A model generated the notes under the pieces. That model saw only the letters and a program-made list of their open reading frames with translations, ran no database searches and had not been told where the DNA came from. Source: Solicola gregarius (GTDB taxonomy: Bacteria > Actinomycetota > Actinomycetes > Propionibacteriales > Nocardioidaceae). Taken from it: 64,000 nt of DNA. This document shows, in pieces, positions 1 to 64,000 of this stretch. Within the stretch, counting starts at the first letter, position 1, and each line of letters begins with the position of its first letter. Both the position numbers and the translations under genes were made by a program. The stretch covers positions 186,001 through 250,000 of the forward strand of contig NZ_CP094970.1 in the NCBI RefSeq assembly GCF_025790165.1, given 5' to 3'.

Positions 1-252
1 GGCGGCGCGGGTCGCGGGGCCGCGTTGTCGTTCGCGTACAGCCTGGGGCTGGGGATCCCGTTCCTGCTCGCGGCGCTCGGTGTGCGCCGTGTGGTCGGTG
101 TCTTCGCCGTGGCGCGGCGTCATGCGCGGGCGATCATGCGGTTCGGTGGTGCGCTGCTCATCGTCGTCGGTGTCGTGCAGGTCACCGGCCTGTGGGCGGC
201 GATGATGGTCCGGCTTCAGGTCCTGATCAACGGCTGGCAGCCGCCGCTGTGA
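1..252 (+). CDS. ccdA: Cytochrome c biogenesis / thiol-disulfide membrane protein CcdA, C-terminal part
   Basis: The frame is open to the left edge, so only the C-terminus is present. It shows two hydrophobic segments (around FAYSLGLGIPFLLAAL and GGALLIVVGVVQVTGLW) joined by a basic loop with RRHARAIMR. This is the usual ending of actinobacterial CcdA/DsbD-core proteins, which carry reducing equivalents across the membrane to periplasmic thioredoxin-like proteins. The catalytic cysteines would lie upstream of the window. The downstream BlaI, SCO1 and DsbA genes fit a periplasmic thiol-redox cluster. Family assignment rests on the C-terminal pattern only. Confidence 0.72.
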   Translation, partial: GGAGRGAALSFAYSLGLGIPFLLAALGVRRVVGVFAVARRHARAIMRFGGALLIVVGVVQVTGLWAAMMVRLQVLINGWQPPL

Positions 253-328
253 CCGGGCCACTGTGTGTAGGCGGTGGGCGGGCGGCCGGCGGTGTCTATC
301 GTGTCCGTGAGCGTCAGGGAGGTCAGCG

Positions 329-697
329 ATGAGGCAATTCGGCGAACTGGAGGCCGTGGTCATGGACCGCCTGTGGTCTCGGGCTGAGCCGGCGACGGTC
401 CGCGAGATCCGCACCGACGTGAACGAGGAGCGTCCGGTCGCGTATACGACGGTGATGACGGTGATGGACAACCTGCACCGCAAGGGGTTCCTGGACCGGG
501 AGAAGGCCGGTCGCGCGTGGCGGTACCGTCCGGTCAAGACCCGCGAGGAGTACACCGCGGACTTGATGCGCGAGGTGCTGGACTCCGGCGCCGACCGTGA
601 CGCCACGCTGGTGCACTTCCTGGGCTCGATGAGTCACACCGAGGTCGGGGACCTGAAGGCGATGCTCGAGCGCGCTACTCGGCGGCAGAAGCCATGA
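329..697 (+). CDS. BlaI/MecI/CopY-family winged-helix repressor
   Basis: 122 aa, the normal size for BlaI repressors. The N-terminal winged helix includes GELEAVVMDRLW, a recognition helix near AYTTVMTVMDNLHRKGFL and the wing WRYRPVKTREEY; the C-terminus should dimerise. The ATG follows GGGAGGTC. Its stop overlaps the start of the next gene (ATGA), an M56 metalloprotease, which is the classic repressor/sensor-protease pair. BlaI proteins bind TACTA-type inverted repeats; two such sites lie at 2635-2653 and 3410-3428, upstream of the neighbouring minus-strand genes and dsbA. I infer that it controls those genes. No such site is visible directly upstream of this gene, so autoregulation would act further left. 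Confidence 0.9.
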   Translation: MRQFGELEAVVMDRLWSRAEPATVREIRTDVNEERPVAYTTVMTVMDNLHRKGFLDREKAGRAWRYRPVKTREEYTADLMREVLDSGADRDATLVHFLGSMSHTEVGDLKAMLERATRRQKP

Positions 698-1656
698 ACG
701 CCGTCCTCGGCCTCCTGGTCTTCGCCGTCGCCGCGTCGACCGTCGCGGTTGCGGCACTACGTCGCGCGGCGTGGACGCACCGCGCCCCGCGACTCGCGAT
801 CGCCATGTGGCAGGCCCTGTCCGCGTCGATGCTCGCGTCGCTGATCCTCGCCGGCGCAGCCATGGCCGTACCCGCCCTTCCGTTGACCACCGACGCCGCT
901 GAACTGCTCCACACCTGCGCGATGACACTGCGCGCGATGTACACCAGCCCCGGCGGCGCGGCCGCGGCGATCGTCGCAGGCGCCGTGACGATCGGGCTGA
1001 CCGCAAGGGTGACCTACTGCCTGGTCGACGAGCTCCTGCGGGCACGCTCCCAGCGTCGCCGCCAGGAGCAGACCCTTGCGCTGGTCGCCCACGACGACCA
1101 CCGACTCGGGGTCACGATCGTCGACCACCCGGACGTGGCCGCGTACTGCATGCCCGGTCGCCGGCGGCGGGTCGTGCTCACCAGCGCCGCGGTCGACGCG
1201 CTCGACACCTCGCAGCGTTCGGCGATCGTCGCGCACGAGCTTGCACACCTGCGCGCCCGGCACCACCTCGTCATCGCCGCGGCGCGGGCCCTGCACCGGG
1301 CGGTACCGGTGCCGCCACTACGCGTCGCCGCGTCCGAGGTCATCGCGCTTGTGGAGATGGCGGCAGACGACGCTGCGGCCGCACGCCATGACCGCTTCAC
1401 CGTGGCAGGTGCGCTGGTGCGGATGGCCGAGATGAAGGCCCCGGCCGGCGCGTTGGGCGCGGCAGGCAGCGCCACATCGCTGGCTCGCCGCGTCAACCGA
1501 CTTGTCGATGATCCGGCACGGATGCGGCCGCTCACGAGGGGGGCCGTGCTGCTCGTCCTAGCCGGTGTCCTGCTCGTGCCGTTGGCGCTTGCCGCGTCAC
1601 CCGCGTATGCCGCGACCGCGATCGACTACTGCCCGGTCATGGTCACGCCGGCCTAG
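694..1656 (+). CDS. M56-family membrane metalloprotease (BlaR1/MecR1-like)
   Basis: 320 aa. Hydrophobic segments lie near residues 1-25, 35-60 and 88-112, with another at the C-terminus (about 284-308). The zinc-protease motif HExxH is seen in VAHELAHLRARHH at about residues 181-185. BlaR1-type proteases cleave their partner BlaI repressor after receiving a signal. This protein lacks the extracellular penicillin-binding sensor domain of true BlaR1, so the inducing signal is unlikely to be a beta-lactam read by that domain. Translation is coupled to blaI by a 4-nt ATGA overlap. Given the neighbours, a redox or metal signal is plausible (inference). Confidence 0.86.
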   Translation: MNAVLGLLVFAVAASTVAVAALRRAAWTHRAPRLAIAMWQALSASMLASLILAGAAMAVPALPLTTDAAELLHTCAMTLRAMYTSPGGAAAAIVAGAVTIGLTARVTYCLVDELLRARSQRRRQEQTLALVAHDDHRLGVTIVDHPDVAAYCMPGRRRRVVLTSAAVDALDTSQRSAIVAHELAHLRARHHLVIAAARALHRAVPVPPLRVAASEVIALVEMAADDAAAARHDRFTVAGALVRMAEMKAPAGALGAAGSATSLARRVNRLVDDPARMRPLTRGAVLLVLAGVLLVPLALAASPAYAATAIDYCPVMVTPA

Positions 1657-1659
1657 CGG

Positions 1660-2382
1660 TCACAGGTCGCCGAACTCGTAGCTGTCGGGAATCTCCACGT
1701 CCGCATCGGGCGGTCCGAACACCATGCTGATTTGCTGATGCGGCTCGAGGCGCAACAGGCGCGGATCCCCGTCGATCTTGTCGCCGTTCACGTAGACCGC
1801 CAGATCCTTGCCGTCGCCGGCGTTCAGCGCGCCGAGGCGGTCGGGTCCGAGCTTGACGTTCCACTCGGTGAACAGCTGCCCGAGCGTGAACGGCTGCCCT
1901 TCCGTGTCGGCCTCGACGTGGATGATCCCGTCGCCCTCGTGGGTGTGCAGCGCCGCCATCGCACCGCTGGCCGGGTCCACGCCGAGGTTCGCCGGGACGG
2001 GTATCGATTCGCCGTCGACGATCACGTCGAGGTGCGCATGGTAGTGCTCCGCGGTCCCCATCGGCCCCAGATCCATGCCCGCCGCCTCGACACGGGTGCT
2101 GACATCGGCCGGCGCGGGCCACGGCGGCGGGTTCGCGGCGCCCAGGCCGCTCACGTCCGCCAGGTCGCTCGCGCTCGACGGGCCAGACCCGTCGGATTCG
2201 TCCTGGCCGCTGACCGCCACCACCAACAGCCCGACGAGGACCACGGCGATCACCGCGACCCCGGAGCCGAACACGATGCTGCGGCGCCGCTGCTCGGCCT
2301 CCGCCCGGCGACGAAGGGCTTCCGCCTTGTCGCGCCGCGCCTGTCGCGCGTTCTTCGCCGCCGCCGACTTCGCCTTGCCCAT
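1660..2382 (-). CDS. Membrane-anchored periplasmic protein with His-rich beta domain
   Basis: 240 aa from the ATG at 2382. I chose this start because the ATG overlaps the stop of the upstream small gene (TGATG) and has GAGGTCG ahead of it. A basic, charged N-terminus is followed by one transmembrane helix (about residues 36-57) and an exported domain. That domain carries HYHAHLDVIVDG and LHTHEGDGIIHVEAD, clusters of histidines that could bind metal. Similar domains occur beside or fused to DsbA/VKOR-type proteins; the function is not known to me. It forms an operon with the gene ending at 2382 and lies downstream of the BlaI-type operator at 2635-2653. Confidence 0.75.
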   Translation of the reverse strand: MGKAKSAAAKNARQARRDKAEALRRRAEAEQRRRSIVFGSGVAVIAVVLVGLLVVAVSGQDESDGSGPSSASDLADVSGLGAANPPPWPAPADVSTRVEAAGMDLGPMGTAEHYHAHLDVIVDGESIPVPANLGVDPASGAMAALHTHEGDGIIHVEADTEGQPFTLGQLFTEWNVKLGPDRLGALNAGDGKDLAVYVNGDKIDGDPRLLRLEPHQQISMVFGPPDADVEIPDSYEFGDL

Positions 2383-2585
2383 CAACCGGCCGACCTCGAA
2401 CGACCCGCGGCGCGTCGATCGTCGCTGCCGGCGCGCAACCGCGCCACCTCGGCCCGCAGCGCGGCCACCTCCGATGCGGTACCCGACTCGCCTCCGGTGT
2501 GTTTGCCGCGCATCATCAGCCACATCATCGTGCCCATCCCGACCGGACAGGCAAGCAAAGCGAGCGCGTAGAACAGTTCGGTCAT
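2382..2585 (-). CDS. Small membrane protein of unknown function
   Basis: 67 aa from the ATG at 2585, preceded by GGAGAGGAC. One hydrophobic, methionine-rich helix (residues 4-23, with CPVGMGTMMWLMM) is followed by a short coiled-coil-like segment (EVAALRAEVARLRAG). A longer upstream start exists but has no ribosome binding site. It is the first gene after the inverted repeat at 2635-2653 and is translationally coupled to the His-rich periplasmic protein. The methionine-rich helix would suit a copper-related role, but that is a guess. Confidence 0.6.
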   Translation of the reverse strand: MTELFYALALLACPVGMGTMMWLMMRGKHTGGESGTASEVAALRAEVARLRAGSDDRRAAGRSRSAG

Positions 2586-2634
2586 CACCGGGTCCTCTCC
2601 CAGAGCACGGGCGCAGCCGCCCACACCCGCCTAT

Positions 2635-2653
2635 CTACTAAGTTCGATAGTAG
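2635..2653. promoter_or_regulatory. BlaI-type operator, copy 1
   Basis: CTACTAA-GTTCG-ATAGTAG, 7-bp arms with one mismatch around a 5-bp spacer. It lies 50 bp upstream of the start at 2585 and matches the site at 3410-3428 in arm sequence and spacing. The BlaI/CopY family binds TACTA/TAGTA dyads, and a BlaI gene lies at 329-697. Confidence 0.72.
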
Positions 2654-2685
2654 TTTGTCGGGGCGGTTGGACAAAGCCCCACGTC

Positions 2686-3405
2686 TCAGCCGGCGACTCG
2701 GGTGAGGTCATCGGCGTACTGGTCGACAGTGGTGCCGCCGGTGTAGATCAGGGTCCGGCTGCCCGGGCCGAACAGGTACACGGTGCCGCTGTGATCCACC
2801 CCGTAATCACCACCCCCTGCACCGTCGCCATGACTACTCTTGTGCTCGTGGCCGGGGGGATGCTCGATCGGTGTCTGCGGGTTGCGGTTGATCATGGACT
2901 CGGGAAGATGCAGTTGCTCGAGAACGGCCGTGGTGCGCTTCGGGCCGCCGATCAGGCCGACGAAGTCCTTGTCGTAGCGATCGAGCCAACGGCGCAGCAC
3001 GCGCGGCGTGTCGCGCGCCGGGTCCTCGGTCACGAATACCACCGTGACCTTGTCTCGTACCGCAGGCTCCAGCTGCCGGTACGCCGCGCCGAGGTCGGCC
3101 ATCGTCGTCGGGCACACATCCGGGCAATGGGTATAGCCGAAGAACACCGCCGTCGCCTCCCCCGACGGCCGGCGGGCAAGGTCGAACCACCGACCGGACG
3201 TCGTCCGCAACCGCAGGCGTGGCCGCGGCTGATCGGTCAGCAGCGTGCCGTAGTAAGCCTCTGCCGCCGCACGCGTCAACGTTGACTCGGGCTCGTCGTC
3301 GTCCGAGCGCTCGGGCGGTGTGAATCCGCATCCGCCCACGACCAGCGTCGCCGTCATGGCCAGGGCAACAAGAGGACGTCTCGGGCGGAATCGCAGCAAC
3401 ACCAC
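2686..3405 (-). CDS. SCO1/SenC-family lipoprotein (copper/thiol-redox)
   Basis: 239 aa. The N-terminus is a lipoprotein signal with the lipobox LVVGGC (Cys26). The thioredoxin-like fold has the SCO copper motif CPDVC (Cys94, Cys98) inside FFGYTHCPDVCPTT, and a distal His (about residue 205, VDHSG), so all three Cu ligands are present. SCO proteins deliver copper to cytochrome oxidase or act as thiol oxidoreductases outside the membrane. A His-rich insert (HPPGHEHKSSHGDG) could add metal binding. The GTG start has no Shine-Dalgarno; the hexamer GATAGT sits 6 nt before it inside the operator at 3410-3428, which suggests a leaderless, repressor-blocked transcript. Confidence 0.88.
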   Translation of the reverse strand: MVLLRFRPRRPLVALAMTATLVVGGCGFTPPERSDDDEPESTLTRAAAEAYYGTLLTDQPRPRLRLRTTSGRWFDLARRPSGEATAVFFGYTHCPDVCPTTMADLGAAYRQLEPAVRDKVTVVFVTEDPARDTPRVLRRWLDRYDKDFVGLIGGPKRTTAVLEQLHLPESMINRNPQTPIEHPPGHEHKSSHGDGAGGGDYGVDHSGTVYLFGPGSRTLIYTGGTTVDQYADDLTRVAG

Positions 3406-3409
3406 CGAT

Positions 3410-3428
3410 CTACTATCCCGTATAGTAG
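3410..3428. promoter_or_regulatory. BlaI-type operator, copy 2 (sco1/dsbA divergent region)
   Basis: CTACTAT-CCCGT-ATAGTAG, a perfect 7-bp inverted repeat with 5-bp spacer. It is placed 4 nt from the sco1 GTG and 64 nt from the dsbA GTG. On the minus strand its half-site supplies a -10-like GATAGT for sco1, so repressor binding would occlude that promoter. Confidence 0.8.
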
Positions 3429-3492
3429 CGCGAGTCTCAATCCGTGCCCCCGTGATATCGCCCGATCAACGCCCGTCCCGAGGAGGACCTAC

Positions 3493-4215
3493 GTGCCCGG
3501 ATCGAACACCGATGAAGACCCAACGAGCTCTGGTAGTGCGCCCGCGCGCAGCGTGGTGCGCCGGCCGAACGTTCTCGCTGCCCTGACCGTCGCGGTCTTC
3601 GCGGTCGTGCTCGGCGCGTTCATCGTCGTCAATCAGGTCACTGACGACGATCCCGCAGTCGCGGCCGGATCCGCCGGTGTGCCCGAGGAGGGGCATGTCC
3701 TCGGCGAACCGGGCGACACGGGTGTCACGTTGGTCGAGTTCCTCGACTTCGAGTGCGAAGCCTGCCGCGCGGCGTTTCCATTCGTCGAGGATCTGCGTGA
3801 GAAGTACGCCGGCGAGGTCACCTTCGTCGCCCGGCACTTCCCGATCCCGTCGCACACCAACTCGACTCACTCGGCGGCGGCGGTCGATGCGGCGGGTGAG
3901 CAGGGCAAGTTCGAGGCGATGTACAAGAAGATGTACGACACCCAGCCTGTGTGGGGCGAGCAACAGAAATCAAACGCCGCCCTGTTCCGCAAGTTCGCCG
4001 AGCAGATGGGCCTGGACATGGAACGCTATGACGACGACGTCGCCTCTGAGAAGATCCTCGACCACATCGCCGAAGACCAGCAAGACGGCGTCGGGCTCGG
4101 GGTCGAGGGAACCCCGACGTTCTTCCTCAACGGTGAACTGATCCAGCCCACCAGCACCACCGACTTCACCGACGCCATCGACGACGCGCTCGCCGAAGCC
4201 GAGCAGCAGAAGTAG
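3493..4215 (+). CDS. DsbA-family thiol-disulfide oxidoreductase, membrane-anchored
   Basis: 240 aa. A cytoplasmic N-terminus is followed by one transmembrane helix (about 27-47) and a thioredoxin-like DsbA domain. The active site is CEAC (Cys88-Cys91) in FLDFECEACRAAF, and GTPTFFLNG holds the cis-proline loop. It should oxidise or isomerise disulfides in exported proteins and could receive electrons via the CcdA protein at the window edge. The GTG start has GAGGAGG ahead of it. It is transcribed divergently from sco1 with a BlaI-type operator between them. Confidence 0.88.
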   Translation: MPGSNTDEDPTSSGSAPARSVVRRPNVLAALTVAVFAVVLGAFIVVNQVTDDDPAVAAGSAGVPEEGHVLGEPGDTGVTLVEFLDFECEACRAAFPFVEDLREKYAGEVTFVARHFPIPSHTNSTHSAAAVDAAGEQGKFEAMYKKMYDTQPVWGEQQKSNAALFRKFAEQMGLDMERYDDDVASEKILDHIAEDQQDGVGLGVEGTPTFFLNGELIQPTSTTDFTDAIDDALAEAEQQK

Positions 4216-4250
4216 CTGGCGACCAGTCCCTGCGGGGAGGGCTGTCCCGG

Positions 4251-4868
4251 TCAGCGACCGGTCGGCTGTGTGGACGGCAGTCGGCCGATGCCTGGTACGA
4301 ATCGGCCGACTCGGGACGCGTAGGCGGCGTACATGGGATGGGTCCGTTGGAGGTAGGGCTCTTCCACGATCCGGACCTGCAGCTGTACCGCGACCACCAA
4401 CGCGGCCAACGCCGCCACCCCGACAACGTTGGGAGCGACGATCACCGCGCCGGCCTGGGCGGCGACCATCGCCGTGAAGATCGGGTTCCGTACCAACCCG
4501 AACAGCCCCGAGGTGACCAGGTCGGTGTGTTCGTCGGGGTCGACGCCGATCCGCCACGCGTCGCCCATCCCGTCCTGCGCGACGATCAGCACCACCAGCC
4601 CGGCTGCTTCAACCGCCAGGCCCACAACTGCTACGGTCTTGGGCGGCTCGGCCACCGGACCGACAGAGCTAGCCGCAAGTACCAGGCCGGCGATCCCGGC
4701 AAGCAGCGCCACGACGAACAACCCGGCCGCGATCCGCTCCACCACGCTGGCGTCGCGGCGGATGCCCGCCCAGCCGGTCGACCCCGTACGTGCGTACTGC
4801 GCGAAGGAGCGATACCCGAACGCCAGCACCAGCCCGGCACCGTAGATGCCCAGCGCGATCTGAATCAT
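4251..4868 (-). CDS. ICMT/PEMT-like membrane methyltransferase family protein
   Basis: 205 aa from the ATG at 4868, which overlaps the stop of the upstream transporter (ATGA). About five hydrophobic helices are present. The C-terminal half has the family pattern LVTSGLFGLVRNPIF and EEPYLQRTHPMYAAYASRVGRFVPGIG, as in isoprenylcysteine carboxyl methyltransferase-like bacterial membrane proteins. These use S-adenosylmethionine; the bacterial substrates are mostly unknown. Translational coupling with a CDF-like transporter and an ArsR sensor links it to the metal-response operon 4251-5985. Confidence 0.74.
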   Translation of the reverse strand: MIQIALGIYGAGLVLAFGYRSFAQYARTGSTGWAGIRRDASVVERIAAGLFVVALLAGIAGLVLAASSVGPVAEPPKTVAVVGLAVEAAGLVVLIVAQDGMGDAWRIGVDPDEHTDLVTSGLFGLVRNPIFTAMVAAQAGAVIVAPNVVGVAALAALVVAVQLQVRIVEEPYLQRTHPMYAAYASRVGRFVPGIGRLPSTQPTGR

Positions 4869-5608
4869 CGCTGACCGCCGTTCTCGCCGGCACAGCACGC
4901 GTCGGTGCAGCCCGGCCCACATTCACACCCGTCATCGGTGCCGTCACCGGCCACGCCGGCGGGGGCGCAGCAGCCCTCGCCGCGCCACGCCTCGAGGCCT
5001 TCGCGGCCGGCGACGCCGGCGATCACCAACCCGGCGATCGGGTCGGCCCAGCCCCAGCCGAGGGTGGAGTTCAGCACCAGCCCGGCCAGCAGCACCGCCG
5101 AGAGGTAGGTGCAGAGCAGGGTCTGGGTGCCGTCGGCGACCACCGCGTTCGAACCCAGCTGCTTGCCCGTGCGGCGTTGCGCCCAGGAGATGAACGGCAT
5201 GATCACCAGCGACGCGATCGCCAGCCCGATCCCCACCGGCGAATGCTCCGGATCCGAGCCCGTCACCAAGGTGCGGGCCGACTCGAACCCGACATAGGCG
5301 GCCAGCGCGAAGAACGACACGGCGAGCATGCGCAGCGCCGTCTGTTCGCGCGACTCGGGCATCCGGTGGCTGAACTGCCACAGAATGATCAGCCCGCTCG
5401 ACACCTCGACCGCCGAGTCCAGCCCGAACCCGACCAGTGCCACCGATCCGGCCGCCAGCCCGGCGGAGATGGCGACGACCGCCTCGACCACGTTGTAGGT
5501 TACCGACGTCGCCGCCAGCAGCCGCGCCCGCCGTCCCAACCGGCGCCGCGTCTCCGGATCGGGCGCCCACGACGACCCGGCCACGTTGATCGACTCGCCG
5601 GCACTCAC
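4865..5608 (-). CDS. CDF-like cation transporter with cysteine-rich tail
   Basis: 247 aa. The GTG at 5608 is chosen because it has GGGGGAGGC ahead and overlaps the ArsR stop (GTGA). Six hydrophobic segments show the cation diffusion facilitator pattern, with acidic residues in FGLDSAVEV (TM2) and ADPIAGLVIAGV (TM5). The usual cytoplasmic CDF domain is replaced by a short tail packed with cysteines (GEGCCAPAG, GCECGPGCTDACC), a likely soft-metal binding peptide. With a CmtR-like sensor upstream, export of Cd/Pb/Zn is the best guess. Confidence 0.8.
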   Translation of the reverse strand: MSAGESINVAGSSWAPDPETRRRLGRRARLLAATSVTYNVVEAVVAISAGLAAGSVALVGFGLDSAVEVSSGLIILWQFSHRMPESREQTALRMLAVSFFALAAYVGFESARTLVTGSDPEHSPVGIGLAIASLVIMPFISWAQRRTGKQLGSNAVVADGTQTLLCTYLSAVLLAGLVLNSTLGWGWADPIAGLVIAGVAGREGLEAWRGEGCCAPAGVAGDGTDDGCECGPGCTDACCAGENGGQR

Positions 5609-5985
5609 GACGCCTCCCCCTCGGTGCCGTAGACCGGGCACAGCACGACCGCATCACCGGTCAGCCGCAGCAGATCCTCGGCCGCAGCAAGCAGCCGCAT
5701 CGTCGCGTCCGGATGCGTCAGACGGAACACCGACGCCCGCCCCACCGGCCGCGACTCCACCAGCCCACAATCACGCAGACACGCCAGATGCTTCGACACC
5801 GTCGACTGCGCCAACCCCAGGCGGCCCGTCAGCTCGACCACGCGGTGCTCACCGAGCGCCAGATGCCGCACGATCGCCAACCGCGACGCGTCGCTGAACC
5901 CGTGGAACAGACACCGCGCCGCCTCCAACGCAGCGGTCTCATCCACCCAACCGTCCTTAGCGTCACCCGGCTCTAACATCGTCAT
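5605..5985 (-). CDS. ArsR/SmtB-family metal sensor, CmtR-like
   Basis: 126 aa winged-helix repressor. The recognition helix reads LAQSTVSKHLACLRDCGLV. Cys69 and Cys73 (spacing 4) and Cys116 near the C-terminus match the spacing of the Cd/Pb-binding cysteines of mycobacterial CmtR (Cys57, Cys61, Cys102), so a soft-metal ligand set is present. It heads a coupled operon with the Cys-tailed transporter and the ICMT-like protein. A 7-bp inverted repeat at 5977-5994 covers its start codon and is a probable autoregulatory site. ATG codons at 5985 and 5979 are both possible starts. Confidence 0.88.
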   Translation of the reverse strand: MTMLEPGDAKDGWVDETAALEAARCLFHGFSDASRLAIVRHLALGEHRVVELTGRLGLAQSTVSKHLACLRDCGLVESRPVGRASVFRLTHPDATMRLLAAAEDLLRLTGDAVVLCPVYGTEGEAS

Positions 5986-5994
5986 AAGACGATG
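5977..5994. promoter_or_regulatory. Candidate ArsR operator
   Basis: CATCGTC-ATAA-GACGATG is a perfect 7-bp inverted repeat over the translation start of the ArsR gene. ArsR-family repressors usually bind such dyads at their own promoter. Confidence 0.5.
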
Positions 5995-6159
5995 ATATGC
6001 CGAACAGGTCGCAGGAAGTCAACCATCACAAACGGGCCCCTACACGCTGAGGCCTCGATATCCGTGAGCGAACAACGGAGACCGGCGAGCTGGCGGCGCA
6101 GCCGAGCCCTCGGCTCTGGCCGCAATGCTGAACACCGCGGTCACCGGGCGATCCACCTG

Positions 6160-6249
6160 ATGGTAATGACCGGACGCCCGAGCTTGGACCCCGAACTCAT
6201 CATCGACGTCATCTTGCGGCCGTACGCCATGAGCGCGGCACCAATGTAA
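6160..6249 (+). pseudogene. Transposase remnant (IS1182/IS5-like N-terminal motif)
   Basis: The short frame contains MTGRPSLDPELIIDVILRPYAM before a stop. GRPSLDPEL is the conserved N-terminal motif of IS1182/IS5-type transposases, where it is normally followed by a VGY.YG.RSER segment. Here the similarity ends after about 25 residues and no other transposase motif is nearby. I read it as a broken insertion-sequence scar at the edge of the metal/redox cluster. Confidence 0.4.
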
Positions 6250-6255
6250 CGGGGC

Positions 6256-6543
6256 TCAGATCAGTCCTTCGGCGCGCAGCTGTCGGAACCGGCGCTGCTG
6301 ACCGATCGAGCCGTGCTTGGAAACGATCTCGTCGATCGGCAGGTCCGTGGCTGTCGCCTCCTCGTACATCCGGGACTGATGTCCGCGGGAGCCGCCCAGC
6401 ATTTCAATGATCTGGAACCTTCGATCGACGAAGTCGATCTCAAGAAGCGAGCCGTCGGCGTCGTAGACGGGCTCGGGGGCATAGTCGATGTCAGGGCACC
6501 AGTCGTCGGCGTACCCAAGCTTGGCGAGGTCGCCAGCGCGCAT
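6256..6543 (-). CDS. Hypothetical protein, 95 aa
   Basis: Not recognised. The ATG at 6543 has GAAGGAG 7 nt ahead, much better than the longer upstream frame. The product is acidic in its first half (YADDWCPDIDYAPEPVYDADG) with a basic C-terminus (GQQRRFRQLRAEGLI) and no membrane segment. It stands alone between the transposase remnant and tRNA-Asn, in DNA less rich in the GTACG strings typical of the backbone, so horizontal origin is possible. Confidence 0.5.
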   Translation of the reverse strand: MRAGDLAKLGYADDWCPDIDYAPEPVYDADGSLLEIDFVDRRFQIIEMLGGSRGHQSRMYEEATATDLPIDEIVSKHGSIGQQRRFRQLRAEGLI

Positions 6544-6978
6544 GTCACATCTCCTTCGGTTTCGGGGCCGGCCACTGAGGTTCGACGGCACGAGAAGCCC
6601 CTCTCGAAAAGACCACCCGGCCCGGCTCCGCCCGGGCGCCATTCCATTCTCGCTCATCACGAGGACAAAATGGGGGTCCTGCAGCCGAGCAACATCTCTT
6701 GCAACGAGTCCAGCACTGCCACCGTGAGACCAGACTTCTTGGAACGCCGTCTGGGTCTCAAGACCGTTGATGGCCGCCGATGCAGTGCCCGTCACAGATG
6801 TCCGGATCATGTTTTTGCGACCAGAACCGTATGCGCCTTCGGGTCAATGAAGGTCACTTGTAGTCATCGACGTTGGAGTGTGACCTGGGAAGACGGGATC
6901 TAGAACGTAGCAACACGTTTCAGCTGGTGTTGAAATACCCCTCTGCCTGGCGTTTTGCCTGGTCAGAGGCCCCCTCTG
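6544..6978. other. Gene-poor stretch left of tRNA-Asn
   Basis: No convincing gene is seen on either strand. GC content is visibly lower than in the flanks. It adjoins the 3' end of tRNA-Asn, a common integration point. I see no direct repeat of the tRNA 3' end within the window. Confidence 0.4.
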
Positions 6979-7051
6979 CTCCCCCGACTGGACTCGAACC
7001 AGTAACCTGCCGGTTAACAGCCGGCTGCTCTGCCAATTGAGCTACAGGGGA
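6979..7051 (-). tRNA. tRNA-Asn (GTT)
   Basis: The cloverleaf is readable on the minus strand. The acceptor TCCCCTG pairs with CGGGGGA (one G-T), the anticodon stem GCCGG/CCGGC holds loop CTGTTAA with anticodon GTT, and the T-loop is TTCGAGT. CCA is not encoded. Confidence 0.95.
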
Positions 7052-7183
7052 TCACGGCATCCCTCGATGCGTGCGAAGACAGCGTAGCAAGCACGCGACC
7101 GGATCGTGAAAACGGCTCCGGGGCGTCCCGCGAACTCTGTCGTTCTCCCCAGGATGCTCCTCCAAGCGCAGTAACGTCGAGCT

Positions 7184-8773
7184 GTGGCAGTCCCTTCCAG
7201 AGCGGACAGGTCCGTATCGGGCAGCCCGCCGACGCGCCGAGCCGAGTTGCTCGCCGCGCTCTCGCTGGCGATCGACCTCGGGCTCGGACAGCCGATGGAG
7301 CATATGCTGCGTGCATGCGTGCTCGGCACACGCATCGCGCAGCGGATCGAACTCGACCAAGCACAGCAGGATCGGGTCTTCTACGCCACGCTCGTGTCGT
7401 GGATCGGTTGTCACGCCGACTCCTACGACCTCGCGGGCGTGTTCGGCGACGACATCGGATTCCGCGCCGACACCTACGCGATCGACAAGCGGGGCGTGCC
7501 TCTGGTTCGCTTCATGGTGACCCACGCCGCAACCGACCCCCGCTGGACGGTACGCACGGCGCAGACGTTGGCCTTCCTGGCGACCGGGCGGAAGACATTG
7601 GACCGGATCATCCGCTCCCATTGCGTCTCCGCGGGAGTCCTCGCCACGCATGTCGGCACCGACGAGGAGGTCGCGGCCCTCCTCGCGTACGCCTTCGAAC
7701 GATGGGACGGAGCCGGACTGCCGGACGGGGCGCGACACGACACGATCCCGATCGAAATGCGGATCGTCCACCTGTGCGACACGACCGAGGTCCACGTACG
7801 CGAGCGCGGGCGCGAGGCCGCGATCGAGATGCTGCGTGCCCGTCGGGGAACACAATTCGATCCCGACCTCGTCGACGCCGTCCTCTCCGATCCCGACGAA
7901 CTGTTGGCCGGCGTGGTCGGGTCGGACGCGTGGGAGGCCGCGCTCGCGAACGCTCCGGCCGAGCGCCCCCTCAACGCGGGCGAACTGACCGACGCGCTGA
8001 CCGCGATCGGTGACTTCGCCGACCTCAAATCGCCCTACACCGCCGGCCACTCACGCGCCGTGGCCTCGCTGGCGACGGACGCTGCCCGCGTCGCCGGTCT
8101 CGACCCGGAACACCATCGCAACCTTCTCCACGCCGGCCTCGTGCACGACCTGGGCCGACTCGGCGTCTCCAACGCGGTGTGGGACAAGCAATCGCCCCTC
8201 ACGACGGCCGAGCTCGAACGAGTACGCCTGCACCCGTATCTCACCGAGCGCATCCTCAATCGCGTACCGGGCCTCGCCGCGATCGCACCCCTCGCCGGCG
8301 CGCATCACGAACGACTCGACGGCTCCGGCTATGCGAGGGGGCTGAAGGCGGCAGGCCTCGATCAGAGTTCACGCATCCTCGCGGCCGCCGACCGCTACCG
8401 GACGGCGACCGAGCCGCGGCCACACCGTTCGGCGCGTACGCCTGCCGAAGCGGCCGAGCTGCTTCGCGGCGACGTACGAGACCTTCGCCTCGATGGCCCG
8501 TCGGTCGAGGCGGTGCTCACGTCGGCGGGACATCGAGCACGGCGCCGGCACGCCTGGCCCGCCGGGCTGACCGACCGAGAGGTCGAAGTCCTGCGGCGGT
8601 TGATCCACGGCCTGTCGAATCGCCAGATCGCGACGGAGCTCTCGATCACGGAGAAGACGGCACGCAACCACCTCGAACACATCTACGCCAAGCTCGGCGT
8701 CGCGAACCGTACGAGCGCCAGCCTGTTCGCCGTCCAGCACGGGATCGTCGACAGTCCCGGCCACGGGAACTGA
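7184..8773 (+). CDS. HD-GYP-type phosphohydrolase fused to LuxR DNA-binding domain
   Basis: 529 aa. An N-terminal degenerate HD-GYP-like half (about 20-205, with SWIGCHADS and FERWDGAGLPDG) is followed by an intact HD domain (about 265-405) with HAGLVHDLGRLGV and HHERLDGSGYARG. A LuxR/NarL helix-turn-helix sits at the C-terminus (about 462-525, LTDREVEVLRRLIHGLSNRQIATELSI). HD-GYP domains usually hydrolyse cyclic di-GMP, here with GSGYARG in place of GYP. The fusion suggests a transcription factor coupled to nucleotide turnover. The GTG lies 6 nt after TAACGT, suggesting a leaderless mRNA. The methyltransferase pair downstream may be its target (inference). Confidence 0.82.
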   Translation: MAVPSRADRSVSGSPPTRRAELLAALSLAIDLGLGQPMEHMLRACVLGTRIAQRIELDQAQQDRVFYATLVSWIGCHADSYDLAGVFGDDIGFRADTYAIDKRGVPLVRFMVTHAATDPRWTVRTAQTLAFLATGRKTLDRIIRSHCVSAGVLATHVGTDEEVAALLAYAFERWDGAGLPDGARHDTIPIEMRIVHLCDTTEVHVRERGREAAIEMLRARRGTQFDPDLVDAVLSDPDELLAGVVGSDAWEAALANAPAERPLNAGELTDALTAIGDFADLKSPYTAGHSRAVASLATDAARVAGLDPEHHRNLLHAGLVHDLGRLGVSNAVWDKQSPLTTAELERVRLHPYLTERILNRVPGLAAIAPLAGAHHERLDGSGYARGLKAAGLDQSSRILAAADRYRTATEPRPHRSARTPAEAAELLRGDVRDLRLDGPSVEAVLTSAGHRARRRHAWPAGLTDREVEVLRRLIHGLSNRQIATELSITEKTARNHLEHIYAKLGVANRTSASLFAVQHGIVDSPGHGN

Positions 8774-8856
8774 ACCGGAGCCGAACCTGGGTCATCTGCC
8801 CCATGTGCTCACGGCTCTGCCGGTCGATGGTGGTGGTGCGACGTCAGGGAGGCGCC

Positions 8857-9567
8857 ATGACACCACTAGCAGCCGTACAGCGTGAACGGGCCACGGCGAC
8901 GCTGCCGACCACGGCGGGCGACCGCGTCGCCGGATATGGCGTCATGGGCATCCCGTTCGAGAGCGGCGAGTACCTCGCGCTGCGCGACTGGACGGATAGC
9001 TCCTTCGGCCCGCCCTATCGATCGATCTGGCATCGCGATGCCACAGGCGACTGGACGATCTACTCGGACGCCCCTCCGCAGCAGAGCTGCGTACGTTTCC
9101 TGGCGCCGGACGTCAGCCACGCTCGAACGACGACGATCGGCCTCGCCTGGTCCGACGATCACACCCTCGTCGCCGACGTCGAGGCCGCAGAGCTGTCCTG
9201 GACGATCACACTCGCCGGCGATCCCATGACTCGCATGCTGAGCGCTGTCGCACCTGCGATGCCGGCCTGGGTGTGGCGTTCCGACGCGGCGCTACGGATC
9301 ATCGCGAGCTCGTCGGCCGCCATGTTGCGTACCGGTCGCCTACGGCTCGCCGGGACGATGCCGAACGGGCAGCGCTACCAGCTTGCTCCGATGCACCTGT
9401 GGACCGTCCGGCACTCCACCGCGTCGATCGGTCCACGCGATCTCGGCAAACCCCGGCCGCACCGGCCACAGGCCCGAATCGGCGACGTCACGCTGCCGCA
9501 ACGGGGCGTGTTCTACACCGCAGCCACCGGACGCTTCTACGACAAGTCACGCACCACCAACCACTGA
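8857..9567 (+). CDS. Hypothetical protein beside a methyltransferase
   Basis: 236 aa from the ATG at 8857, which has GGGAGGCG ahead. No family is recognised. The sequence is soluble and mostly beta-like, with MGIPFESGEYLALRDW, PPYRSIWHRDATGDWTIYSDAPP and a C-terminal half resembling lipocalin-like or hydroxyneurosporene-type folds seen next to methyltransferases (weak impression). It ends 12 nt before the methyltransferase gene and is surely co-transcribed with it. Confidence 0.62.
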   Translation: MTPLAAVQRERATATLPTTAGDRVAGYGVMGIPFESGEYLALRDWTDSSFGPPYRSIWHRDATGDWTIYSDAPPQQSCVRFLAPDVSHARTTTIGLAWSDDHTLVADVEAAELSWTITLAGDPMTRMLSAVAPAMPAWVWRSDAALRIIASSSAAMLRTGRLRLAGTMPNGQRYQLAPMHLWTVRHSTASIGPRDLGKPRPHRPQARIGDVTLPQRGVFYTAATGRFYDKSRTTNH

Positions 9568-9579
9568 AGGAGCACCACC

Positions 9580-10659
9580 ATGACCACCACCGCTGACACA
9601 CCGCAGATCGACGAGGAACGCCTGATGAGCTTCGTCTTCCGAGCCGTCGACGAGCTCGGGGCATCCCTGAACGCCGCGCTCGTCTTGATGGGCGACCGCC
9701 TCGGCTACTACCGCACGATGGCGGACGGCCGCCCGGTCACACCGGCAGAGCTCGCCGAGCGAACGCACACCGATGTGCGTTACACCCGCGAGTGGCTCAA
9801 CGCCCAGGCGGCCGGGCAATACATCGAGTACAGCCCGGAGACGGGCGGGTACACCCTGCCGGCCGAGCACGCGGTCGCCTTGGCCGACGAGAACAGCCCC
9901 GCATACCTACCGGGGTTCTTCCAGATCGTGAACGGCACGGTGAGCGACGCACCGCAGGTCATCGAGCGGGCCCGCACCGGCGACGGCCTCGGCTGGCACG
10001 CACATAATTCCGACGTGCACACCGGGTGCGAGCGCTTCTTCCGGCCGCAGTACAACGCCAACGTCGTTTCGTCGTGGCTTCCCGCGCTCGAGGGTGTCGT
10101 CGACAAGCTGACCGCCGGCGCCCGCGTCGCCGACGTCGGGTGCGGGCACGGTGCTTCGACGATCGTGATGGCGCAGGCGTTCGAGCGGTCGACCTTCGTC
10201 GGATCTGACTACCACGCGAAGTCCATTGCGACGGCCCGCACGCGTGCCGAGAATGCCGGCGTGTCCGATCGCATCACGTTCGAGCAGACCGACGCCCAGT
10301 CGCTCGCCGGCGGTCCGTATGACCTGGTGACGATGTTCGACTGCCTGCACGACATGGGCGACCCGATCAGCGCTGCCCGGCAGGTGCTGGACAACCTCGC
10401 CCACGACGGGACGTGGATGGTCGTCGAGCCCATCGCCGGCGACCACGTCGAGGACAACCTCAACCCGGTCGGACGCGCGTACTACGCCTTCTCCACGCTG
10501 TTGTGCACACCGGCGTCGCTGTCGCAGGACGGCCGTCTCGCCATCGGTACGCAGGCCGGCGAGGCGAGACTCACCGAGGTCCTCTCCGCGGCGGGATTCA
10601 CGCGCATCCGCCGAGTCGCGGAGACACCGTTCAACATGGTGCTCGAGGTGCGGCCCTGA
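9580..10659 (+). CDS. SAM-dependent methyltransferase with N-terminal winged helix (Rv2258c-like)
   Basis: 359 aa. The N-terminal winged-helix/dimerisation domain (about 10-95) includes PVTPAELAERTHTDVRYTREWL, and the class I methyltransferase core starts near 175 with motif I VADVGCGHGASTIVMA. YDLVTMFDCLHDMGDP matches motif IV. This layout is that of the Rv2258c-type family, presumed to methylate small molecules. AAGGAG precedes the ATG. It follows the 8857-9567 gene in one operon. Confidence 0.85.
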   Translation: MTTTADTPQIDEERLMSFVFRAVDELGASLNAALVLMGDRLGYYRTMADGRPVTPAELAERTHTDVRYTREWLNAQAAGQYIEYSPETGGYTLPAEHAVALADENSPAYLPGFFQIVNGTVSDAPQVIERARTGDGLGWHAHNSDVHTGCERFFRPQYNANVVSSWLPALEGVVDKLTAGARVADVGCGHGASTIVMAQAFERSTFVGSDYHAKSIATARTRAENAGVSDRITFEQTDAQSLAGGPYDLVTMFDCLHDMGDPISAARQVLDNLAHDGTWMVVEPIAGDHVEDNLNPVGRAYYAFSTLLCTPASLSQDGRLAIGTQAGEARLTEVLSAAGFTRIRRVAETPFNMVLEVRP

Positions 10660-10686
10660 CCAGATGCAACGGTGCGTGGACCCGAC

Positions 10687-11202
10687 CTACAGCCCCAGGT
10701 CGACCCGCGCCTGCTCGAGCCCGCGGCGACGCGCGTCGAGCACGGCCTCGTCGGACGGGTCGAGCCCGTCGCCGAGCCAGAACGAGAACTCGATGTCGCC
10801 GGTACGCAAGGGTGAGCGCCGCGTAACGATCTGGAGGCCCTTGGTGCCCGCGATCGGGACGTTGCGGGTCAGCAGGATGCTCGCCGTGACGCGCTCACGC
10901 ACCAGCTGGAGCAGGCGCCTCGGATCGTCGAGGCGTACGACGTGACGCGGATGCGTCTCGCCGAAGTCGGCCACCTCCTCGACGACCAGCGCGGAGTCGT
11001 CGGAGCTCCACGTTGCATGCTCCACACGCTCCCACGGGATCTCCACGAAGTCGTCGGCGCCGATGTACAGGGACCGATCGGTGCCGATCAGCCAGACGCC
11101 GTCGACGGCACGGCCGAACGCCAGCACCCGCTCGCCGCGGGCGAGGCCGAGTGCCGCGTGTACATCGCTGGGCAGCGTCTCGCGCCGCGGCTTCCAATCC
11201 AT
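10687..11202 (-). CDS. Conserved hypothetical protein, actinobacterial
   Basis: 171 aa from the ATG at 11202 (MDWKPRRETLPSDVHAALGL). It is a soluble alpha/beta protein with GERVLAFGRAVDGVWLIGTDRSLYI and EIPWERVEHATW, a PH-like beta pattern often found in uncharacterised actinobacterial proteins. The C-terminus is helical and charged. It lies just downstream of the sigma factor gene on the same strand, 20 nt apart, and convergent to the methyltransferase. No function can be assigned. Confidence 0.65.
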   Translation of the reverse strand: MDWKPRRETLPSDVHAALGLARGERVLAFGRAVDGVWLIGTDRSLYIGADDFVEIPWERVEHATWSSDDSALVVEEVADFGETHPRHVVRLDDPRRLLQLVRERVTASILLTRNVPIAGTKGLQIVTRRSPLRTGDIEFSFWLGDGLDPSDEAVLDARRRGLEQARVDLGL

Positions 11203-11222
11203 GCCCCCATGATGCCAAGGCG

Positions 11223-12065
11223 CTACCCGGAGCCGTCGAGCGCCGCGACGTACCGCGAGCGCCGGAGCTGCTGGAGTGCCTCGTCCTCGAAGCGTCGTAC
11301 GACATGCCGGGTCGTGCCGAGGTGCTTCGCGGTCTCCGCCAGGGTCAGCGGCGGGCCGTCGAAGCCGAACCGCAGCCGGACGATGGCGCACCCCGGCTCG
11401 GGCAATGAGGCGACGATCTCCGTCAGCCGTCGGCGCACCTCGCTGTGGTGTGCCACGACCCATGGGTCCTCCTCGAGGTCGGTCGCGAGATCGATGGCCG
11501 AGTCGCCGCCGACCTCCAGCGCGAGCGGGGACGGGCCGGAGCGCAGCAGATCGCGTACTCGTCCCTCGGGAAGCCCCACGGCCGCCGCTATCTGCCTCGA
11601 AGTCCCCGGGATTCCCGTTCGTTCCTCGATCGCGTTACGCGCCCGACGGCAGCGCTTCAGCTGGTCGTACGACTGCGGAGGAACCCGGATCGTGCGGTGC
11701 TCGGGCACGGCCCGCGAGATCGCCTGCCGGATCCACCAGGTCGCGTACGTGGAAAACCTGAATCCGAGCGCATGATCGTACTTCTCCACGGCCCGCAGCA
11801 GCCCGATGTTGCCCTCCTGGACGAGGTCGAGCAGCGGAACCTGCCGCGCTCCGGCCCGCCGCGCCAGGGTGACCACGAGCCGGAGGTTGGCGCGGATCAT
11901 CGTCAGCCGAGCCGCCTCCCCTGCCGTACCTCCGGCCGCCACCAACGCTCCGAGGCGACGCTCCTCGGCGGCGGAGAGCAACGGGATCCGGCCGATCGCG
12001 TTGAGGTACGCGAGCAGCCCGGGCTCTCTCGTCTCGTACGTACTGCGGACTCCGTCGACGGACAT
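11223..12065 (-). CDS. Sigma-70 family RNA polymerase sigma factor (group 2-like)
   Basis: 280 aa. Region 1.2 ([20 protein letters not shown]), region 2 with [20 protein letters not shown] and [19 protein letters not shown], then regions 3 and 4 with a helix-turn-helix near [25 protein letters not shown]. It lacks the long acidic N-terminal region of the primary sigma factor, so it is a non-essential group 2-like factor. GGGAGGCG precedes the ATG. It sits 130 nt downstream of dnaG on the same strand, recalling the dnaG-rpoD macromolecular synthesis operon, although it is not the housekeeping sigma. Confidence 0.88.
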
Positions 12066-12194
12066 CGGCGCCTCCCGATCACTTGGCCGCGACCAAGTCT
12101 CGACGGCGGAAGGCGCGCGCGAAACTCACCCGACGGCGCCTGTGGACGGGCGTTCGATCGACGCCGCTCCACTGTGGATCGGCCTGTGGTCGCC

Positions 12195-14057
12195 CTACGT
12201 CGTCGTACCGACGGCGCGTTCGCGCAGTGTGCGGCGCTGCTGCTCGAGTGCGACGAGCTCACCGAACATCCGGTTGTACTCCGTCGCCTCGTCGACGGGG
12301 TTCGTCCGCTGCAGGCGCGACTTGAGCTCCTCGATCCGGCGGCGGGTCGTCAGCTCCTGTAGGCGGGCGACGAGCGCGGACATGAGAGTGGCTTCGACAT
12401 CGCCGTTGGTACGCAACGGCTGCGTCGCGAGCGCCGCCAGGACCCGGCGCGTCGCATCGTCGGCGGCGGCGTCACGAAGCCCGGGGACCCACGCGCTCTC
12501 GGAGCTCGGCAACGGCGGGTTCTTCTCGATCAGCTCCCACACCGCGCGCGCCACGGGGTGCGTGAAGTCGTCGACGTCGAGACCTTCGACCCGGTCGGCC
12601 GCAACGTGCGGATACTGCACGACCGCCTGCAGCAGCTCGCGCTCGTCGGCGAATCGCTCGTCACCGAGCGACGGAGCGTCCGGCGGTACCTCGGCCCGCT
12701 CGCGTTGGGGCGCGGGCGCCGAACCTCGCTGCCCGGCCGCCCGGATGTGGGCGCGTACGTCCTCGACGTCGACGCCGATCGTCGAGGCGATCTCACGCGC
12801 GAAGGCCTCGACCTTCGAACGGTCGCGAATCGCGGCGACCAGCCTGGCGGCCTCCGCGGTCGCATCGACCCGCTGGTCGGCGCGGTCGAGATCGTACTTG
12901 CGAGCGACGTTGGCGAGTACGAACCGGTACAGCGGCACCCGCTTGGCGATCAGCTCGCGTACGGAAGCGTCGCCCTGCTGCAGCCGGAGGTCGCACGGGT
13001 CGAGGCCGGCCGGCTCCACCGCGACGTACGTCTGGGCAACGAACTGCTGGTCGCCCTCGAACGCCCGCATCGCGGCGTTCTGGCCGGCCTCGTCGCCGTC
13101 GAAGGTGAAGATGACCTCACCCCGGAACTCGTCGTGGTCGAGCATCAGCCGGCGCAGGATGCGGGCGTGCTCGGTGCCGAACGCCGTGCCGCAGGTAGCG
13201 ATCGCGGTCGTCACGCCGGCCTCGTGACACGCCATCACGTCGGTGTAGCCCTCGACGACAACGGCCTGCGAGGCACGCGAGATCGGTCGACGCGCGAGGT
13301 CGACGCCGTACAACACCTGACTCTTCTTGTAGATCGGTGTCTCGGGCGTGTTGAGGTACTTCGCCTCGATCCGGTCGTCGTCGAACAACCGCCGCGCCCC
13401 GAAGCCGACGACGTCACCGGAGACGTCGCGGATCGGCCAGATCAGCCGGCCCCGGAACCGGTCGTACGACCCTCGCGAGCCCTGCGCCACCAGGCCCGCC
13501 TTGAGCAGCTCGTCGTCGGAGAACCCGGCGGCCCGCAGATGTGCGAGCAGCGCCTCACCGCCCCGCGGTGCGAACCCGACTCCGAAGGTCTCGGCGGCGG
13601 CGCGGTCGAAGCCCCGGTCGGTCAGGAACTGGCGTCCGGTCCGTGCGTCGCTCGACGCGGTGAGCTGGTCGACGAAGTACGCCGCGGCGACCCTGTTGGC
13701 CTCGACCAGCCGCGCGCGCTGGTTCGGGTCTCGGCGCGGGCCGGCCGCCCCGTCGACGTAGCGCAGCTGCACGCCGACCCGGCCCGCGAGGCGCTCGACG
13801 GCCTCGGTGAACGTGATGCCCTCGACCTCTTGCAGGAACGTGAACGCGTCGCCGCCCGCGCCACAGCCGAAGCAGTAGTACATGCCGCGGGACGGTGTGA
13901 CGTTGAACGACGGGGACTTCTCGTCGTGGAACGGGCACAGGCCCTTGCGGCTTCCGCCGCCGGCATTGCGCAACGTGACGTGCTGCTCGATGACCTCGTC
14001 GATTCGCACGCGCTCACGTACGAGCGCGATGTCTTCGTCGCGAATACGGCCGGCCAC
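12195..14057 (-). CDS. dnaG: DNA primase
   Basis: 620 aa, normal size. The N-terminal zinc finger has Cys41, His44, Cys62 and Cys65 (CPFHDEKSPSF, YYCFGCGAGGD). The TOPRIM core has VVVEGYTDVM near 270 and FTFDGDEAGQNA near 318, with the metal-binding acidic residues in place. The C-terminal helicase-binding region is helical. It makes RNA primers for replication. The GTG start follows TAGACT at 8 nt with no Shine-Dalgarno. That hexamer touches the left end of the 14071-14266 inverted-repeat element, so the -35 region is element DNA. Confidence 0.96.
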   Translation of the reverse strand: MAGRIRDEDIALVRERVRIDEVIEQHVTLRNAGGGSRKGLCPFHDEKSPSFNVTPSRGMYYCFGCGAGGDAFTFLQEVEGITFTEAVERLAGRVGVQLRYVDGAAGPRRDPNQRARLVEANRVAAAYFVDQLTASSDARTGRQFLTDRGFDRAAAETFGVGFAPRGGEALLAHLRAAGFSDDELLKAGLVAQGSRGSYDRFRGRLIWPIRDVSGDVVGFGARRLFDDDRIEAKYLNTPETPIYKKSQVLYGVDLARRPISRASQAVVVEGYTDVMACHEAGVTTAIATCGTAFGTEHARILRRLMLDHDEFRGEVIFTFDGDEAGQNAAMRAFEGDQQFVAQTYVAVEPAGLDPCDLRLQQGDASVRELIAKRVPLYRFVLANVARKYDLDRADQRVDATAEAARLVAAIRDRSKVEAFAREIASTIGVDVEDVRAHIRAAGQRGSAPAPQRERAEVPPDAPSLGDERFADERELLQAVVQYPHVAADRVEGLDVDDFTHPVARAVWELIEKNPPLPSSESAWVPGLRDAAADDATRRVLAALATQPLRTNGDVEATLMSALVARLQELTTRRRIEELKSRLQRTNPVDEATEYNRMFGELVALEQQRRTLRERAVGTTT

Positions 14058-14070
14058 AGTGTCGGAGTCT

Positions 14071-14266
14071 AGGCCGTGTCTGTCTATGCCGCGTCGATAG
14101 GGAGCGAGTCTCCGCGCCCGATCTGTCCCCCAGCCGCAAGGCGGCCGGGAGGTGCCCCCATTCGCGCGGGAGCGATGGCGTAGCCGGTCCTACTTCGAGC
14201 GACCGCAACGCCGCCAGGCGGGATGCGGAGGCACGCGAGCCGACGGGGCATAGACAGACACGGCCT
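14071..14266. mobile_element. MITE-like element with 26-bp terminal inverted repeats
   Basis: AGGCCGTGTCTGTCTATGCC at 14071-14090 is matched exactly, inverted, at 14247-14266. The arms extend to 26 bp with a single mismatch (14071-14096 and 14241-14266). The 196-bp unit has no gene. The flanks show no convincing target duplication. Terminal repeats beginning GGCCGTGTC are common in actinobacterial IS elements, so I read it as a non-autonomous IS derivative between dnaG and dgt. A long RNA hairpin acting as terminator is the alternative. Confidence 0.66.
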
Positions 14267-14273
14267 GGGCGGC

Positions 14274-15536
14274 TCAGAGGAGCCGCTTCGACCAGTCGAG
14301 CGCGGAGTCATCGGTGAGCGATGCGACCTGGTCGACGACGACCCGAAGCCGGGCCGTGTCGTCGCCCGCGGCGTCGAAGTCGGCGGCGAACAACGGCTCG
14401 AGCACGACCGGGCCACGCTCTCGGGCGACGTCGACGAGACCCTGGACCAGGGCCCGCTGTTCGCGCAGGTGCGTGATGCGGTCGTCCGCCCGCATCACGT
14501 AGTGCGCCACGATCGACTTCAGTACGGCGATCTCGGTACGAGTCTCACTGGGCACGACGAGATCCGCGGCGTACCGCGTGAGTGGAGACCCCCCGTAGAG
14601 GTCACGCGTCGCCGAACGCGCCGACATTGCGAATCTGCCGATGAGCGCGCTCGTCAGGCTCTTCAGCACGGCGAGGTCGCCGCGTTCGCCCGCGTACGAC
14701 GCCGACGGCCACTCGGGCATCTCACGCAGCCGCGCCAGGCCCGCATCGAGCGAGTCGTCGGTCGCGTCGCGGACGTACCAGTCGCGGGCGGTGTCCCAGA
14801 CGGACCCTCGGTCGTCGTCGATCTGGCCGAGCCCGAGGCGACCTCCCACGACCGCGTCCTCGAGGTCGTGGACGCAGTACGCGATGTCGTCGGAAAGATC
14901 CATCACCTGCGCCTCGATGCACCGCGCGTCGCCTTCGGCGCCCGCGCGCAGCCACTCGAACGCGCCGAGGTCGTCGTCATACGCGCCGAACTTGCGGATC
15001 AGCCGGGGTGAGCCGTCGGCGTGCGAGCCGGCCGGCACCGGAGCGTTCTGTCGCAGCCACGGGTATTTCACACAGGCGTCCAGCGACGCACGGGTCAGGT
15101 TGAGGCCGACGCTCGACCCGTCGGGTGCGAAGGTCTTGGGCTCGAGCCGGGCCAGGATGCGCAACGTCTGGGCGTTCCCCTCGAAGCCGCCACACGCGCT
15201 GGCCGCCTCGTTGAGCGCTCGTTCGCCGTTGTGCCCGAACGGCGGGTGCCCGAGGTCGTGCGCGAGCGCGGCGGTCTCGACCAGGTCGGGGTCGCAGCCC
15301 AGCGACTTGCCGAGCTCGCGCGCCACCTGCGCCACCTCCAGGGAGTGCGTCAGCCGGTTTCGTACGAAGTCGTCGGTGCCCGGGCCGACCACCTGGGTCT
15401 TCGCAGCCAGCCGTCGGAGCGCCGCCGAATGCAGGACCCGCGCACGGTCGCGCTCGAACGACGTGCGGTCGAGTCGCTTGGTGGGTTCGGGTACGCGACG
15501 CTCGCGGGCCTCGTCGGCGTACGTGGGTTCGGTCAT
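14274..15536 (-). CDS. dgt: Deoxyguanosinetriphosphate triphosphohydrolase-like protein
   Basis: 420 aa from the ATG at 15536 (MTEPTYADEARERRV). HD-domain metal ligands are seen in NRLTHSLEVAQ and AHDLGHPPFGHNGE, the dGTPase signature, followed by MDLSDDIAYCVHDLEDAV. It hydrolyses dNTPs to nucleosides and triphosphate. TACGCT lies 7 nt before the ATG with no Shine-Dalgarno, so the transcript may be leaderless. A longer in-frame start at 15617 exists but would overlap the next gene's stop. dgt next to dnaG is a usual actinobacterial order. Confidence 0.92.
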   Translation of the reverse strand: MTEPTYADEARERRVPEPTKRLDRTSFERDRARVLHSAALRRLAAKTQVVGPGTDDFVRNRLTHSLEVAQVARELGKSLGCDPDLVETAALAHDLGHPPFGHNGERALNEAASACGGFEGNAQTLRILARLEPKTFAPDGSSVGLNLTRASLDACVKYPWLRQNAPVPAGSHADGSPRLIRKFGAYDDDLGAFEWLRAGAEGDARCIEAQVMDLSDDIAYCVHDLEDAVVGGRLGLGQIDDDRGSVWDTARDWYVRDATDDSLDAGLARLREMPEWPSASYAGERGDLAVLKSLTSALIGRFAMSARSATRDLYGGSPLTRYAADLVVPSETRTEIAVLKSIVAHYVMRADDRITHLREQRALVQGLVDVARERGPVVLEPLFAADFDAAGDDTARLRVVVDQVASLTDDSALDWSKRLL

Positions 15537-15570
15537 CGAGGGCAGCGTATCCGCAGGCTGTGCGCGGCCT

Positions 15571-15801
15571 TTACTCGTCGATACCGAAGACGCGGCGGCC
15601 CAGTGCTTGAACGTCACGATCGAGGCCGTCGAGCCGCCGATCCACGCTGTCGAAGCGCACCTCAGTCACGGCCCGGGATGCCTCGATCTCTGTGTGCAAG
15701 GACGATATCTCCGTGCGCACTGTTCGCAGCAGCATCGTCGACATAGCGACGAGGACGGCAAGAAAGCCGCCGATCACGGTCCACGTCTGCGCGTCGTTCA
15801 A
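15571..15801 (-). CDS. Small membrane/coiled-coil protein, 76 aa
   Basis: TTG start at 15801 with GAGGAGG ideally placed ahead. The N-terminal helix TWTVIGGFLAVLVAMSTMLL is a membrane anchor. The rest is a heptad-like coiled coil (EISSLHTEIEASRAVTEVRFDSVDRRLDGLDRDVQAL). Similar short membrane/coiled-coil proteins occur widely in actinobacteria without known function. It lies 34 nt ahead of dgt. Confidence 0.6.
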   Translation of the reverse strand: MNDAQTWTVIGGFLAVLVAMSTMLLRTVRTEISSLHTEIEASRAVTEVRFDSVDRRLDGLDRDVQALGRRVFGIDE

Positions 15802-15896
15802 GGCTCCTCCTCGGATCAAGGATACGACGCGAGGGTCGGTAGGTACGGCTGACAACCAACGTTCCGACGGTTGTGGACTCGGTTGTGGACGCGCGT

Positions 15897-16748
15897 CTAC
15901 CAACGCGCCCTTCGCGGCCGCGGCTGACACCGTGGGCAGGTGTACGACGACCGGTTCATGAACGCGTCGCGCCGGATCGGCGTGCCGCACCGGTTGCACG
16001 GCAGTCCGTCGCGTCCGTACACGTTCAGCGAGCGTTCGAAGTAGCCGCTCTCACCGTTGACGTCGACATACAGCGAGTCGAACGACGTGCCGCCCTGGGC
16101 GAGCGCCTCTCCCATCACCGTGCGCACGCCGTCGAGGACACTGGCAACCTCGCCGCGCCGCAGCGTCTCGGTCGGGCGCGCGTAGTGCAACCGAGCGCGC
16201 CACAACGCCTCGTCGGCGTAGATGTTGCCGATGCCCGACACCTGTGACTGGTCGAGCAGGGCCCGCTTGATGCCGGTACGCCGGCGCCGCAGCCGCGCCG
16301 TGAAGTCGGCGTCGTCGAAGCCCTGGTCGAGCGGGTCGCGGGCGATGTGGGCGATCTCCGGCGGCAGCTCGGCACCGTCCTCGCTCAGCGACAGCCCACC
16401 GAACATCCGCTGGTCGACGTAGCGCACGTCGTACGGCGCGTCCAGCTCCAACAGCACCCGAAGGTGCTTCTCGGGCTCCTCGCCCGAGTCGCGGACGAGG
16501 ATCTGGCCGCTCATGCCGAGGTGTGCGAGCACGGCGTCACCGTCGTCGAGCGGCAGCCACAGGTACTTGCCCCGGCGGCGGGCGCCGATGATCGTACGAC
16601 CGGCGAGCCGGTCGGCGAAGTCGACCGGGCCACCCAGATGCCGCCTGATCGGCCGCGGATGCAACACAGTGACCCGCTTGATGGCGTGGCCGACAGCGAA
16701 CCGCTCCAGGCCGTCGCGTACGACCTCGACCTCGGGCAGCTCAGGCAT
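15897..16748 (-). CDS. mutM: Formamidopyrimidine-DNA glycosylase
   Basis: 283 aa starting [10 protein letters not shown]; Pro2 and Glu3 are the catalytic residues after Met removal. The beta-hairpin lysine sits in [12 protein letters not shown], the helix-two-turn-helix in [16 protein letters not shown], and the C-terminal zinc finger has CNRCGTPI and YTCPRCQ. It removes 8-oxoguanine and nicks the strand. The ATG overlaps the rnc stop by 8 nt, so it is translated with rnc. A longer frame runs upstream, but the invariant MPELPE fixes the start. Confidence 0.96.
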
Positions 16749-17484
16749 CACTGCCCGGCTCGACCGCCGGGAGGTTCTCCTTGATGGTGCGCCATGCCGT
16801 CTCGGCGACCTGCTGCTCGGCCTCCTTCTTCGACCGGCCGACGCCCTCGCCGAAGACGTCGTCGCCGACGCGCACCTTCGCGGTGAAGGTCTTGGCATGG
16901 TCGGGGCCGCTCTCGGCGATGAGGTACTCGGGCACACCCAGGTTGTTGTCGGCGGCGATCTCCTGCAGGCTCGTCTTCCAGTCGAGGCCGGCACCGAGGT
17001 TCGCGGCGACGTCGAGCAGCGGGTCGAACAGCCGGTGCACGACCTCCGCCGCGCGGTCGAACCCGAACTGCAGGTAGATGGCACCGAGCAGCGCCTCGAC
17101 GGTGTCGGACAGGATCGACGCCTTCTCGCGGCCGCCGGTGGTCACCTCACCGCGGCCGAGCCGGATGAACGCGCCGATGCCGACCGTGCGGGCGACGTCG
17201 GCGAGCGCCCGTGCATTGACGACAGCAGCGCGCAGCTTCGCGAGCCGGCCCTCGGAAAGGTCCGGATGCGCGTTGTACAGCGTGTCGGTGATGATGACGC
17301 CGAGCACCGCGTCGCCGAGGAACTCGAGGCGCTCGTTGTTGGGTACGCCGCCGTGCTCGTAGGCGTACGAACGGTGGGTCAGCGCATGCGACAACCGGTC
17401 GGGCTCGAGCTCGGGCACGCCGAGTGCCTCGGCGAGCTCGCGGGTGTCTTCGAGGTGGCCCGGTGCGACGTCGCCTTCGGTCAC
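16741..17484 (-). CDS. rnc: Ribonuclease III
   Basis: 247 aa. The catalytic signature [14 protein letters not shown] is at about residues 48-61, the second acidic cluster is near [12 protein letters not shown], and a dsRNA-binding domain (about 160-235) has [14 protein letters not shown] and [14 protein letters not shown]. It cleaves double-stranded rRNA and mRNA precursors. The GTG overlaps the yceD stop (GTGA), and mutM overlaps its 3' end. In most actinobacteria rpmF separates yceD from rnc; here it does not. Confidence 0.96.
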
Positions 17485-18062
17485 GATGACTCCTTCTGCT
17501 CGGATGACTCGTCCTGCACCGCACCAGAGTCTCCGACGTCGAGGTCACGCAGCGCCGCCCAGCGGGGGTCGACCGGCTCTTCGTGACCATGATCCGGGTC
17601 GTCGGCGAGTCGGAACCCGCACTGCGGGCACAGGCCGGGGCAGTCGGGGGTGCACAAGGGGTTGTGCGGCAGCGACAGCACGATGGCGTCGCGTACGGCA
17701 GGCTCGAGGTCGAGCAGCTCGCCGTCCATCCGGCTCGTCTGCTCGTCTTCATCGGGGTCTGCGTCGTCGTACAGGTAGAGCTCTTGTACGTCGACGGTCA
17801 ACGTGTCGGTGACGTCGGTCAGGCAGCGGACGCACTCACCCACCAGGTCGACGCTCGCGGTGCCCGTGACGAGCACGCCCTCCATGACCGACTCGAGACG
17901 CAGCGCCAGCGCGATCGGGTCTCCCTCGGGTACGCGCAGCATGTCGACGCCGATATCGGCGGGAGCGGGTACGTCGAGCGCGACCTCACGCTCGGTGCCG
18001 GGTCGGCGGCCGAGTTCGTGGGTGTCGAGCACCAGTGGTGCTCGGTGGTCGAGGGTCGGCAA
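17481..18062 (-). CDS. YceD/DUF177 family protein
   Basis: 193 aa. The DUF177 core (about 25-150) includes [26 protein letters not shown] and the paired-cysteine segment [19 protein letters not shown] near 135-150, with an acidic C-terminal tail. In plants and bacteria the family is tied to 23S rRNA accumulation, and its gene usually precedes rpmF. Here it is joined directly to rnc by a GTGA overlap. The ATG at 18062 is the only reasonable start. Confidence 0.88.
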
Positions 18063-18155
18063 ATCTCACATCCGGGTTCGGGATCAGCGGCCGAATCGGT
18101 TCCGGCCACCGTCAAGGTTACCGAGCGGGCCCGACACGGCGCAGGTCACGCGCCC

Positions 18156-18635
18156 TCAGCGGCCGGCGAGCCGGTCCTGAAGGGCCCTCAGGACGCTCGG
18201 CGGGACAAGGTCCGATACGTCGCCACCGTGCTTCGCGACCTCCTTGACGAGGCTGGAGGCGAGGAAGGAGTAGTCGGGGCTCGTCGGCACGAACACGGTG
18301 TCGACGTCAGCGAGGCTGCCGTTCATCTGCGCCATCTGCAGCTCGTAGTCGAAGTCGGTGACGGCGCGCAGACCCTTGACGATCGCATGGATGTCATGAT
18401 CGGAGCAGTAGCCGACGAGCAGGCCCGTGAAGGAGTCGACCCGCACGTTGCCGTAGTCGGCGACCACCGTCTCGAGCATCGCGAGCCGCTCCTCGACGGT
18501 GAACAGGCCGCGCTTGTTCTCGTTGGCGCCGACGAGTACGACGACCTCGTCGAAGAGCTTCGCCGCGCGCGAGATGATGTCCAGGTGCCCGTTCGTCACC
18601 GGGTCGAACGATCCGGGACATACCGCCTTACGCAT
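18156..18635 (-). CDS. coaD: Phosphopantetheine adenylyltransferase
   Basis: 159 aa, exact family size. The nucleotidyl-transferase motif GSFDPVTNGHLDII (HxGH-type) is at 8-21, and KGLRAVTDFDYELQMAQMN and TSPDYSFLASSLVKEV complete the site. It makes dephospho-CoA from 4'-phosphopantetheine and ATP. The ATG at 18635 follows GAGAGGGCG. It lies 44 nt after rsmD on the same strand, a conserved actinobacterial pair. Confidence 0.96.
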   Translation of the reverse strand: MRKAVCPGSFDPVTNGHLDIISRAAKLFDEVVVLVGANENKRGLFTVEERLAMLETVVADYGNVRVDSFTGLLVGYCSDHDIHAIVKGLRAVTDFDYELQMAQMNGSLADVDTVFVPTSPDYSFLASSLVKEVAKHGGDVSDLVPPSVLRALQDRLAGR

Positions 18636-18679
18636 AGTCGCCCTCTCTCGTCCGGCCTCTGGCTCGTGGTGGCTCCGTG

Positions 18680-19237
18680 TCAGGCACCGAGACCGTACCA
18701 AAGCGTCGTCGACCCGTACTTCTTCGAGCGCATCGACTCGACGCCCTCCGGCCAGGCGGGCTCGCGCGAGCGTGCCCCCCGCTCGACGACGACGACCGCG
18801 TCCGGCGCGAAGAGCCCTCCGTCGGCGAGGGCGGTCAGCAGCGCCGCGAGCGACTCGTCGGCGTAGTCGTACGGCGGGTCGAGGAACACCACGTCGTACG
18901 CAGGGGCGAGCCGGGCGATCGCCGACGCGGCCGCTGCCGAGGTGACGTCGGCCCCGGAGAACCCGAGGGTCTCGACGTTGCGGCGGATCACGCCCGCGGT
19001 ACGCCGGTCCGACTCGACGAACGTCGCATGCGCGGCTCCGCGGGAGAGCGCCTCGAGACCGTTCGCACCGGAGCCCGCGAACAGGTCGAGGAACCGCACG
19101 TCGTCCCAGCCACCGAGCTGCGACTCCAGCGACGAGAACAGCGCCTCGCGTACGCGGTCGGTGGTCGGCCGGGTCGCGTCGCCGGGTGGTGTCGCGATGC
19201 GGCGACCACCCGCCGTACCCGCGATGATGCGGGTCAT
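18680..19237 (-). CDS. rsmD: 16S rRNA (guanine966-N2)-methyltransferase RsmD
   Basis: 185 aa. RIIAGTAGGRRI and TRPTTDRVREALFSSL at the N-terminus are diagnostic. SAM motif FLDLFAGSGANGLEALSRG and the catalytic motif VVFLDPPYDY are present. It methylates G966 of 16S rRNA in assembling 30S subunits. The ATG overlaps the recG stop (ATGA). Confidence 0.95.
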   Translation of the reverse strand: MTRIIAGTAGGRRIATPPGDATRPTTDRVREALFSSLESQLGGWDDVRFLDLFAGSGANGLEALSRGAAHATFVESDRRTAGVIRRNVETLGFSGADVTSAAAASAIARLAPAYDVVFLDPPYDYADESLAALLTALADGGLFAPDAVVVVERGARSREPAWPEGVESMRSKKYGSTTLWYGLGA

Positions 19238-21411
19238 GACCGCTCCAGGTAGTCGGCGCGCTCCGTACGCTCCAGCTCGAGTACCGCGGCGAGCAGCCCG
19301 GGCTCGCCGGCGAGGTCGGGGTCGTCGCTGACCGTCTCCCAGGCATCGGCTCTCGCCTGCTCGATGACGTCCTCGTGGCGTACGACGGACAGGAAGCGGA
19401 ACCCCGAGCGGCCGCCGGACTGGCGGAACCCGAGCACGTCACCCTCGCGGCGCAGCTCGACGTCGAGCCGCGCGAGCTCGAACCCGTCGGTCGTCGAGGC
19501 GACCGCGTCGAGACGCTCGCGCGAAGGGCCGTCCGGATCGGCCGCGGTCACGAGCAGGCACAATCCGGGTGCGTCGCCGCGGCCGACGCGCCCCCGCAGC
19601 TGGTGCAGCTGCGACACCCCGAACCGGTCGGCGTCCATCACGACCATGACCGAGGCGTTCGGCACGTCCACGCCGACCTCGATCACCGTGGTGGACACCA
19701 CCACGTCGATGTCGCCCTCGGAGAACCGCTGCATCGTGGTGTCCTTCTCGTCGGCCGGCATCCGACCGTGCAGCACCGCCACGCGGAGTCCGGAGAGCGG
19801 CCCGCTCGACAGCTCGTCGTAGAGCGCGAGCACCGATACGGGCGGCGGTCGCTCCTGCGACTCGTCCGCATCCGCGTCGAACTCCGGCTCGGCGGTAGGT
19901 TCGTCCGCTACGCCACCGTCGGTGTCACCGATGCGGGAGCACACGACGTACGCCTGGCGCCCGCGTTCGACCTCCTCCCGGACGCGCTGCCACGCGCGTA
20001 CGAGCCACTCGGGCTTGTCGCGCGCCGGGACGACGTTGGTCTGGATCGGCTGCCGGCCCGCGGGCAGCTCGCGCAGGGTGGATGTCTCGAGGTCACCGAA
20101 GCTGGTCATCGCGACCGTGCGCGGGATCGGCGTCGCCGTCATCACGAGTACGTGCGGCTTCGCCGCCGCCTTCTCCGCAAGCGTCGCGCGCTGCTCGACA
20201 CCGAACCGGTGCTGCTCGTCGATCACCACCAGCCCGAGGTCGGCGAACTGAACGGGATCCTCGAGCAGCGCGTGCGTACCGATCACGATGCCCGCCTCAC
20301 CGGACGCCGCGTCGAGCAGCGACTCCTTGCGCGCCTTCGCACCCATCGAGCCGGTGAGGAGCCGTACGCGGGTGGCGTCGGGTTCGCCGCCGAGCATCCC
20401 GCCGGCGGCCAACGGGCCGAGCATCGCGGTGATCGAGCGTTGATGCTGCTGCGCGAGCACCTCGGTCGGGGCCAGCATCACCGCCTGGCCCCCGGAGTCG
20501 ACGACCTGCAGCATCGCGAGCAGCGCGACGATCGTCTTGCCCGACCCGACCTCACCCTGCAGCAGGCGGTGCATCGGGATCGTGCCGGCCAGCTCGTCAC
20601 CGAGCTGGGCCACGAGCTCGCGCTGCCCGGTGGTCAGCTCGAACGGCAGCCGCTTCTCGAACCGTGCGCGTAGTCCGTCGTCGGCCTGCGGCCGCGAGAC
20701 CGCGGACTCGTGCGCCGTCGCGTACCTGCGCCGGGCGAGCACGGTCTGCGTCACGAACGCCTCCTCGTACCGGAGACGGCGCTTGGCCTGTTCGAGCTGG
20801 GGCCGCTCGTCCGGCCGGTGGACGCCCTCGAGCGCCGCCCGGAACTCGACGAAGCTGTGGCGCTCGCGTACGTCTGCGGGGATCGGATCGGGCAGCTCAC
20901 CGAGGTCGTCGAGGACGTGCTCGACGGCATTCGCGATCTTCCACGACGGGAGCTTGTTGGCGGCCGGGTAGATCGGGATCAGCGACCGCGTCAGGCGGGA
21001 GGCGGTCGCGTCGTCGTCGAGGAGCTCCATCTCCGGATGCAGGAGCTGGAGTCGGCCGCGAAACGAGTCGACCTTGCCGGCGAACAGACCGTGGACGCCC
21101 TCGTGCACCCGCTTCAACACCCATCGCTGGTTGAAGAACGTGAGTAGGAGGCGGCCGGTGCCGTCGGTGATGACGACCTCGGTGCGCGTGCGTCGGTTGC
21201 CGTACGAGTAGTTCTTCGCGCTCACGACCCGGGCCATCACGGTGACCTGCTCGCCCTCGCGCAGCTCCGACAGGTCGGTGAGCGAGCCCCGGTCGAGATA
21301 CCGCCGCGGGTAGTGCCGGATCAGGTCGCCCACGGTATGCAGGTCGAGCTTCGCCGTGAGCTGCTTCGTACCCACCGCCCGGTCGAGCTTGCTCTCGAGG
21401 TCCATGGTCAC
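19234..21411 (-). CDS. recG: ATP-dependent DNA helicase RecG
   Basis: 725 aa. The N-terminal wedge/OB domain (about 40-150, LIRHYPRRYLDRGS, VVSAKNYSYGNRRTRTEV) is followed by the SF2 motor: Walker A LLQGEVGSGKT, DEQH box VVIDEQHRFGVEQR, and C-terminal motifs IEVGVDVPNASVMVV and QLHQLRGRVGRG. It remodels stalled forks and branched DNA. The GTG overlaps the upstream DhaL-type gene's stop (GTGA); an ATG two codons later is an alternative. An insert at about 500-525 is rich in Asp/Glu. Confidence 0.95.
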   Translation of the reverse strand: MTMDLESKLDRAVGTKQLTAKLDLHTVGDLIRHYPRRYLDRGSLTDLSELREGEQVTVMARVVSAKNYSYGNRRTRTEVVITDGTGRLLLTFFNQRWVLKRVHEGVHGLFAGKVDSFRGRLQLLHPEMELLDDDATASRLTRSLIPIYPAANKLPSWKIANAVEHVLDDLGELPDPIPADVRERHSFVEFRAALEGVHRPDERPQLEQAKRRLRYEEAFVTQTVLARRRYATAHESAVSRPQADDGLRARFEKRLPFELTTGQRELVAQLGDELAGTIPMHRLLQGEVGSGKTIVALLAMLQVVDSGGQAVMLAPTEVLAQQHQRSITAMLGPLAAGGMLGGEPDATRVRLLTGSMGAKARKESLLDAASGEAGIVIGTHALLEDPVQFADLGLVVIDEQHRFGVEQRATLAEKAAAKPHVLVMTATPIPRTVAMTSFGDLETSTLRELPAGRQPIQTNVVPARDKPEWLVRAWQRVREEVERGRQAYVVCSRIGDTDGGVADEPTAEPEFDADADESQERPPPVSVLALYDELSSGPLSGLRVAVLHGRMPADEKDTTMQRFSEGDIDVVVSTTVIEVGVDVPNASVMVVMDADRFGVSQLHQLRGRVGRGDAPGLCLLVTAADPDGPSRERLDAVASTTDGFELARLDVELRREGDVLGFRQSGGRSGFRFLSVVRHEDVIEQARADAWETVSDDPDLAGEPGLLAAVLELERTERADYLERS

Positions 21412-23004
21412 TCCACCGCCAGCAACAGCGGGTAGCGATCCTGGCCGCCGTCGTAGACGACCGCGTCGACGTCCGGGCGTACGTCGTGCAGGCGCTCGCG
21501 CAGGGCGTCGACGACCGCGTCGTCGCAGCCGTCACCGCGTACGACGGTCACGAGCTCGGTGCTCCCCGTCCACAGCCGGTCGACGACGTCGTACGCGACC
21601 CGCGCCGGATCGTCACCGACGATCGCGAACTCGCCCTCGATGACGCCGAGCACGTCTCCGGGCTCGCACGCTCCCGCCATCGTCATGCCGTGCTCGCGGG
21701 CGATCGTGACGGCACCGTGGTGGGTGTGGCCGGCGGCGGTGGTCATGGCGACGACGTCGTCGTCGAAACCGCGGCCGGGCTCGTGCACGGAGAGCGCCGA
21801 CAGCCCCTGCACCTGCGTATGCGTGGGAATCACCGCGACCCGAAGGCCGGCGTCACGCGCCTGGATCGCGGCCGCCTCGCAGACCGGCACGTACGGCCCG
21901 TGGTTCGGCAGCACGATCACCTCGGCCGCGTCGCTCGCCGTCATCTCACGGAGGACGTCGGCGGCCACCAGCCGCTGACCGAGGCTGAACTTCGAGCACG
22001 TGCCCGCCCGCGCCGGCGGAGAGTCGGGCGAGCCCCGGACCGGCGGCGGCGAACACGACCGCTCGGCCGGAGGTCGACCGGCCGTCGTGCGAGCGCCGGG
22101 CGGCCGCGTCGGCGAAGTGGGTGACCTCGATCCGATGCGGTCGACCGGCGGCGATGCCCGCCTCGATGGCCGCGCCGACGTCGTCGACGTGCACGTGGAC
22201 GTTCCACAACCGCTCGCCGCCGACGACGACCAGCGAGTCGCCCAACGGCGCGAGCGCCGAACGCAGGTCGGGAATCGCCGCATCGGGCGCGTCGAGCAGG
22301 TACATCACCTCATAGCCCGGGCCGCCCGTCTCGGCGGACGTGTCGAGCGCGGGTGTCGGGATGTCGTGTGTTCCGAGTACGCCGGTGGGCGTGCCGTTCC
22401 AGCGGCCGGTCACCACCTGCTCGGTCGCGTCGAGGATCACCACGAGGGCGCGACCGCCCGCATCGACGACTCCGGCGTCGCGGAGCCGGGCGAGCTGCTC
22501 GGGGGTGTGCGTGAGGGCGTCGCGCGCGGCGGCGGCCGCGGCGGTCAGCACCTCGGCGACACTCCCGCCGGAGTCGGCGCGTTCGCGAGCGCGCGTTGCG
22601 GCACGGTGCGCGACCGTGAGCATGGTGCCCTCAACGGGCGTGCCGACCGCGTCGTACGCCGCGCTGCTCGCGTGCACGAGCCCGCCGGCGAGCTCGTGCG
22701 GCCCGATCGGCCCCGCCAGGTCGCGCGCCACCGCACGTACGAACTGCGCCATGATCACGCCGGAGTTGCCGCGTGCGCCGAGCAGTGCCCCGTCGACGAA
22801 GGCGGTGACCATCGCCTCGACCTCGTGCTCGCTCGCCGAGGCGGACGCGGCTGCCTCGAACGTGAGGTAGACATTGGTGCCGGTGTCGCTGTCGGGCACC
22901 GGGAAGACGTTCAACGCGTCGATCTCGGCCCGCGCGGCACCCAGCGCATCGACGCACGCGCGCGCCCAGCGCGCAAATCCGTCTGCGGTGAGCGTCCCGG
23001 TCAT
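21408..23004 (-). pseudogene. DhaL/DAK-phosphatase family protein (YloV-like), frameshifted
   Basis: The N-terminal DhaL domain is intact from the ATG at 23004, with [19 protein letters not shown] (metal-binding Asp residues) and LGARGNSGVIMAQF. The reading frame shifts at CTCGAAGTTC (21987-21996, minus strand). The first frame runs on to nonsense, while the family C-terminus (LGQRLVAADVLREM, AAEVIVLPNHGPYVP, HTHHGAVTIAREHGM) continues in another frame to 21408. One extra base explains it: without it the text reads LEFSLGQRL. In Gram-positives this family serves as a fatty-acid kinase FakA-like protein and precedes recG, as here. It is either a real pseudogene or a sequencing error. Confidence 0.85.
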
Positions 23005-23155
23005 GACCACGAACACTAGCCACCCCGGCCGACGAGGTGCCGATTGGCGTGCCGTTGGGGGTATCGGATATCCTGTTCCGGTTGCTCGCATGATCACCTG
23101 TTCGGTGCCCGCTGAGCGACGTCCGAGTCTGTTTCGATCAACCTGGGAGTGTGCG

Positions 23156-23341
23156 GTGGCTGCGGTCTGCGACATCTGTGCCAAGGGACCTGGCTTCGGC
23201 AACAACGTGTCCCACTCGCATCGGCGTACGCGCCGTCGGTTCAACCCCAACATCCAGCGGGTGCGGGCGACCGTCAACGGCACGCCGAAGCGCCTCAACG
23301 TGTGCACCTCCTGCCTGAAGGCCGGCAAGGTCACCCGCTGA
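23156..23341 (+). CDS. rpmB: Ribosomal protein bL28
   Basis: 61 aa. The GTG start follows GGGAG. It has the zinc-type CxxC pairs (CDICAKGPG near the N-terminus, CTSCLKAG near the C-terminus), so it is a C+ paralogue, used when zinc is sufficient. It is divergent from the DhaL-type gene, the usual actinobacterial position. Confidence 0.96.
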
Positions 23342-23363
23342 CCCCAGCGGCGCGCACTACCAC

Positions 23364-24323
23364 CTACCGGAAGTGCTCATGGCCGGCGGCGGCCTCGTAC
23401 TCCTCGCCGTCGACGGTGACCCCCGACCCCTCGCGTACCTCCCCGATGGCTGTCCAGCCCTCGGGGAGTTCGGCGTCTGCGGGGAAGGTGGCGGCCAGGG
23501 GGTGGTCGTCTCCCCCGGTCAACATGAACGACCGTGGGTCGACCCCGATGGCCGCGCCCACCGATACGAGCGGCTCGGCCACCTCGAAGGCCTCGGAGGC
23601 GATGTCGATCGCGACACCGCTGCTCTCCGCCACGTGTCCCAGGTCGGCGATCAGCCCGTCGCTCACGTCGATCATGCTCGTTGCGCCGGCCGTGGCGGCC
23701 TGCGGTCCAGCGTCGTAGGGCGGCTCCGGACGCCGGTGTGCCTCGACGACCACGCGCGGCGAGCGGAATCCCCGCCCGAGTACCGCGAGCCCGGCCGCGG
23801 CCCAGCCGATACGGCCGCGAAGCCCGACGACCTCGCCGGGCGAAGCACCGTTGCGGCGTACGACCTGCTCGCCGGCACGCCCGATCACCGTGATGCACAC
23901 CATCACCTCGTCGGCCGCGGTCACGTCACCACCGACGATGTGGGCTCCGACGAGGGCTGCCTCGTCGGCGATCCCCTGCGACAGTTCGACCGCCCACTGC
24001 GACTCGAGGTCGCCCGGTGCCGCGAAGCCGATCGTCAGGGCGGTGGCGACACCGCCCATCGCCGCGATGTCGGCGAGGTTCGCCGCCGCGGCCCGGCGCC
24101 CGACGTCGTACGCGCTCGACCAGTCGAACCGGAAGTGCCGGCCGGAGACCAGGGTGTCCGTCGAGATCAGGATCGACCCGCCCGGCGTCGCAACCTGCGC
24201 CGCGTCGTCTCCTGGGCCGATCAGCACCTGCGGTGCGTCGGACCGGCCAGCCGTCACGGCGGCGATCAGTCCGAACTCGCCGAGGTCAGAGATGGTCGTC
24301 GCCGCTCCCGATGCAGAAGTCAT
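23364..24323 (-). CDS. thiL: Thiamine-monophosphate kinase
   Basis: 319 aa from the ATG at 24323. PurM-like fold with LIGPGDDAAQV (metal-binding Asp pair), SGRHFRFDWSSAYDVGRRAAAANLADIAAMGG, and C-terminal MIDVSDGLIADLGH and GGDDHPLAATFP. It phosphorylates thiamine monophosphate to the diphosphate cofactor. CAAGAT lies 6 nt before the ATG and no Shine-Dalgarno is seen, so the mRNA is probably leaderless. It is divergent from the Lrp-like gene and convergent with rpmB. Confidence 0.93.
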   Translation of the reverse strand: MTSASGAATTISDLGEFGLIAAVTAGRSDAPQVLIGPGDDAAQVATPGGSILISTDTLVSGRHFRFDWSSAYDVGRRAAAANLADIAAMGGVATALTIGFAAPGDLESQWAVELSQGIADEAALVGAHIVGGDVTAADEVMVCITVIGRAGEQVVRRNGASPGEVVGLRGRIGWAAAGLAVLGRGFRSPRVVVEAHRRPEPPYDAGPQAATAGATSMIDVSDGLIADLGHVAESSGVAIDIASEAFEVAEPLVSVGAAIGVDPRSFMLTGGDDHPLAATFPADAELPEGWTAIGEVREGSGVTVDGEEYEAAAGHEHFR

Positions 24324-24399
24324 GCGAGTATCTTGTCCCACCAACCACCGAACCGTCCGGTAGGGTGACGGGGCCAGTCGACGAGCGGAGGATCATCCC

Positions 24400-24636
24400 A
24401 TGGTGGTGCAGGCGTACATCCTGATCCAGACCGAGGTCGGTCGCGCAGCGGATGTCGCTGCCGCTATCGCCGGCGTCAAGGGGGTCACCCTTGCCGAAGA
24501 CGTCACCGGGCCCTACGACGTCATCGTGCGCGCGGAAGCGACCAACGTCGACGAGCTCGGCGCACTCGTCGTCGAGAACGTCCAGAATGTCGACGGGATC
24601 ACGCGTACGCTCACCTGTCCCGTGGTACACATCTGA
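24400..24636 (+). CDS. Stand-alone Lrp/AsnC ligand-binding (RAM) domain protein
   Basis: 78 aa, a single RAM domain without a helix-turn-helix (VVQAYILIQTEVGRAADVAAAI, GPYDVIVRAEATNVDELGALVVENVQNVDGI). Such proteins bind amino acids and form oligomers; their regulatory partners are unclear. GGAGG precedes the ATG. It is divergent from thiL, a conserved arrangement in actinobacteria, and ends at the hairpin 24710-24745. Confidence 0.9.
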   Translation: MVVQAYILIQTEVGRAADVAAAIAGVKGVTLAEDVTGPYDVIVRAEATNVDELGALVVENVQNVDGITRTLTCPVVHI

Positions 24637-24709
24637 CGGGCATCAGTTGACTCGTCCGCGCGACAAGCCCACCGCGTCGGCTCGGGTTTCACACTTAGCA
24701 CGGTGGAGT

Positions 24710-24745
24710 GTCACTCAGCACGGGGTGTGCCCCGTGCAAAGTGAC
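24710..24745. terminator. Bidirectional terminator-like hairpin
   Basis: The outer stem GTCACT/AGTGAC and the inner 8-bp stem GCACGGGG/CCCCGTGC are separated by a CA/AA internal loop, with loop TGTG. It lies between the convergent Lrp-like gene and ddl. A partly repeated CACTTAGCACGG/CACTCAGCACGG sequence overlaps its left side. Confidence 0.65.
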
Positions 24746-24873
24746 GGTTTGCCATGCCCGCCGAAAGGCCGCTGCCGCGTCGTCGCCGCGTCTCTTTACC
24801 AGCCGAAGCGCACCGCAAACCCGGCAGCGAACCCGAGCCGAAGCGGCCGGATGCCGCCCCCACAAACCGACGA

Positions 24874-25995
24874 TCAGCGCAACCCGGTGTCGCGTGCCAT
24901 CGCGAGGGCGATCAACCGCTCCACGAGCGCCGCGTAGTCGAGTCCGGATGCTGCCCACAGCTGGGGGAACATCGAGGTCGGTGTGAAGCCGGGCATCGTG
25001 TTGAGCTCGTTGATGACCAGCCGGCCGTCGGGCAGCCAGAAGAAGTCCACCCGGCTCAGGCCCTCGCAGCCGAGCGCCTCGAACGCCCGCACGGCGTGGC
25101 CCCGAATGCGTTGGGCGATGTCGTCGGGTACGTCGGCCGGGATGCGCAGCGTGGTGGACCCGTCGAGGTACTTCGCCTCGAAGTCGTAGAACGCGTGCCC
25201 CTGGTCAGCGGCGACGACGAGCTCGCCGGCCACGCTCGCCCGCGCCTGCCCGGTGAGATCCTCGAGGACCCCGCACTCGATCTCGCGGGCGCCCTCGGCG
25301 CCGGCCTCGACTATGACCTTCGGGTCGTACTCCTGCGCGAGTGCGACGGCGTCGGAGAGCGCCGCGGGCTCGCGGACGAGCGAGCCCCCGAAACTGGAGC
25401 CGGCACGAGCGGGCTTCACGAACACCGGATAGTGCAGCGACGCGATCGACTCGCGTACGGCATCCGGGTCGTCCTTCCACTCCCGCGGGCGGATCACGAC
25501 GTACGGCAGTTGCGGCAGCCCCTCGGCGGCGAACACCAGCTTCATGTACTGCTTGTCCATGCCGACCGCGCTGGCGAGCACTCCGGCGCCGACATAGCGG
25601 GTGCCCGCGATCTCGAGCAGTCCCTGCAGGGTGCCGTCCTCGCCCCACGGACCGTGCAGGAGCGGGAACACGACGTCGACCGAACCGATCGATGCCGGAG
25701 CCGACGCCGACTCGCGTACGACGACCTCGTTGCGGCGCGGATCGTTGCTGATCGCGATGTCCGGGCCGTCCTCGGTGAGCTCGGGCAGCCCGCCCTGCTC
25801 GAGAACCTTCGGCTCGCCCGGCTGGAGCACCCAGCGGCCCTCGCGGGTGATGCCGATGGGCACCACGTCGTAGCGGTCGGTGTCGATCGCACGCATCACC
25901 TCGCGCGCGGTCAGGCACGAGACACCGTGCTCGCTGGACTTGCCCCCGAAGACGACGGCGACACGTGGGCGGCGGGAGGTCGATTCGCTACTCAT
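24874..25995 (-). CDS. ddl: D-alanine--D-alanine ligase
   Basis: 373 aa from the ATG at 25995. The N-terminus RPRVAVVFGGKSSEHGVSCLTAREV is diagnostic. The ATP-grasp core has HGPWGEDGTLQGLLE, VFVKPARAGSSFG, EIECGVLED and the C-terminal metal site FFWLPDGRLVINELNTMPGFT. It makes D-Ala-D-Ala for peptidoglycan in the cytoplasm. It is 55 nt from the divergent PLP-enzyme gene. Confidence 0.95.
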   Translation of the reverse strand: MSSESTSRRPRVAVVFGGKSSEHGVSCLTAREVMRAIDTDRYDVVPIGITREGRWVLQPGEPKVLEQGGLPELTEDGPDIAISNDPRRNEVVVRESASAPASIGSVDVVFPLLHGPWGEDGTLQGLLEIAGTRYVGAGVLASAVGMDKQYMKLVFAAEGLPQLPYVVIRPREWKDDPDAVRESIASLHYPVFVKPARAGSSFGGSLVREPAALSDAVALAQEYDPKVIVEAGAEGAREIECGVLEDLTGQARASVAGELVVAADQGHAFYDFEAKYLDGSTTLRIPADVPDDIAQRIRGHAVRAFEALGCEGLSRVDFFWLPDGRLVINELNTMPGFTPTSMFPQLWAASGLDYAALVERLIALAMARDTGLR

Positions 25996-26050
25996 CCCGC
26001 CCGAGACTACCGCCCGTCCGTACACAGACGGCGCACGACACAATGTCGCC

Positions 26051-27118
26051 ATGGATCATCCGCTCGCACCCGAGACTGTCGCCGTCACGGCCGGCCGGCC
26101 GCCGCTCGAACCCGACGCGCCGCTCAACGCACCGCTCACACCGGCCAGTACGTACGTCGCCGGCGGGTCGATGGAGTACGGCCGCTACGGCAACCCGACC
26201 TGGGAGGCGTTCGAGGAGGTGCTCGGCCGGCTCGAGGCCGGCCGCGCGCTCACGTTCGCGAGCGGCCTCGCCGCGGTCAGCGCGATCGTCGACCTGATCG
26301 CTCCGGGCGAGAAGATCGTCGTACCGCGACACGCGTACCTCGGCGTGCTGACCATCATGGCCGAACGCGAGCAACGCGGGCTGCTGAACGTCGCCAGGGT
26401 CGACGTGGAGGACACCGAGCAGGTCGTCGCCGCGTGCGACGACGCTGCGATCGTCTGGCTCGAGTCGCCGACCAACCCGATGCTCGAGGTCGCCGACATC
26501 GAGACGATCGCTGCCGCGGGGCACGAAGCGGGCGCGCGGGTCGTGGTCGACAACACGTTCGCCACGCCGCTCGTCCAGCGCCCGCTCGAGCTGGGCGCCG
26601 ACATCGTGCTCCACTCGGCCACGAAGTACCTCGCCGGACACAGCGACGCGGTCCTCGGTGCCGTCGTCAGCCGCGACGACGACGTGCACACCGCACTGGA
26701 CGAGCGACGCCGCACCCTGGGCTCCGTTCCCGGCGTGCTCGAGTCGTGGCTGGCCGCGCGCGGCGTACGCACGCTGCATCTGCGTCTCGAGCGCTCCCAG
26801 GCCAATGCGGCCGAGCTCGCACACCGCCTCGAAGCGCACGACGCGACCGAGAAGGTGCGCTACCCCGGTTTCGGTTCGATGATCGCGATCGAGGTACGCG
26901 GCGGCGCGGCGGCCGCGGACCTGCTGACACGGTCGACCTCGCTGTGGGTACACGCCACGAGCCTCGGCGGGGTCGAGTCGACCTGGGAGCGGCGGCGCCG
27001 TTGGGCGTCCGAGCCCGAGACGGTGCCGGAGAACCTCATCCGGATGTCGGTCGGTGTCGAGAACGTCGACGACCTGTGGCGGGACCTCGAGGCAGCACTG
27101 GGTGGCCTGTCCGGCTGA
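26051..27118 (+). CDS. Cys/Met-metabolism PLP-dependent enzyme (cystathionine gamma-lyase/synthase family)
   Basis: 355 aa from the ATG at 26051, which lies 6 nt after CACAAT with no Shine-Dalgarno (probably leaderless). Fold-type I features: YGRYGNPTWEAFEEVLGRLE, ALTFASGLAAVSAI, VVVDNTFATPLVQRPLELGAD and the PLP lysine in LHSATKYLAGHSD. The C-terminus GVESTWERRRRW contains the family's LGGVEST. Substrate is not fixed by sequence; cystathionine cleavage is likely, and methionine gamma-lyase is possible. Confidence 0.88.
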   Translation: MDHPLAPETVAVTAGRPPLEPDAPLNAPLTPASTYVAGGSMEYGRYGNPTWEAFEEVLGRLEAGRALTFASGLAAVSAIVDLIAPGEKIVVPRHAYLGVLTIMAEREQRGLLNVARVDVEDTEQVVAACDDAAIVWLESPTNPMLEVADIETIAAAGHEAGARVVVDNTFATPLVQRPLELGADIVLHSATKYLAGHSDAVLGAVVSRDDDVHTALDERRRTLGSVPGVLESWLAARGVRTLHLRLERSQANAAELAHRLEAHDATEKVRYPGFGSMIAIEVRGGAAAADLLTRSTSLWVHATSLGGVESTWERRRRWASEPETVPENLIRMSVGVENVDDLWRDLEAALGGLSG

Positions 27119-27151
27119 GGTCTGCCCCACGCGCCCTCGCGTGGCGCGCGG

Positions 27152-27553
27152 TCACGCCTCCGGAACGAGAAGTGCGCCGGTCGGTGCCTTTGCCGCGAGC
27201 GCCCGATCCAGTGTGGCGAGGGTGGCGCCCTTCTCCAGTGCCAGACTGAGCAGATACGCGTCCGTCACCTCACGATGCCCTCGAGCCTCGTCGAGGTGTG
27301 CGTCCGCGTACGACATCTCGTCTGCCCAGAACGCGCATCCCGCCCGTGCATGAACTCCGCGGATCACCTGCTGAGCCGCCGATGATCGTTCGCCGATACG
27401 TACGAGAAAGCGAACCAGCGCTCCTTCGACGATTGGGCAGACGGCAAAGCTGTCGACGCCGGCAGCCCATGCCGACGACCGCGCATGATGCTCATGTTCG
27501 GCGACGGTCAATGCAATCAACACGTTCGCGTCGAGTAGGTAGGTTGCCGTCAC
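27152..27553 (-). CDS. vapC: VapC-type PIN-domain ribonuclease toxin
   Basis: 133 aa. Acidic PIN residues: LLDANVLIAL (Asp8), IVEGALVRFL (Glu43), and VTDAYLLSLALEKGATLATLDRAL with the C-terminal Asp pair. GTG start overlapping the antitoxin stop (GTGA). The family cleaves tRNA or rRNA when free of antitoxin. Confidence 0.93.
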   Translation of the reverse strand: MTATYLLDANVLIALTVAEHEHHARSSAWAAGVDSFAVCPIVEGALVRFLVRIGERSSAAQQVIRGVHARAGCAFWADEMSYADAHLDEARGHREVTDAYLLSLALEKGATLATLDRALAAKAPTGALLVPEA

Positions 27554-27780
27554 TCGTCGTCCAGGGCAGCTGCGACGTCATCGGTCGTCACCTTGCGCCC
27601 GACGCTGACGACCGGGAACCCCGAGCGCTCATCGGTCGAGATCACCACCGGCTCGTCGAGCTGACCGAGCCCTCGGGCAGCCAGATCAGCAAGCGTCGCG
27701 GACAGTGACTGCCCTCTCGACCGCGCCAGATCCTGTGCACGACGGTGCACAGCAGGAGGAAGGTCGACAGTGGTACGCAT
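27550..27780 (-). CDS. vapB: VapB-type ribbon-helix-helix antitoxin
   Basis: 76 aa. The N-terminal RHH (MRTTVDLPPAVHRRAQDLARSRGQSLSATLADLAARGL) binds DNA; the acidic C-terminus (VTTDDVAAALDDE) should wrap the toxin. TATGAT lies exactly 6 nt before the ATG, so the mRNA is probably leaderless. The promoter overlaps TGCATCA repeats at 27784-27812, the likely autoregulatory operator. Confidence 0.92.
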   Translation of the reverse strand: MRTTVDLPPAVHRRAQDLARSRGQSLSATLADLAARGLGQLDEPVVISTDERSGFPVVSVGRKVTTDDVAAALDDE

Positions 27781-27783
27781 ACC

Positions 27784-27812
27784 TGCATCATACGTGCATC
27801 ACAGCCGATGCA
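27784..27812. promoter_or_regulatory. vapBC promoter/operator
   Basis: TGCATCA repeated directly (27784-27790, 27795-27801) plus an inverted GATGCA (27807-27812). On the minus strand this region includes the -10 TATGAT of vapB. The site ends where the gpsA stop begins. Confidence 0.62.
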
Positions 27813-28826
27813 CTACGCCCACTCCGACTTCGGCTCGCGGGTGATCAGCGACCGCAGCATCTGCTCGGGCGTCAGCTCGCCACGGATGAGCGCCGCTACA
27901 TGGTTCACGATCGGCATGTCGACGCCATGTGCCGCGGCGAGCTCGGCGATCGACTCGCAGGACTTGACGCCCTCGGCGACCTGACGGGTGGAGGCGACGA
28001 CCTCGTCGACACTCATCCCCTTGCCGAGCTTCTCGCCGAACGTGCGGTTGCGCGACAACGGGGAACTACAGCTCGCGACCAGGTCGCCCAGGCCCGCCAA
28101 ACCGGACAGCGTCTTGGGGTCGGCGCCCATCGCGGTGGCAAGCCGACCCGTCTCCGCGAGCCCACGCGTGATCACTGTGGCCTTCGCATTGTCACGGAAG
28201 CCAAGGCCGGTGGCCATCCCGACTGCGAGCGCGATTACATTCTTCGTCGTACCACCGAGTTCGCAGCCGACGACATCGGTGTTGGTGTACGGCCGGAAGG
28301 CCGGGCTGTGGCAGCGCGCCTGTACGCGTTCGGCGACGCTGGAGTCGGCGCATGCGACGACGCTCGCGGCCGGCTCGCGGTGCGCGATCTCGTGCGAGAG
28401 GTTCGGGCCGGTGATGACGGCGATGCGTTCGGGCCCCGCGCCGGTGAGCTCCGCGATCACCTCGCTCATGCGCAGGTGGGTGCCGAGCTCGACCCCCTTC
28501 ATCAGGCTGACGATCACCGCATCGGGCGAGATCAGATGGGCCCACTCCTCGAGGTTCTCGCGCAGTCGCTGCGACGGCACGGCGAGCACCACGAGGTCTG
28601 CACCGTCGAGCACAACGGCCGGGTCGTGGCTCGCCATGATGCCTTCGGGCATGACGATGCCGGGGAGGTACTCGGTGTTCTCCCGCTTGTCGTTGATGGC
28701 GTCGCAGACCTCCTGCCGGCGTCCCCAGAGGTGTACGTCGTTGCCGGCGTCGGACAGCACGAGCGAGAACGCGGTGCCCCACGAGCCGGCTCCGAGCACG
28801 GCGACCATCGGGCGACTCGCGGGCAT
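27813..28826 (-). CDS. gpsA: NAD(P)-dependent glycerol-3-phosphate dehydrogenase
   Basis: 337 aa. Rossmann motif VAVLGAGSWGTAF near residue 9. SLMKGVE, TGPNLSHEIAHREPAA and the catalytic-lysine region GGTTKNVIALAVGMATGLGF are present, with the C-terminal KTLSGLAGLGDLVASCSSPLSRNR. It reduces dihydroxyacetone phosphate to sn-glycerol-3-phosphate for phospholipids. The ATG overlaps the plsC stop (TGATG) with GAGGGAG ahead. Pairing with plsC makes a lipid-precursor operon. Confidence 0.96.
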   Translation of the reverse strand: MPASRPMVAVLGAGSWGTAFSLVLSDAGNDVHLWGRRQEVCDAINDKRENTEYLPGIVMPEGIMASHDPAVVLDGADLVVLAVPSQRLRENLEEWAHLISPDAVIVSLMKGVELGTHLRMSEVIAELTGAGPERIAVITGPNLSHEIAHREPAASVVACADSSVAERVQARCHSPAFRPYTNTDVVGCELGGTTKNVIALAVGMATGLGFRDNAKATVITRGLAETGRLATAMGADPKTLSGLAGLGDLVASCSSPLSRNRTFGEKLGKGMSVDEVVASTRQVAEGVKSCESIAELAAAHGVDMPIVNHVAALIRGELTPEQMLRSLITREPKSEWA

Positions 28827-29590
28827 CAGGACTCCCTCTGTTCTGGATCTTGGCGATCGTCACGCTTGTGCGCGGCCGGGTCGTACGGGTCGGCGGGCGG
28901 CGTCGCCTCGCGGATCTCGCCGAGCAGCCTGCTGATCTCGCGCATCAGTCGGTCGGTCGCCTCTCGTACGGTCGCGGCGGTGACCGGCTGGGCGCGGAGG
29001 TCGTCGAGCGCGAGCGGCGCACCCATCGTGATCCGGATCGTCTTCCGCGGGATCAGATGGGGACGTTTCGTGTACGGATAGAGCACCTCGTGCGAGCCCC
29101 ACTGCGCGACGGGTACGAGTGGGCAGCCGGTCTCGAGTGCGACGCGGGCCGCACCGCTCTTGCCGCGCATCGGCCACAGGTCGGGGTCGCGGCTGATGGT
29201 GCCCTCCGGATAGAAGATCACGCATCCGCCCTCGGACACGGCGTCCTCCGACGCGGCGAACGCCTCGGCGGCCGACCTCGTATTACGAAGCACCGGGATC
29301 TGGCCGCTCACCCGCATGATCCAGCCGAGCACAGGCACGTCGAACAAGGCCTGCTTGGCCAGGAAGCGCGGCGAGACATCGAGGTCGTAGAGGAAGTGCG
29401 AGATCATCAGCGGGTCGATGTGCGCGATGTGGTTGACCGCGAAGATGAAGCCCCCGTCGGGAAGGTTCTCCCCGCCCTTCCAGCGGCGCCGGACGATCAC
29501 CGTCAGAATCGGCCGCAGGAAGAGGCCGATGACCCGAATCGAACGCCACCTGCGCCGTACGTCACGTGCCACCGAAGCTCCTTCGTCCAT
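28826..29590 (-). CDS. 1-acyl-sn-glycerol-3-phosphate acyltransferase (PlsC family)
   Basis: 254 aa. Motif I NHIAHID (NHx4D), motif III YPEGTISRD and motif IV VPVAQWGSHEVL are all seen. An N-terminal hydrophobic stretch (IRVIGLFLRPILTVIV) anchors it. It transfers acyl chains to lysophosphatidate. The C-terminus is a charged tail. It is coupled to gpsA, which makes the glycerol phosphate backbone. Confidence 0.91.
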   Translation of the reverse strand: MDEGASVARDVRRRWRSIRVIGLFLRPILTVIVRRRWKGGENLPDGGFIFAVNHIAHIDPLMISHFLYDLDVSPRFLAKQALFDVPVLGWIMRVSGQIPVLRNTRSAAEAFAASEDAVSEGGCVIFYPEGTISRDPDLWPMRGKSGAARVALETGCPLVPVAQWGSHEVLYPYTKRPHLIPRKTIRITMGAPLALDDLRAQPVTAATVREATDRLMREISRLLGEIREATPPADPYDPAAHKRDDRQDPEQRES

Positions 29591-29688
29591 GTCCAGCGTC
29601 AGTCATAGAGACTAGGCCATCGTTACGGCTCGCTCGGCAGATGCCGCCGCCGCCCGGCCGCTTGCGGGCGTACGGCACAATCGAACGA

Positions 29689-30366
29689 GTGACAGTCGAA
29701 CCGTACGCCGCTTGGTCGGTGATCGTCCCGGCGAAGGCCGCCGATCGCGCCAAGACCCGGCTCGCACCCGCGTATGGCGGTCTGCGGCCCGCGATGGCGC
29801 GCGCGTTCGCACTCGACACCATTCGGGCCGCGGGTGACTGCGACCGCGTGGCGCTCGTCATCGTGGTCAGCGACGACGACGTGCTTGCCGACAAGGTGCG
29901 GGATCGGCACGCAGTCCGGTTGGTCGCCGATCCAGGCCTCGACCTGAACGCCGCGATCCGCGCCGGCGCAGACGTCGCACCGCCCGGAGACCGCGTCGCG
30001 GTCATACCGGCAGACCTTCCCGCGCTCACCGGCCCCACCCTGGCGACCGCCCTCTCCCTCGCCGAGCCGTACGAACGGGCCGTCGTCGCCGATGGCGAGG
30101 GCGTCGGCACCACCTTGCTCAGCGCGCGTACGCCCGCGCGGCTGCGACCGGCGTTCGGCCAAGGGTCGCTCGGCGTGCACAAGGCCGGCGGCGCGGTCGT
30201 TATCGACCTGCGTACCGACTCCGCACTGCGCCGCGACGTCGACGTGCCACGGCACCTGACCGAGGCGGCGATGCTCGGCGTGGGCCCATCGACTCGTCGA
30301 GTCCTCGAACGCCTGCGCAGACGCGAAGAGACCGAGCCCGTGACGGACTCGGCCTCCTCGAGGTGA
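29689..30366 (+). CDS. cofC: 2-phospho-L-lactate/PEP guanylyltransferase (F420 biosynthesis)
   Basis: 225 aa from the GTG at 29689. WSVIVPAKAADRAKTRLAP is the nucleotide-binding loop. RVAVIPADLPALTGPTLATAL holds the metal-binding Asp, and VVADGEGVGTTLLSA and RPAFGQGSLGVHKAGG complete the CofC/FbiD fold. In actinobacteria it activates phosphoenolpyruvate with GTP for coenzyme F420. CACAAT sits 7 nt upstream with no Shine-Dalgarno, so a leaderless start is likely. Confidence 0.9.
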   Translation: MTVEPYAAWSVIVPAKAADRAKTRLAPAYGGLRPAMARAFALDTIRAAGDCDRVALVIVVSDDDVLADKVRDRHAVRLVADPGLDLNAAIRAGADVAPPGDRVAVIPADLPALTGPTLATALSLAEPYERAVVADGEGVGTTLLSARTPARLRPAFGQGSLGVHKAGGAVVIDLRTDSALRRDVDVPRHLTEAAMLGVGPSTRRVLERLRRREETEPVTDSASSR

Positions 30367-30374
30367 CGGCTTCG

Positions 30375-30983
30375 TCAGCGCTTGCGGGCTGTCGCCTTCT
30401 TCGCTGCCGACTTCTTCGCCGCTGACTTCTTCGCGGGCGCCTTCTTGGCAGTGGTCTTCTTCGCGGTGCTCTTCTTCGCTGCGGTCTTCTTGGCGGGCGA
30501 CGCCTTCTTCGTCGTCGCCTTCTTGGCGGGCGCCTTCTTCGCGGCCGTCTTCTTCGCAGGCGACGCCTTCTTGGTCGTCGTCTTCTTCGCGGTGCTCTTC
30601 TTCGCAGCCGACTTCTTCGCGGGCGACGCCTTCTTCGTCGCAGCCTTCTTCGCGGGCGCCTTCTTGGCCGCGGTCTTCTTTGCCACCGTCAGCCTCGGGA
30701 GCTTCTTTGCGCCGGAGACGACGGACTTCAACTCGGCGCCGGCACGGAACTTGGGCACTGCGGTCTTCTTTGCACGTACCCGCTCACCCGTGGCCGGGTT
30801 TCGGACCATCCGCGCCGGTCGTACGACCTTCTCGAATGCACCGAAACCGGTGATGGCAACCTTTTCCCCTTTGCTGACCTCGCGGGTGATCGTGTCGATC
30901 ACCGCGTCGAGCGCCTTGCCCGCTTGCTTCTTGTTGCCCTCGAAGTGGGCCGCGAGCGCTTCAATGAACTGACTCTTGTTCAC
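30375..30983 (-). CDS. HU-family DNA-binding protein with Lys/Ala-rich tail (HupB-like)
   Basis: 202 aa. The first 90 residues are a full HU domain (MNKSQFIEALAAHFEGNKKQAGKAL, VAITGFGAFEKVVRPARMVRNPATGE). The rest consists of AKK/PAKK/TKKASPAKK repeats, the eukaryotic-histone-like tail known from mycobacterial HupB. It compacts and organises the nucleoid. The GTG at 30983 follows GAAGGGAAG. The tail is low-complexity DNA and may vary in length between strains. Confidence 0.95.
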   Translation of the reverse strand: MNKSQFIEALAAHFEGNKKQAGKALDAVIDTITREVSKGEKVAITGFGAFEKVVRPARMVRNPATGERVRAKKTAVPKFRAGAELKSVVSGAKKLPRLTVAKKTAAKKAPAKKAATKKASPAKKSAAKKSTAKKTTTKKASPAKKTAAKKAPAKKATTKKASPAKKTAAKKSTAKKTTAKKAPAKKSAAKKSAAKKATARKR

Positions 30984-31160
30984 TGTCTTCCCTTCCCGTG
31001 AACTCGGCCGAGCGCGCGCCCGACTCACAAGTGACCGTAGGCAAAACATCGCGGCGAGACAATCACCGCACGGCGTTTCGCCATGGTGTGTTGCGATCTG
31101 AGTTAACCATCAAGATCGCCGATGCGCGCGTCGAATCCGAGTCTGGAAGAGATTCGCGTT

Positions 31161-31192
31161 GCTCAGATTCCATGAATAGTTGGAATCTGAGC
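31161..31192 (-). terminator. Hairpin downstream of leuD
   Basis: GCTCAGATTCCA and TGGAATCTGAGC form a perfect 12-bp stem with an 8-nt loop, 7 nt past the leuD stop. There is no T-run, as is usual for actinobacterial terminators. Confidence 0.7.
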
Positions 31193-31198
31193 ATTCGA

Positions 31199-31807
31199 TC
31201 AAACTCCGGAAGTTGTCACGGGCTTGTGCGTAGGCCGATTTGCCTCGTACGCGGCAACTTCGTCGTCATGCGACAAAGTGATCGCAATATCGTCGAGCCC
31301 CTCGAGCAACCGCCAGCGCGTGTAGTCGTCGATGTCGAAGGAGTCTTCGAGCCGATCGGGACCGTCTCCGACCTTGATCGTGCGCTCGACGAGATCGACA
31401 GAGACCTCCGTACCGGGGGCATCCTGAAGCCGTCGCCAGATGCCCTGCACGGTCTTGTCGTCGACCTGCGCGGCGAGCAGTCCGGACTTGCCGGCGTTGC
31501 CACGGAAGATGTCTCCGAAGCGCGGCGAGATGACGACGCGGAACCCGTAGTTCTGCAATGCCCACACGGCATGCTCTCGCGAGGAGCCTGTGCCGAAGTC
31601 GGGTCCGGCGACGAGCACCGTGCCGCTCGCGTACGCCGGATCGTTCAGCACGAACTCGGGATCCTTGCGCCACGCGGAGAAGAGGCCGTCCTCGAAACCC
31701 GATCGCGTGACCCGCTTGAGGTACACGGCGGGGATGATCTGGTCGGTGTCGACGTTGCTCCGCCGCAGCGGAACGCCGACGCCCGTGTGCGTCGCGAACT
31801 TGTCCAT
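31199..31807 (-). CDS. leuD: 3-isopropylmalate dehydratase small subunit
   Basis: 202 aa, normal length. [19 protein letters not shown] at the N-terminus and [34 protein letters not shown] are family signatures. It pairs with LeuC to isomerise 2-isopropylmalate to 3-isopropylmalate in leucine synthesis. It lies 20 nt after leuC and ends at a strong hairpin. Confidence 0.96.
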
Positions 31808-31827
31808 GTCAGGTTCTCCTGTGAGGT

Positions 31828-33249
31828 TCAGCTGTTGCTGAGTTGATCGGCGCGAAGGTCTGCGGGCGACGCGAGGTGGCCGAGAACCGCCGTGGCCACT
31901 GCGACCTGCGGAGACACGAGGTGCGTACGCCCGCCCTTCCCCTGCCTACCTTCGAAGTTGCGGTTCGACGTCGACGCGCTGCGCTCGCCGGGCGCGAGCT
32001 GGTCGGGGTTCATACCGAGACACATGGAGCATCCGGCACCGCGCCACTCCGCACCGGCGCTCTTGAAGACGAGGTCGAGGCCCTCGTCCTCGGCCTGCAG
32101 GCGTACCCGTGCCGAGCCGGGCACGACGAGCATCCGGGTGTCCGGATCCACCTTGTGTCCCTCGATGATCTTCGCGGCGGTACGCAGATCCTCCATTCGG
32201 CCGTTGGTGCACGACCCGACGAACACGGTGTCGATCTTGATGTCGCGCAGCGGCGTACCCGGGTCGAGGGCCATGTACTCGAGGGCTCGCTCCGCAGCGA
32301 CGCGCTCGTTCGCGTCCTCGAACTCCTCGGGCGACGGAACAGTCGCGCCGAGCGGCCTTCCCTGGCCGGGGTTCGTACCCCAGGTGACGAAAGGCGTGAG
32401 TGCCGATGCGTCGATCGTTACCTCGCGGTCGAACTCGGCGTCGGGATCCGTTGCGAGGCCGCGCCAGTACGCAACCGCGTCGTCCCACTGGTCGCCCTTC
32501 GGCGCGTGCGCGCGATCCTTCAGGTACGCGAACGTCTTCTCGTCGGGGGCGATCATGCCCGCCTTGGCGCCCCACTCGATCGACATGTTGCAGATCGTCA
32601 TGCGGGCTTCCATCGACAGGTCGCGGATCACGTCGCCGCGGTACTCGACGATGTAGCCCTGTCCGCCGCCCGTCGTCTCCTGAGCGATCAGGGCCAGCAC
32701 GAGGTCCTTCGCCGACACACCGTCGTGCAGCGCACCCTCGACGTTGACGGCCATCGTCTTGGGCCGCGCCTGCGGGAGGGTCTGCGTCGCGAGTACGTGC
32801 TCGACCTCGCTCGTACCGATGCCGAAGGCAAGTGCGCCGAACGCGCCGTGCGTTGACGTGTGGGAGTCACCGCACACGACGGTCGTCCCCGGCTGGGTCA
32901 GACCGAGCTGCGGGCCGATGATGTGCACGATGCCTTGGTCGATGTCGCCGAGTGGCGCGATGCGTACACCGAACTCCTCGCAGTTGCGACGAAGGGTCTC
33001 GACCTGCGTACGCGAGACGGGGTCGGCGATCGGCTTGTCGACGTCGATCGTGGGGATGTTGTGGTCCTCGGTGGCGATCGTGAGGTCCGTACGCCGCACC
33101 GGGCGCCCCGCGAGGCGCAGGCCGTCGAAGGCCTGCGGGCTCGTCACCTCGTGTACGAGGTGGAGGTCGATGAAGAGCAGGTCGGGTTCGCCGGCGGCGC
33201 TCCGCACGACGTGCTCGTCCCAGACCTTCTCTGCGAGGGTTCTGCCCAT
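31828..33249 (-). CDS. leuC: 3-isopropylmalate dehydratase large subunit
   Basis: 473 aa from the ATG at 33249, preceded by AAGGAG. The aconitase fold has the [4Fe-4S] cysteines in [20 protein letters not shown] and [11 protein letters not shown], and [23 protein letters not shown]. It acts with LeuD. The divergent IclR-type gene 83 nt away is the usual regulator of leuCD in actinobacteria. Confidence 0.96.
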
Positions 33250-33297
33250 CGGTTTGCTCCTTGCCAGAGGTGTGATGCCCGACTCCACGCGTCACAC

Positions 33298-33332
33298 TTG
33301 CATTCCATATTGCGAGACGGCAGTATCGAGGC
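33298..33332 (+). promoter_or_regulatory. Promoter of the IclR gene in the leuC divergent region
   Basis: TTGCAT (-35), 17 bp, CAGTAT (-10), then 6 nt to the ATG at 33333: a leaderless promoter. The AT-rich TCCATATTGCGAGACGG between the boxes is the likely regulator target. Confidence 0.5.
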
Positions 33333-34052
33333 ATGGACAACTCTAGCGGAGTCGGCGTTCTTGATAAAGCCGCACTCGTGCTTACCGCACTCGAGTCTGG
33401 TCCCGCAACGCTCGCGGGCCTGGTGAGCACGACCGGCCTTGCTCGACCGACCGCGCACCGCCTCGCCGTCGCACTCGAGCACCACCGGCTGGTAGCCAGA
33501 GACATGCAGGGGCGCTTCATCCTCGGGCCGCGGCTGTCCGAGCTGTCCGCCGCAGCCGGCGAAGACCGCCTACTCGCTGCAGCGGGCCCGGTGCTCGCCC
33601 GGCTGCGCGACATCACCGGCGAGTCCGCACAGCTGTTTCGCCGACAAGGCGACGTACGCGTGTGCGTCGCGGCGGCGGAGCGACCGACCGGCCTGCGCGA
33701 CACCGTGCCCGTCGGTAGCCAGCTCACCATGTCGGCGGGTTCGGCGGCGCAGATCCTCCTTGCCTGGGAGGATCCCGAGCGCATGAACCGCGGCCTGCAG
33801 AACTCCGCGTTCTCGGCCGCCGCGCTCGCGGGCGTACGCCGCCGTGGCTGGTCCCAGAGCGTCGGTGAGCGCGAGGCGGGAATCGGCTCGGTGTCCGCGT
33901 CCGTCAGATCGCCCTCCGGCAAGGTGATTGCGGCCGTGTCCGTCTCCGGACCGCTCGAGCGACTGTCGCGCCAACCCGGCCGCATCCACGCCCCCGCGGT
34001 CGTCGCGGCCGCCGAACGGCTCACCCAGTCGCTGCGTCGCAGCGGCGACTGA
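33333..34052 (+). CDS. IclR-family regulator (NdgR/LtbR-like) of leucine biosynthesis
   Basis: 239 aa. The N-terminal winged helix has LDKAALVLTALESGPATLAGLVSTTGLARPTAHRLAVAL, and the C-terminal IclR effector domain has MSAGSAAQILLAWEDPERM and GIGSVSASVRSPSGKVIAAVSVSGPLERL. Its place divergent to leuCD matches NdgR of Streptomyces and LtbR of corynebacteria, regulators of leucine and other amino acid pathways. The start is fixed by the leaderless promoter at 33298-33332. Confidence 0.9.
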   Translation: MDNSSGVGVLDKAALVLTALESGPATLAGLVSTTGLARPTAHRLAVALEHHRLVARDMQGRFILGPRLSELSAAAGEDRLLAAAGPVLARLRDITGESAQLFRRQGDVRVCVAAAERPTGLRDTVPVGSQLTMSAGSAAQILLAWEDPERMNRGLQNSAFSAAALAGVRRRGWSQSVGEREAGIGSVSASVRSPSGKVIAAVSVSGPLERLSRQPGRIHAPAVVAAAERLTQSLRRSGD

Positions 34053-34057
34053 GGCGA

Positions 34058-34993
34058 TCAGGCCGAGCGCAGCCGCTCGTACGCGACAGACGCGACGGCG
34101 AGGTCCTGCCAGGACATCCCGGTGCCCTTGAACACCGCGGGTCTGCCGCTCGTACGCGTCGACGTGCCGTTGACGAGGTCACGGAGAGGCACGGTGTCGT
34201 CGATGTCGAGCGCGCCGTCCGCGGCGGCAAGTACGACGTCGCCTGCCTCCCGAAGCGCGGTGTCGTGATCCTCGACGACGACCGTGCTGCGCCCCATCAG
34301 TCCGGAGTCGAGCTCTCGGTGGTCGGGCGTGTGCGCCCCGATCGCAAGCACACACGCGTTCTCGCGTACGAGAGCGCCGTCGAAGAGCGGTGTCTCGGCG
34401 GTGGTGGCGCAGACGATGACATCGGCCTCACGCACGCCGTCGACCGTACCGACCGAGGCATCGAATCCCTTGCCGACAAGGCGTTCGGCAAGGGCGGCAG
34501 CTTTGGTTGCGTCGCGTCCCACGATGTTCACCTCACCGAGTTCGCGGATCGACCCCAACGCGTCGACGTGCCCGCCGCCCTGTGGCCCGGTGCCGAACAC
34601 GACGAGTCGATCGAGGCGCTCGGGCGTGAGGTGGCGCGCCGCCGCGGCCGAGACCGCCGGCGTACGCAACGTGGTGAGTGCAGACCCGTCGAGAAGCGCG
34701 ACGGGCGACAGAGTCGCGGCGTCGAAGAGCACGTAGACGGCTTGGATCCGAGGCAAACCGCGCGCGGGGTTGTCGGGAGCGACGGTCGCGAGCTTCACCC
34801 CGGCATAGGCTCCGCCCGCCGACGGCATCAACAGCAGTTGTCCGGCATCGATCTCCACGAACGAGCGCGCCGGGTCGTCGGCGGGGTCGACGCTTCCGCG
34901 CAAGGCCTCCTCGATGGCGTCGACGGCGGCGGCGTACGGCACGGCGCCCATCACGTCGTCCGCAGTGTAGATCGGCAGGTCGCTGAACGTCAT
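34058..34993 (-). CDS. Ornithine cyclodeaminase / mu-crystallin family (ketimine reductase-like)
   Basis: 311 aa from the ATG at 34993, overlapping the upstream stop (ATGA). DLPIYTADDVMGAVPYAAAVDAIEEAL, GGAYAGVKLATVAPDNPARGLP and the NAD(P) motif VVFGTGPQGGGHVDAL are seen, with the C-terminal GTGMSWQDLAVASVAYE typical of the family. Coupled to a proline racemase-like gene, it probably reduces a cyclic ketimine such as pyrroline-2-carboxylate formed in hydroxyproline or D-proline breakdown (inference). Confidence 0.85.
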   Translation of the reverse strand: MTFSDLPIYTADDVMGAVPYAAAVDAIEEALRGSVDPADDPARSFVEIDAGQLLLMPSAGGAYAGVKLATVAPDNPARGLPRIQAVYVLFDAATLSPVALLDGSALTTLRTPAVSAAAARHLTPERLDRLVVFGTGPQGGGHVDALGSIRELGEVNIVGRDATKAAALAERLVGKGFDASVGTVDGVREADVIVCATTAETPLFDGALVRENACVLAIGAHTPDHRELDSGLMGRSTVVVEDHDTALREAGDVVLAAADGALDIDDTVPLRDLVNGTSTRTSGRPAVFKGTGMSWQDLAVASVAYERLRSA

Positions 34994-35985
34994 CTGAGTA
35001 CGAATCCTGTCTGTAGCGGGTCGTCGGCGTCGAGTACGAACAGGTGCTCGCCCGTACGGTACGCGGCGCCCGTCACCTCCGGCACAACCGTGTCCGCGCG
35101 CGTACCCGGCAGAGCCCTCGCGGTGAATCGGGTGTCGACGATCGAGTCGTGGGTCAGCGTCTCGCCCGCACCGAGCGTGCCGTCGTCGGCAAGAAGCGCG
35201 ACGCGGGCGCCTGTGCCCGATCCGCATGGCGACCGGTCGACCTCACCGTCGGCGAAGATCGTTACGTTGCGCTGATGCGGACCCTGCTGAGTTCGGCCGA
35301 GATCGTCGTACACGATCGTGCCGTAGATGCCGGACAGGCGATCGTCGGTCGGATGCCTGGCATGAGGCGAGTGGGCGAGCAGCGCCTTCACCTCGCGTCC
35401 CAACGCGATCAGCTCGCTGTACCGGTCAGGATCGACCGCCAACCCTGCGGGCCCGGCTGCGACCGACGCATAGATCGCGCCGCCGTAGCTCACGTCGACG
35501 TCGACAGGCCCGCGTGACGTCTCGAGTCGGACACCACGGGCAATCACGTACGACTCGACGTTTCGGAACGTCACGCTGCCGGTACGTCCTGCCGTTCGAT
35601 GCACCGTACCCACGACCCGGCCGGACGGGACATCGACCGTCACCTCGATGTCGCCATCTGTCGCACCCTGCACCAGACCGGACTCAACCGCCCACGTGGC
35701 AAGGGCGATCGTGCCATGGCCGCACGCCGTCGAGTAGCCATCCTGGTGCCAGAACACCACGCCCAGGTCGGCGCCCGCATCGTCGGGCTCAACCACGAAT
35801 CCGCCGTACATGTCCGCGTGCCCGCGAGGCTCCCGGACAAGGAGCTCGCGCACGCGCTCCGCCTCGTGACCGGTCTGCGCGTGGACGCGCTTGTCCGCGA
35901 CCGTGCTGCCCTCCAACGCGGGCGCTTCGACCACGATCCGGAACGGTTCCCCGGCGGTGTGGTAGTCGACCGTTCTCACCTGCAT
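34990..35985 (-). CDS. Proline racemase / hydroxyproline 2-epimerase family protein
   Basis: 331 aa. Both catalytic cysteines are present: STACGHGTIALATWA (first) and DRSPCGSGTGARVALL (second), so this should be a racemase/epimerase rather than the Cys-to-Thr 3-hydroxyproline dehydratase. N-terminal VDYHTAGEPFRIVVE is diagnostic. It forms a coupled two-gene operon with the ornithine cyclodeaminase-like enzyme. The substrate (4-hydroxyproline or proline) cannot be fixed by sequence alone. Confidence 0.87.
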   Translation of the reverse strand: MQVRTVDYHTAGEPFRIVVEAPALEGSTVADKRVHAQTGHEAERVRELLVREPRGHADMYGGFVVEPDDAGADLGVVFWHQDGYSTACGHGTIALATWAVESGLVQGATDGDIEVTVDVPSGRVVGTVHRTAGRTGSVTFRNVESYVIARGVRLETSRGPVDVDVSYGGAIYASVAAGPAGLAVDPDRYSELIALGREVKALLAHSPHARHPTDDRLSGIYGTIVYDDLGRTQQGPHQRNVTIFADGEVDRSPCGSGTGARVALLADDGTLGAGETLTHDSIVDTRFTARALPGTRADTVVPEVTGAAYRTGEHLFVLDADDPLQTGFVLR

Positions 35986-36055
35986 GCCGCGATCGTACGT
36001 GGAAGGCTTGGTTGGTCGGTCCGATGTGCCGGTTCGCCTTCATCGGCTTCCGTGC

Positions 36056-36213
36056 GCTGGGGTACCGGCTTCGTCGCTTTCGTACGCTGGGCTACTGGCC
36101 TTCACCGTTCTCCGTGCGCTGGGCTACTGGCCTTCACTGTTCTCGGTGCGCTGGACTACTGGCCTTCACCGTTCTCCGTGCGCTGGGCTACTGGCCTTCA
36201 CTGTTCCCCGTGC
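36056..36213 (+). repeat. Tandem ~32-bp repeats upstream of DUF222-HNH gene A
   Basis: Four 32-bp units in direct tandem (36086, 36118, 36150, 36182) of the form GCTGGGCTACTGGCCTTCAC + GTTCTCCGTGC, with one 30-bp degenerate unit at 36056 and fading similarity before it. The period is not a multiple of 3 and there are no spacers, so neither a protein repeat nor a CRISPR. A related, more degenerate array sits at 61830-61957 next to gene B. Confidence 0.9.
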
Positions 36214-36352
36214 GCTGGGGTGCGGACCGCACGGCGGCGACGAGATCCGTGTCCGGGTGGCTCGGGTTGCTGGTCGGCTTTCCCCAGCTTTTCGCTTCTA
36301 CCTTCGTCGTTGCCGTGTGCTTCGGTGTCGGCTCCGGCCCGTGGCGAGGAAG

Positions 36353-36394
36353 GAATCTGCGTTTGGGTCGCTATCCGCACCCAAACGCAGATTC
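36353..36394. repeat. Perfect 16-bp inverted repeat of HNH cassette A
   Basis: GAATCTGCGTTTGGGT, a 10-nt loop, then the exact inverse complement. The same arms occur as a 19-bp hairpin at 61652-61699. The position about 110 nt ahead of the HNH start is the same in both cassettes. Confidence 0.9.
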
Positions 36395-36506
36395 TCTTCG
36401 CACGGTCCATCCGGCCTAGAACTTTCTCGAACTTTTCTTGAAATCCCTTGTGGATAGGGCCCCTGAGCACCCGATCCTGTCGGTGGCGGGTGGCAGAATA
36501 TGTTCT

Positions 36507-37910
36507 ATGAGGGCGGCCACACTCACCGACGACGTCGGGTCCGGCGACGGGCTCGATGTTGCGCTGGATGCGCGGCGTCGGATCGCGCAGACCGAGGCTG
36601 CCCAGTACGACGCCCTCCTCGGCTACCTCGCCGACACCGCAGGTACGCCCCTCGCACGGGCCGGTGGTGTCAACGAGTGGACGCGTTACGGCGGGTCGGG
36701 CACCCCGAGCGTGTCGGAGTACGCCGCGTGTGAGGTCGGGCCTGCACTCGGGCTGTCCGCGTCCGGCGGTCGGGACCTGATCGCCGACGCATTGGATCTC
36801 ACCTACCGCCTCCCGCAACTGTTCGCCTGCCTGCACGAAGGTTCGGTGGATGCGTGGCGGATCCGGAAGGTCGCCCGCAAGACCCGACGATTCACCATCG
36901 CCCAAGCCGGCGACGCCGACCGTCGGCTCGCCGCGGCGAATGTGGACGGGACGCCGTTGATCGCGCGAGTCGGCATGGGGCGGGTCCAGCAGATCCTGGA
37001 CCAGATCCGCATCGTCGAAGACCCCGACGACGCCGAAAACCAACGGACCGAGAACAGTGCTCGGCGGAGTGTGTCGATCTGGCCCGACGACGGACTCGCC
37101 CGCATCTCCGGGTCCCTGTCGCTGGACGACGGCGAGAGGCTGGACCAGCGTCTCGACCAGATCGTCGAATCGCTCCGGTTCCTCGGCGACAACCGCCCTC
37201 ACGGCATCCTCCGCTCCGTCGCCCTCGGCATGCTCGACGAACCCGACAGCCTCGACGACCTCTACCACCAGGTCGCCGCCGCCCGTCGCGGTTCCGGCGG
37301 CGGCACCGATGCAGACGCCGACGATTCGTACGCCGACCAGTCGGCCGACGAGCCCGGTGACGGCGGGTCACCCGAACGGGCACGTCGGGCGCGCCGCTCC
37401 GGCTCGCGGCACACCGTTCTGTACGTCCATTTCGACCGGTGCTGGGGCACCTGGTCACTCGAAGACGTCGGCGCCATCACAAGATCCGAAGCGCTCGAGA
37501 TCCTCGGCCACTCCCACATCACCGTCAAACCCGTCATCGACCTCGAGACCAGCATCTCGGCCACCGGCTACGTCGCACCACCACGGCTCAAAGAGCAGCT
37601 CGCCCTGATGAACGCCGGCACCTGCACGTTCCCGCACTGCAACCGACCAGCCCGCATCGGCGACTACGACCACATCATCAACCACCGAGAAGGCGGCACG
37701 ACCGACACGAGAAACGGCCACCGACTATGTAGGTACCACCACCGCGCGAAAACCTTCACCGCCTGGACCGTGCAATCACCCGCACCCGGCATCTGGCTCT
37801 GGCAATCACCCGCCGGCCGCACGTACCTCGTCACCGGCGGGACAACCACCAAACTCCCCGGTCAAATCAGCCGAACCGCACAAGCCAAGCGAAAACACGA
37901 CGCCGCGTAG
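36507..37910 (+). CDS. DUF222 HNH endonuclease (REP13E12-like), cassette A
   Basis: 467 aa. DUF222 domain (about 25-300) and C-terminal HNH nuclease (about 373-412) with CTFPHCNRPARIGDYDHIIN, the glycine pair and N in GGTTDTRNGH and LCRYHHRAKTF. A variable acidic linker lies near 275-300. The ATG at 36507 is supported by CAGAAT 7 nt upstream in both copies; a longer TTG frame from 36438 exists. Proteins of this type fill the REP13E12 repeats of mycobacteria. Copy B at 60150-61541 is nearly the same in residues 53-155 while differing at many synonymous sites, so both seem to be under selection. Confidence 0.88.
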   Translation: MRAATLTDDVGSGDGLDVALDARRRIAQTEAAQYDALLGYLADTAGTPLARAGGVNEWTRYGGSGTPSVSEYAACEVGPALGLSASGGRDLIADALDLTYRLPQLFACLHEGSVDAWRIRKVARKTRRFTIAQAGDADRRLAAANVDGTPLIARVGMGRVQQILDQIRIVEDPDDAENQRTENSARRSVSIWPDDGLARISGSLSLDDGERLDQRLDQIVESLRFLGDNRPHGILRSVALGMLDEPDSLDDLYHQVAAARRGSGGGTDADADDSYADQSADEPGDGGSPERARRARRSGSRHTVLYVHFDRCWGTWSLEDVGAITRSEALEILGHSHITVKPVIDLETSISATGYVAPPRLKEQLALMNAGTCTFPHCNRPARIGDYDHIINHREGGTTDTRNGHRLCRYHHRAKTFTAWTVQSPAPGIWLWQSPAGRTYLVTGGTTTKLPGQISRTAQAKRKHDAA

Positions 37911-37913
37911 GCT

Positions 37914-37943
37914 CCCCGCCACGACAGCACCACCGCGGCGGGG
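37914..37943. terminator. Terminal hairpin of HNH cassette A
   Basis: CCCCGCC-N16-GGCGGGG, directly after the HNH stop. The whole 30-bp block is identical to 60118-60147 after cassette B. It may serve as terminator and as a cassette end. Confidence 0.8.
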
Positions 37944-37953
37944 CACCGGCACG

Positions 37954-38430
37954 TCAAAACAGCACGTCGTCGCGACGCTGCGACTCCAGCTCCAACAGCA
38001 GGCGCTTGTTGTCCAGGCCGCCGCCGTATCCGGTGAGCGACCCGTTGGCGCCGATCACCCGATGGCAGGGAACGACAATAGAGATCGGGTTCGACCCGTT
38101 CGCGAGGCCGACCGCGCGTGAAGCAGACGGCGGCAGGCCGAGCCGGGTCGCGACCTCGCCGTAGCTCGTGGTCTCGCCGTACGGGATGTTCAGCAGCTCC
38201 TGCCACACGCGACGCTGGAAGTCGGTGCCGCTCGGCTCGATCGGAAGGTCGAACTCGTCCAGCTCACCGGCGAAGTACGCCACCAGCTGCCGCTGCGTCT
38301 CGCGCAGGATCGGCGAGTCCGACGACTCCTCGGGGTCCGTCACGAACCTGATCTCGGTCAGCTTGTGCCCGTCGGTGCGCAGCCGCAACGGGCCGACGGG
38401 CGATCGCATCACCAGCTGTGTCTCACTCAT
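37954..38430 (-). CDS. ogt: Methylated-DNA--protein-cysteine methyltransferase
   Basis: 158 aa. The acceptor motif is PCHRVIG (in ISIVVPCHRVIGANGSLTGYGGG), preceded by the helix-turn-helix TSYGEVATRLGLPPSASRAVGLANGSNP. It removes O6-alkyl groups from guanine by suicide transfer. The ATG at 38430 overlaps the upstream ada-alkA stop (ATGA), so both alkylation-repair proteins are made from one mRNA. Confidence 0.94.
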   Translation of the reverse strand: MSETQLVMRSPVGPLRLRTDGHKLTEIRFVTDPEESSDSPILRETQRQLVAYFAGELDEFDLPIEPSGTDFQRRVWQELLNIPYGETTSYGEVATRLGLPPSASRAVGLANGSNPISIVVPCHRVIGANGSLTGYGGGLDNKRLLLELESQRRDDVLF

Positions 38431-39896
38431 CTCGAAGCTCCATTCTCGCTCTCCTGCCGCCACAGGTGCAGCACCGCGTACGAACGCCACGGCGCCCACC
38501 GTTCGACCTGGCTCGCGTCGGCGCCGATCGAGCGCATCGCCTTGCGTACGACCAGGTCGGCGTCGAGAAACACATCCGGATCGGAGAGCGCGCGCATCGC
38601 GATGTACGCGGCCGTCCACGGTCCGATGCCCGGCACCGCGAGCAGCCGCTCGCGGGTCTCCTCGCGGTCGGCGCCGGGATCGAGTGCGAGTTGTCCGGAT
38701 GCGACTGCGGCCGCGAGGCCGACCAGGGCCCGCCCGCGCTGGCGAGGTACGCCGAGATCGGCTGGGTCAGCGGCCGCGATCGTCGCCGCGGCGGGAAATG
38801 CACGGACAAGCCCGGTCGCGGCATCGGACTCGATCGCGTCGCCGAAGCGCTCGGCAAGCTTTGCCGCGGTCGTACGAGCGCCCGCGACCGATACCTGCTG
38901 CCCCAGGATCGCGCGGACGGCAACCTCGAAGCCGTCGACATGGCCCGGGACGCGGAGCCCCGGCGCCGAACGTACCAACGGCGCCAGCGATTCGTCGGCG
39001 CCGAGCACGTCATCGATCGCGAGCGCGTCGGCGTCGAGATCGAGCAGCTGCCGGCAACGCTGTACGGCCGCCGCAAGGTCGCGTAGATCGTGCATCGCCG
39101 GCGCCATCGTCACGCTGTCGTCGCGCACGCGCAGACTGACAACGGACGTACCGTGATGCAGACGGAGTACCCGTGCGTACGTGTCGCCGCGAACTGCCTC
39201 GACACCGGGAACCGCCCGTGCGGCAAGGAAGTCGAGCACCCGACGCGAGTCGAACGGCTGCCGCACCGGCAACCGCAACGACAACTGCCCGCCCCCGCTG
39301 AACGTGCGCCGACTGGCGCGCAGCTGGGACGGCGACGCCGCGTACACCTGGCGGATCGTGTCGTTGAACTGGCGTACCGACGCGAACCCGGCAGCGAAGG
39401 CGACGTCCGCGAACGTCATCGACGTCGTCTCGATCAGCGTGCGCGCTGTGGCCGCCCGCTGGCTACGTGCGAGAGCGAGCGGACCGGCACCGAGCTCAGC
39501 GGTCAGCATCCGGTTCAGGTGCCGGGTCGAATAGCCGAGCGTGTCCGCGAGCCCATCGACGCCGTCGCGCTCGACGACGCCGTCGCGGATGAGCCGCATG
39601 GCCCGGCCAGCGGCATCGGCGCGTACGTCCCACTCGGGCGAGCCCGGCGTCGTGTCGGGACGACATCGGCGGCACGCGCGATAGCCCGACTCGTGTGCGG
39701 AGGCCGCTGTGCGATGGAACGTGACGTTCGATGACTTCGGCGTGACGGCCGGGCACGACGGCCGACAGTAGATGCCGGTCGTACGCACCGCGACGAAGAA
39801 GACACCGTCGAACCGCGCGTCTCTCGACGCGGCCGCGCGATAGAGACGCGCATGCTCGTCGGGATCGAGCTCGGCGCCGGTCATGATCGTCGTCAC
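38427..39896 (-). CDS. Ada-type regulator fused to AlkA 3-methyladenine DNA glycosylase
   Basis: 489 aa in four parts. The Ada zinc/methyl-acceptor domain (about 10-85) has GIYCRPSCPA and YRACRRCRPD. An AraC helix-turn-helix (about 95-195) has VDGLADTLGYSTRHLNRML. An AlkA N-terminal domain is followed by an HhH-GPD glycosylase (about 310-480) with ILGQQVSVAGARTTAAKLAERFG and LLAVPGIGPWTAAYIAMRAL plus the catalytic Asp in DVFLDADLVV. It senses and repairs alkylated DNA. GTG 39896 and ATG 39884 are both possible starts. Confidence 0.93.
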   Translation of the reverse strand: MTTIMTGAELDPDEHARLYRAAASRDARFDGVFFVAVRTTGIYCRPSCPAVTPKSSNVTFHRTAASAHESGYRACRRCRPDTTPGSPEWDVRADAAGRAMRLIRDGVVERDGVDGLADTLGYSTRHLNRMLTAELGAGPLALARSQRAATARTLIETTSMTFADVAFAAGFASVRQFNDTIRQVYAASPSQLRASRRTFSGGGQLSLRLPVRQPFDSRRVLDFLAARAVPGVEAVRGDTYARVLRLHHGTSVVSLRVRDDSVTMAPAMHDLRDLAAAVQRCRQLLDLDADALAIDDVLGADESLAPLVRSAPGLRVPGHVDGFEVAVRAILGQQVSVAGARTTAAKLAERFGDAIESDAATGLVRAFPAAATIAAADPADLGVPRQRGRALVGLAAAVASGQLALDPGADREETRERLLAVPGIGPWTAAYIAMRALSDPDVFLDADLVVRKAMRSIGADASQVERWAPWRSYAVLHLWRQESENGASR

Positions 39897-39973
39897 GCGT
39901 CCATCATGCCCGCCACGTCCGACAGACCCTCGCGGGAATCGGACATTGACGGCACGGCACGGCGACGCCCGGT

Positions 39974-40594
39974 CTAACGGATCGCGCCGGTCTCCCGCGC
40001 CCGCGCGACTGCCGCAGTACGCGAGGCAACGCCGAGCTTGGTGAAGATGTGCACGAGATGGCTCTTCACCGTCGCCTCGCTCAGGAACAGCGCACGTCCG
40101 ATGTCCCGGTTCGACTGCCCGTCCGCCACTCGGGAGAGAACCTCGGCCTCTCGGGCGGTGAGCCGGGTCGTCGGGTTCGCCATCTGGTTCATCAGCCGAC
40201 TCGCGACCTCCGGTGCGAGCGCGCTCTTGCCTGCCGCGGCAGCGCGTACGCCGCCGACGAGATGCTGCGGATCGGCGTCCTTCAGCAGGTAGCCGCTCGC
40301 ACCGGCCTCCACCGCGTCGAGGATGTCGGAGTCGGTGCCGTAGTTCGTCAGGATCAACACCCGCGACGGGTGATCGCCCGAACGGATCGACCGCGTCGCC
40401 TCGACCCCCTGCATGCCGGGACCGAACTGGAGGTCCATCAGCACCACGTCGGGCGCGAGCCGCGCAGCAGCGTCGACGGCATCGCGTCCGGTGCTCGCCT
40501 CCCCCACGACGTCGATGTCGTCCTCTGCCTCGAACATCGCCCGAAGACCCGCGCGTACGACCGGATGGTCATCGGCGATCAGCAGGCGGATCAT
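39974..40594 (-). CDS. NarL/LuxR-family response regulator
   Basis: 206 aa. Receiver domain with phospho-acceptor Asp54 (VVLMDLQFGPG) and the conserved Thr and Lys (ILTNYG, LLKDA). LuxR-type HTH at the C-terminus (LTAREAEVLSRVADGQSNRDIGRALFLSEATVKSHL). The ATG overlaps the kinase stop (ATGA). The ABC transporter at 41909-43686, divergent from the pair, is its probable target. Confidence 0.94.
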   Translation of the reverse strand: MIRLLIADDHPVVRAGLRAMFEAEDDIDVVGEASTGRDAVDAAARLAPDVVLMDLQFGPGMQGVEATRSIRSGDHPSRVLILTNYGTDSDILDAVEAGASGYLLKDADPQHLVGGVRAAAAGKSALAPEVASRLMNQMANPTTRLTAREAEVLSRVADGQSNRDIGRALFLSEATVKSHLVHIFTKLGVASRTAAVARARETGAIR

Positions 40595-41751
40595 GGCTGG
40601 CTCCCGAATGCCGCCGCGACGGCGACGCCCGACCCCGCCTGCGACTCGATCGAGAACGAGCCACCGAGTTCCTCGACGCGGGCGCGCATACCGGTGATGC
40701 CGAACGGACGTGCGCCGGCATCGGCCAGATCACCGGGGTCGAAACCATCCCCGTCGTCGACGACGTCGAGCGTGACGGCATCGCCCATGTAGGTGAGCGT
40801 GATCGCCGCCCGCGACGCGTTCGCGTGTCGGCGTACGTTCGTCAACGCCTCCTGGGCGACACGCAGCAGTGCGGTCTCGATCGGCATCGGGAGCTCGCCC
40901 GGCTCTCCGTCGACCGTCACGGTGACCTGCGGGGGCTCGCTACCAACGGCCAGACGCTCGAGCGCGTTCGCGAGCGTCTGGTTCTGCAGCGCCACTGGAG
41001 GGCGAGCCTCGATGAACCGACGGGTCTCGGCGAGGTTCGCCGCAGCCGTCTCTCGGGCGAGCCGGATGTGGTCCAGGGCCGCGTGGTCGGCGTCCGCTCG
41101 TTCGGCCGCATGCAGGAGCAACTGGATACTCGACAACCCTTGGGCGACCGTGTCGTGGATCTCTCGCGCGAGCCGGGAGCGCTCGGAGAGTACGCCCGCC
41201 TCGTGCTCGCGCCGGGCCAGTTCGTCGCGCGCCTCGACCAGCTCGTCGATCAGCACCTGGCGGTGCCTGACTTCACGCTGCAGAGTGCGGAACCCGCCGA
41301 CGAACGCGACCGCCACCGCCGCGCCGACGATCGGCCCGATCACGGCGCCGACGTTGTAGCCGCGGTGCCACCCGTAGAGCACGACGACGACTGCCGTCGC
41401 CGCCGCGACCGACGGGAGCGCCCATCGCGCCGGCAGCGTATACAGGTAGAGGAAGAACATCGGGAACGCGAGGAACGCCGCCGTCGGGCTCAGCACGAAC
41501 AGCGCCACCCACTCCGCGCTCAGCACGAGCAGGCCGGTCGCCACCGTCCAGAGCGGCGTGGACGCGTCGTACAGTGCGACGCCGGCGACGTACGTCGCGA
41601 GGATGACGATCGCCAGGGCGACGACGGCCGCCGCGTGATCGGACGGTCGAACGAGTGCGTCGATCGCGACGAAGATCGTCAGCCCGATGAACAGGACGTG
41701 GAGAGCGGTCCTGAGCGCGGCTGAGGCGCGCGCCAACGTCATCCGGTCCAT
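40591..41751 (-). CDS. NarL-type sensor histidine kinase
   Basis: 386 aa. Five or six transmembrane helices in the first 145 residues, with little extracellular sequence, suggest intramembrane sensing. The HisKA_3 phospho-acceptor is in SRLAREIHDTVAQGLSSIQLLL, and the HATPase domain has VAQEALTNVRRHANASRA, DVVDDGDGFDP and FGITGMRARVEELGG. Together with the regulator and ABC pair this resembles systems that sense envelope stress or peptide antibiotics (inference). Confidence 0.92.
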   Translation of the reverse strand: MDRMTLARASAALRTALHVLFIGLTIFVAIDALVRPSDHAAAVVALAIVILATYVAGVALYDASTPLWTVATGLLVLSAEWVALFVLSPTAAFLAFPMFFLYLYTLPARWALPSVAAATAVVVVLYGWHRGYNVGAVIGPIVGAAVAVAFVGGFRTLQREVRHRQVLIDELVEARDELARREHEAGVLSERSRLAREIHDTVAQGLSSIQLLLHAAERADADHAALDHIRLARETAAANLAETRRFIEARPPVALQNQTLANALERLAVGSEPPQVTVTVDGEPGELPMPIETALLRVAQEALTNVRRHANASRAAITLTYMGDAVTLDVVDDGDGFDPGDLADAGARPFGITGMRARVEELGGSFSIESQAGSGVAVAAAFGSQP

Positions 41752-41908
41752 GTCCTGCTCAGTCTAGTCCTGGCCGTCCGTTCACCCATGGATCGAAAGT
41801 TGGAGAAACGATGGATCGGACGACCCCCGACACCCTCCCTTCCGACGATGGCTCGCGCCTTCCCGAGCGCGAGCCTGGAGACACAGATCCAGACCAGAAG
41901 GAGGAACG

Positions 41909-42967
41909 GTGTTCATCGCGTGGCGCGATATTCGATTCGCCCGGGGGAGGTTCCTGCTCGTCTCCACGATCGTCGTCCTGATGACCGTGCTCGTGGGCTT
42001 CATCAGCGGCCTCACCCGCGGGCTGGCACAGGAGAACACGTCGGCCGTCGAGGCACTCGGAGCGGACCGGATCGTGTTCTCGGATGCGGGCGGCGACCCG
42101 TCGTACGCCGACTCGACGATCGGCGATCGGCAGGCCGAGCGCTGGGAGAAGACGTCGGGCGTCAGCGGCGTCGACCCGATCGGCATCTCGACGACCCAGT
42201 CGAGCGCAGGTGACCGACAGGAGACCGTTGCCGCATTCGGCATCAGGCCCCAGATGTCCGGGCCCGATGTGCCGACCGTTCCCGACAAGCCGGCGACGGT
42301 TGTCCTGTCCGAACCGGCCGCAGACGCCCTCGGCGTCGGAACCGGTGAGCGGGTGAAGATCGCCGGCGACTCGTACGAGGTCGCGTCGATCTCCGGTGAG
42401 GCCCGGTTCTCGCACCTACCCGTCGTCTGGGTGCCGATCTCCTCGTGGCGTTCGAACATCGCGGCCGCACCGGCGCACGCGACCGTACTCGCGGTGTCGA
42501 CAGACGGGTCGGTCGGAGCCGACCCCGACGGCACGGTGTCGACGACGACCGAGGAGTCGTTCGCCGCCATCGGCTCGTACGCCTCTGAGAACGGGTCCCT
42601 GACGATGATGACGGCCATGCTGTATGCGATCTCGGCGCTCGTCGTCGGAGCGTTCTTCGTCGTGTGGACGCTGCAGCGTGTCGGCGACCTCGCGGTGCTC
42701 AAGGCCCTCGGCGCAACGACCTCGTCTCTCGTACGAGGAACGCTCGGGCAGGCTCTCATCGTCGTCGCCGTCGGTGTGAGCATCGGGATCGCCGTCGTGG
42801 CCGCGATGGGCGCCGTCATCTCCGGGTCGGTGCCCTTCGTACTCGACGTCTCGACGACCGTCGTGCCCGGCTTGATCCTCACCGTTCTCGGACTGATCGG
42901 TGCCGCGGCATCCGTCCGGATCGTGACCTCGTCCGACCCGTTGCAGGCCCTCAACCGGGCCGCCTGA
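41909..42967 (+). CDS. ABC transporter permease, FtsX/MacB-like
   Basis: 352 aa. An N-terminal membrane helix (about 13-35, FLLVSTIVVLMTVLVGFISGL), a large extracytoplasmic domain (about 40-225), and three C-terminal helices (about 230-345) give the MacB/FtsX topology. AGGAGG lies 3-8 nt before the GTG start. Such permeases couple ATP use to export of peptides or lipids, or to signalling. It is translated with the ATPase downstream. Confidence 0.9.
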   Translation: MFIAWRDIRFARGRFLLVSTIVVLMTVLVGFISGLTRGLAQENTSAVEALGADRIVFSDAGGDPSYADSTIGDRQAERWEKTSGVSGVDPIGISTTQSSAGDRQETVAAFGIRPQMSGPDVPTVPDKPATVVLSEPAADALGVGTGERVKIAGDSYEVASISGEARFSHLPVVWVPISSWRSNIAAAPAHATVLAVSTDGSVGADPDGTVSTTTEESFAAIGSYASENGSLTMMTAMLYAISALVVGAFFVVWTLQRVGDLAVLKALGATTSSLVRGTLGQALIVVAVGVSIGIAVVAAMGAVISGSVPFVLDVSTTVVPGLILTVLGLIGAAASVRIVTSSDPLQALNRAA

Positions 42968-42981
42968 CAAAGGAGCGCATC

Positions 42982-43686
42982 ATGACAATCGCGATCGACG
43001 ACGCCACGGTCATCTACCCCGACGGCGACGGCACGCTCACCGCGCTCGACCGGGTCAGCCTCACCGCCGACGCCGGCACCGTCACGGCGATCACCGGCGC
43101 GAGCGGTTCCGGCAAGTCCACCCTGCTCGCTGTCGCGTCGACCCTGCTGACCCCGACCTCTGGAACGGTCACGATCGACGGCCGGGACGTCACCGGACTG
43201 AGCGCGCGCGAGCGTACCGCCGTCCGCCGCGACACCATCGGGATCGTGTTCCAGCAGCCGAGCCTGGTGCCGTCGCTCACCGCCCTCGACCAGCTGGTGG
43301 CGACCAACGAGCTCGGCGGGGCCAAACGACCGCGGCGCACGGTACGAGACGAGGCGGCCGCGTTGCTCGACTCCGTCGGGCTCGCCGGCCTGGAGCATCG
43401 GCGCCCCGCGCACCTGTCGGGTGGGCAGCGCCAGCGGGTCAACATCGCGCGAGCGCTGATGAACGACCCGTCGGTCCTCGTCGTCGACGAGCCGACGAGC
43501 GCGCTCGATCGGGAGCGGGGCATGCAGATCATCGAGCTTCTGGTCGGGCTGACCCGCGATCGCGGCACCGCTACCCTGCTCGTCACCCACGACGACCGGC
43601 AGCTCGATCTCACCGACCGAGTCGCTCACATCACCGACGGCGCCCTCACGTGGTCTCGAAACGACGAAGCCCTCACCGCGAGGTGA
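42982..43686 (+). CDS. ABC transporter ATPase, LolD/MacB-like
   Basis: 234 aa. Walker A GASGSGKST, Q-loop VFQQPSLVPSLTALDQL, signature LSGGQRQRVNIARALM, Walker B VLVVDEPTSALD and switch His in LLVTHDDRQ are all present. AAGGAGCG precedes the ATG. It powers the FtsX-like permease 14 nt upstream. Confidence 0.95.
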   Translation: MTIAIDDATVIYPDGDGTLTALDRVSLTADAGTVTAITGASGSGKSTLLAVASTLLTPTSGTVTIDGRDVTGLSARERTAVRRDTIGIVFQQPSLVPSLTALDQLVATNELGGAKRPRRTVRDEAAALLDSVGLAGLEHRRPAHLSGGQRQRVNIARALMNDPSVLVVDEPTSALDRERGMQIIELLVGLTRDRGTATLLVTHDDRQLDLTDRVAHITDGALTWSRNDEALTAR

Positions 43687-43701
43687 GGGCTTCGGTCGCC
43701 T

Positions 43702-43777
43702 TGGTAGCCCCGACCGGATTCGAACCGGCGCTACCGCCTTGAGAGGGCGGCGTGCTAGGCCGCTACACAACGGGGCC
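43702..43777 (-). tRNA. tRNA-Glu (CTC)
   Basis: Anticodon stem CCGCC/GGCGG around loop CTCTCAA, anticodon CTC. Acceptor GGCCCCG pairs with CGGGGCT, and the terminal CCA is encoded. T-loop TTCGAAT. Confidence 0.95.
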
Positions 43778-43824
43778 AAGAGCGAGCAGAACATTACCGG
43801 ACGAATCCGAAATGTCCCAAATCG

Positions 43825-43896
43825 CTGGGGTACTAGGACTCGAACCTAGACTAACTGGACCAGAACCAGCCGGGCTGCCAATTACCCCATACCCCA
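43825..43896 (-). tRNA. tRNA-Gln (CTG)
   Basis: Acceptor TGGGGTA/TACCCCA, anticodon stem GCTGG/CCAGT around loop TTCTGGT, anticodon CTG, T-loop TTCGAGT. CCA is not encoded. It lies 48 nt upstream of tRNA-Glu on the same strand. Confidence 0.94.
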
Positions 43897-43978
43897 TGGG
43901 TTTTGCTCTGTACGAGCCGAGCGCTGACTTTACCGGATGGACGATTGCGCGCCCAAATTGGGGAGGTCGGCGGGACCG

Positions 43979-44851
43979 TCAAGCCGCCCGGGGGTCTCCG
44001 ACGCGCCCGTCGAGCGGCGTGATGTCTTGAACGTCGACGCCCGTCGGCACGTACCTCACGAGCGCGCAGTTGCGACGAACGAGCTCCTCCCCGATCTGGA
44101 CTCCGACGCGGCGGTCGATGACCGTGCGCCAGATCTCGTTGCGGCGGAAGTACTCGCCACCGAGCCGCAGGAACGTCTCGTCGCGGGCGAAGACGCTGTA
44201 GGAATGCTCCGGCGTGGCCGAGGCGCGCAGCTCACCCTCGAGGTAGCGCTCACCGACGCGTACCGACAGCGCGAACGTGATGTCGGTGTCGTTGCGGAAG
44301 CACAGGTCGACGTAGTTGTACACGATCGAGCACCCGGTGCCCCACGGAAGCACCCGGCCGTTGTCGGGGAACGGGTCGAAACTGTGCTCGGAGCGTTCGG
44401 TGACCGTCATCGGCGAGTGCAGGACCATCCAGTGGAGCAGGTTCGCGAGCTGGCAGATGCCGCCTCCGACACCGGACAACGCCTCGCCGTTCGACAGCCG
44501 CATGCCGTCGACGTACCCCTTGCGCCGCGTGCAGTTGCCGACGACGCGGTTGAAGGAAACGGTCTCGCCCGGCCGGATCAGCAGGCCGTCGAGCCTCGCA
44601 GACGCGAGCTCGAGGTTGCGCACCTTGCCGTCCTGTAGGTGCATCTCGTCATCGCTGAGCGTACGGCGCAGCAGCGACTTGTGCCGCTTGATCCGCACCG
44701 GTAGCCGCTCGGCCGTACGCGCGCTCGCCCACGTCGCGCTCGTCCGCATCCAGCGCAGTCGCCGGCGGATCCGATGCAGCTGTACCGCAGCGGGATACAG
44801 CGATGGATGGCGTTCGGTGAAGCGCTGCTCCCGCGCGATGAGTCCCTGCAT
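43979..44851 (-). CDS. VanW family protein
   Basis: 290 aa from the ATG at 44851. The VanW core has RLDGLLIRPGETVSFNRVVGNCTRRKGYVDGMRLSNGEALSGVGGGICQLANLLHWM and HSFDPFPDNGRVLPWGTG. The domain is widespread and occurs in some vancomycin-resistance clusters, but its role is unknown. No clear ribosome site precedes this ATG, and starts further upstream (for example GTG within VVIRDTRDLEDLRR) cannot be excluded. There is no resistance operon nearby. Confidence 0.85.
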   Translation of the reverse strand: MQGLIAREQRFTERHPSLYPAAVQLHRIRRRLRWMRTSATWASARTAERLPVRIKRHKSLLRRTLSDDEMHLQDGKVRNLELASARLDGLLIRPGETVSFNRVVGNCTRRKGYVDGMRLSNGEALSGVGGGICQLANLLHWMVLHSPMTVTERSEHSFDPFPDNGRVLPWGTGCSIVYNYVDLCFRNDTDITFALSVRVGERYLEGELRASATPEHSYSVFARDETFLRLGGEYFRRNEIWRTVIDRRVGVQIGEELVRRNCALVRYVPTGVDVQDITPLDGRVGDPRAA

Positions 44852-44966
44852 GCGCCGGAGGTCCTCGAGGTCCCTCGTGTCCCTGATCACGACAAATGTG
44901 ACGCACGACGCAACCAAACGGTTGCCGCGCGGAATCAGTCTCCCGGCGATCACGTTGTCCGAGGTC

Positions 44967-45914
44967 ATGAGCACGCATGTAGTCGCCACCGACTTCGGTG
45001 GCCCCGAGGTCCTGAAGCTCGTCGAGTACGACCGACCCGCGCCCGGCGCCGGCGAGGTCTCTGTGCAGGTACGCGCGGCGGCGGTCAACCCGGCCGACCA
45101 CAAGCAATACAGCGGCCGGTTCGGCAACGACCGGTCGGACCTGCCGATCGCGCTCGGCCGCGAGGCGGCGGGAGTGGTGACGGCGGTCGGTGCGGGCGCG
45201 ACCGGCCCTCGCGGCCCCGTCTCCGTCGGCGACGAGGTCATCACCTACCGCGCCTTCGGGGCGTACGCCGACGAGTTCGTCGTACCCGCCGACGCGACCA
45301 TCCCGAAGCCCGACGCGCTCGGTTGGGAGGAAGCGTCCGGGCTCCTGCTCGGCGGGGTCACGGCCGTCCATGCGATCAGCGTGGTCGATCCGGAGGACGG
45401 CGACACGGTGCTCATCCATTCGGGTGCGGGAAGCGTCGGCGCTGCGGCCGTGCAGCTCGCCACCGCCCGTGGCGCTCGGGTCATCGCGACCGCGAGCCAA
45501 CGCAACCACGACTTCCTCCGCGAACTGCACGCCGAACCCGTCGCGTACGGCCCCGGACTCGCCGAGCGAGTACGCGAGCTCGCGCCCAGCGGCGTTGATG
45601 CGGCGATCGACCTCTACGGAGACGACGACGCCGTGGACGCCTCGCTTGCGCTCGTCGAGGACCGCAGCAGACTCGTCACGGTCGCCGCCTTCGGGCGCGC
45701 TCGGGCCGAAGGTTTCCCGGCGCTTGGCGGCGGGCCTGGTGCAGATCCAGGCACCGAGCTGCGCAAGGCGGCGCGGCTCGACCTCGCCGACCTCGCGGAG
45801 AGCGGCAAGCTCCAGGTCTTCGTCGACACCACCTACCCGCTGAGCGAGGTCAGGGCGGCACATGAGCGGTCGATCGCCGGCCACGTACGCGGCAAGATCG
45901 TGCTGCTGCCCTGA
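44967..45914 (+). CDS. Quinone oxidoreductase-like zinc-type alcohol dehydrogenase family
   Basis: 315 aa. An MDR fold without the structural-zinc cysteines: VNPADHKQYSGRF, LGREAAGVVTAVG, SVGDEVITYRAFGAYADEFV and the NADPH motif VLIHSGAGSVGAAAVQLA. These reduce quinones or alpha,beta-unsaturated carbonyls with NADPH. GAGGTC precedes the ATG. It is convergent with gltX, only 3 nt apart. Confidence 0.9.
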   Translation: MSTHVVATDFGGPEVLKLVEYDRPAPGAGEVSVQVRAAAVNPADHKQYSGRFGNDRSDLPIALGREAAGVVTAVGAGATGPRGPVSVGDEVITYRAFGAYADEFVVPADATIPKPDALGWEEASGLLLGGVTAVHAISVVDPEDGDTVLIHSGAGSVGAAAVQLATARGARVIATASQRNHDFLRELHAEPVAYGPGLAERVRELAPSGVDAAIDLYGDDDAVDASLALVEDRSRLVTVAAFGRARAEGFPALGGGPGADPGTELRKAARLDLADLAESGKLQVFVDTTYPLSEVRAAHERSIAGHVRGKIVLLP

Positions 45915-45917
45915 ACG

Positions 45918-47399
45918 CTAGTCTGCGCGGGTGAGCGCAGCCCGGAGTCTGGCGAGTGCCTTCTCCCGACCCAACAGCTCGAGCGACTCGAACAGCGGCG
46001 GCGAGATCTTCTTGCCGGTGACCGCGACGCGTACCGGCGCGAACGCCTTGCGCGGCTTGAGGCCCATGCCGTCGATCAGGGCGCCACGGAGGGCGGCCTC
46101 GATCGATGCCGTGTTCCACGGCTCGAGGGCCGAGAGCGCCGCGATCGACGTACGTACGACCTCGAGGCCGTCGGCGGTGAACGCCTTCGCCGCCTCGTCG
46201 GGGTCGACGTCGAAGGCGTCGTCTGCGACGAACAGGAACCCGAGCATGTCGACGGCCTCGGACAGCACCGCCATCCGCTCTTGGACGAGCGGCGTCGCCG
46301 CGGTCAGCAGGTCATGCTGCTCGGGGGTCAGCTCGCCGCCGACGAGATCGGCGTCCCGCAGGTATGGAACGAGCCGATCCGCGAGATCGTCCGCACTGAG
46401 CTCGCGGATCTTCATGCCGTTGATCGCTTCGCACTTCTTCAGGTCGAACTGTGCGGGGTTCGGGTTGACCCGCTCGATCTCGAACGCCTCGGCCATCTCC
46501 TGCAGAGTGAACAGCTCGCGGTCGTTGCCGATCGACCACCCGAGCAGGGCGAGATAGTTCAGCAGGCCCTCGGGCAGGAACCCGCGCTCACGATACGTCT
46601 GCAGCCCGCCGCCGGGGTCGCGCTTGGACAGCTTGCGGTTCCCGGGGCCCATGACGAACGGCAGGTGACCGTAGTGCGGCACGACACCCTGGCTCACCCC
46701 GACCGCGATCAACGCCACGTGTAGCGGGATCTGACGGGGCGTGGAGCTCAGCAGGTCTTCGCCGCGGAGTACGTGGGTGATGCCCATCGTCGCGTCGTCG
46801 ACCGGGTTCGTGAGCGTGTAGAGAGGCTGGCCGTTCGCGCGTACGAGCACGTAGTCGGACACGTGCTCGGGCTCGAACGTCATCTCGCCGCGGACGAGGT
46901 CGGTGAACGTGATCGGCACATCGGGCATCCGGAAGCGGATGACCGGCTTGCGCCCCTCCGCCTCGTACGCCGCGCGCTGCTCGTCGGTCAGGTCGCGGTG
47001 CAGCCCGTCGTACCCGCTCGAGCGGCCCTCGGCGCGCGCCTTCTCGCGGCGCTCCTCGAGCTCCTCGGGAGTGTCGTACGCGTAGTACGCATGACCCGAC
47101 TCGACGAGCTTGCGCGCGACGTCGCCGTACAGGTCGAACCGTTCCGACTGGCGGTACGGTCCGTGGTCGCCGCCGACCTCGGGCCCCTCATCCCAGTCGA
47201 GGCCCAACCAGCGCAGCGAGTCGAGCAGTCCGGCGTAGGAGTCCTCGCTGTCGCGGGCCGCGTCGGTGTCCTCGATGCGGAACACGAACGTGCCGCCGGT
47301 GTGGCGCGCGTACGCCCAGTTGAACAACGCGGTGCGTACGTTGCCGACATGCAGGTTGCCGGTCGGCGAGGGACAGAAGCGGACGCGTACGTCAGTCAC
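45918..47399 (-). CDS. gltX: Glutamyl-tRNA synthetase
   Basis: 493 aa. Class I signatures: [23 protein letters not shown] (HIGH-like) and [12 protein letters not shown] (KMSKS). It charges tRNA-Glu and, in actinobacteria without GlnRS, also mischarges tRNA-Gln for GatCAB amidation. GTG start overlapping the FAHD gene stop by 8 nt. The tRNA-Glu and tRNA-Gln genes are 2 kb away. Confidence 0.96.
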
Positions 47400-48171
47400 G
47401 GTCCACCACCGGGTTGGTCAGGGTGCCGATCCCCTCGATCGTGATGGTGACCTCGTCGCCGGCCTTCATCGGGCCGACGCCTTCGGGGGTGCCGGTCAGG
47501 AGCACGTCGCCGGGAAGCAGTGTCATGAACGACGAGACGTACGCGATCAGGTCGGGGACCTTGAAGATCATGTCGGACGTACGGCCGTCCTGGCGTACCT
47601 CGTCGCCGAGAACCGTCTCGATCGCGAGGTCGTCGATCTCGAGGTTGGTCTCGATCCAGGGCCCGAGCGGGCAGAACGAGTCGAAGCCCTTCGCCCGTGC
47701 CCACTGGTTGTCGGAGCGCTGTAGGTCGCGCGCCGTCACGTCGTTGGCGACCGTGTAGCCGTAGACGACCTTGTCGGCCGTCTCGGCGGGTACGTCGCGG
47801 CAGATGCGCCCGATGACGACGGCGAGCTCGCCCTCGTAGTGCAGCTCGGAGGTCTGGCTCGGGTAGAGGATCGGGTCACCAGGGCCGACGACGCTGGTGT
47901 TCGGCTTCAGGAAGACGAGCGGTTCCTCGGGGAGCTCGTGGTCGAGCTCGGCGGCGTGCGCGGCGTAGTTGCGCCCGATACCGATCACCTTGCTGCGTGG
48001 GAGCACCGGCGCCAGCAACCGGACGTCGTCGAGCGGGACCTTCTCTCCGGTGAGGTTGATGCCGGCGTACAGGGGGTCTCCGGAAACGACGGCGACGACT
48101 GGCGAGCCGTCCTCCTCGCCGATCAGGCCGAAACGCGGGTCTTCGTCGGTGGTGAATCTGGCAATGCGCAC
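47392..48171 (-). CDS. Fumarylacetoacetate hydrolase (FAH) family protein
   Basis: 259 aa. FAH core with [16 protein letters not shown], the metal-binding acidic residues in [26 protein letters not shown] and [18 protein letters not shown]. Members cleave or hydrate 2-keto acids; substrate unknown. It is next to gltX in most actinobacteria. TAGTCT lies 6 nt before the GTG, so it is probably leaderless and starts the gltX transcript. Confidence 0.91.
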
Positions 48172-48226
48172 GCAGCGAGACTACCGGCGGCGCGGGTGCC
48201 GACCGGACACGGGTACGCCGCCGCAG

Positions 48227-48605
48227 TCAGCGGTCGGGGTGGAACTCGTTGACGACATCGCACGAGTCTGACGGCGGATCGTCGACCGCGCCGGCGGCCC
48301 GGCGCAGAAGCCCCCGCAACTGCTCGACCGACGCGTCATCGAGGCCCGCCAGGACCTCGCGCTCGACCTGCCGGATCCGGGCAGCGAGCTCGTCATGCGT
48401 CGAGCGGCCCTTCGCGGTCAGCTCGACCCTGCGCGCCCGGCGGTCGGCCGGGTCCGGCTTCCGCTCGACCAGCCCGGCGTCCTCCAGGTCATCGATGAGG
48501 TGCGGCACGACCGTACGATCGACGCCGATCTGCTCTGCCAACGCGGCCTGCGTTCCGCATGCGCCGGCGGTCGCTATCGACAGCACCTGGTATCCACGCG
48601 GGCCG
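48227..48605 (-). pseudogene. MarR-family regulator, N-terminus deleted
   Basis: The MarR winged helix is intact from GPRGYQVLSIATAGACGTQAALAEQIGVDRTVVPHLIDDLEDAGLVERKPDPADRRARRVELT to the stop at 48227. Before it the frame turns into the antisense of azoreductase codons, so the first helices and the start are missing. It appears to have been divergent from azoR; one deletion removed both 5' ends and the promoter region. Confidence 0.75.
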
Positions 48606-49079
48606 GCGCCCGGTGGTGAGCCGATCGAGGAGCAGCAGGCAGCGGCGGCGACCGCCGAGACGATCGCGACCGAGTTCGAGCGGGCCGACGCGTACCTCCT
48701 CACCGCACCCTTCTACAACTTCGGCGTCTCCCAGCACGTCAAGACCTGGGCCGACGTACTCCTCACCGACCCCCGGTTCGCACTCGGCCAGGAGACCGCC
48801 GCCGGACGGCCCGCGTACCTCGTCACGGCACGGGGCGGCGGCTACGGCCCGGGAGCCCCGCGGCACGGGTGAGATCACGGCACCGACTGGCTGCGCCGGA
48901 TCTTCGGTGACGTCCTCGGTCTCGATCTGGAGCTGATCGAGACCGAGCTGACTCTCGCACCCGTCACGCCCGGGATGGAAGACCTACGCGACCTTGCGGC
49001 AGCCAATCTGGAGAACGCACACCGTGCGGCACGCACGCACGGACACGGCCTCGCCGACCGTCTCCGCGTCGCCGCCTGA
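48606..49079 (+). pseudogene. FMN-dependent NADH-azoreductase remnant
   Basis: The frame contains EEQQAAAATAETIATEFERADAYLLTAPFYNFGVSQHVKTWADVLLTDPRFALG and PAYLVTARGGGYGPGAPRHG, the core of AzoR. Then a TGA at 48870 replaces the expected Trp codon. The same frame goes on as DHGTDWLRRIFGDVLGLDLE to a natural stop at 49077. The first ~70 residues, including the start, are missing. So two lesions are present: an N-terminal deletion shared with marR and a nonsense change. Confidence 0.8.
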
Positions 49080-49090
49080 GTGCGTCGGCT

Positions 49091-49633
49091 TCAGCGCGCG
49101 CGCCGCGCCCGGTACGCCGCAACATGCTGGCGGTTGCCGCAGTTTCCGGTGTCGCAGTACCGCTTGGAGCGGTTGCGGGACAGGTCGACGAGCACGTCGT
49201 CGCAGTCGGGCGCGGCGCACCGCTGCAGCCGATCGAGATCGTCCGCCCGGATCAGGTCGACGAACGCCATCGCCGACTCCGCGGCGATGCGGTCCGCCAG
49301 CGGCGCCTCCGGGTCGGACAGGTGCAGATGCCAGTCCCACTCGTCGTGGCGGGCGAGGAAAGGTCGGGCGCCCGAGTCGGCGAGCAGCGCGTTGACGAGC
49401 ACCACCACGTCGTCACGGGCATCGGCGTCCCACAGGGCGCGCAGCCGGTCGCGTACGTCTCGCACCGCGCGTAGCTCGGCCCCGTCGCCGTCGATCCGGC
49501 CGGTGTACGGGTGGTCGACGAGGAACCGGTCGAGGCCGGCACGATCCGCGAGCAGGTCTCCCTCGGGCTGCACGGTGTTCACGAGTGCCGATCCGGTCGC
49601 GAGGGCGACCCGCGTGTCATACGCAAACTGCAT
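49091..49633 (-). CDS. CGNR zinc-finger (ABATE-domain) putative regulator
   Basis: 180 aa from the ATG at 49633, which has AGGAG 6 nt ahead. The N-terminal ABATE-like domain is followed by a C-terminal CGNR zinc finger with RCAAPDCDDVLVDLSRNRSKRYCDTGNCGNRQHVAAYRARR. This family is thought to include DNA-binding stress regulators. It is divergent from the EamA transporter with a perfect inverted repeat between (49663-49693), so it probably represses that pair. Confidence 0.88.
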   Translation of the reverse strand: MQFAYDTRVALATGSALVNTVQPEGDLLADRAGLDRFLVDHPYTGRIDGDGAELRAVRDVRDRLRALWDADARDDVVVLVNALLADSGARPFLARHDEWDWHLHLSDPEAPLADRIAAESAMAFVDLIRADDLDRLQRCAAPDCDDVLVDLSRNRSKRYCDTGNCGNRQHVAAYRARRAR

Positions 49634-49662
49634 ATTGACTCCTGACATGCCGAGCGACTACC

Positions 49663-49693
49663 GTCATGAGCAACATTCTAGTTTGCTCATGAC
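49663..49693. promoter_or_regulatory. Operator between CGNR gene and EamA transporter
   Basis: GTCATGAGCAA-N9-TTGCTCATGAC, a perfect 11-bp inverted repeat midway between the two divergent starts (30 and 12 nt away). A likely binding site for the CGNR protein. Confidence 0.7.
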
Positions 49694-49704
49694 AGGGGCG
49701 CGAC

Positions 49705-50713
49705 ATGCGGGGAACTGCGCGGCGCGGCGAGGCCGGCCTCGCACTGGCACTCACCTCGGGTGCGACCTTCGGCCTGTCCGGGTCGTTCGGCGATGCCCTG
49801 CTCGACGAGGGTTGGTCACCGCTGGGCGTCGTCCTGGCCCGGATCACCGGCGCGGCGATCCTGCTCGTCATCCCGTTGCTCGTGGTGATCGGGCGTGGTT
49901 GGCGTCCGCGGCCGGGCAACCTTCGCGCGACGACGATCTACGGTGTCGTCGCGGTCGCCGGTACACAGCTGTGCTTCTTCAACGCGGTCCAGTACCTCGA
50001 TGTCGGTGTCGCGCTCCTCCTCGAAGTTCTCGGCGCCGGTCCTGCTCCTCGGCTGGACCTGGTGGCGGACGGGTACGCCACCCTCACGCCTCACGTCGGC
50101 CGGCGCCGTCGTCGCCGTCGGCGGCCTGCTGCTCGTGCTCGACATCGGAGGCGAGGCGTCGCTGCACCCTGCCGGCATCGCCTGGGGCCTCGGCGCCGCG
50201 GTGTGCGTGTGCGTCTACTTCCAGTCGTCGGCCGGGGCGGACAGCCCGCCCGCGCTCGTGCTCACCACCGTGGGAATGGTCGTCGGTGCGCTCGGGCTCG
50301 CCGTCGTCGGCGTGCTCGGCATCCTGCCGATGACGTTCACGACCGCGGACGCCACCCTCGCGGGCAACACCCTGCCCTGGTGGGCGATCGTGTTGCTGAT
50401 CGCCGGCATCTCGACCGCCGCGGCGTACGTGTCCGGGATCATGGCGATCGCGCGCCTCGGCTCACGCGTCGCGTCGTTCGTCGGACTGAGCGAGGTCCTG
50501 TTCGCCGTCCTCGGCGCGTGGTGGCTGGTGTCTCAGCGCCCGACCCTGCAGCAGCTCGTCGGCGGAGTGCTCATCGTCACGGGCATCGCGATCATCCGGC
50601 ACGCGGAGCGTGCCGCGATCACGCGCTCCCGTAGCGCCGACTCCGCTTCGCGTACTCCTCGATCGCGGACCACAGGCTTCTCCGGTCGACGTCGGGCCAC
50701 GTCACGTCGCTGA
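49705..50713 (+). pseudogene. EamA/DMT-family transporter, frameshifted
   Basis: The first half is an EamA repeat (GLALALTSGATFGLSGSFGDALLDEGWSPLGVVLARITGAAILL, QLCFFNAVQYLDVGVALLLE). At CTCGAAGTTC (50020-50029) the frame breaks. The second half (APVLLLGWTWWRTG, GGLLLVLDIGG, YVSGIMAIARLGSRVASFVGLSEVLFAVLGAWWL) runs in another frame to 50713. Removing one base restores LLLEFSAPVLLLGW. The final codons overlap the end of uppS, which is convergent. It is either inactive or a sequencing error. Confidence 0.85.
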
Positions 50714-51392
50714 ACACCAGTTCGGCGTACGCCGACTGCCAGAGCAGGAAGTTGCTCGTACGACGCTCGCCGGACGTACGCCAGAATAGGTCGACGTCGG
50801 GCATATCGGGCTCGTCGAGGTAGCGCGCGAGGGTGCGTTCGCTCACCCGGTCGGCGTTGACCCGCCCGTCGGCGACATCGCGCGCCAACGCGGCGGCGGC
50901 ATCGACGAGCTCCGCGCGACCCCCGTAGTTGACGCACATCGTGAGTGTCAGCACGGTGTTGTCGCGGGTGAGCTCCTCGGCGACCTCGAGCTCGCGAATG
51001 ACGCTTCGCCACAGCCGGGGCCGCCGGCCGGCCCATCGCACGCGTACGCCGAGCTCGTTCATCTCGTCGCGCCGGCGGCGGATCACGTCGCGGTTGAAGC
51101 CCATCAGGAACCGAACCTCGTCGGGGGAGCGCTTCCAGTTCTCGGTCGAGAACGCGTACGCCGACACGTGGGTGACGCCGACCTCGATCGCGCCCTCGAC
51201 GACATCGAACAGCGCGGCCTCGCCTCGCTCGTGACCGGCCGTGCGGGGCAGACCCTGCTTCTTCGCCCAGCGTCCGTTGCCGTCCATCACGATCGCGACG
51301 TGCCTGGGTACGAGTGTCTGCGGGATCGCCGGCGGCCGGGCACCCGAGGGATGCGGGGACGGTCGGCGCGGGCGCGCCGCAGAGCTGGACAC
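50619..51392 (-). CDS. uppS: Isoprenyl (undecaprenyl/decaprenyl) diphosphate synthase, cis type
   Basis: 257 aa. [27 protein letters not shown] holds the diphosphate-binding Asp and Arg, [17 protein letters not shown] is the second motif, and [27 protein letters not shown] the third. It makes the lipid carrier for cell wall sugars. The GTG lies 6 nt after TAGGTT with no Shine-Dalgarno, so it is probably leaderless. It follows recO closely, as in most actinobacteria. Confidence 0.94.
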
Positions 51393-51401
51393 TCCCCGAA
51401 C

Positions 51402-52130
51402 CTATCGATCGACGTGCGCCAGCGAGCGCAGGCCTCGTTCGAGGTGCCACGCGAGATACGCCGCGACGAGCCCGCTCGCCTCGCGCCGCGGCCGCTCGTC
51501 GGCCGCCTCGGCGGTCGGCCAGTCGCCGGACAGCAGCGCGGCCAACAGCTCGACCGTCGCGGCCGAAGGGTTGGCCGAGCCCGGCAACCGGCAGCCGGTG
51601 CACAGGATGCCGCCCGCCGACGGGTTGAAGCTGCGGTGCGGGCCTTCCTCGCCGCACCGCGCACACGCATCGAAGCTGGGTGCGTACCCGGCGACGGCGA
51701 GTGAGCGGAGCAGGAACGAGTCGAGGATGAGTGCCGAGTCGTGCTCGCGCCCGGACAGGGAGCGCAGCGCCGCGACGAGCAGCAGGTACTGCTGGAGTGC
51801 GGGGTCACCGTCCTCCCCGACGAGACGCTCGGCGGTCTCGAGCATCGCCGTGCCCGCGGTGTACGCGGCGTAGTCGGACCCGAGCGTCGACGCGAACGGC
51901 GAGACCGTCTCGACCTGGGTGATCACGTCGAGCGTGCGCCCCTCCGCGAGCATCAGGTCGACGTGCATGAACGGCTCGAGCCGCGCGCCGAACCGCGAGG
52001 ACGTCTTGCGTATGCCCTTCGCGACCGCGCGGACGCGCCCGTGCCGGCGGCTGAGCATGGTGACGATCCGGTCGGCCTCACCCAGCTTCTGCAAACGCAG
52101 CACGACGGCTTCGTCGCGATAGAGACTCAC
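51402..52130 (-). CDS. recO: DNA repair protein RecO
   Basis: 242 aa. N-terminal OB fold ([40 protein letters not shown]) and C-terminal zinc site with CARCGEEG and ILCTGC. It anneals DNA and loads RecA with RecR. The GTG follows GGGGGA. In related genomes recO-uppS follow leuA directly; here several genes lie between. Confidence 0.94.
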
Positions 52131-52184
52131 TCCCCCATTGTGGACTACCGTGACGACAACTCAGAGCAACTGGCGGGGCTCCGC

Positions 52185-53150
52185 TCAACCGAGCGCCCGC
52201 GCGAGCGTCGCGGCGGCGATGTTGGCGCCACACGAGACGATCGCGACGTTGCGACCGGCGAGCGCGTCTCCGATCTTCACGGCCCCGGCGACGGCCGCCG
52301 CGGCGGCGCCCTCGATGAGCTCGTGCCGCTCGTCGATCACGAGCCGTAACGCATCGCGGATCTCGTCCTCGCTCACCAGAACCCACTCGTCGACGAGCTG
52401 TTGGCACAGCGGGAACGTGATCGCATCGGGAATCACCGCCCCGGACGTACCGTCACTGAGCGTCGGCTCGGCATCGACCGTGATGATGCGACCCGCCTCG
52501 ACCGACGCTGCCATCGCCGCGTCGTTGGCCGGGGAGACGCCCACGACCCGTACGTCGGGGCGGCGGTGCTTCAGCGCCGTCGCGACGCCGGAGACCAGGC
52601 CACCGCCGCCGACCGCGACCACGACCACGTCGGTCGCGGGATTCTGCTCGACGATCTCGGCGCCGATCGTGCCCTGTCCGGAGATGACGTCGAGGTCGTC
52701 GTACGGGCTGACGTAGGTGAGCCCCTCGGACTCCGCGGCCTCCATTGCGAGCACTTCTGTCTCTCCCGCATCGGCACCCAACGTGCGGACCTCGGCACCG
52801 AGCCGGCGGATGCCGGCGGCCTTCACCGGTGAGGCGCCGCTGGGGACGCAAACCGTGCCGCGGCCGCCGAGGGCGGCCAACGCGTTCGCCACGCCGAGGC
52901 CGTGGTTGCCGGACGAGGCCGTGATGACCCCGGCCGCGCGTACGTCGTCATCGAGCGCCGTCAGCTTTGCCAGCGCGCCGCGCGCCTTGAACGACCCCGT
53001 CACCTGCAGGTGCTCGGACTTCAGCCGTACGTCGGCGTCGAACCGCTCGCTCAGCGCCGGGAACGGCGCATGCGGCGTGTGACGTACGTACGGCGCGATG
53101 CGGTCACGGGCCGCATCGATGCGTGCGGGCAGGTCATCGAGGTCGGGCAT
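52185..53150 (-). CDS. Threonine/serine dehydratase-like PLP enzyme
   Basis: 321 aa. Fold-type II: the PLP lysine is in VTGSFKARGALAKL, the asparagine loop in TASSGNHGLGVANAL and the glycine loop in VVAVGGGGLVSGVATAL. There is no ACT domain, so it resembles catabolic threonine dehydratases or serine racemase-like enzymes. GAGACT lies 6 nt before the ATG, suggesting a leaderless mRNA. Confidence 0.89.
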   Translation of the reverse strand: MPDLDDLPARIDAARDRIAPYVRHTPHAPFPALSERFDADVRLKSEHLQVTGSFKARGALAKLTALDDDVRAAGVITASSGNHGLGVANALAALGGRGTVCVPSGASPVKAAGIRRLGAEVRTLGADAGETEVLAMEAAESEGLTYVSPYDDLDVISGQGTIGAEIVEQNPATDVVVVAVGGGGLVSGVATALKHRRPDVRVVGVSPANDAAMAASVEAGRIITVDAEPTLSDGTSGAVIPDAITFPLCQQLVDEWVLVSEDEIRDALRLVIDERHELIEGAAAAAVAGAVKIGDALAGRNVAIVSCGANIAAATLARALG

Positions 53151-53197
53151 ACGGCGAGTCTCTCAGGTGCGCTGGGCCGATGCAGAACCCGCTGCCC

Positions 53198-53515
53198 TCA
53201 CGTGCGAACTGCCATCTGCACGCGAACCTCGTCGCCCTCGCCGATGGTCGCGGGCTTGCGCACCGCATCCTTCAACGGCAGCAGATATCCGCCGTCCTTG
53301 GGGAAGAGCGACGTCTCGAAGTCGACGTCGCCGATTCGGGCGACCACCGGGATCACGCCCCAGCCGTAGCTAGCGACGGTCGCCAGCGCGCGTACGTCCT
53401 CGCACTCCTCGTCGGGCACGGGCACGAAGTAGTAGGGCGCGGGGCCGCGCCACTCGATGACCCGACCGCTGAAGCTCAGGTCCATGGCCGGGCCGACCGG
53501 ATCGAAGCCGTTCAT
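53198..53515 (-). CDS. DUF1905 domain protein
   Basis: 105 aa from the ATG at 53515, which follows TAGCCT at 7 nt (leaderless-type start); an ATG at 53485 is also possible. The single small beta domain is typical of DUF1905 (DLSFSGRVIEWRGPAPYYFVPVPDEECEDVRAL, GWGVIPVVARIGDVDFETSLFPKDGGYLLPLKDAVR). Function unknown. Confidence 0.85.
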   Translation of the reverse strand: MNGFDPVGPAMDLSFSGRVIEWRGPAPYYFVPVPDEECEDVRALATVASYGWGVIPVVARIGDVDFETSLFPKDGGYLLPLKDAVRKPATIGEGDEVRVQMAVRT

Positions 53516-53632
53516 GCCCGTCAGGCTAGGACATCCCTCGGACATCCGACGTCGCCGTTCAACGGACCGTCACGTTTACGCGGCACCTCGGCGGGTAGGT
53601 CTCGACGTACCGAGAGACCCCGGGAGGTTCCC

Positions 53633-54385
53633 ATGCGAGTCATACTCGCCGTGCTGGCCATACTGGCCGCCGCACTCATTGCCCCCAGCTCAACCGCAGC
53701 AGCACCCGCGCCGTCGACGGCCTCCGCCGCGTCGGCCGCAGCCGCCGATGGCTGCTACACCTGGAGCGGCACGCTCAAGGAGGGCGCCAGCGGAGACGCC
53801 GTACGACAGCTGCAGATCCGCGTCGCCGGATACGCCAACTACGGCGAGGTTCTCGGCCTCGACGGTGAGTTCGGGCCGAAGACCGCCCAGGCCGTCGCGG
53901 CCTTCCAGAAGGCGTACGGGCTTTCGTCCGACGGCGTCGCCGGGCCGAACACGTTCGCGAAGATCTACGAACTGCAGGACGACGACTGCACGCCGGTCAA
54001 TTTCACGTACGGCGAGCTGAACCAGTGCAACTCCGACTGGTCGGGCGGCCCGCTCTCGGCGTCGCAGGCCAAGGCGAACGCGCTGGTGTCGATGTGGAAG
54101 CTGCAGGCCCTGCGGCATGCGCTCGGAGACCAGCCGATCACGATCTCGAGCGGTTTCCGCAGCTACGCGTGCAATGACGCCGTCGGCGGCGCTGCGTCGA
54201 GCCGTCATCTGTACGGTGACGCCGTCGACCTGACCGGTGTGCACTCGTTCTGCACGCTGGCCAAGGAAGCGCGCAGCCACGGCTTCTCCGAGATCCTCGG
54301 CCCGGGCTACCCGGGCCACGACGATCACACCCACGTCGCCAACGATCCGAGCCCGTACTGGGACGCGCCCGACTGCGGGATCTGA
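53633..54385 (+). CDS. Secreted M15-type D-Ala-D-Ala carboxypeptidase with peptidoglycan-binding domain
   Basis: 250 aa. Signal peptide (about 1-24), Ala/Ser-rich linker, then a PG_binding_1 domain (about 48-110: GASGDAVRQLQIRV, LDGEFGPKTAQAVAAFQKAYGLSSDGVAG). A C-terminal M15 domain has the zinc ligands in SSRHLYGDAVDL and GHDDHTHV. It probably trims peptidoglycan side chains outside the cell. GGGAGG precedes the ATG. It ends at the strong hairpin before convergent leuA. Confidence 0.9.
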   Translation: MRVILAVLAILAAALIAPSSTAAAPAPSTASAASAAAADGCYTWSGTLKEGASGDAVRQLQIRVAGYANYGEVLGLDGEFGPKTAQAVAAFQKAYGLSSDGVAGPNTFAKIYELQDDDCTPVNFTYGELNQCNSDWSGGPLSASQAKANALVSMWKLQALRHALGDQPITISSGFRSYACNDAVGGAASSRHLYGDAVDLTGVHSFCTLAKEARSHGFSEILGPGYPGHDDHTHVANDPSPYWDAPDCGI

Positions 54386-54386
54386 G

Positions 54387-54441
54387 CCGAGCAAATGGAC
54401 ATTTGTCGGGCCAGGGCCTGACAAATGTCCATTTGCCTCGG
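54387..54441. terminator. Long hairpin between convergent genes
   Basis: Perfect 17-bp arms GCAAATGGACATTTGTC (54391-54407 and inverse at 54420-54436), extended outward by 4 bp with one bulged C and inward by a G-T pair and GGCC/GGCC. The arms are strikingly AT-rich for this genome. It lies between the stops of the M15 peptidase and leuA, so a bidirectional terminator. Confidence 0.78.
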
Positions 54442-54451
54442 GAACGGCTCG

Positions 54452-56164
<1,713 letters not shown>

Positions 56165-56203
56165 TCATCCGGTGTCGTCGTACGGCCGGCGAGACGACGA
56201 ACT

Positions 56204-56242
56204 CCGCGACGAGGGGTCCGACCTGATCAGACCTCGTCGCGG
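56204..56242 (-). promoter_or_regulatory. Attenuator-like stem-loop before leuA
   Basis: CCGCGACGAGG and CCTCGTCGCGG pair perfectly (11 bp) around a 17-nt loop. The upstream arm lies inside the 14-codon leader peptide just after its leucine codons, so ribosome stalling at those codons would change folding. Confidence 0.68.
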
Positions 56243-56271
56243 CAGCGAAGGAGGAGGCTCGTAAAGCGCAT
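56227..56271 (-). CDS. leuA leader peptide, 14 aa
   Basis: MRFTSLLLRCRDEV followed by TGA, with three consecutive leucine codons (CTC CTC CTT) and arginine codons nearby. It ends 75 nt before the leuA ATG, and its last codons form one arm of the stem at 56204-56242. Leucine-rich leaders upstream of leuA are known in Streptomyces-type actinobacteria. No strong ribosome site is seen ahead, so it may be translated from a leaderless mRNA 5' end. Confidence 0.66.
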   Translation of the reverse strand: MRFTSLLLRCRDEV

Positions 56272-56286
56272 CGGTGCGATCGTAGC

Positions 56287-56316
56287 AGGACTCCTGCCCG
56301 TACGGGCAGGAGTCCT
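56287..56316. terminator. Perfect 30-bp palindrome after the DUF805 gene
   Basis: 13-bp arms AGGACTCCTGCCC around GTAC. It lies 17 nt past the DUF805 stop and 16 nt before the leuA leader start, so it may terminate the first or bind a regulator of the second. Confidence 0.6.
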
Positions 56317-56332
56317 CAGGTGATGGCCTCGG

Positions 56333-56707
56333 TCAGGCGACGGCCTGCTTCGGGTTCGGGCCATACTTGTTGTCGGCGTGGCTGTCCTGCACGTAGAAGA
56401 TGATGAGCACGATCCAGCCGATCAGCGGGATGAGGCCGATCAGGATCCACCAGCCGACCCGACCGGTGTCGTGCAGTCGGCGGATCGCCACCGCGAGACC
56501 CGGCAGGAACAACGCGAGTCCGACGATGGTGTTGATGACGCCGCCGCCGGAGCCGTAATCCGTACCGGCCGCCGCGTCGATGGCCGAGGCGACCAGCGAG
56601 ACCAGGACCGAGAACAGGAAGAACCACCAGTACTCGCTGCGGCGGGCGCGCCCGCTGAACACGACGTACTTCGACAGCACGGTCTGGACCGCTTCAACGA
56701 ACCCCAT
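56333..56707 (-). CDS. DUF805 membrane protein
   Basis: 124 aa from the ATG at 56707. FSGRARRSEYWWFFLF is the DUF805 signature, followed by three or four transmembrane helices and RRLHDTGRVGWWILIGLIPLIGWIVLIIFYV. Widespread, function unknown. A long in-frame extension upstream is rejected for lack of a start signal. Confidence 0.91.
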   Translation of the reverse strand: MGFVEAVQTVLSKYVVFSGRARRSEYWWFFLFSVLVSLVASAIDAAAGTDYGSGGGVINTIVGLALFLPGLAVAIRRLHDTGRVGWWILIGLIPLIGWIVLIIFYVQDSHADNKYGPNPKQAVA

Positions 56708-56801
56708 GTCCACCAGCTCCTCGTAGGCTTGATGCTCAACGTAGAGCATTTCCGGGTCGTCGGGTGCGTTTTCGACCGGCGCGTCCCGGTACGGTCGGGC
56801 C

Positions 56802-57293
56802 ATGGCCCAGCTGCTCGTCGTGCACCACTCGCCCACCCGCTCGATGCGAACGCTGCTCGAAGGAGTGCTCGGTGGAGCCAATGACGACGCGATCACCGGC
56901 GTCGACGTGCTCGTACGCCCGGCGCTGGAGGCGACCGCAGAGGACGTACTCGCGAGCGACGGGTACCTGCTCGGTACGACCGCGAACTTCGGCTACATGA
57001 GCGGAGCGCTCAAGCACTTCTTCGACTCGACGTTCCTGGCGGTCGGCGGCGCGCTGTCGAGCACGGGCGCGGCCGACGAGTCGAGCGGCCGGACCTCCGG
57101 GCGGCCGTTCGGGCTGTACGTCCACGGCCGATACGACACGAACGGCGCCGTGCGGTCTGTGTCGTCGATCACCGGCGCGCTCGGCTGGCGGCAGGCGGCC
57201 GCGACTCTCGAGGTGATGGGCGACGTCACAGACGAGCATCGCGACGCCGCGTACGACCTCGGCGGCACGCTCGGCGCACTCCTCATGGAGTGA
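56802..57293 (+). CDS. Flavodoxin-like / NADPH-dependent FMN reductase family protein
   Basis: 163 aa. LLVVHHSPTRSMRTLLEGVL is the phosphate-binding loop, GYLLGTTANFGYMSGALKHFFDSTF the flavin contact, and GLYVHGRYDTNGAVRSVSSIT the second loop. A flavin-binding redox protein with unknown partner. TACGGT lies 6 nt before the ATG, suggesting a leaderless mRNA. Confidence 0.85.
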   Translation: MAQLLVVHHSPTRSMRTLLEGVLGGANDDAITGVDVLVRPALEATAEDVLASDGYLLGTTANFGYMSGALKHFFDSTFLAVGGALSSTGAADESSGRTSGRPFGLYVHGRYDTNGAVRSVSSITGALGWRQAAATLEVMGDVTDEHRDAAYDLGGTLGALLME

Positions 57294-57325
57294 CCCCGCT
57301 TGGGCGCCCCGCCTAAGATGAGGTG

Positions 57326-58180
57326 GTGCGAACACCGTCCCTCGCACGCGCCCTCATTCTTTTCGCGTGCACAACCCTGCTCGTCGCCGGGTGCAACGGC
57401 GACGACTCACCCGACGCCGCGGGTGAGTCCGACGACCCGACATCCTCGGAGACGACGTCGGAACCGCCGCCTCCTCCCCCGCCGGCGCCCGAGCAGGCGC
57501 GGTGCTACCAGCTGAGCGGCGACGAGGTCGCGCAGGCGCACAGCGATGCCGACCCCGTCGCGTGCAAGAAGCGGCACACCTCACAGACGTACGCCGTCGG
57601 CAGACTGCAGAAGAACCTCGTCGGCCGCGACGCCGTTCTCGACAGCAACGCGATCGCCGCCTTCGTCGACAAGCGGTGTGCCGCACGGTTCACCGGGTAC
57701 GTCGGGGGCGACGCCGAGACGCGTACGCTCGCGCGCGTGCACCACGTGTGGTTCGTACCGACCGAGGACGAGATCACCCGCGGTGCGCACTGGTTCCGCT
57801 GCGATGTCATCGCGAACGGCTCGGGTGGCGCACCGGCAGCCCTGCCGGCGGTGACGAAGGGTCTGCTCGCCGCCGACGACGCCCTCGACTCCTGGGGTAC
57901 GTGCGACCGGTCCGGAGAGTCGTTGAACCCGGAGGCCGACTGGCGGCTCTGCTCCGAACCTCACAACTGGCAGGCGATCGGCACCCTGTCCGTCGGCGAG
58001 CGGGACGCCTCGTGGCCGGGCAGGGATGACCTCCAGGCACGGGGCGACGAGTGCGAGGCGACCGTCCGCGACTATCTCGGCGACTCCACGGGTGCATTGA
58101 CGTTCCAGTGGTCGTACCCGACCTCGGCACAATGGCGGGACGGTCGACGGTATGGACTGTGCTGGACCCAGGATCAGTGA
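57326..58180 (+). CDS. Lipoprotein of the septum-formation-domain type, copy 1
   Basis: 284 aa from the GTG at 57326, 6 nt after TAAGAT (leaderless-type); the adjacent GTG at 57323 is an alternative. Lipobox LLVAGC, then a Ser/Glu/Pro linker (SSETTSEPPPPPPPAPEQ) and an extracytoplasmic domain with several cysteines (CYQLSG, CKKRHTSQTYAVG, RCAARF, WFRCDV, CSEPHNW, LCWTQ). The repeated C..PH.. pattern matches the septum-formation domain of actinobacterial lipoproteins. Role unproven. It is followed by a paralogue. Confidence 0.78.
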   Translation: MRTPSLARALILFACTTLLVAGCNGDDSPDAAGESDDPTSSETTSEPPPPPPPAPEQARCYQLSGDEVAQAHSDADPVACKKRHTSQTYAVGRLQKNLVGRDAVLDSNAIAAFVDKRCAARFTGYVGGDAETRTLARVHHVWFVPTEDEITRGAHWFRCDVIANGSGGAPAALPAVTKGLLAADDALDSWGTCDRSGESLNPEADWRLCSEPHNWQAIGTLSVGERDASWPGRDDLQARGDECEATVRDYLGDSTGALTFQWSYPTSAQWRDGRRYGLCWTQDQ

Positions 58181-58228
58181 TCCGTACACTGTCGGTCGTC
58201 ACCACACGTCGACCGAGCGGGGGCTCAC

Positions 58229-59089
58229 GTGCGTAATGCCCGAACCAGCCTGATCGTCGCCGCGGCACTGCTCGCCCTGAGCGGCTGCGCGTCGGCGGAG
58301 GATCTCGCCTCGGCGGGCGCGACCGACGACCCGACGACCGAGGCAACCGACGAGCCGACCGATGAGCCGACGGAGGAACAGACCGAGGAGCCGTCGACGC
58401 CTACTCCGAGCGCGGGTGACTGCCGCAAGATCGACTCCACCGAGATCTCCCGTGGAGCCGTCGGCGCCGGGAAGTCGGTCGGCTGCAGGCAGCCGCACAA
58501 CGCGCAGACGTTCTACGTCGCCGACGCCAAGGGCAAGACGGCGAAGGCACTGACCGGTGGCGACCTCACGAAGGTCTACAAGCAGACCGAGCCGATGTGC
58601 GAGAAGCAGATTCAGGCCTGGACCGGCGGCAACGCGGCGCGCCTGGCTCGTACCGGGTACGACATCGTCATCGGTACTCCGCCGGCAGCCGACGTCCCGC
58701 TCGGCGCGATGTGGGTACGGTGCGACGTCATCCTCTATGACCCGGACGGATCCGTCGTCGGTCTGCCGAACGACACCCGCGGGTCGCTCGACAAGGCGAC
58801 GAGTGACGTCGACTTCTGCGTCCGCGGCTCGTTCAAGCCGAGTGGCACGAACGTCGTGCTGTGCGACAAGCCGCATGACTTCCGCTCCGTCGGGGTCGTC
58901 AACTTCGGTAAGTCGTCGGACTCCTACCCCGGCAGATCTCAGGTGGAGGGCGGAATGCGAAAGCCCTGCCTGCGGCAGTCCCGCAAGTACCTCGGGAAGA
59001 ACCTGTATACGGGTTGGACGTTCCCGACCGCCTCGACCTGGAAGAACGGCGACCGCTACGGCGAGTGCTACGCGAAGACGAAGAAGTAG
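58229..59089 (+). CDS. Lipoprotein of the septum-formation-domain type, copy 2
   Basis: 286 aa, GTG start preceded by GGGGG. Lipobox LALSGC, then a Thr/Glu/Pro linker with TDEPTDEPTEEQTEEP repeats. The exported domain follows the same cysteine plan as copy 1 (CRKIDS, GCRQPHNAQTFYV, MCEKQIQAW, WVRCDVI, FCVRGSF, LCDKPHDFRSVG, YGECYAK). So the two genes arose by tandem duplication and have diverged strongly. Both should sit on the outer face of the membrane. Confidence 0.8.
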   Translation: MRNARTSLIVAAALLALSGCASAEDLASAGATDDPTTEATDEPTDEPTEEQTEEPSTPTPSAGDCRKIDSTEISRGAVGAGKSVGCRQPHNAQTFYVADAKGKTAKALTGGDLTKVYKQTEPMCEKQIQAWTGGNAARLARTGYDIVIGTPPAADVPLGAMWVRCDVILYDPDGSVVGLPNDTRGSLDKATSDVDFCVRGSFKPSGTNVVLCDKPHDFRSVGVVNFGKSSDSYPGRSQVEGGMRKPCLRQSRKYLGKNLYTGWTFPTASTWKNGDRYGECYAKTKK

Positions 59090-59171
59090 CGCCGGCCTGA
59101 ACCATCCCGGCTGGGTCCGCGTCGCACCCGGTGGAACGCACGACTCGACCACCGCACCCAGGGGACCTCAC

Positions 59172-60068
59172 ATGCGCGCACTCGCCGCAGTCACGACGAC
59201 AGCACTCGCACTCGCCACACTGACCGCCTGCGGCGGCGACGCCTCCGGCGAGGGAAGCGTCGACTGCGCCGACGCACCCGAGGTCACCGTGACCGACAAC
59301 GGCTCGAGCCCTCGTACCGAGCTGCGCCTGTCGCCGAAGCAGGGCGACACGGTCAAGCTGGACTTGGAGCTGGATATGGACCTGTCGATGGAGGCCGACG
59401 GCTCCAGCGTGCCGACGGGCTCCGTACCCACGATCACGATGGGCATGGTCGCGACCGTCGAGAGCGCCACCGACGACGAGATCGAGATGTCGTTCGAGTA
59501 CGACACGGTCGACGCCGGCGGCGACCCGACCGTCGAGTCGACGCTGCGTACGATCATCGGCACCTCCGGGACGATCACCACCGATGCGAGAGGCGTCTAC
59601 GTCGACGGCGACATCGAGCCGGCACCGGGCATGGACCCGACGATGGAGAGCACCCTCCAGCAGCTGGAGCAACAGTTCGCCAACATGACGGTCCCGCTCC
59701 CCGACGTGGCGATCGGGCAGGGCGCGATCTGGGAGGTCGAGACACCGGTCGAGTTCAACGGCCTCGAGACCTGCAACACTTACACGTACACGCTCGACGA
59801 GCTCGACGGGGCGGCGTACACGCTCGGCGTTGAGATCGACCAGCAGATGGCGCCGGGCACGGTCGAGCAGAACGGCGTCGAGGCCAAGTTGACCGAGGGA
59901 TCCTCGTCGGGCTCGGGTACGACGCACGGCAACCTCGACCTGCCGCTCGCGGTCTCCGGTACTTCCGACCTCGACTCCGCGACGACGATGGAGGTCGACC
60001 AGGGCGGCGACACCCAGGAGATCAAGACCGACATCGGCATGAACCTCACCATCGCCGAGCGCGAGTGA
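59172..60068 (+). CDS. Secreted lipoprotein, DUF6263-like
   Basis: 298 aa. Lipobox LATLTAC, then a mature protein rich in Thr/Asp/Glu with ELRLSPKQGDTVKLDLELDMDLSM, AIWEVETPVEFNGLETCNTYTY and a beta-strand pattern, as in the DUF6263 family of actinobacterial lipoproteins. Function unknown. Third gene in a row encoding an exported lipoprotein; it ends 50 nt before the HNH cassette B hairpin. Confidence 0.75.
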   Translation: MRALAAVTTTALALATLTACGGDASGEGSVDCADAPEVTVTDNGSSPRTELRLSPKQGDTVKLDLELDMDLSMEADGSSVPTGSVPTITMGMVATVESATDDEIEMSFEYDTVDAGGDPTVESTLRTIIGTSGTITTDARGVYVDGDIEPAPGMDPTMESTLQQLEQQFANMTVPLPDVAIGQGAIWEVETPVEFNGLETCNTYTYTLDELDGAAYTLGVEIDQQMAPGTVEQNGVEAKLTEGSSSGSGTTHGNLDLPLAVSGTSDLDSATTMEVDQGGDTQEIKTDIGMNLTIAERE

Positions 60069-60117
60069 CTCGTCCGTTCCAGGTGGGGCCGTCCGTCGCT
60101 ATCCGGGCATGCGGATA

Positions 60118-60147
60118 CCCCGCCGCGGTGGTGCTGTCGTGGCGGGG
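60118..60147. terminator. Terminal hairpin of HNH cassette B
   Basis: The same 30-bp CCCCGCC-N16-GGCGGGG block as 37914-37943, inverted, 2 nt past the HNH stop. Confidence 0.8.
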
Positions 60148-60149
60148 TC

Positions 60150-61541
60150 CTAAGCGACGCTCTGTTTTCGCTTGTCCTGGACGGTGTTGGTGACGCGGCC
60201 GGGGAGTCTGGTGGTTGTGCCGCCGGTGACGAGGTACGTGCGGCCGGCGGGTGATTGCCAGAGCCAGATGCCGGGTCCGGGATTGGATACCTGCCAGGTG
60301 GTGAAGGTCTTGGCGCGGTGGTGATACCGACAGAGGCGGTGGCCGTTTCTCGAGTCGGTCGGGCCGCCGTCGGCGTGGTTGAGGATGTGGTCGTAGTCGG
60401 CGACCCGGGCGGGGCGTGTGCAGTGGGGGAAGGTGCAGATACTCGCGTTCATCAGGCCGAGCTGTTCCTTCAACCGCGGCGGCGCGACATACCCGGTGGC
60501 CGAGATGGTGGTCTCCAGGTCGATGACGGGTTTGACGGTCACGTGGGAGTGGCCGAGGATCTCGGCGGCTTCGGAGCGGGTGATGGCGCCGACGTCTTCG
60601 ATCGACCAGGTGCCCCAGCACCGGTCGAAATGGACGTACAACACCGTCTGCCGCGAGCCGGAGCGGCGCGCCCGACGTGCTCGTTCGGGCGACCCGCCGT
60701 CACCGGGCTGGTCGGCGTACGAATCGTCGGCGCCTGCATCGGCGCCGCCGCCGGAACCGCAACGGGCGACGGCGACCTGGTGGTAGAGGTCGTCGAGGCT
60801 GTCGGGTTCGTCGAGCATCCCGAGGGCGACCGAGCGGAGGATGTCGTAGGCCCGGTTGTCGCCGAGGAACCGCAAGGATTCGACGATCTGGTCGAGACGT
60901 TGATCCAACCTCTTGCCGTCGTCGAGTGAGAGGGTGCCCGCGATGCGGGCGACGCCGTCGTCGGGCCAGATCGACACACTCCGACGGTTCCGGTTTTCGT
61001 TGCGCCGGTGTTCGGGGTCGTCGGGGTCTTCTGTGATGCGGATCTGGTCGAGGATCTGGTTCACCCGCGCCATGCCGACCCGCGCGATCAACGGCGTCCC
61101 GTCGACGTTGGCCGCGGCGAGGCGTCGGTCGGCGTCGGCGGCTTGGGCGATGGTGAATCGTCGGGTCTTGCGGGCGACCTTGCGGATCCGCCACGCATCG
61201 ACAGATCCTTCGTGGAGGCAGGCGAACAGTTGCGGGAGCCGGTAGGTGAGGTCGAGGGCGTCGGCGATCAGGTCCCGGCCACCGGATGCGGACAGCCCGA
61301 GTGCAGGCCCGACCTCACACGCGGCGTACTCCGACACCGATGGGGTGCCCGACCCGCCGTAACGGGTCCACTCATTCACCCCGCCAGCCCGTGCGAGGGA
61401 CTCCTCGGCGACCTGGCCCAAGTAGGCGGTCAGCGCGTCGTACTGCGCGGCCTCGGACTTGGCGATCCGACGCCGCGCATCCAACGCGATGTCGAGCCCG
61501 TCCTTGGACCCGGTGTTATCGGTGAGTGTGGCCGCCCTCAT
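60150..61541 (-). CDS. DUF222 HNH endonuclease (REP13E12-like), cassette B
   Basis: 463 aa, paralogue of 36507-37910 on the opposite strand. DUF222 domain first, then HNH with CTFPHCTRPARVADYDHILN, GGPTDSRNGH and LCRYHHRAKTF. Differences from copy A cluster at residues 9-52, in the 165-205 segment and in the acidic linker, while 53-155 are almost the same. The ATG at 61541 follows CAGAAT at 7 nt as in copy A. It sits between the lipoprotein cluster and era, splitting the era-leuA neighbourhood. Confidence 0.88.
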   Translation of the reverse strand: MRAATLTDNTGSKDGLDIALDARRRIAKSEAAQYDALTAYLGQVAEESLARAGGVNEWTRYGGSGTPSVSEYAACEVGPALGLSASGGRDLIADALDLTYRLPQLFACLHEGSVDAWRIRKVARKTRRFTIAQAADADRRLAAANVDGTPLIARVGMARVNQILDQIRITEDPDDPEHRRNENRNRRSVSIWPDDGVARIAGTLSLDDGKRLDQRLDQIVESLRFLGDNRAYDILRSVALGMLDEPDSLDDLYHQVAVARCGSGGGADAGADDSYADQPGDGGSPERARRARRSGSRQTVLYVHFDRCWGTWSIEDVGAITRSEAAEILGHSHVTVKPVIDLETTISATGYVAPPRLKEQLGLMNASICTFPHCTRPARVADYDHILNHADGGPTDSRNGHRLCRYHHRAKTFTTWQVSNPGPGIWLWQSPAGRTYLVTGGTTTRLPGRVTNTVQDKRKQSVA

Positions 61542-61651
61542 AGAACCTATTCTGCCACCCGCCACCGACAGAACCGGATGCTCAGAGGCCTTATCCACAA
61601 GGGATGTCAAGAAAAGTTCGAGAAAGTTCTAGGCCCGGGTAGCCGATGCGC

Positions 61652-61699
61652 AGAGAATCTGCGTTTGGGTACGAATAGCGACCCAAACGCAGATTCTCT
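61652..61699. repeat. Perfect 19-bp inverted repeat of HNH cassette B
   Basis: AGAGAATCTGCGTTTGGGT, 10-nt loop, exact inverse. The central 16 bp of each arm equal those of cassette A, but the loops differ. Confidence 0.9.
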
Positions 61700-61829
61700 C
61701 GTCGCCACGGGGCCGGGCCGGCACCGAAGCGCACGGAAACGATGAAAGCGGAAACGAAAAGCTGGGGAAAGCCGACCAGCAACGCGAGCCGCCCGGGTAC
61801 GGATCTCGTCGCCGCCTATCGGTCTGCAC

Positions 61830-61957
61830 CGCCGCAAACGGGAAACGATGAAGGTCGGAAGCCCAGCGCACGGGAAACGGTGAAGGCGGAAGCCCAACGC
61901 ACGGAAGTTTAAGACAGCGGCCCAACGCACGGAAAGCTGAACACCGGAGCCGAACGC
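61830..61957 (-). repeat. Degenerate ~29-32-bp tandem repeats of cassette B
   Basis: Read on the minus strand, units of the form GCTGGGCTTCCGCCTTCACC + GTTTCCCGTGC recur about four times, with decay toward the era stop. They are homologous to the array at 36056-36213 and lie at the same distance from the HNH gene. Confidence 0.8.
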
Positions 61958-62878
61958 TCAGAAGCCCAGGCGCCTTAGCTGCTTGGGATCGCGCTGCCAG
62001 TCCTTTGCCACCTTCACATGCAGGTCGAGGTAGACGGGCGTGCCGAGTAGACGCTCGATCTGGGCGCGGGACGTCTGGCCGATCTCGCGCAGCCGGGCGC
62101 CCTTCGCCCCGATGACGATGCCCTTCTGGCTCTGGCGTTCGACGAAGACGTTGGCATGGATGTCGATGAGCGGACGGTCCTCGGGCCGATCGGGACGCGG
62201 GCCCATCTCTTCGACGACGACGGCCAGCGAGTGCGGAAGCTCGTCGCGGACGCCCTCCAAGGCCGCCTCGCGAATCAGCTCTGCCACCAGGGTCTCCTCG
62301 GGCTCGTCGGTCAGGTCGCCCGCCGGGTACAACGGTGGCCCTTCCGGCAGCCGCTGCACGATGAGGTCGGCGAGGGTGCCGAGCTGCTCGCCCGACTGTG
62401 CCGAGACCGGAACGACGTCGGCCCATTCGATGCCGGTCTCCGTGCCGAGCTTGGCGATGTCCGCGAGGTGCTCGATCAGCCGATCCGGGTTCACCAGGTC
62501 GATCTTGGTCGCGACCGCGATGACGGGCTTGCGGCGCAGCTTCGCGACCTCACGTACGAGGAACCGGTCGCCCGGGCCGATGCGTTCGTCGGCGGGGAGG
62601 CACACCGCGACGATGTCCACCTCGGCCCACGTCGTACGCACCAGGTCGTTCAGGCGCTCGCCGAGCAGCGTACGCGGACGGTGGAGCCCCGGGGTGTCGA
62701 CGAGCACGATCTGCGCGTCGTCGCGGTGTACGAGCCCGCGTACGACGTGCCGGGTTGTTTGTGGCCGCGACGACGTGATCGCGATCTTGTCGCCGACGAG
62801 CGCGTTCGTGAGCGTCGACTTGCCGACGTTGGGCCTGCCGACGAAGCACGCGAAGCCCGACCGGAACTCCGCGCTCAC
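61958..62878 (-). CDS. era: GTPase Era
   Basis: 306 aa. GTPase motifs GRPNVGKST (G1), VDTPGLHRP (G3) and ATKIDLVN (G4), and a C-terminal KH domain with KGIVIGAKGARLREIGQTSRAQIERLLG. It binds the 3' end of 16S rRNA during 30S assembly. GTG start overlapping the cdd-like stop (GTGA). The repeat array of cassette B abuts its stop codon. Confidence 0.96.
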   Translation of the reverse strand: MSAEFRSGFACFVGRPNVGKSTLTNALVGDKIAITSSRPQTTRHVVRGLVHRDDAQIVLVDTPGLHRPRTLLGERLNDLVRTTWAEVDIVAVCLPADERIGPGDRFLVREVAKLRRKPVIAVATKIDLVNPDRLIEHLADIAKLGTETGIEWADVVPVSAQSGEQLGTLADLIVQRLPEGPPLYPAGDLTDEPEETLVAELIREAALEGVRDELPHSLAVVVEEMGPRPDRPEDRPLIDIHANVFVERQSQKGIVIGAKGARLREIGQTSRAQIERLLGTPVYLDLHVKVAKDWQRDPKQLRRLGF

Positions 62879-63219
62879 GTGTGCAACACCGCCGTGGCCG
62901 CGCCGCGTGCGTCCGCGGCGATGACGTCGACCCCGGGGCCCCCCAGGTCGCGTACGGCGGCGAGGTCTGCCTCGGCGACGTCGGAGTCGGTCGACACCGC
63001 GGCGGCTTCGAGTCCCCTCGCACCGGACGACACCGCCATTGCGACGGCAAGCTGCAGTGCCGACAGCTGCAGGCTCACCAGATCGACCGGCGCCGCGGCG
63101 TAGGTACGCCCGTCGAGATCGCGTACTGCCGCGCCCTGGGCGGACCCCGTACGCAGCCGGGTGGCCTTGGCGAGCGTGACGATCTTGACGTCCTCGGGGT
63201 TGCTGAGCTCGACCGGCAT
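62875..63219 (-). CDS. Cytidine deaminase-like protein without catalytic motifs
   Basis: 114 aa from the ATG at 63219, which follows TACGCT at 6 nt. The fold is that of the small Cdd-like proteins found between corC and era in actinobacteria (VKIVTLAKATRLRTGSAQGAAVRDLDGRTYAAAPVDLVSLQLSALQLAVAMAVSSG). The zinc-site HAE/CAE and PCxxC motifs are missing, so deaminase activity is unlikely. Role unknown. Coupled to era by GTGA. Confidence 0.82.
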   Translation of the reverse strand: MPVELSNPEDVKIVTLAKATRLRTGSAQGAAVRDLDGRTYAAAPVDLVSLQLSALQLAVAMAVSSGARGLEAAAVSTDSDVAEADLAAVRDLGGPGVDVIAADARGAATAVLHT

Positions 63220-63245
63220 GACGTCAGCGTACTGAGACACGCCGG

Positions 63246-64000
63246 TCAGGCGCTCGCGCGGTGTACGTCGTCGGCATCGCTCTCGCCCGACTCGTCGATG
63301 CGGCTCACCACCACCGACCCGACCCGGTTGCGCCGCCCCGCGGGCGACTCCGCCTCGAAGAGCAGGCCGTCGAGCTCGACCTGGCTCCCGGGGATCGGCA
63401 CCTTGCCGAGGTGTTTCGCGAGGAGTCCGCCGACCGAGTCGACGTCGTCGTCCTCGATCGCGATGCCGAACAGCTCGACCAGGTCGTCGACCTCGAACCG
63501 GGTGCTGATGCGGACCGAGCCGTTCGCCAACCGCTCCACGGAGTCGGGCTCGCGGTCGTACTCGTCGGTGATGTCGCCGACGATCTCCTCGAGGATGTCC
63601 TCGATCGTCACCATGCCGGCCGTGCCGCCGAACTCGTCGATCACGATCGCGACGTGCGTACGCCGGGCCTGCATCTCGCGCAGCAGATCGTCGGCCGGCT
63701 TGGAGTCGGGCACATACATGCACTCCCGGGCCACCGAGTCGACCCGCTCGGTCGTCTCGGAGTGGTGGTTGTCGAAGACGCGCTTGGTGATGTCCTTCAG
63801 GTACGCCATGCCGACGATGTCGTCAAGGCTCTCGCCCACGACAGGAATACGGGAGTAGCCGCTGCGCAACGCCAAGGACATCGCCTTACGCAGCGTCTTG
63901 TGCCGCTCGATGAACACGACGTCGGTGCGCGGCACCATCACCTCGCGTACGACGGTGTCGCCGAGCTCGAAGACGGAGTGGATCATCCGGCGCTCGCCGG
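63246..64000 (-). CDS. CorC/HlyC-family CBS-domain membrane protein, C-terminal part
   Basis: The frame runs off the right edge, so the DUF21 membrane domain is missing. Present are the CBS pair (VREVMVPRTDVVFIERHKTLRKAM, VAIVIDEFGGTAGMVTIEDILEEIVGDITDEYD) and the C-terminal CorC_HlyC domain (FEVDDLVELFGIAIEDDDVDSVGGLLAKHLGKVP). The family is linked to Mg/Co homeostasis. Its place ahead of cdd-era is conserved in actinobacteria. Confidence 0.93.
   Translation of the reverse strand, partial: GERRMIHSVFELGDTVVREVMVPRTDVVFIERHKTLRKAMSLALRSGYSRIPVVGESLDDIVGMAYLKDITKRVFDNHHSETTERVDSVARECMYVPDSKPADDLLREMQARRTHVAIVIDEFGGTAGMVTIEDILEEIVGDITDEYDREPDSVERLANGSVRISTRFEVDDLVELFGIAIEDDDVDSVGGLLAKHLGKVPIPGSQVELDGLLFEAESPAGRRNRVGSVVVSRIDESGESDADDVHRASA

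Follow-up and report, generated by a model that had tools for sequence, protein, structure and literature searches.

Homing endonuclease genes target one cognate allele, and IS200/IS605-like elements carry IscB or TnpB. DUF222-HNH (REP13E12) repeats, a recent preprint states, are without a defined biological function, and in the tubercle bacillus they belong to the loci with the most recombination (PMC13061034); the same text describes the repeats of M. tuberculosis as hot spots of gene conversion, with 87 events. Phage integration into REP13E12 repeats has been reported for mycobacteria, and five putative HNH endonuclease genes were RecA-dependent under mitomycin C, in a passage of PMC8151990 that leaves unstated whether these are 13E12 genes. 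For the CGTC class of REPs, the identity of the mover is called an open point in PMC3733652.

Here we analyse a window of 64,000 nucleotides from Solicola gregarius (positions 186,001 to 250,000 of contig NZ_CP094970.1) that holds two DUF222-HNH cassettes, A and B. The source genome, one contig of 4.9 Mb, is called G000 and a second genome of the same genus G001; coordinates are those of the window unless G000 is stated. We favour the reading, with a probability of roughly 0.6, that the cassettes are REP13E12-type, damage-induced nuclease elements copied through host break repair.

Parts and extents of the two cassettes

The initial annotation of this DNA had described two cassettes with the same named parts, B being inverted relative to A, and this observation was confirmed. 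On the + strand, copy A (36002..37953) carries a tandem repeat array of period 32 and 5.4 copies (36049..36219, from repeat finding); a conserved leader block, common to other copies, between repeats and hairpin (36220..36352); a perfect 16-bp hairpin with a 10-nt loop (36353..36394); CCCTTGTGGATAGGG, a DnaA-box-like imperfect palindrome (36445..36459), with TTGTGGATA in 23/23 cassettes of two species; a putative damage promoter, TGTCGGTG-N8-CAGAAT (36478..36499); and a DUF222-HNH gene of 467 aa, recognised from its ORF and Pfam, that runs from an ATG at 36507 to the end of its stop codon at 37910. The 30-bp terminal hairpin block follows (37914..37943, an exact match), and then a right-end tail, CACCGGCACG (37944..37953), delimited by copy comparison, which reaches as far as the neighbouring gene's stop codon. 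Copy B lies on the - strand (60064..61949), with tandem repeats of period 31 and 2.1 copies (61838..61904, by TRF), the perfect 16-bp hairpin (61655..61696), a putative damage promoter, TGTCGGTG-N8-CAGAAT, placed by motif comparison (61549..61570), a DUF222-HNH gene of 463 aa (ORF and Pfam; ATG at 61541, stop end at 60150), the 30-bp terminal hairpin block (60118..60147, again an exact match) and the right-end tail TATCCGCATGCC (60106..60117, by copy comparison).

Tandem repeats are common to both cassettes, as had been claimed, and they are unequal in period and copy number. The perfect hairpin ascribed to both is present in both, as four exact arms in the window that form 36353-36394 and 61655-61696; when the 16-bp arm was allowed up to three mismatches, 100 shuffled sequences averaged 0.25 matches each, never as many as four. 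The terminal block was likewise found as two perfect copies identical over 30 bp, one on each strand, with 0 expected by chance. The borders needed correction: these had been put at 36056-37943 and 60118-61957, and the empty sites in G001 place them slightly wider, at ~36002-37953 and ~60064-61949. There, the flanks that meet A at G000 222001 and 223954 are separated by 8 nt, and those that meet B at G000 246063 and 247950 by 12 nt.

The right end of A coincides with the stop codon of the gene to its right, and the genes on both sides of B have their 3' ends towards it; from our reading of the translations, the genes next to A and B would be ogt, era and a lipoprotein gene. At gathering scores, no known RNA in Rfam was matched at the hairpin (35900-38100 searched).

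Copies, palindromes and ends beyond the window

G000 holds 13 gene-bearing copies, 12 full-length and one truncated; they are 81-89% alike, and none is near-identical to A. With up to three mismatches, the terminal block was found at 12 places, which are the 12 full-length copies (reversed-pattern control 0), in keeping with the proposal that it always flanks the gene. For the hairpin the same proposal failed. At the same tolerance it occurs at 27 places in G000 (control 0): 13 have a gene beside them, whether intact or broken, two are on cassette remnants, and 12 are gene-free, that is, with no gene or recognised remnant beyond the leader; moreover, 3/12 full-length copies have no intact hairpin directly upstream. 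Occurrence without HNH genes thus applies in part to the hairpin, whereas the terminal block sits only on gene copies. Because 12 of the 27 places are gene-free, the hairpin appears able to spread or persist alone, and several of these 12 retain part of the leader.

Ten of the 27 hairpins have a gene start no more than 170 bp away (in nine full-length copies and the truncated one), one lies 0.9 kb from its gene, two accompany gene remnants (G000 2123099 and 4767004), and two sit on gene-less remnants, at G000 1216564 with leader and promoter kept, and at 3881857 with the hairpin joined to a right-end piece. Measured from hairpin start, the intact hairpin stands 114-166 bp before the ATG in 9/12 full-length copies; it is lost in L009, lies 0.9 kb off beyond a foreign piece in L010, and is split by ~1.35 kb in L011. 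The foreign DNA inside or beside the hairpins of L011 (G000 2261180-2262900) and L010 (4288150-4289120) contains frames that, named by eye, are VOC-like and SnoaL-like. Changes in the arms of the 27 hairpins are often compensated. The GAATCTGC palindrome, with 22 exact occurrences in G000, belongs to this species; among 391 genomes of the order, 10 others have from 1 to 6 occurrences, with differing interiors.

Other palindrome-bearing units were seen in G000 as well. A third hairpin family occurs at G000 419298 and 1268619 (L113, L027), followed by a shared CTTAAAAAYAAGGCGAAACCGC stretch, and no gene was recognised there. At L172 (G000 2857227-2858348) and L173 (4847667-4848584) lies a gene of 312 aa with weak AbiEi matches in PADLOC and no Pfam match, which by our own reading may be AbiEi-like with a Vsr-like end; inverted palindromes flank it on both sides, those in L172 belonging to the family of the cassette hairpin and those in L173 to a variant, and the L172 unit is missing at the corresponding G001 site.

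In G006, from another genus of the Nocardioidaceae, an unrelated palindrome with 34-bp arms occupies the same position in L153, L156 and L157; its arm was matched 24 times, 12 on each strand (control 0), and at all six loci read a DUF222-HNH gene, whether intact, broken or a remnant, is close by. G251, of another family of the order, has a different palindrome, GAATCTGCACC..GGTGCAGATTC, in six copies. The idea that a perfect hairpin always accompanies the gene was dropped, a strict finder having detected one upstream at 3/78 named loci, of which two are of the G006 type. At least two matches to a REP-like motif, chosen after some of the tested loci had been read, fall within 450 bp upstream at 33/73 named Nocardioides loci vs 173/1636 random windows; in stretches called non-coding, by a caller that labelled 22% of the HNH gene non-coding, there are 7.47 matches per kb upstream vs 1.09. 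Dense REP-like arrays (GGTCGAGTAGCCCGCGAGGAACGAGCGGGCGTATCGAGACC and kin) were observed immediately upstream of DUF222-HNH genes in L255, L265, L277, L286, L251 and L257 (Nocardioides).

After the terminal block come CACCGGCATGCC in G000 or CACAGGCATGCC in G001, and then unique DNA; this end is sharp in most of the 20 copies shown (24 loci tried), with the tails of L002 and L006, two of these 20, deviating from the consensus. The left end varies with repeat number. A search of named genomes with a single protein gave no match, and an alignment-based search gave 80 loci; named relatives, at 30-45% protein identity, have a GC hairpin with a like tail downstream of the gene. With at most one mismatch and at most 140 bp past the stop, CACMGGCAYGYCC was found at 25/80 named loci vs 4/1112 and 8/1112 control windows for the two strands, a comparison that is not blind, since the motif was derived from G000 and G001 and then relaxed once 32 named loci had been viewed; the controls were other windows of the same loci. 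On the best reading, the right end is a conserved terminus and the palindromic leader is lineage-specific.

Flank pieces of 20 G000 sites were sought in G001; 19/23 pieces were found, and 17 site pairs were then compared. In 8/17 pairs the flanks are nearly joined in G001, with 8 nt between them at A, 12 at B, 24 at 332725, 42 at 1556775, 48 at the 2857/2858 pair, 92 at 4004429, 118 at 419298 and 169 at 1795104 (G000 positions). As for the remaining pairs, G001 has a cassette too at 1545027, other DNA lies between the flanks at 756950 and 4767004, and six have one flank only. Empty sites for three full cassettes (A, B and 4004429) therefore exist in this same-genus genome, and the initial worry that cassette borders might match no empty site falls away. 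By eye, no target duplication was seen at these three sites. In this two-genome comparison the empty sites could be losses in G001; it is by the number of scattered copies that gain is told from loss.

In a tree of 23 cassettes, each of the two species forms one clade (100/100). Site 1545027, paired with L209, is the only one at which both species have cassettes and both flanks are aligned; among other sites shared by G000 and G001, 1006197 corresponds to L203 by its left flank alone, and the solo hairpin 4701867 corresponds by both flanks to the cassette L200. Species clades together with shared sites would point either to conversion of copies within each genome or to the same spots being hit repeatedly, and the shared sites could be independent insertions.

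The putative promoter and the DUF222-HNH protein

In 23/23 cassettes of G000 and G001, TGTCRGTG is followed after 8 nt by CAGAAT or CATGAT, with the ATG 7 nt further. The published damage promoter, from which we took the consensus, reads tTGTCRgtg-8 nt-TannnT in PMC5656591; the cassette -10 differs from it at the first base, and the -35, TGTCRGTG, a motif of the PafBC/RecA-NDp type, is exact in 23/23. The gene had been called leaderless, which is plausible because the ATG lies only 7 nt past the putative -10, in copies from both species. Near 37/78 named genes there are strict patterns of the RecA-NDp or SOS kind, vs 25/3016 control windows. Judged from such motifs, the cassette gene is probably damage-induced. 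Upstream of the promoter motif, all 23 cassettes have the DnaA-box-like imperfect palindrome CCCTTGTGGATAAGG (36445-36459 in the window); TTGTGGATA recurs near the DUF222-HNH genes of G043 and G054, but among named loci in only 2/78.

DUF222 (PF02720) scored above its cut-off in both proteins (E 1.8e-15 in A, 8.8e-16 in B), and HNH (PF01844) came just under its cut-off in A (E 7.9e-4; 20 bits vs 21.4) and was unlisted in B. The D-H, N, H-H and Cys positions of the HNH part are invariant across nine aligned proteins, and its structural matches are IscB (Z 6.4), ScoMcrA (Z 6.1) and EcoKMcrA (Z 5.8). The median dN/dS is 0.24 over 66 pairs from 12 G000 genes and 0.10 over 28 pairs from eight G001 genes; going by these ratios, the copies are under purifying selection.

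Modelled alone, the DUF222 part has a mean pLDDT of 90.2. With 279 chains compared, the best 7 of 50 matches to this model are Noc, ParB, KorB and Spo0J (Z 4.9-7.3, rmsd 2.7-4.2 over 92-107 residues), and the best unrelated one has Z 4.0; values of Z below 8 (~13 for helical folds) may reflect a common arrangement. Neither the DUF222 model nor the other one was matched by Foldseek at E <= 0.001. ParB, Noc, KorB and Spo0J proteins bind palindromic sites, and the model suggests a ParB/KorB-like, palindrome-binding-type fold for DUF222, as a lead and not as proof. When a solved relative was sought by sequence, nothing convincing emerged: there were four matches with E 0.38-0.97, one of which is IscB. 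A defence role by model match was rejected, with no PADLOC or NCBIfam model matching the protein. Carriage by phages or plasmids was also set aside; viral contigs and phages gave no confirmed relative, and there was one plasmid match, from Georgenia, at 27.5% identity.

How the element may spread, and its place among known systems

Twelve full-length scattered copies and one truncated copy, three empty sites and the sharp right end support the proposal that the unit is a defined one, mobile or self-copying; we consider the cassette very probably a mobile element whose right end is fixed. The finding of no transposase domain in the Pfam scan counts against the reading that we favour. In this favoured reading, DNA damage would turn on the gene via PafBC or LexA, the ParB/KorB-like DUF222 domain would bring the protein to palindromic DNA, the HNH domain would nick or cut there, and host break repair would copy the element into the break or convert one copy by another. 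That the element's own nuclease drives copying or conversion has, in our estimate, a little under an even chance, and that the palindromes serve as binding or cutting sites of the protein is a tentative and rather unlikely part of the scheme. Taken together, the damage-type promoter, the suggested palindrome-binding fold, the nuclease domain and the conserved right end yield a testable idea, namely that the nuclease may provoke its own copying or conversion; among open-licence PMC papers we found none that joins these features.

The force that moves the element might instead come from outside it. DUF222-HNH could be cargo, as IscB is in IS200/IS605-like elements, with an unrelated transposase acting in trans on the palindromes or the right-end hairpin. 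A hairpin whose distance from the right end is constant, the 12/27 gene-free palindromes and the internally deleted copies that keep both ends (G000 3881857, G006 C16) would suit such an arrangement, but purifying selection on the gene asks for a function, and a Y1 family search found no Y1 transposase in G000; we hold it to be distinctly improbable. A Y1 (RAYT/IS200) transposase as mover was itself rejected, with no PF01797 match in G000 and the family matched in 5/14 control genomes.

Neither do we give much credence to an old, immobile dispersed family that arose by past duplication, was homogenised by ordinary gene conversion and, regulated by DNA damage, has a role in repair or in defence. 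The sharp right end, the intergenic positions with unrelated flanks, and the species-specific occupancy with empty sites fit unit insertion better than segmental duplication, and the protein has no PADLOC defence model match; the 81-89% likeness of copies, none near-identical to A, the damage-type promoters and the gene conversion of REP13E12 in M. tuberculosis, as described in PMC13061034, do agree with an old family. It is also conceivable, if unlikely, that the hairpins are an independent REP-like repeat beside which the HNH cassette tends to insert, hairpin and gene being unconnected. This would account for the 12/27 gene-free hairpins, for the AbiEi/Vsr-like genes that are likewise flanked by such palindromes, and for L009-L011 without an intact hairpin directly upstream; it sits less well with the same distance in 9/12 full-length copies (114-166 bp from hairpin start to ATG), with the unrelated palindrome that occupies the same position in G006, and with the higher density of REP-like motifs ahead of the gene in named Nocardioides.

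A bolder step beyond the favoured reading of damage-induced copying through host repair, and a doubtful one, would assign DUF222-HNH proteins to the REP-like palindromes of actinobacteria as their dedicated, damage-induced nucleases, the two together being an HNH-based equivalent of RAYT and REP. The ParB/KorB-like domain would then read the palindromic ends, HNH would nick them, and repair copying would scatter both gene-bearing elements and gene-free palindromes. If true, this would explain the mycobacterial REP13E12 repeats and why they are gene-conversion hot spots. The element is also a candidate answer to the question of what moves palindromic repeats without a known transposase.

When compared with free-standing HNH homing endonuclease genes, the cassette shares a nuclease gene that could benefit when the cuts it makes are repaired, but it occurs at many unrelated sites and not at one cognate allele. 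It resembles IS200/IS605-like elements with IscB or TnpB in having a hairpin near the right end and an HNH part that, among the matches listed, is structurally nearest to IscB (Z 6.4); unlike these, it has no TnpA, no RuvC part in Pfam and no Rfam match. As in the REP/REPIN-RAYT system, there are many intergenic palindromes, some beside a nuclease gene and many alone (12/27 gene-free here), whereas the gene encodes an HNH and not a Y1 protein, no Y1 having been found in G000. The palindromes also fall outside the definition of CGTC REPs, which in PMC3733652 have a stem of 8-9 bp, a loop of 4-5 nt and an unpaired CGTC tag; stems here are 16-23 bp, with loops of ~10 nt. With REP13E12/13E12 of mycobacteria the cassettes share multi-copy DUF222-HNH genes, damage-type promoters and likeness within a species, gene conversion being reported for M. 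tuberculosis in PMC13061034; DUF222, a C-terminal HNH motif and repeated copies in one genome are all present. They differ from REP13E12 in the palindrome and tandem-repeat leader and in the right-end tail that we describe for the present cassettes.
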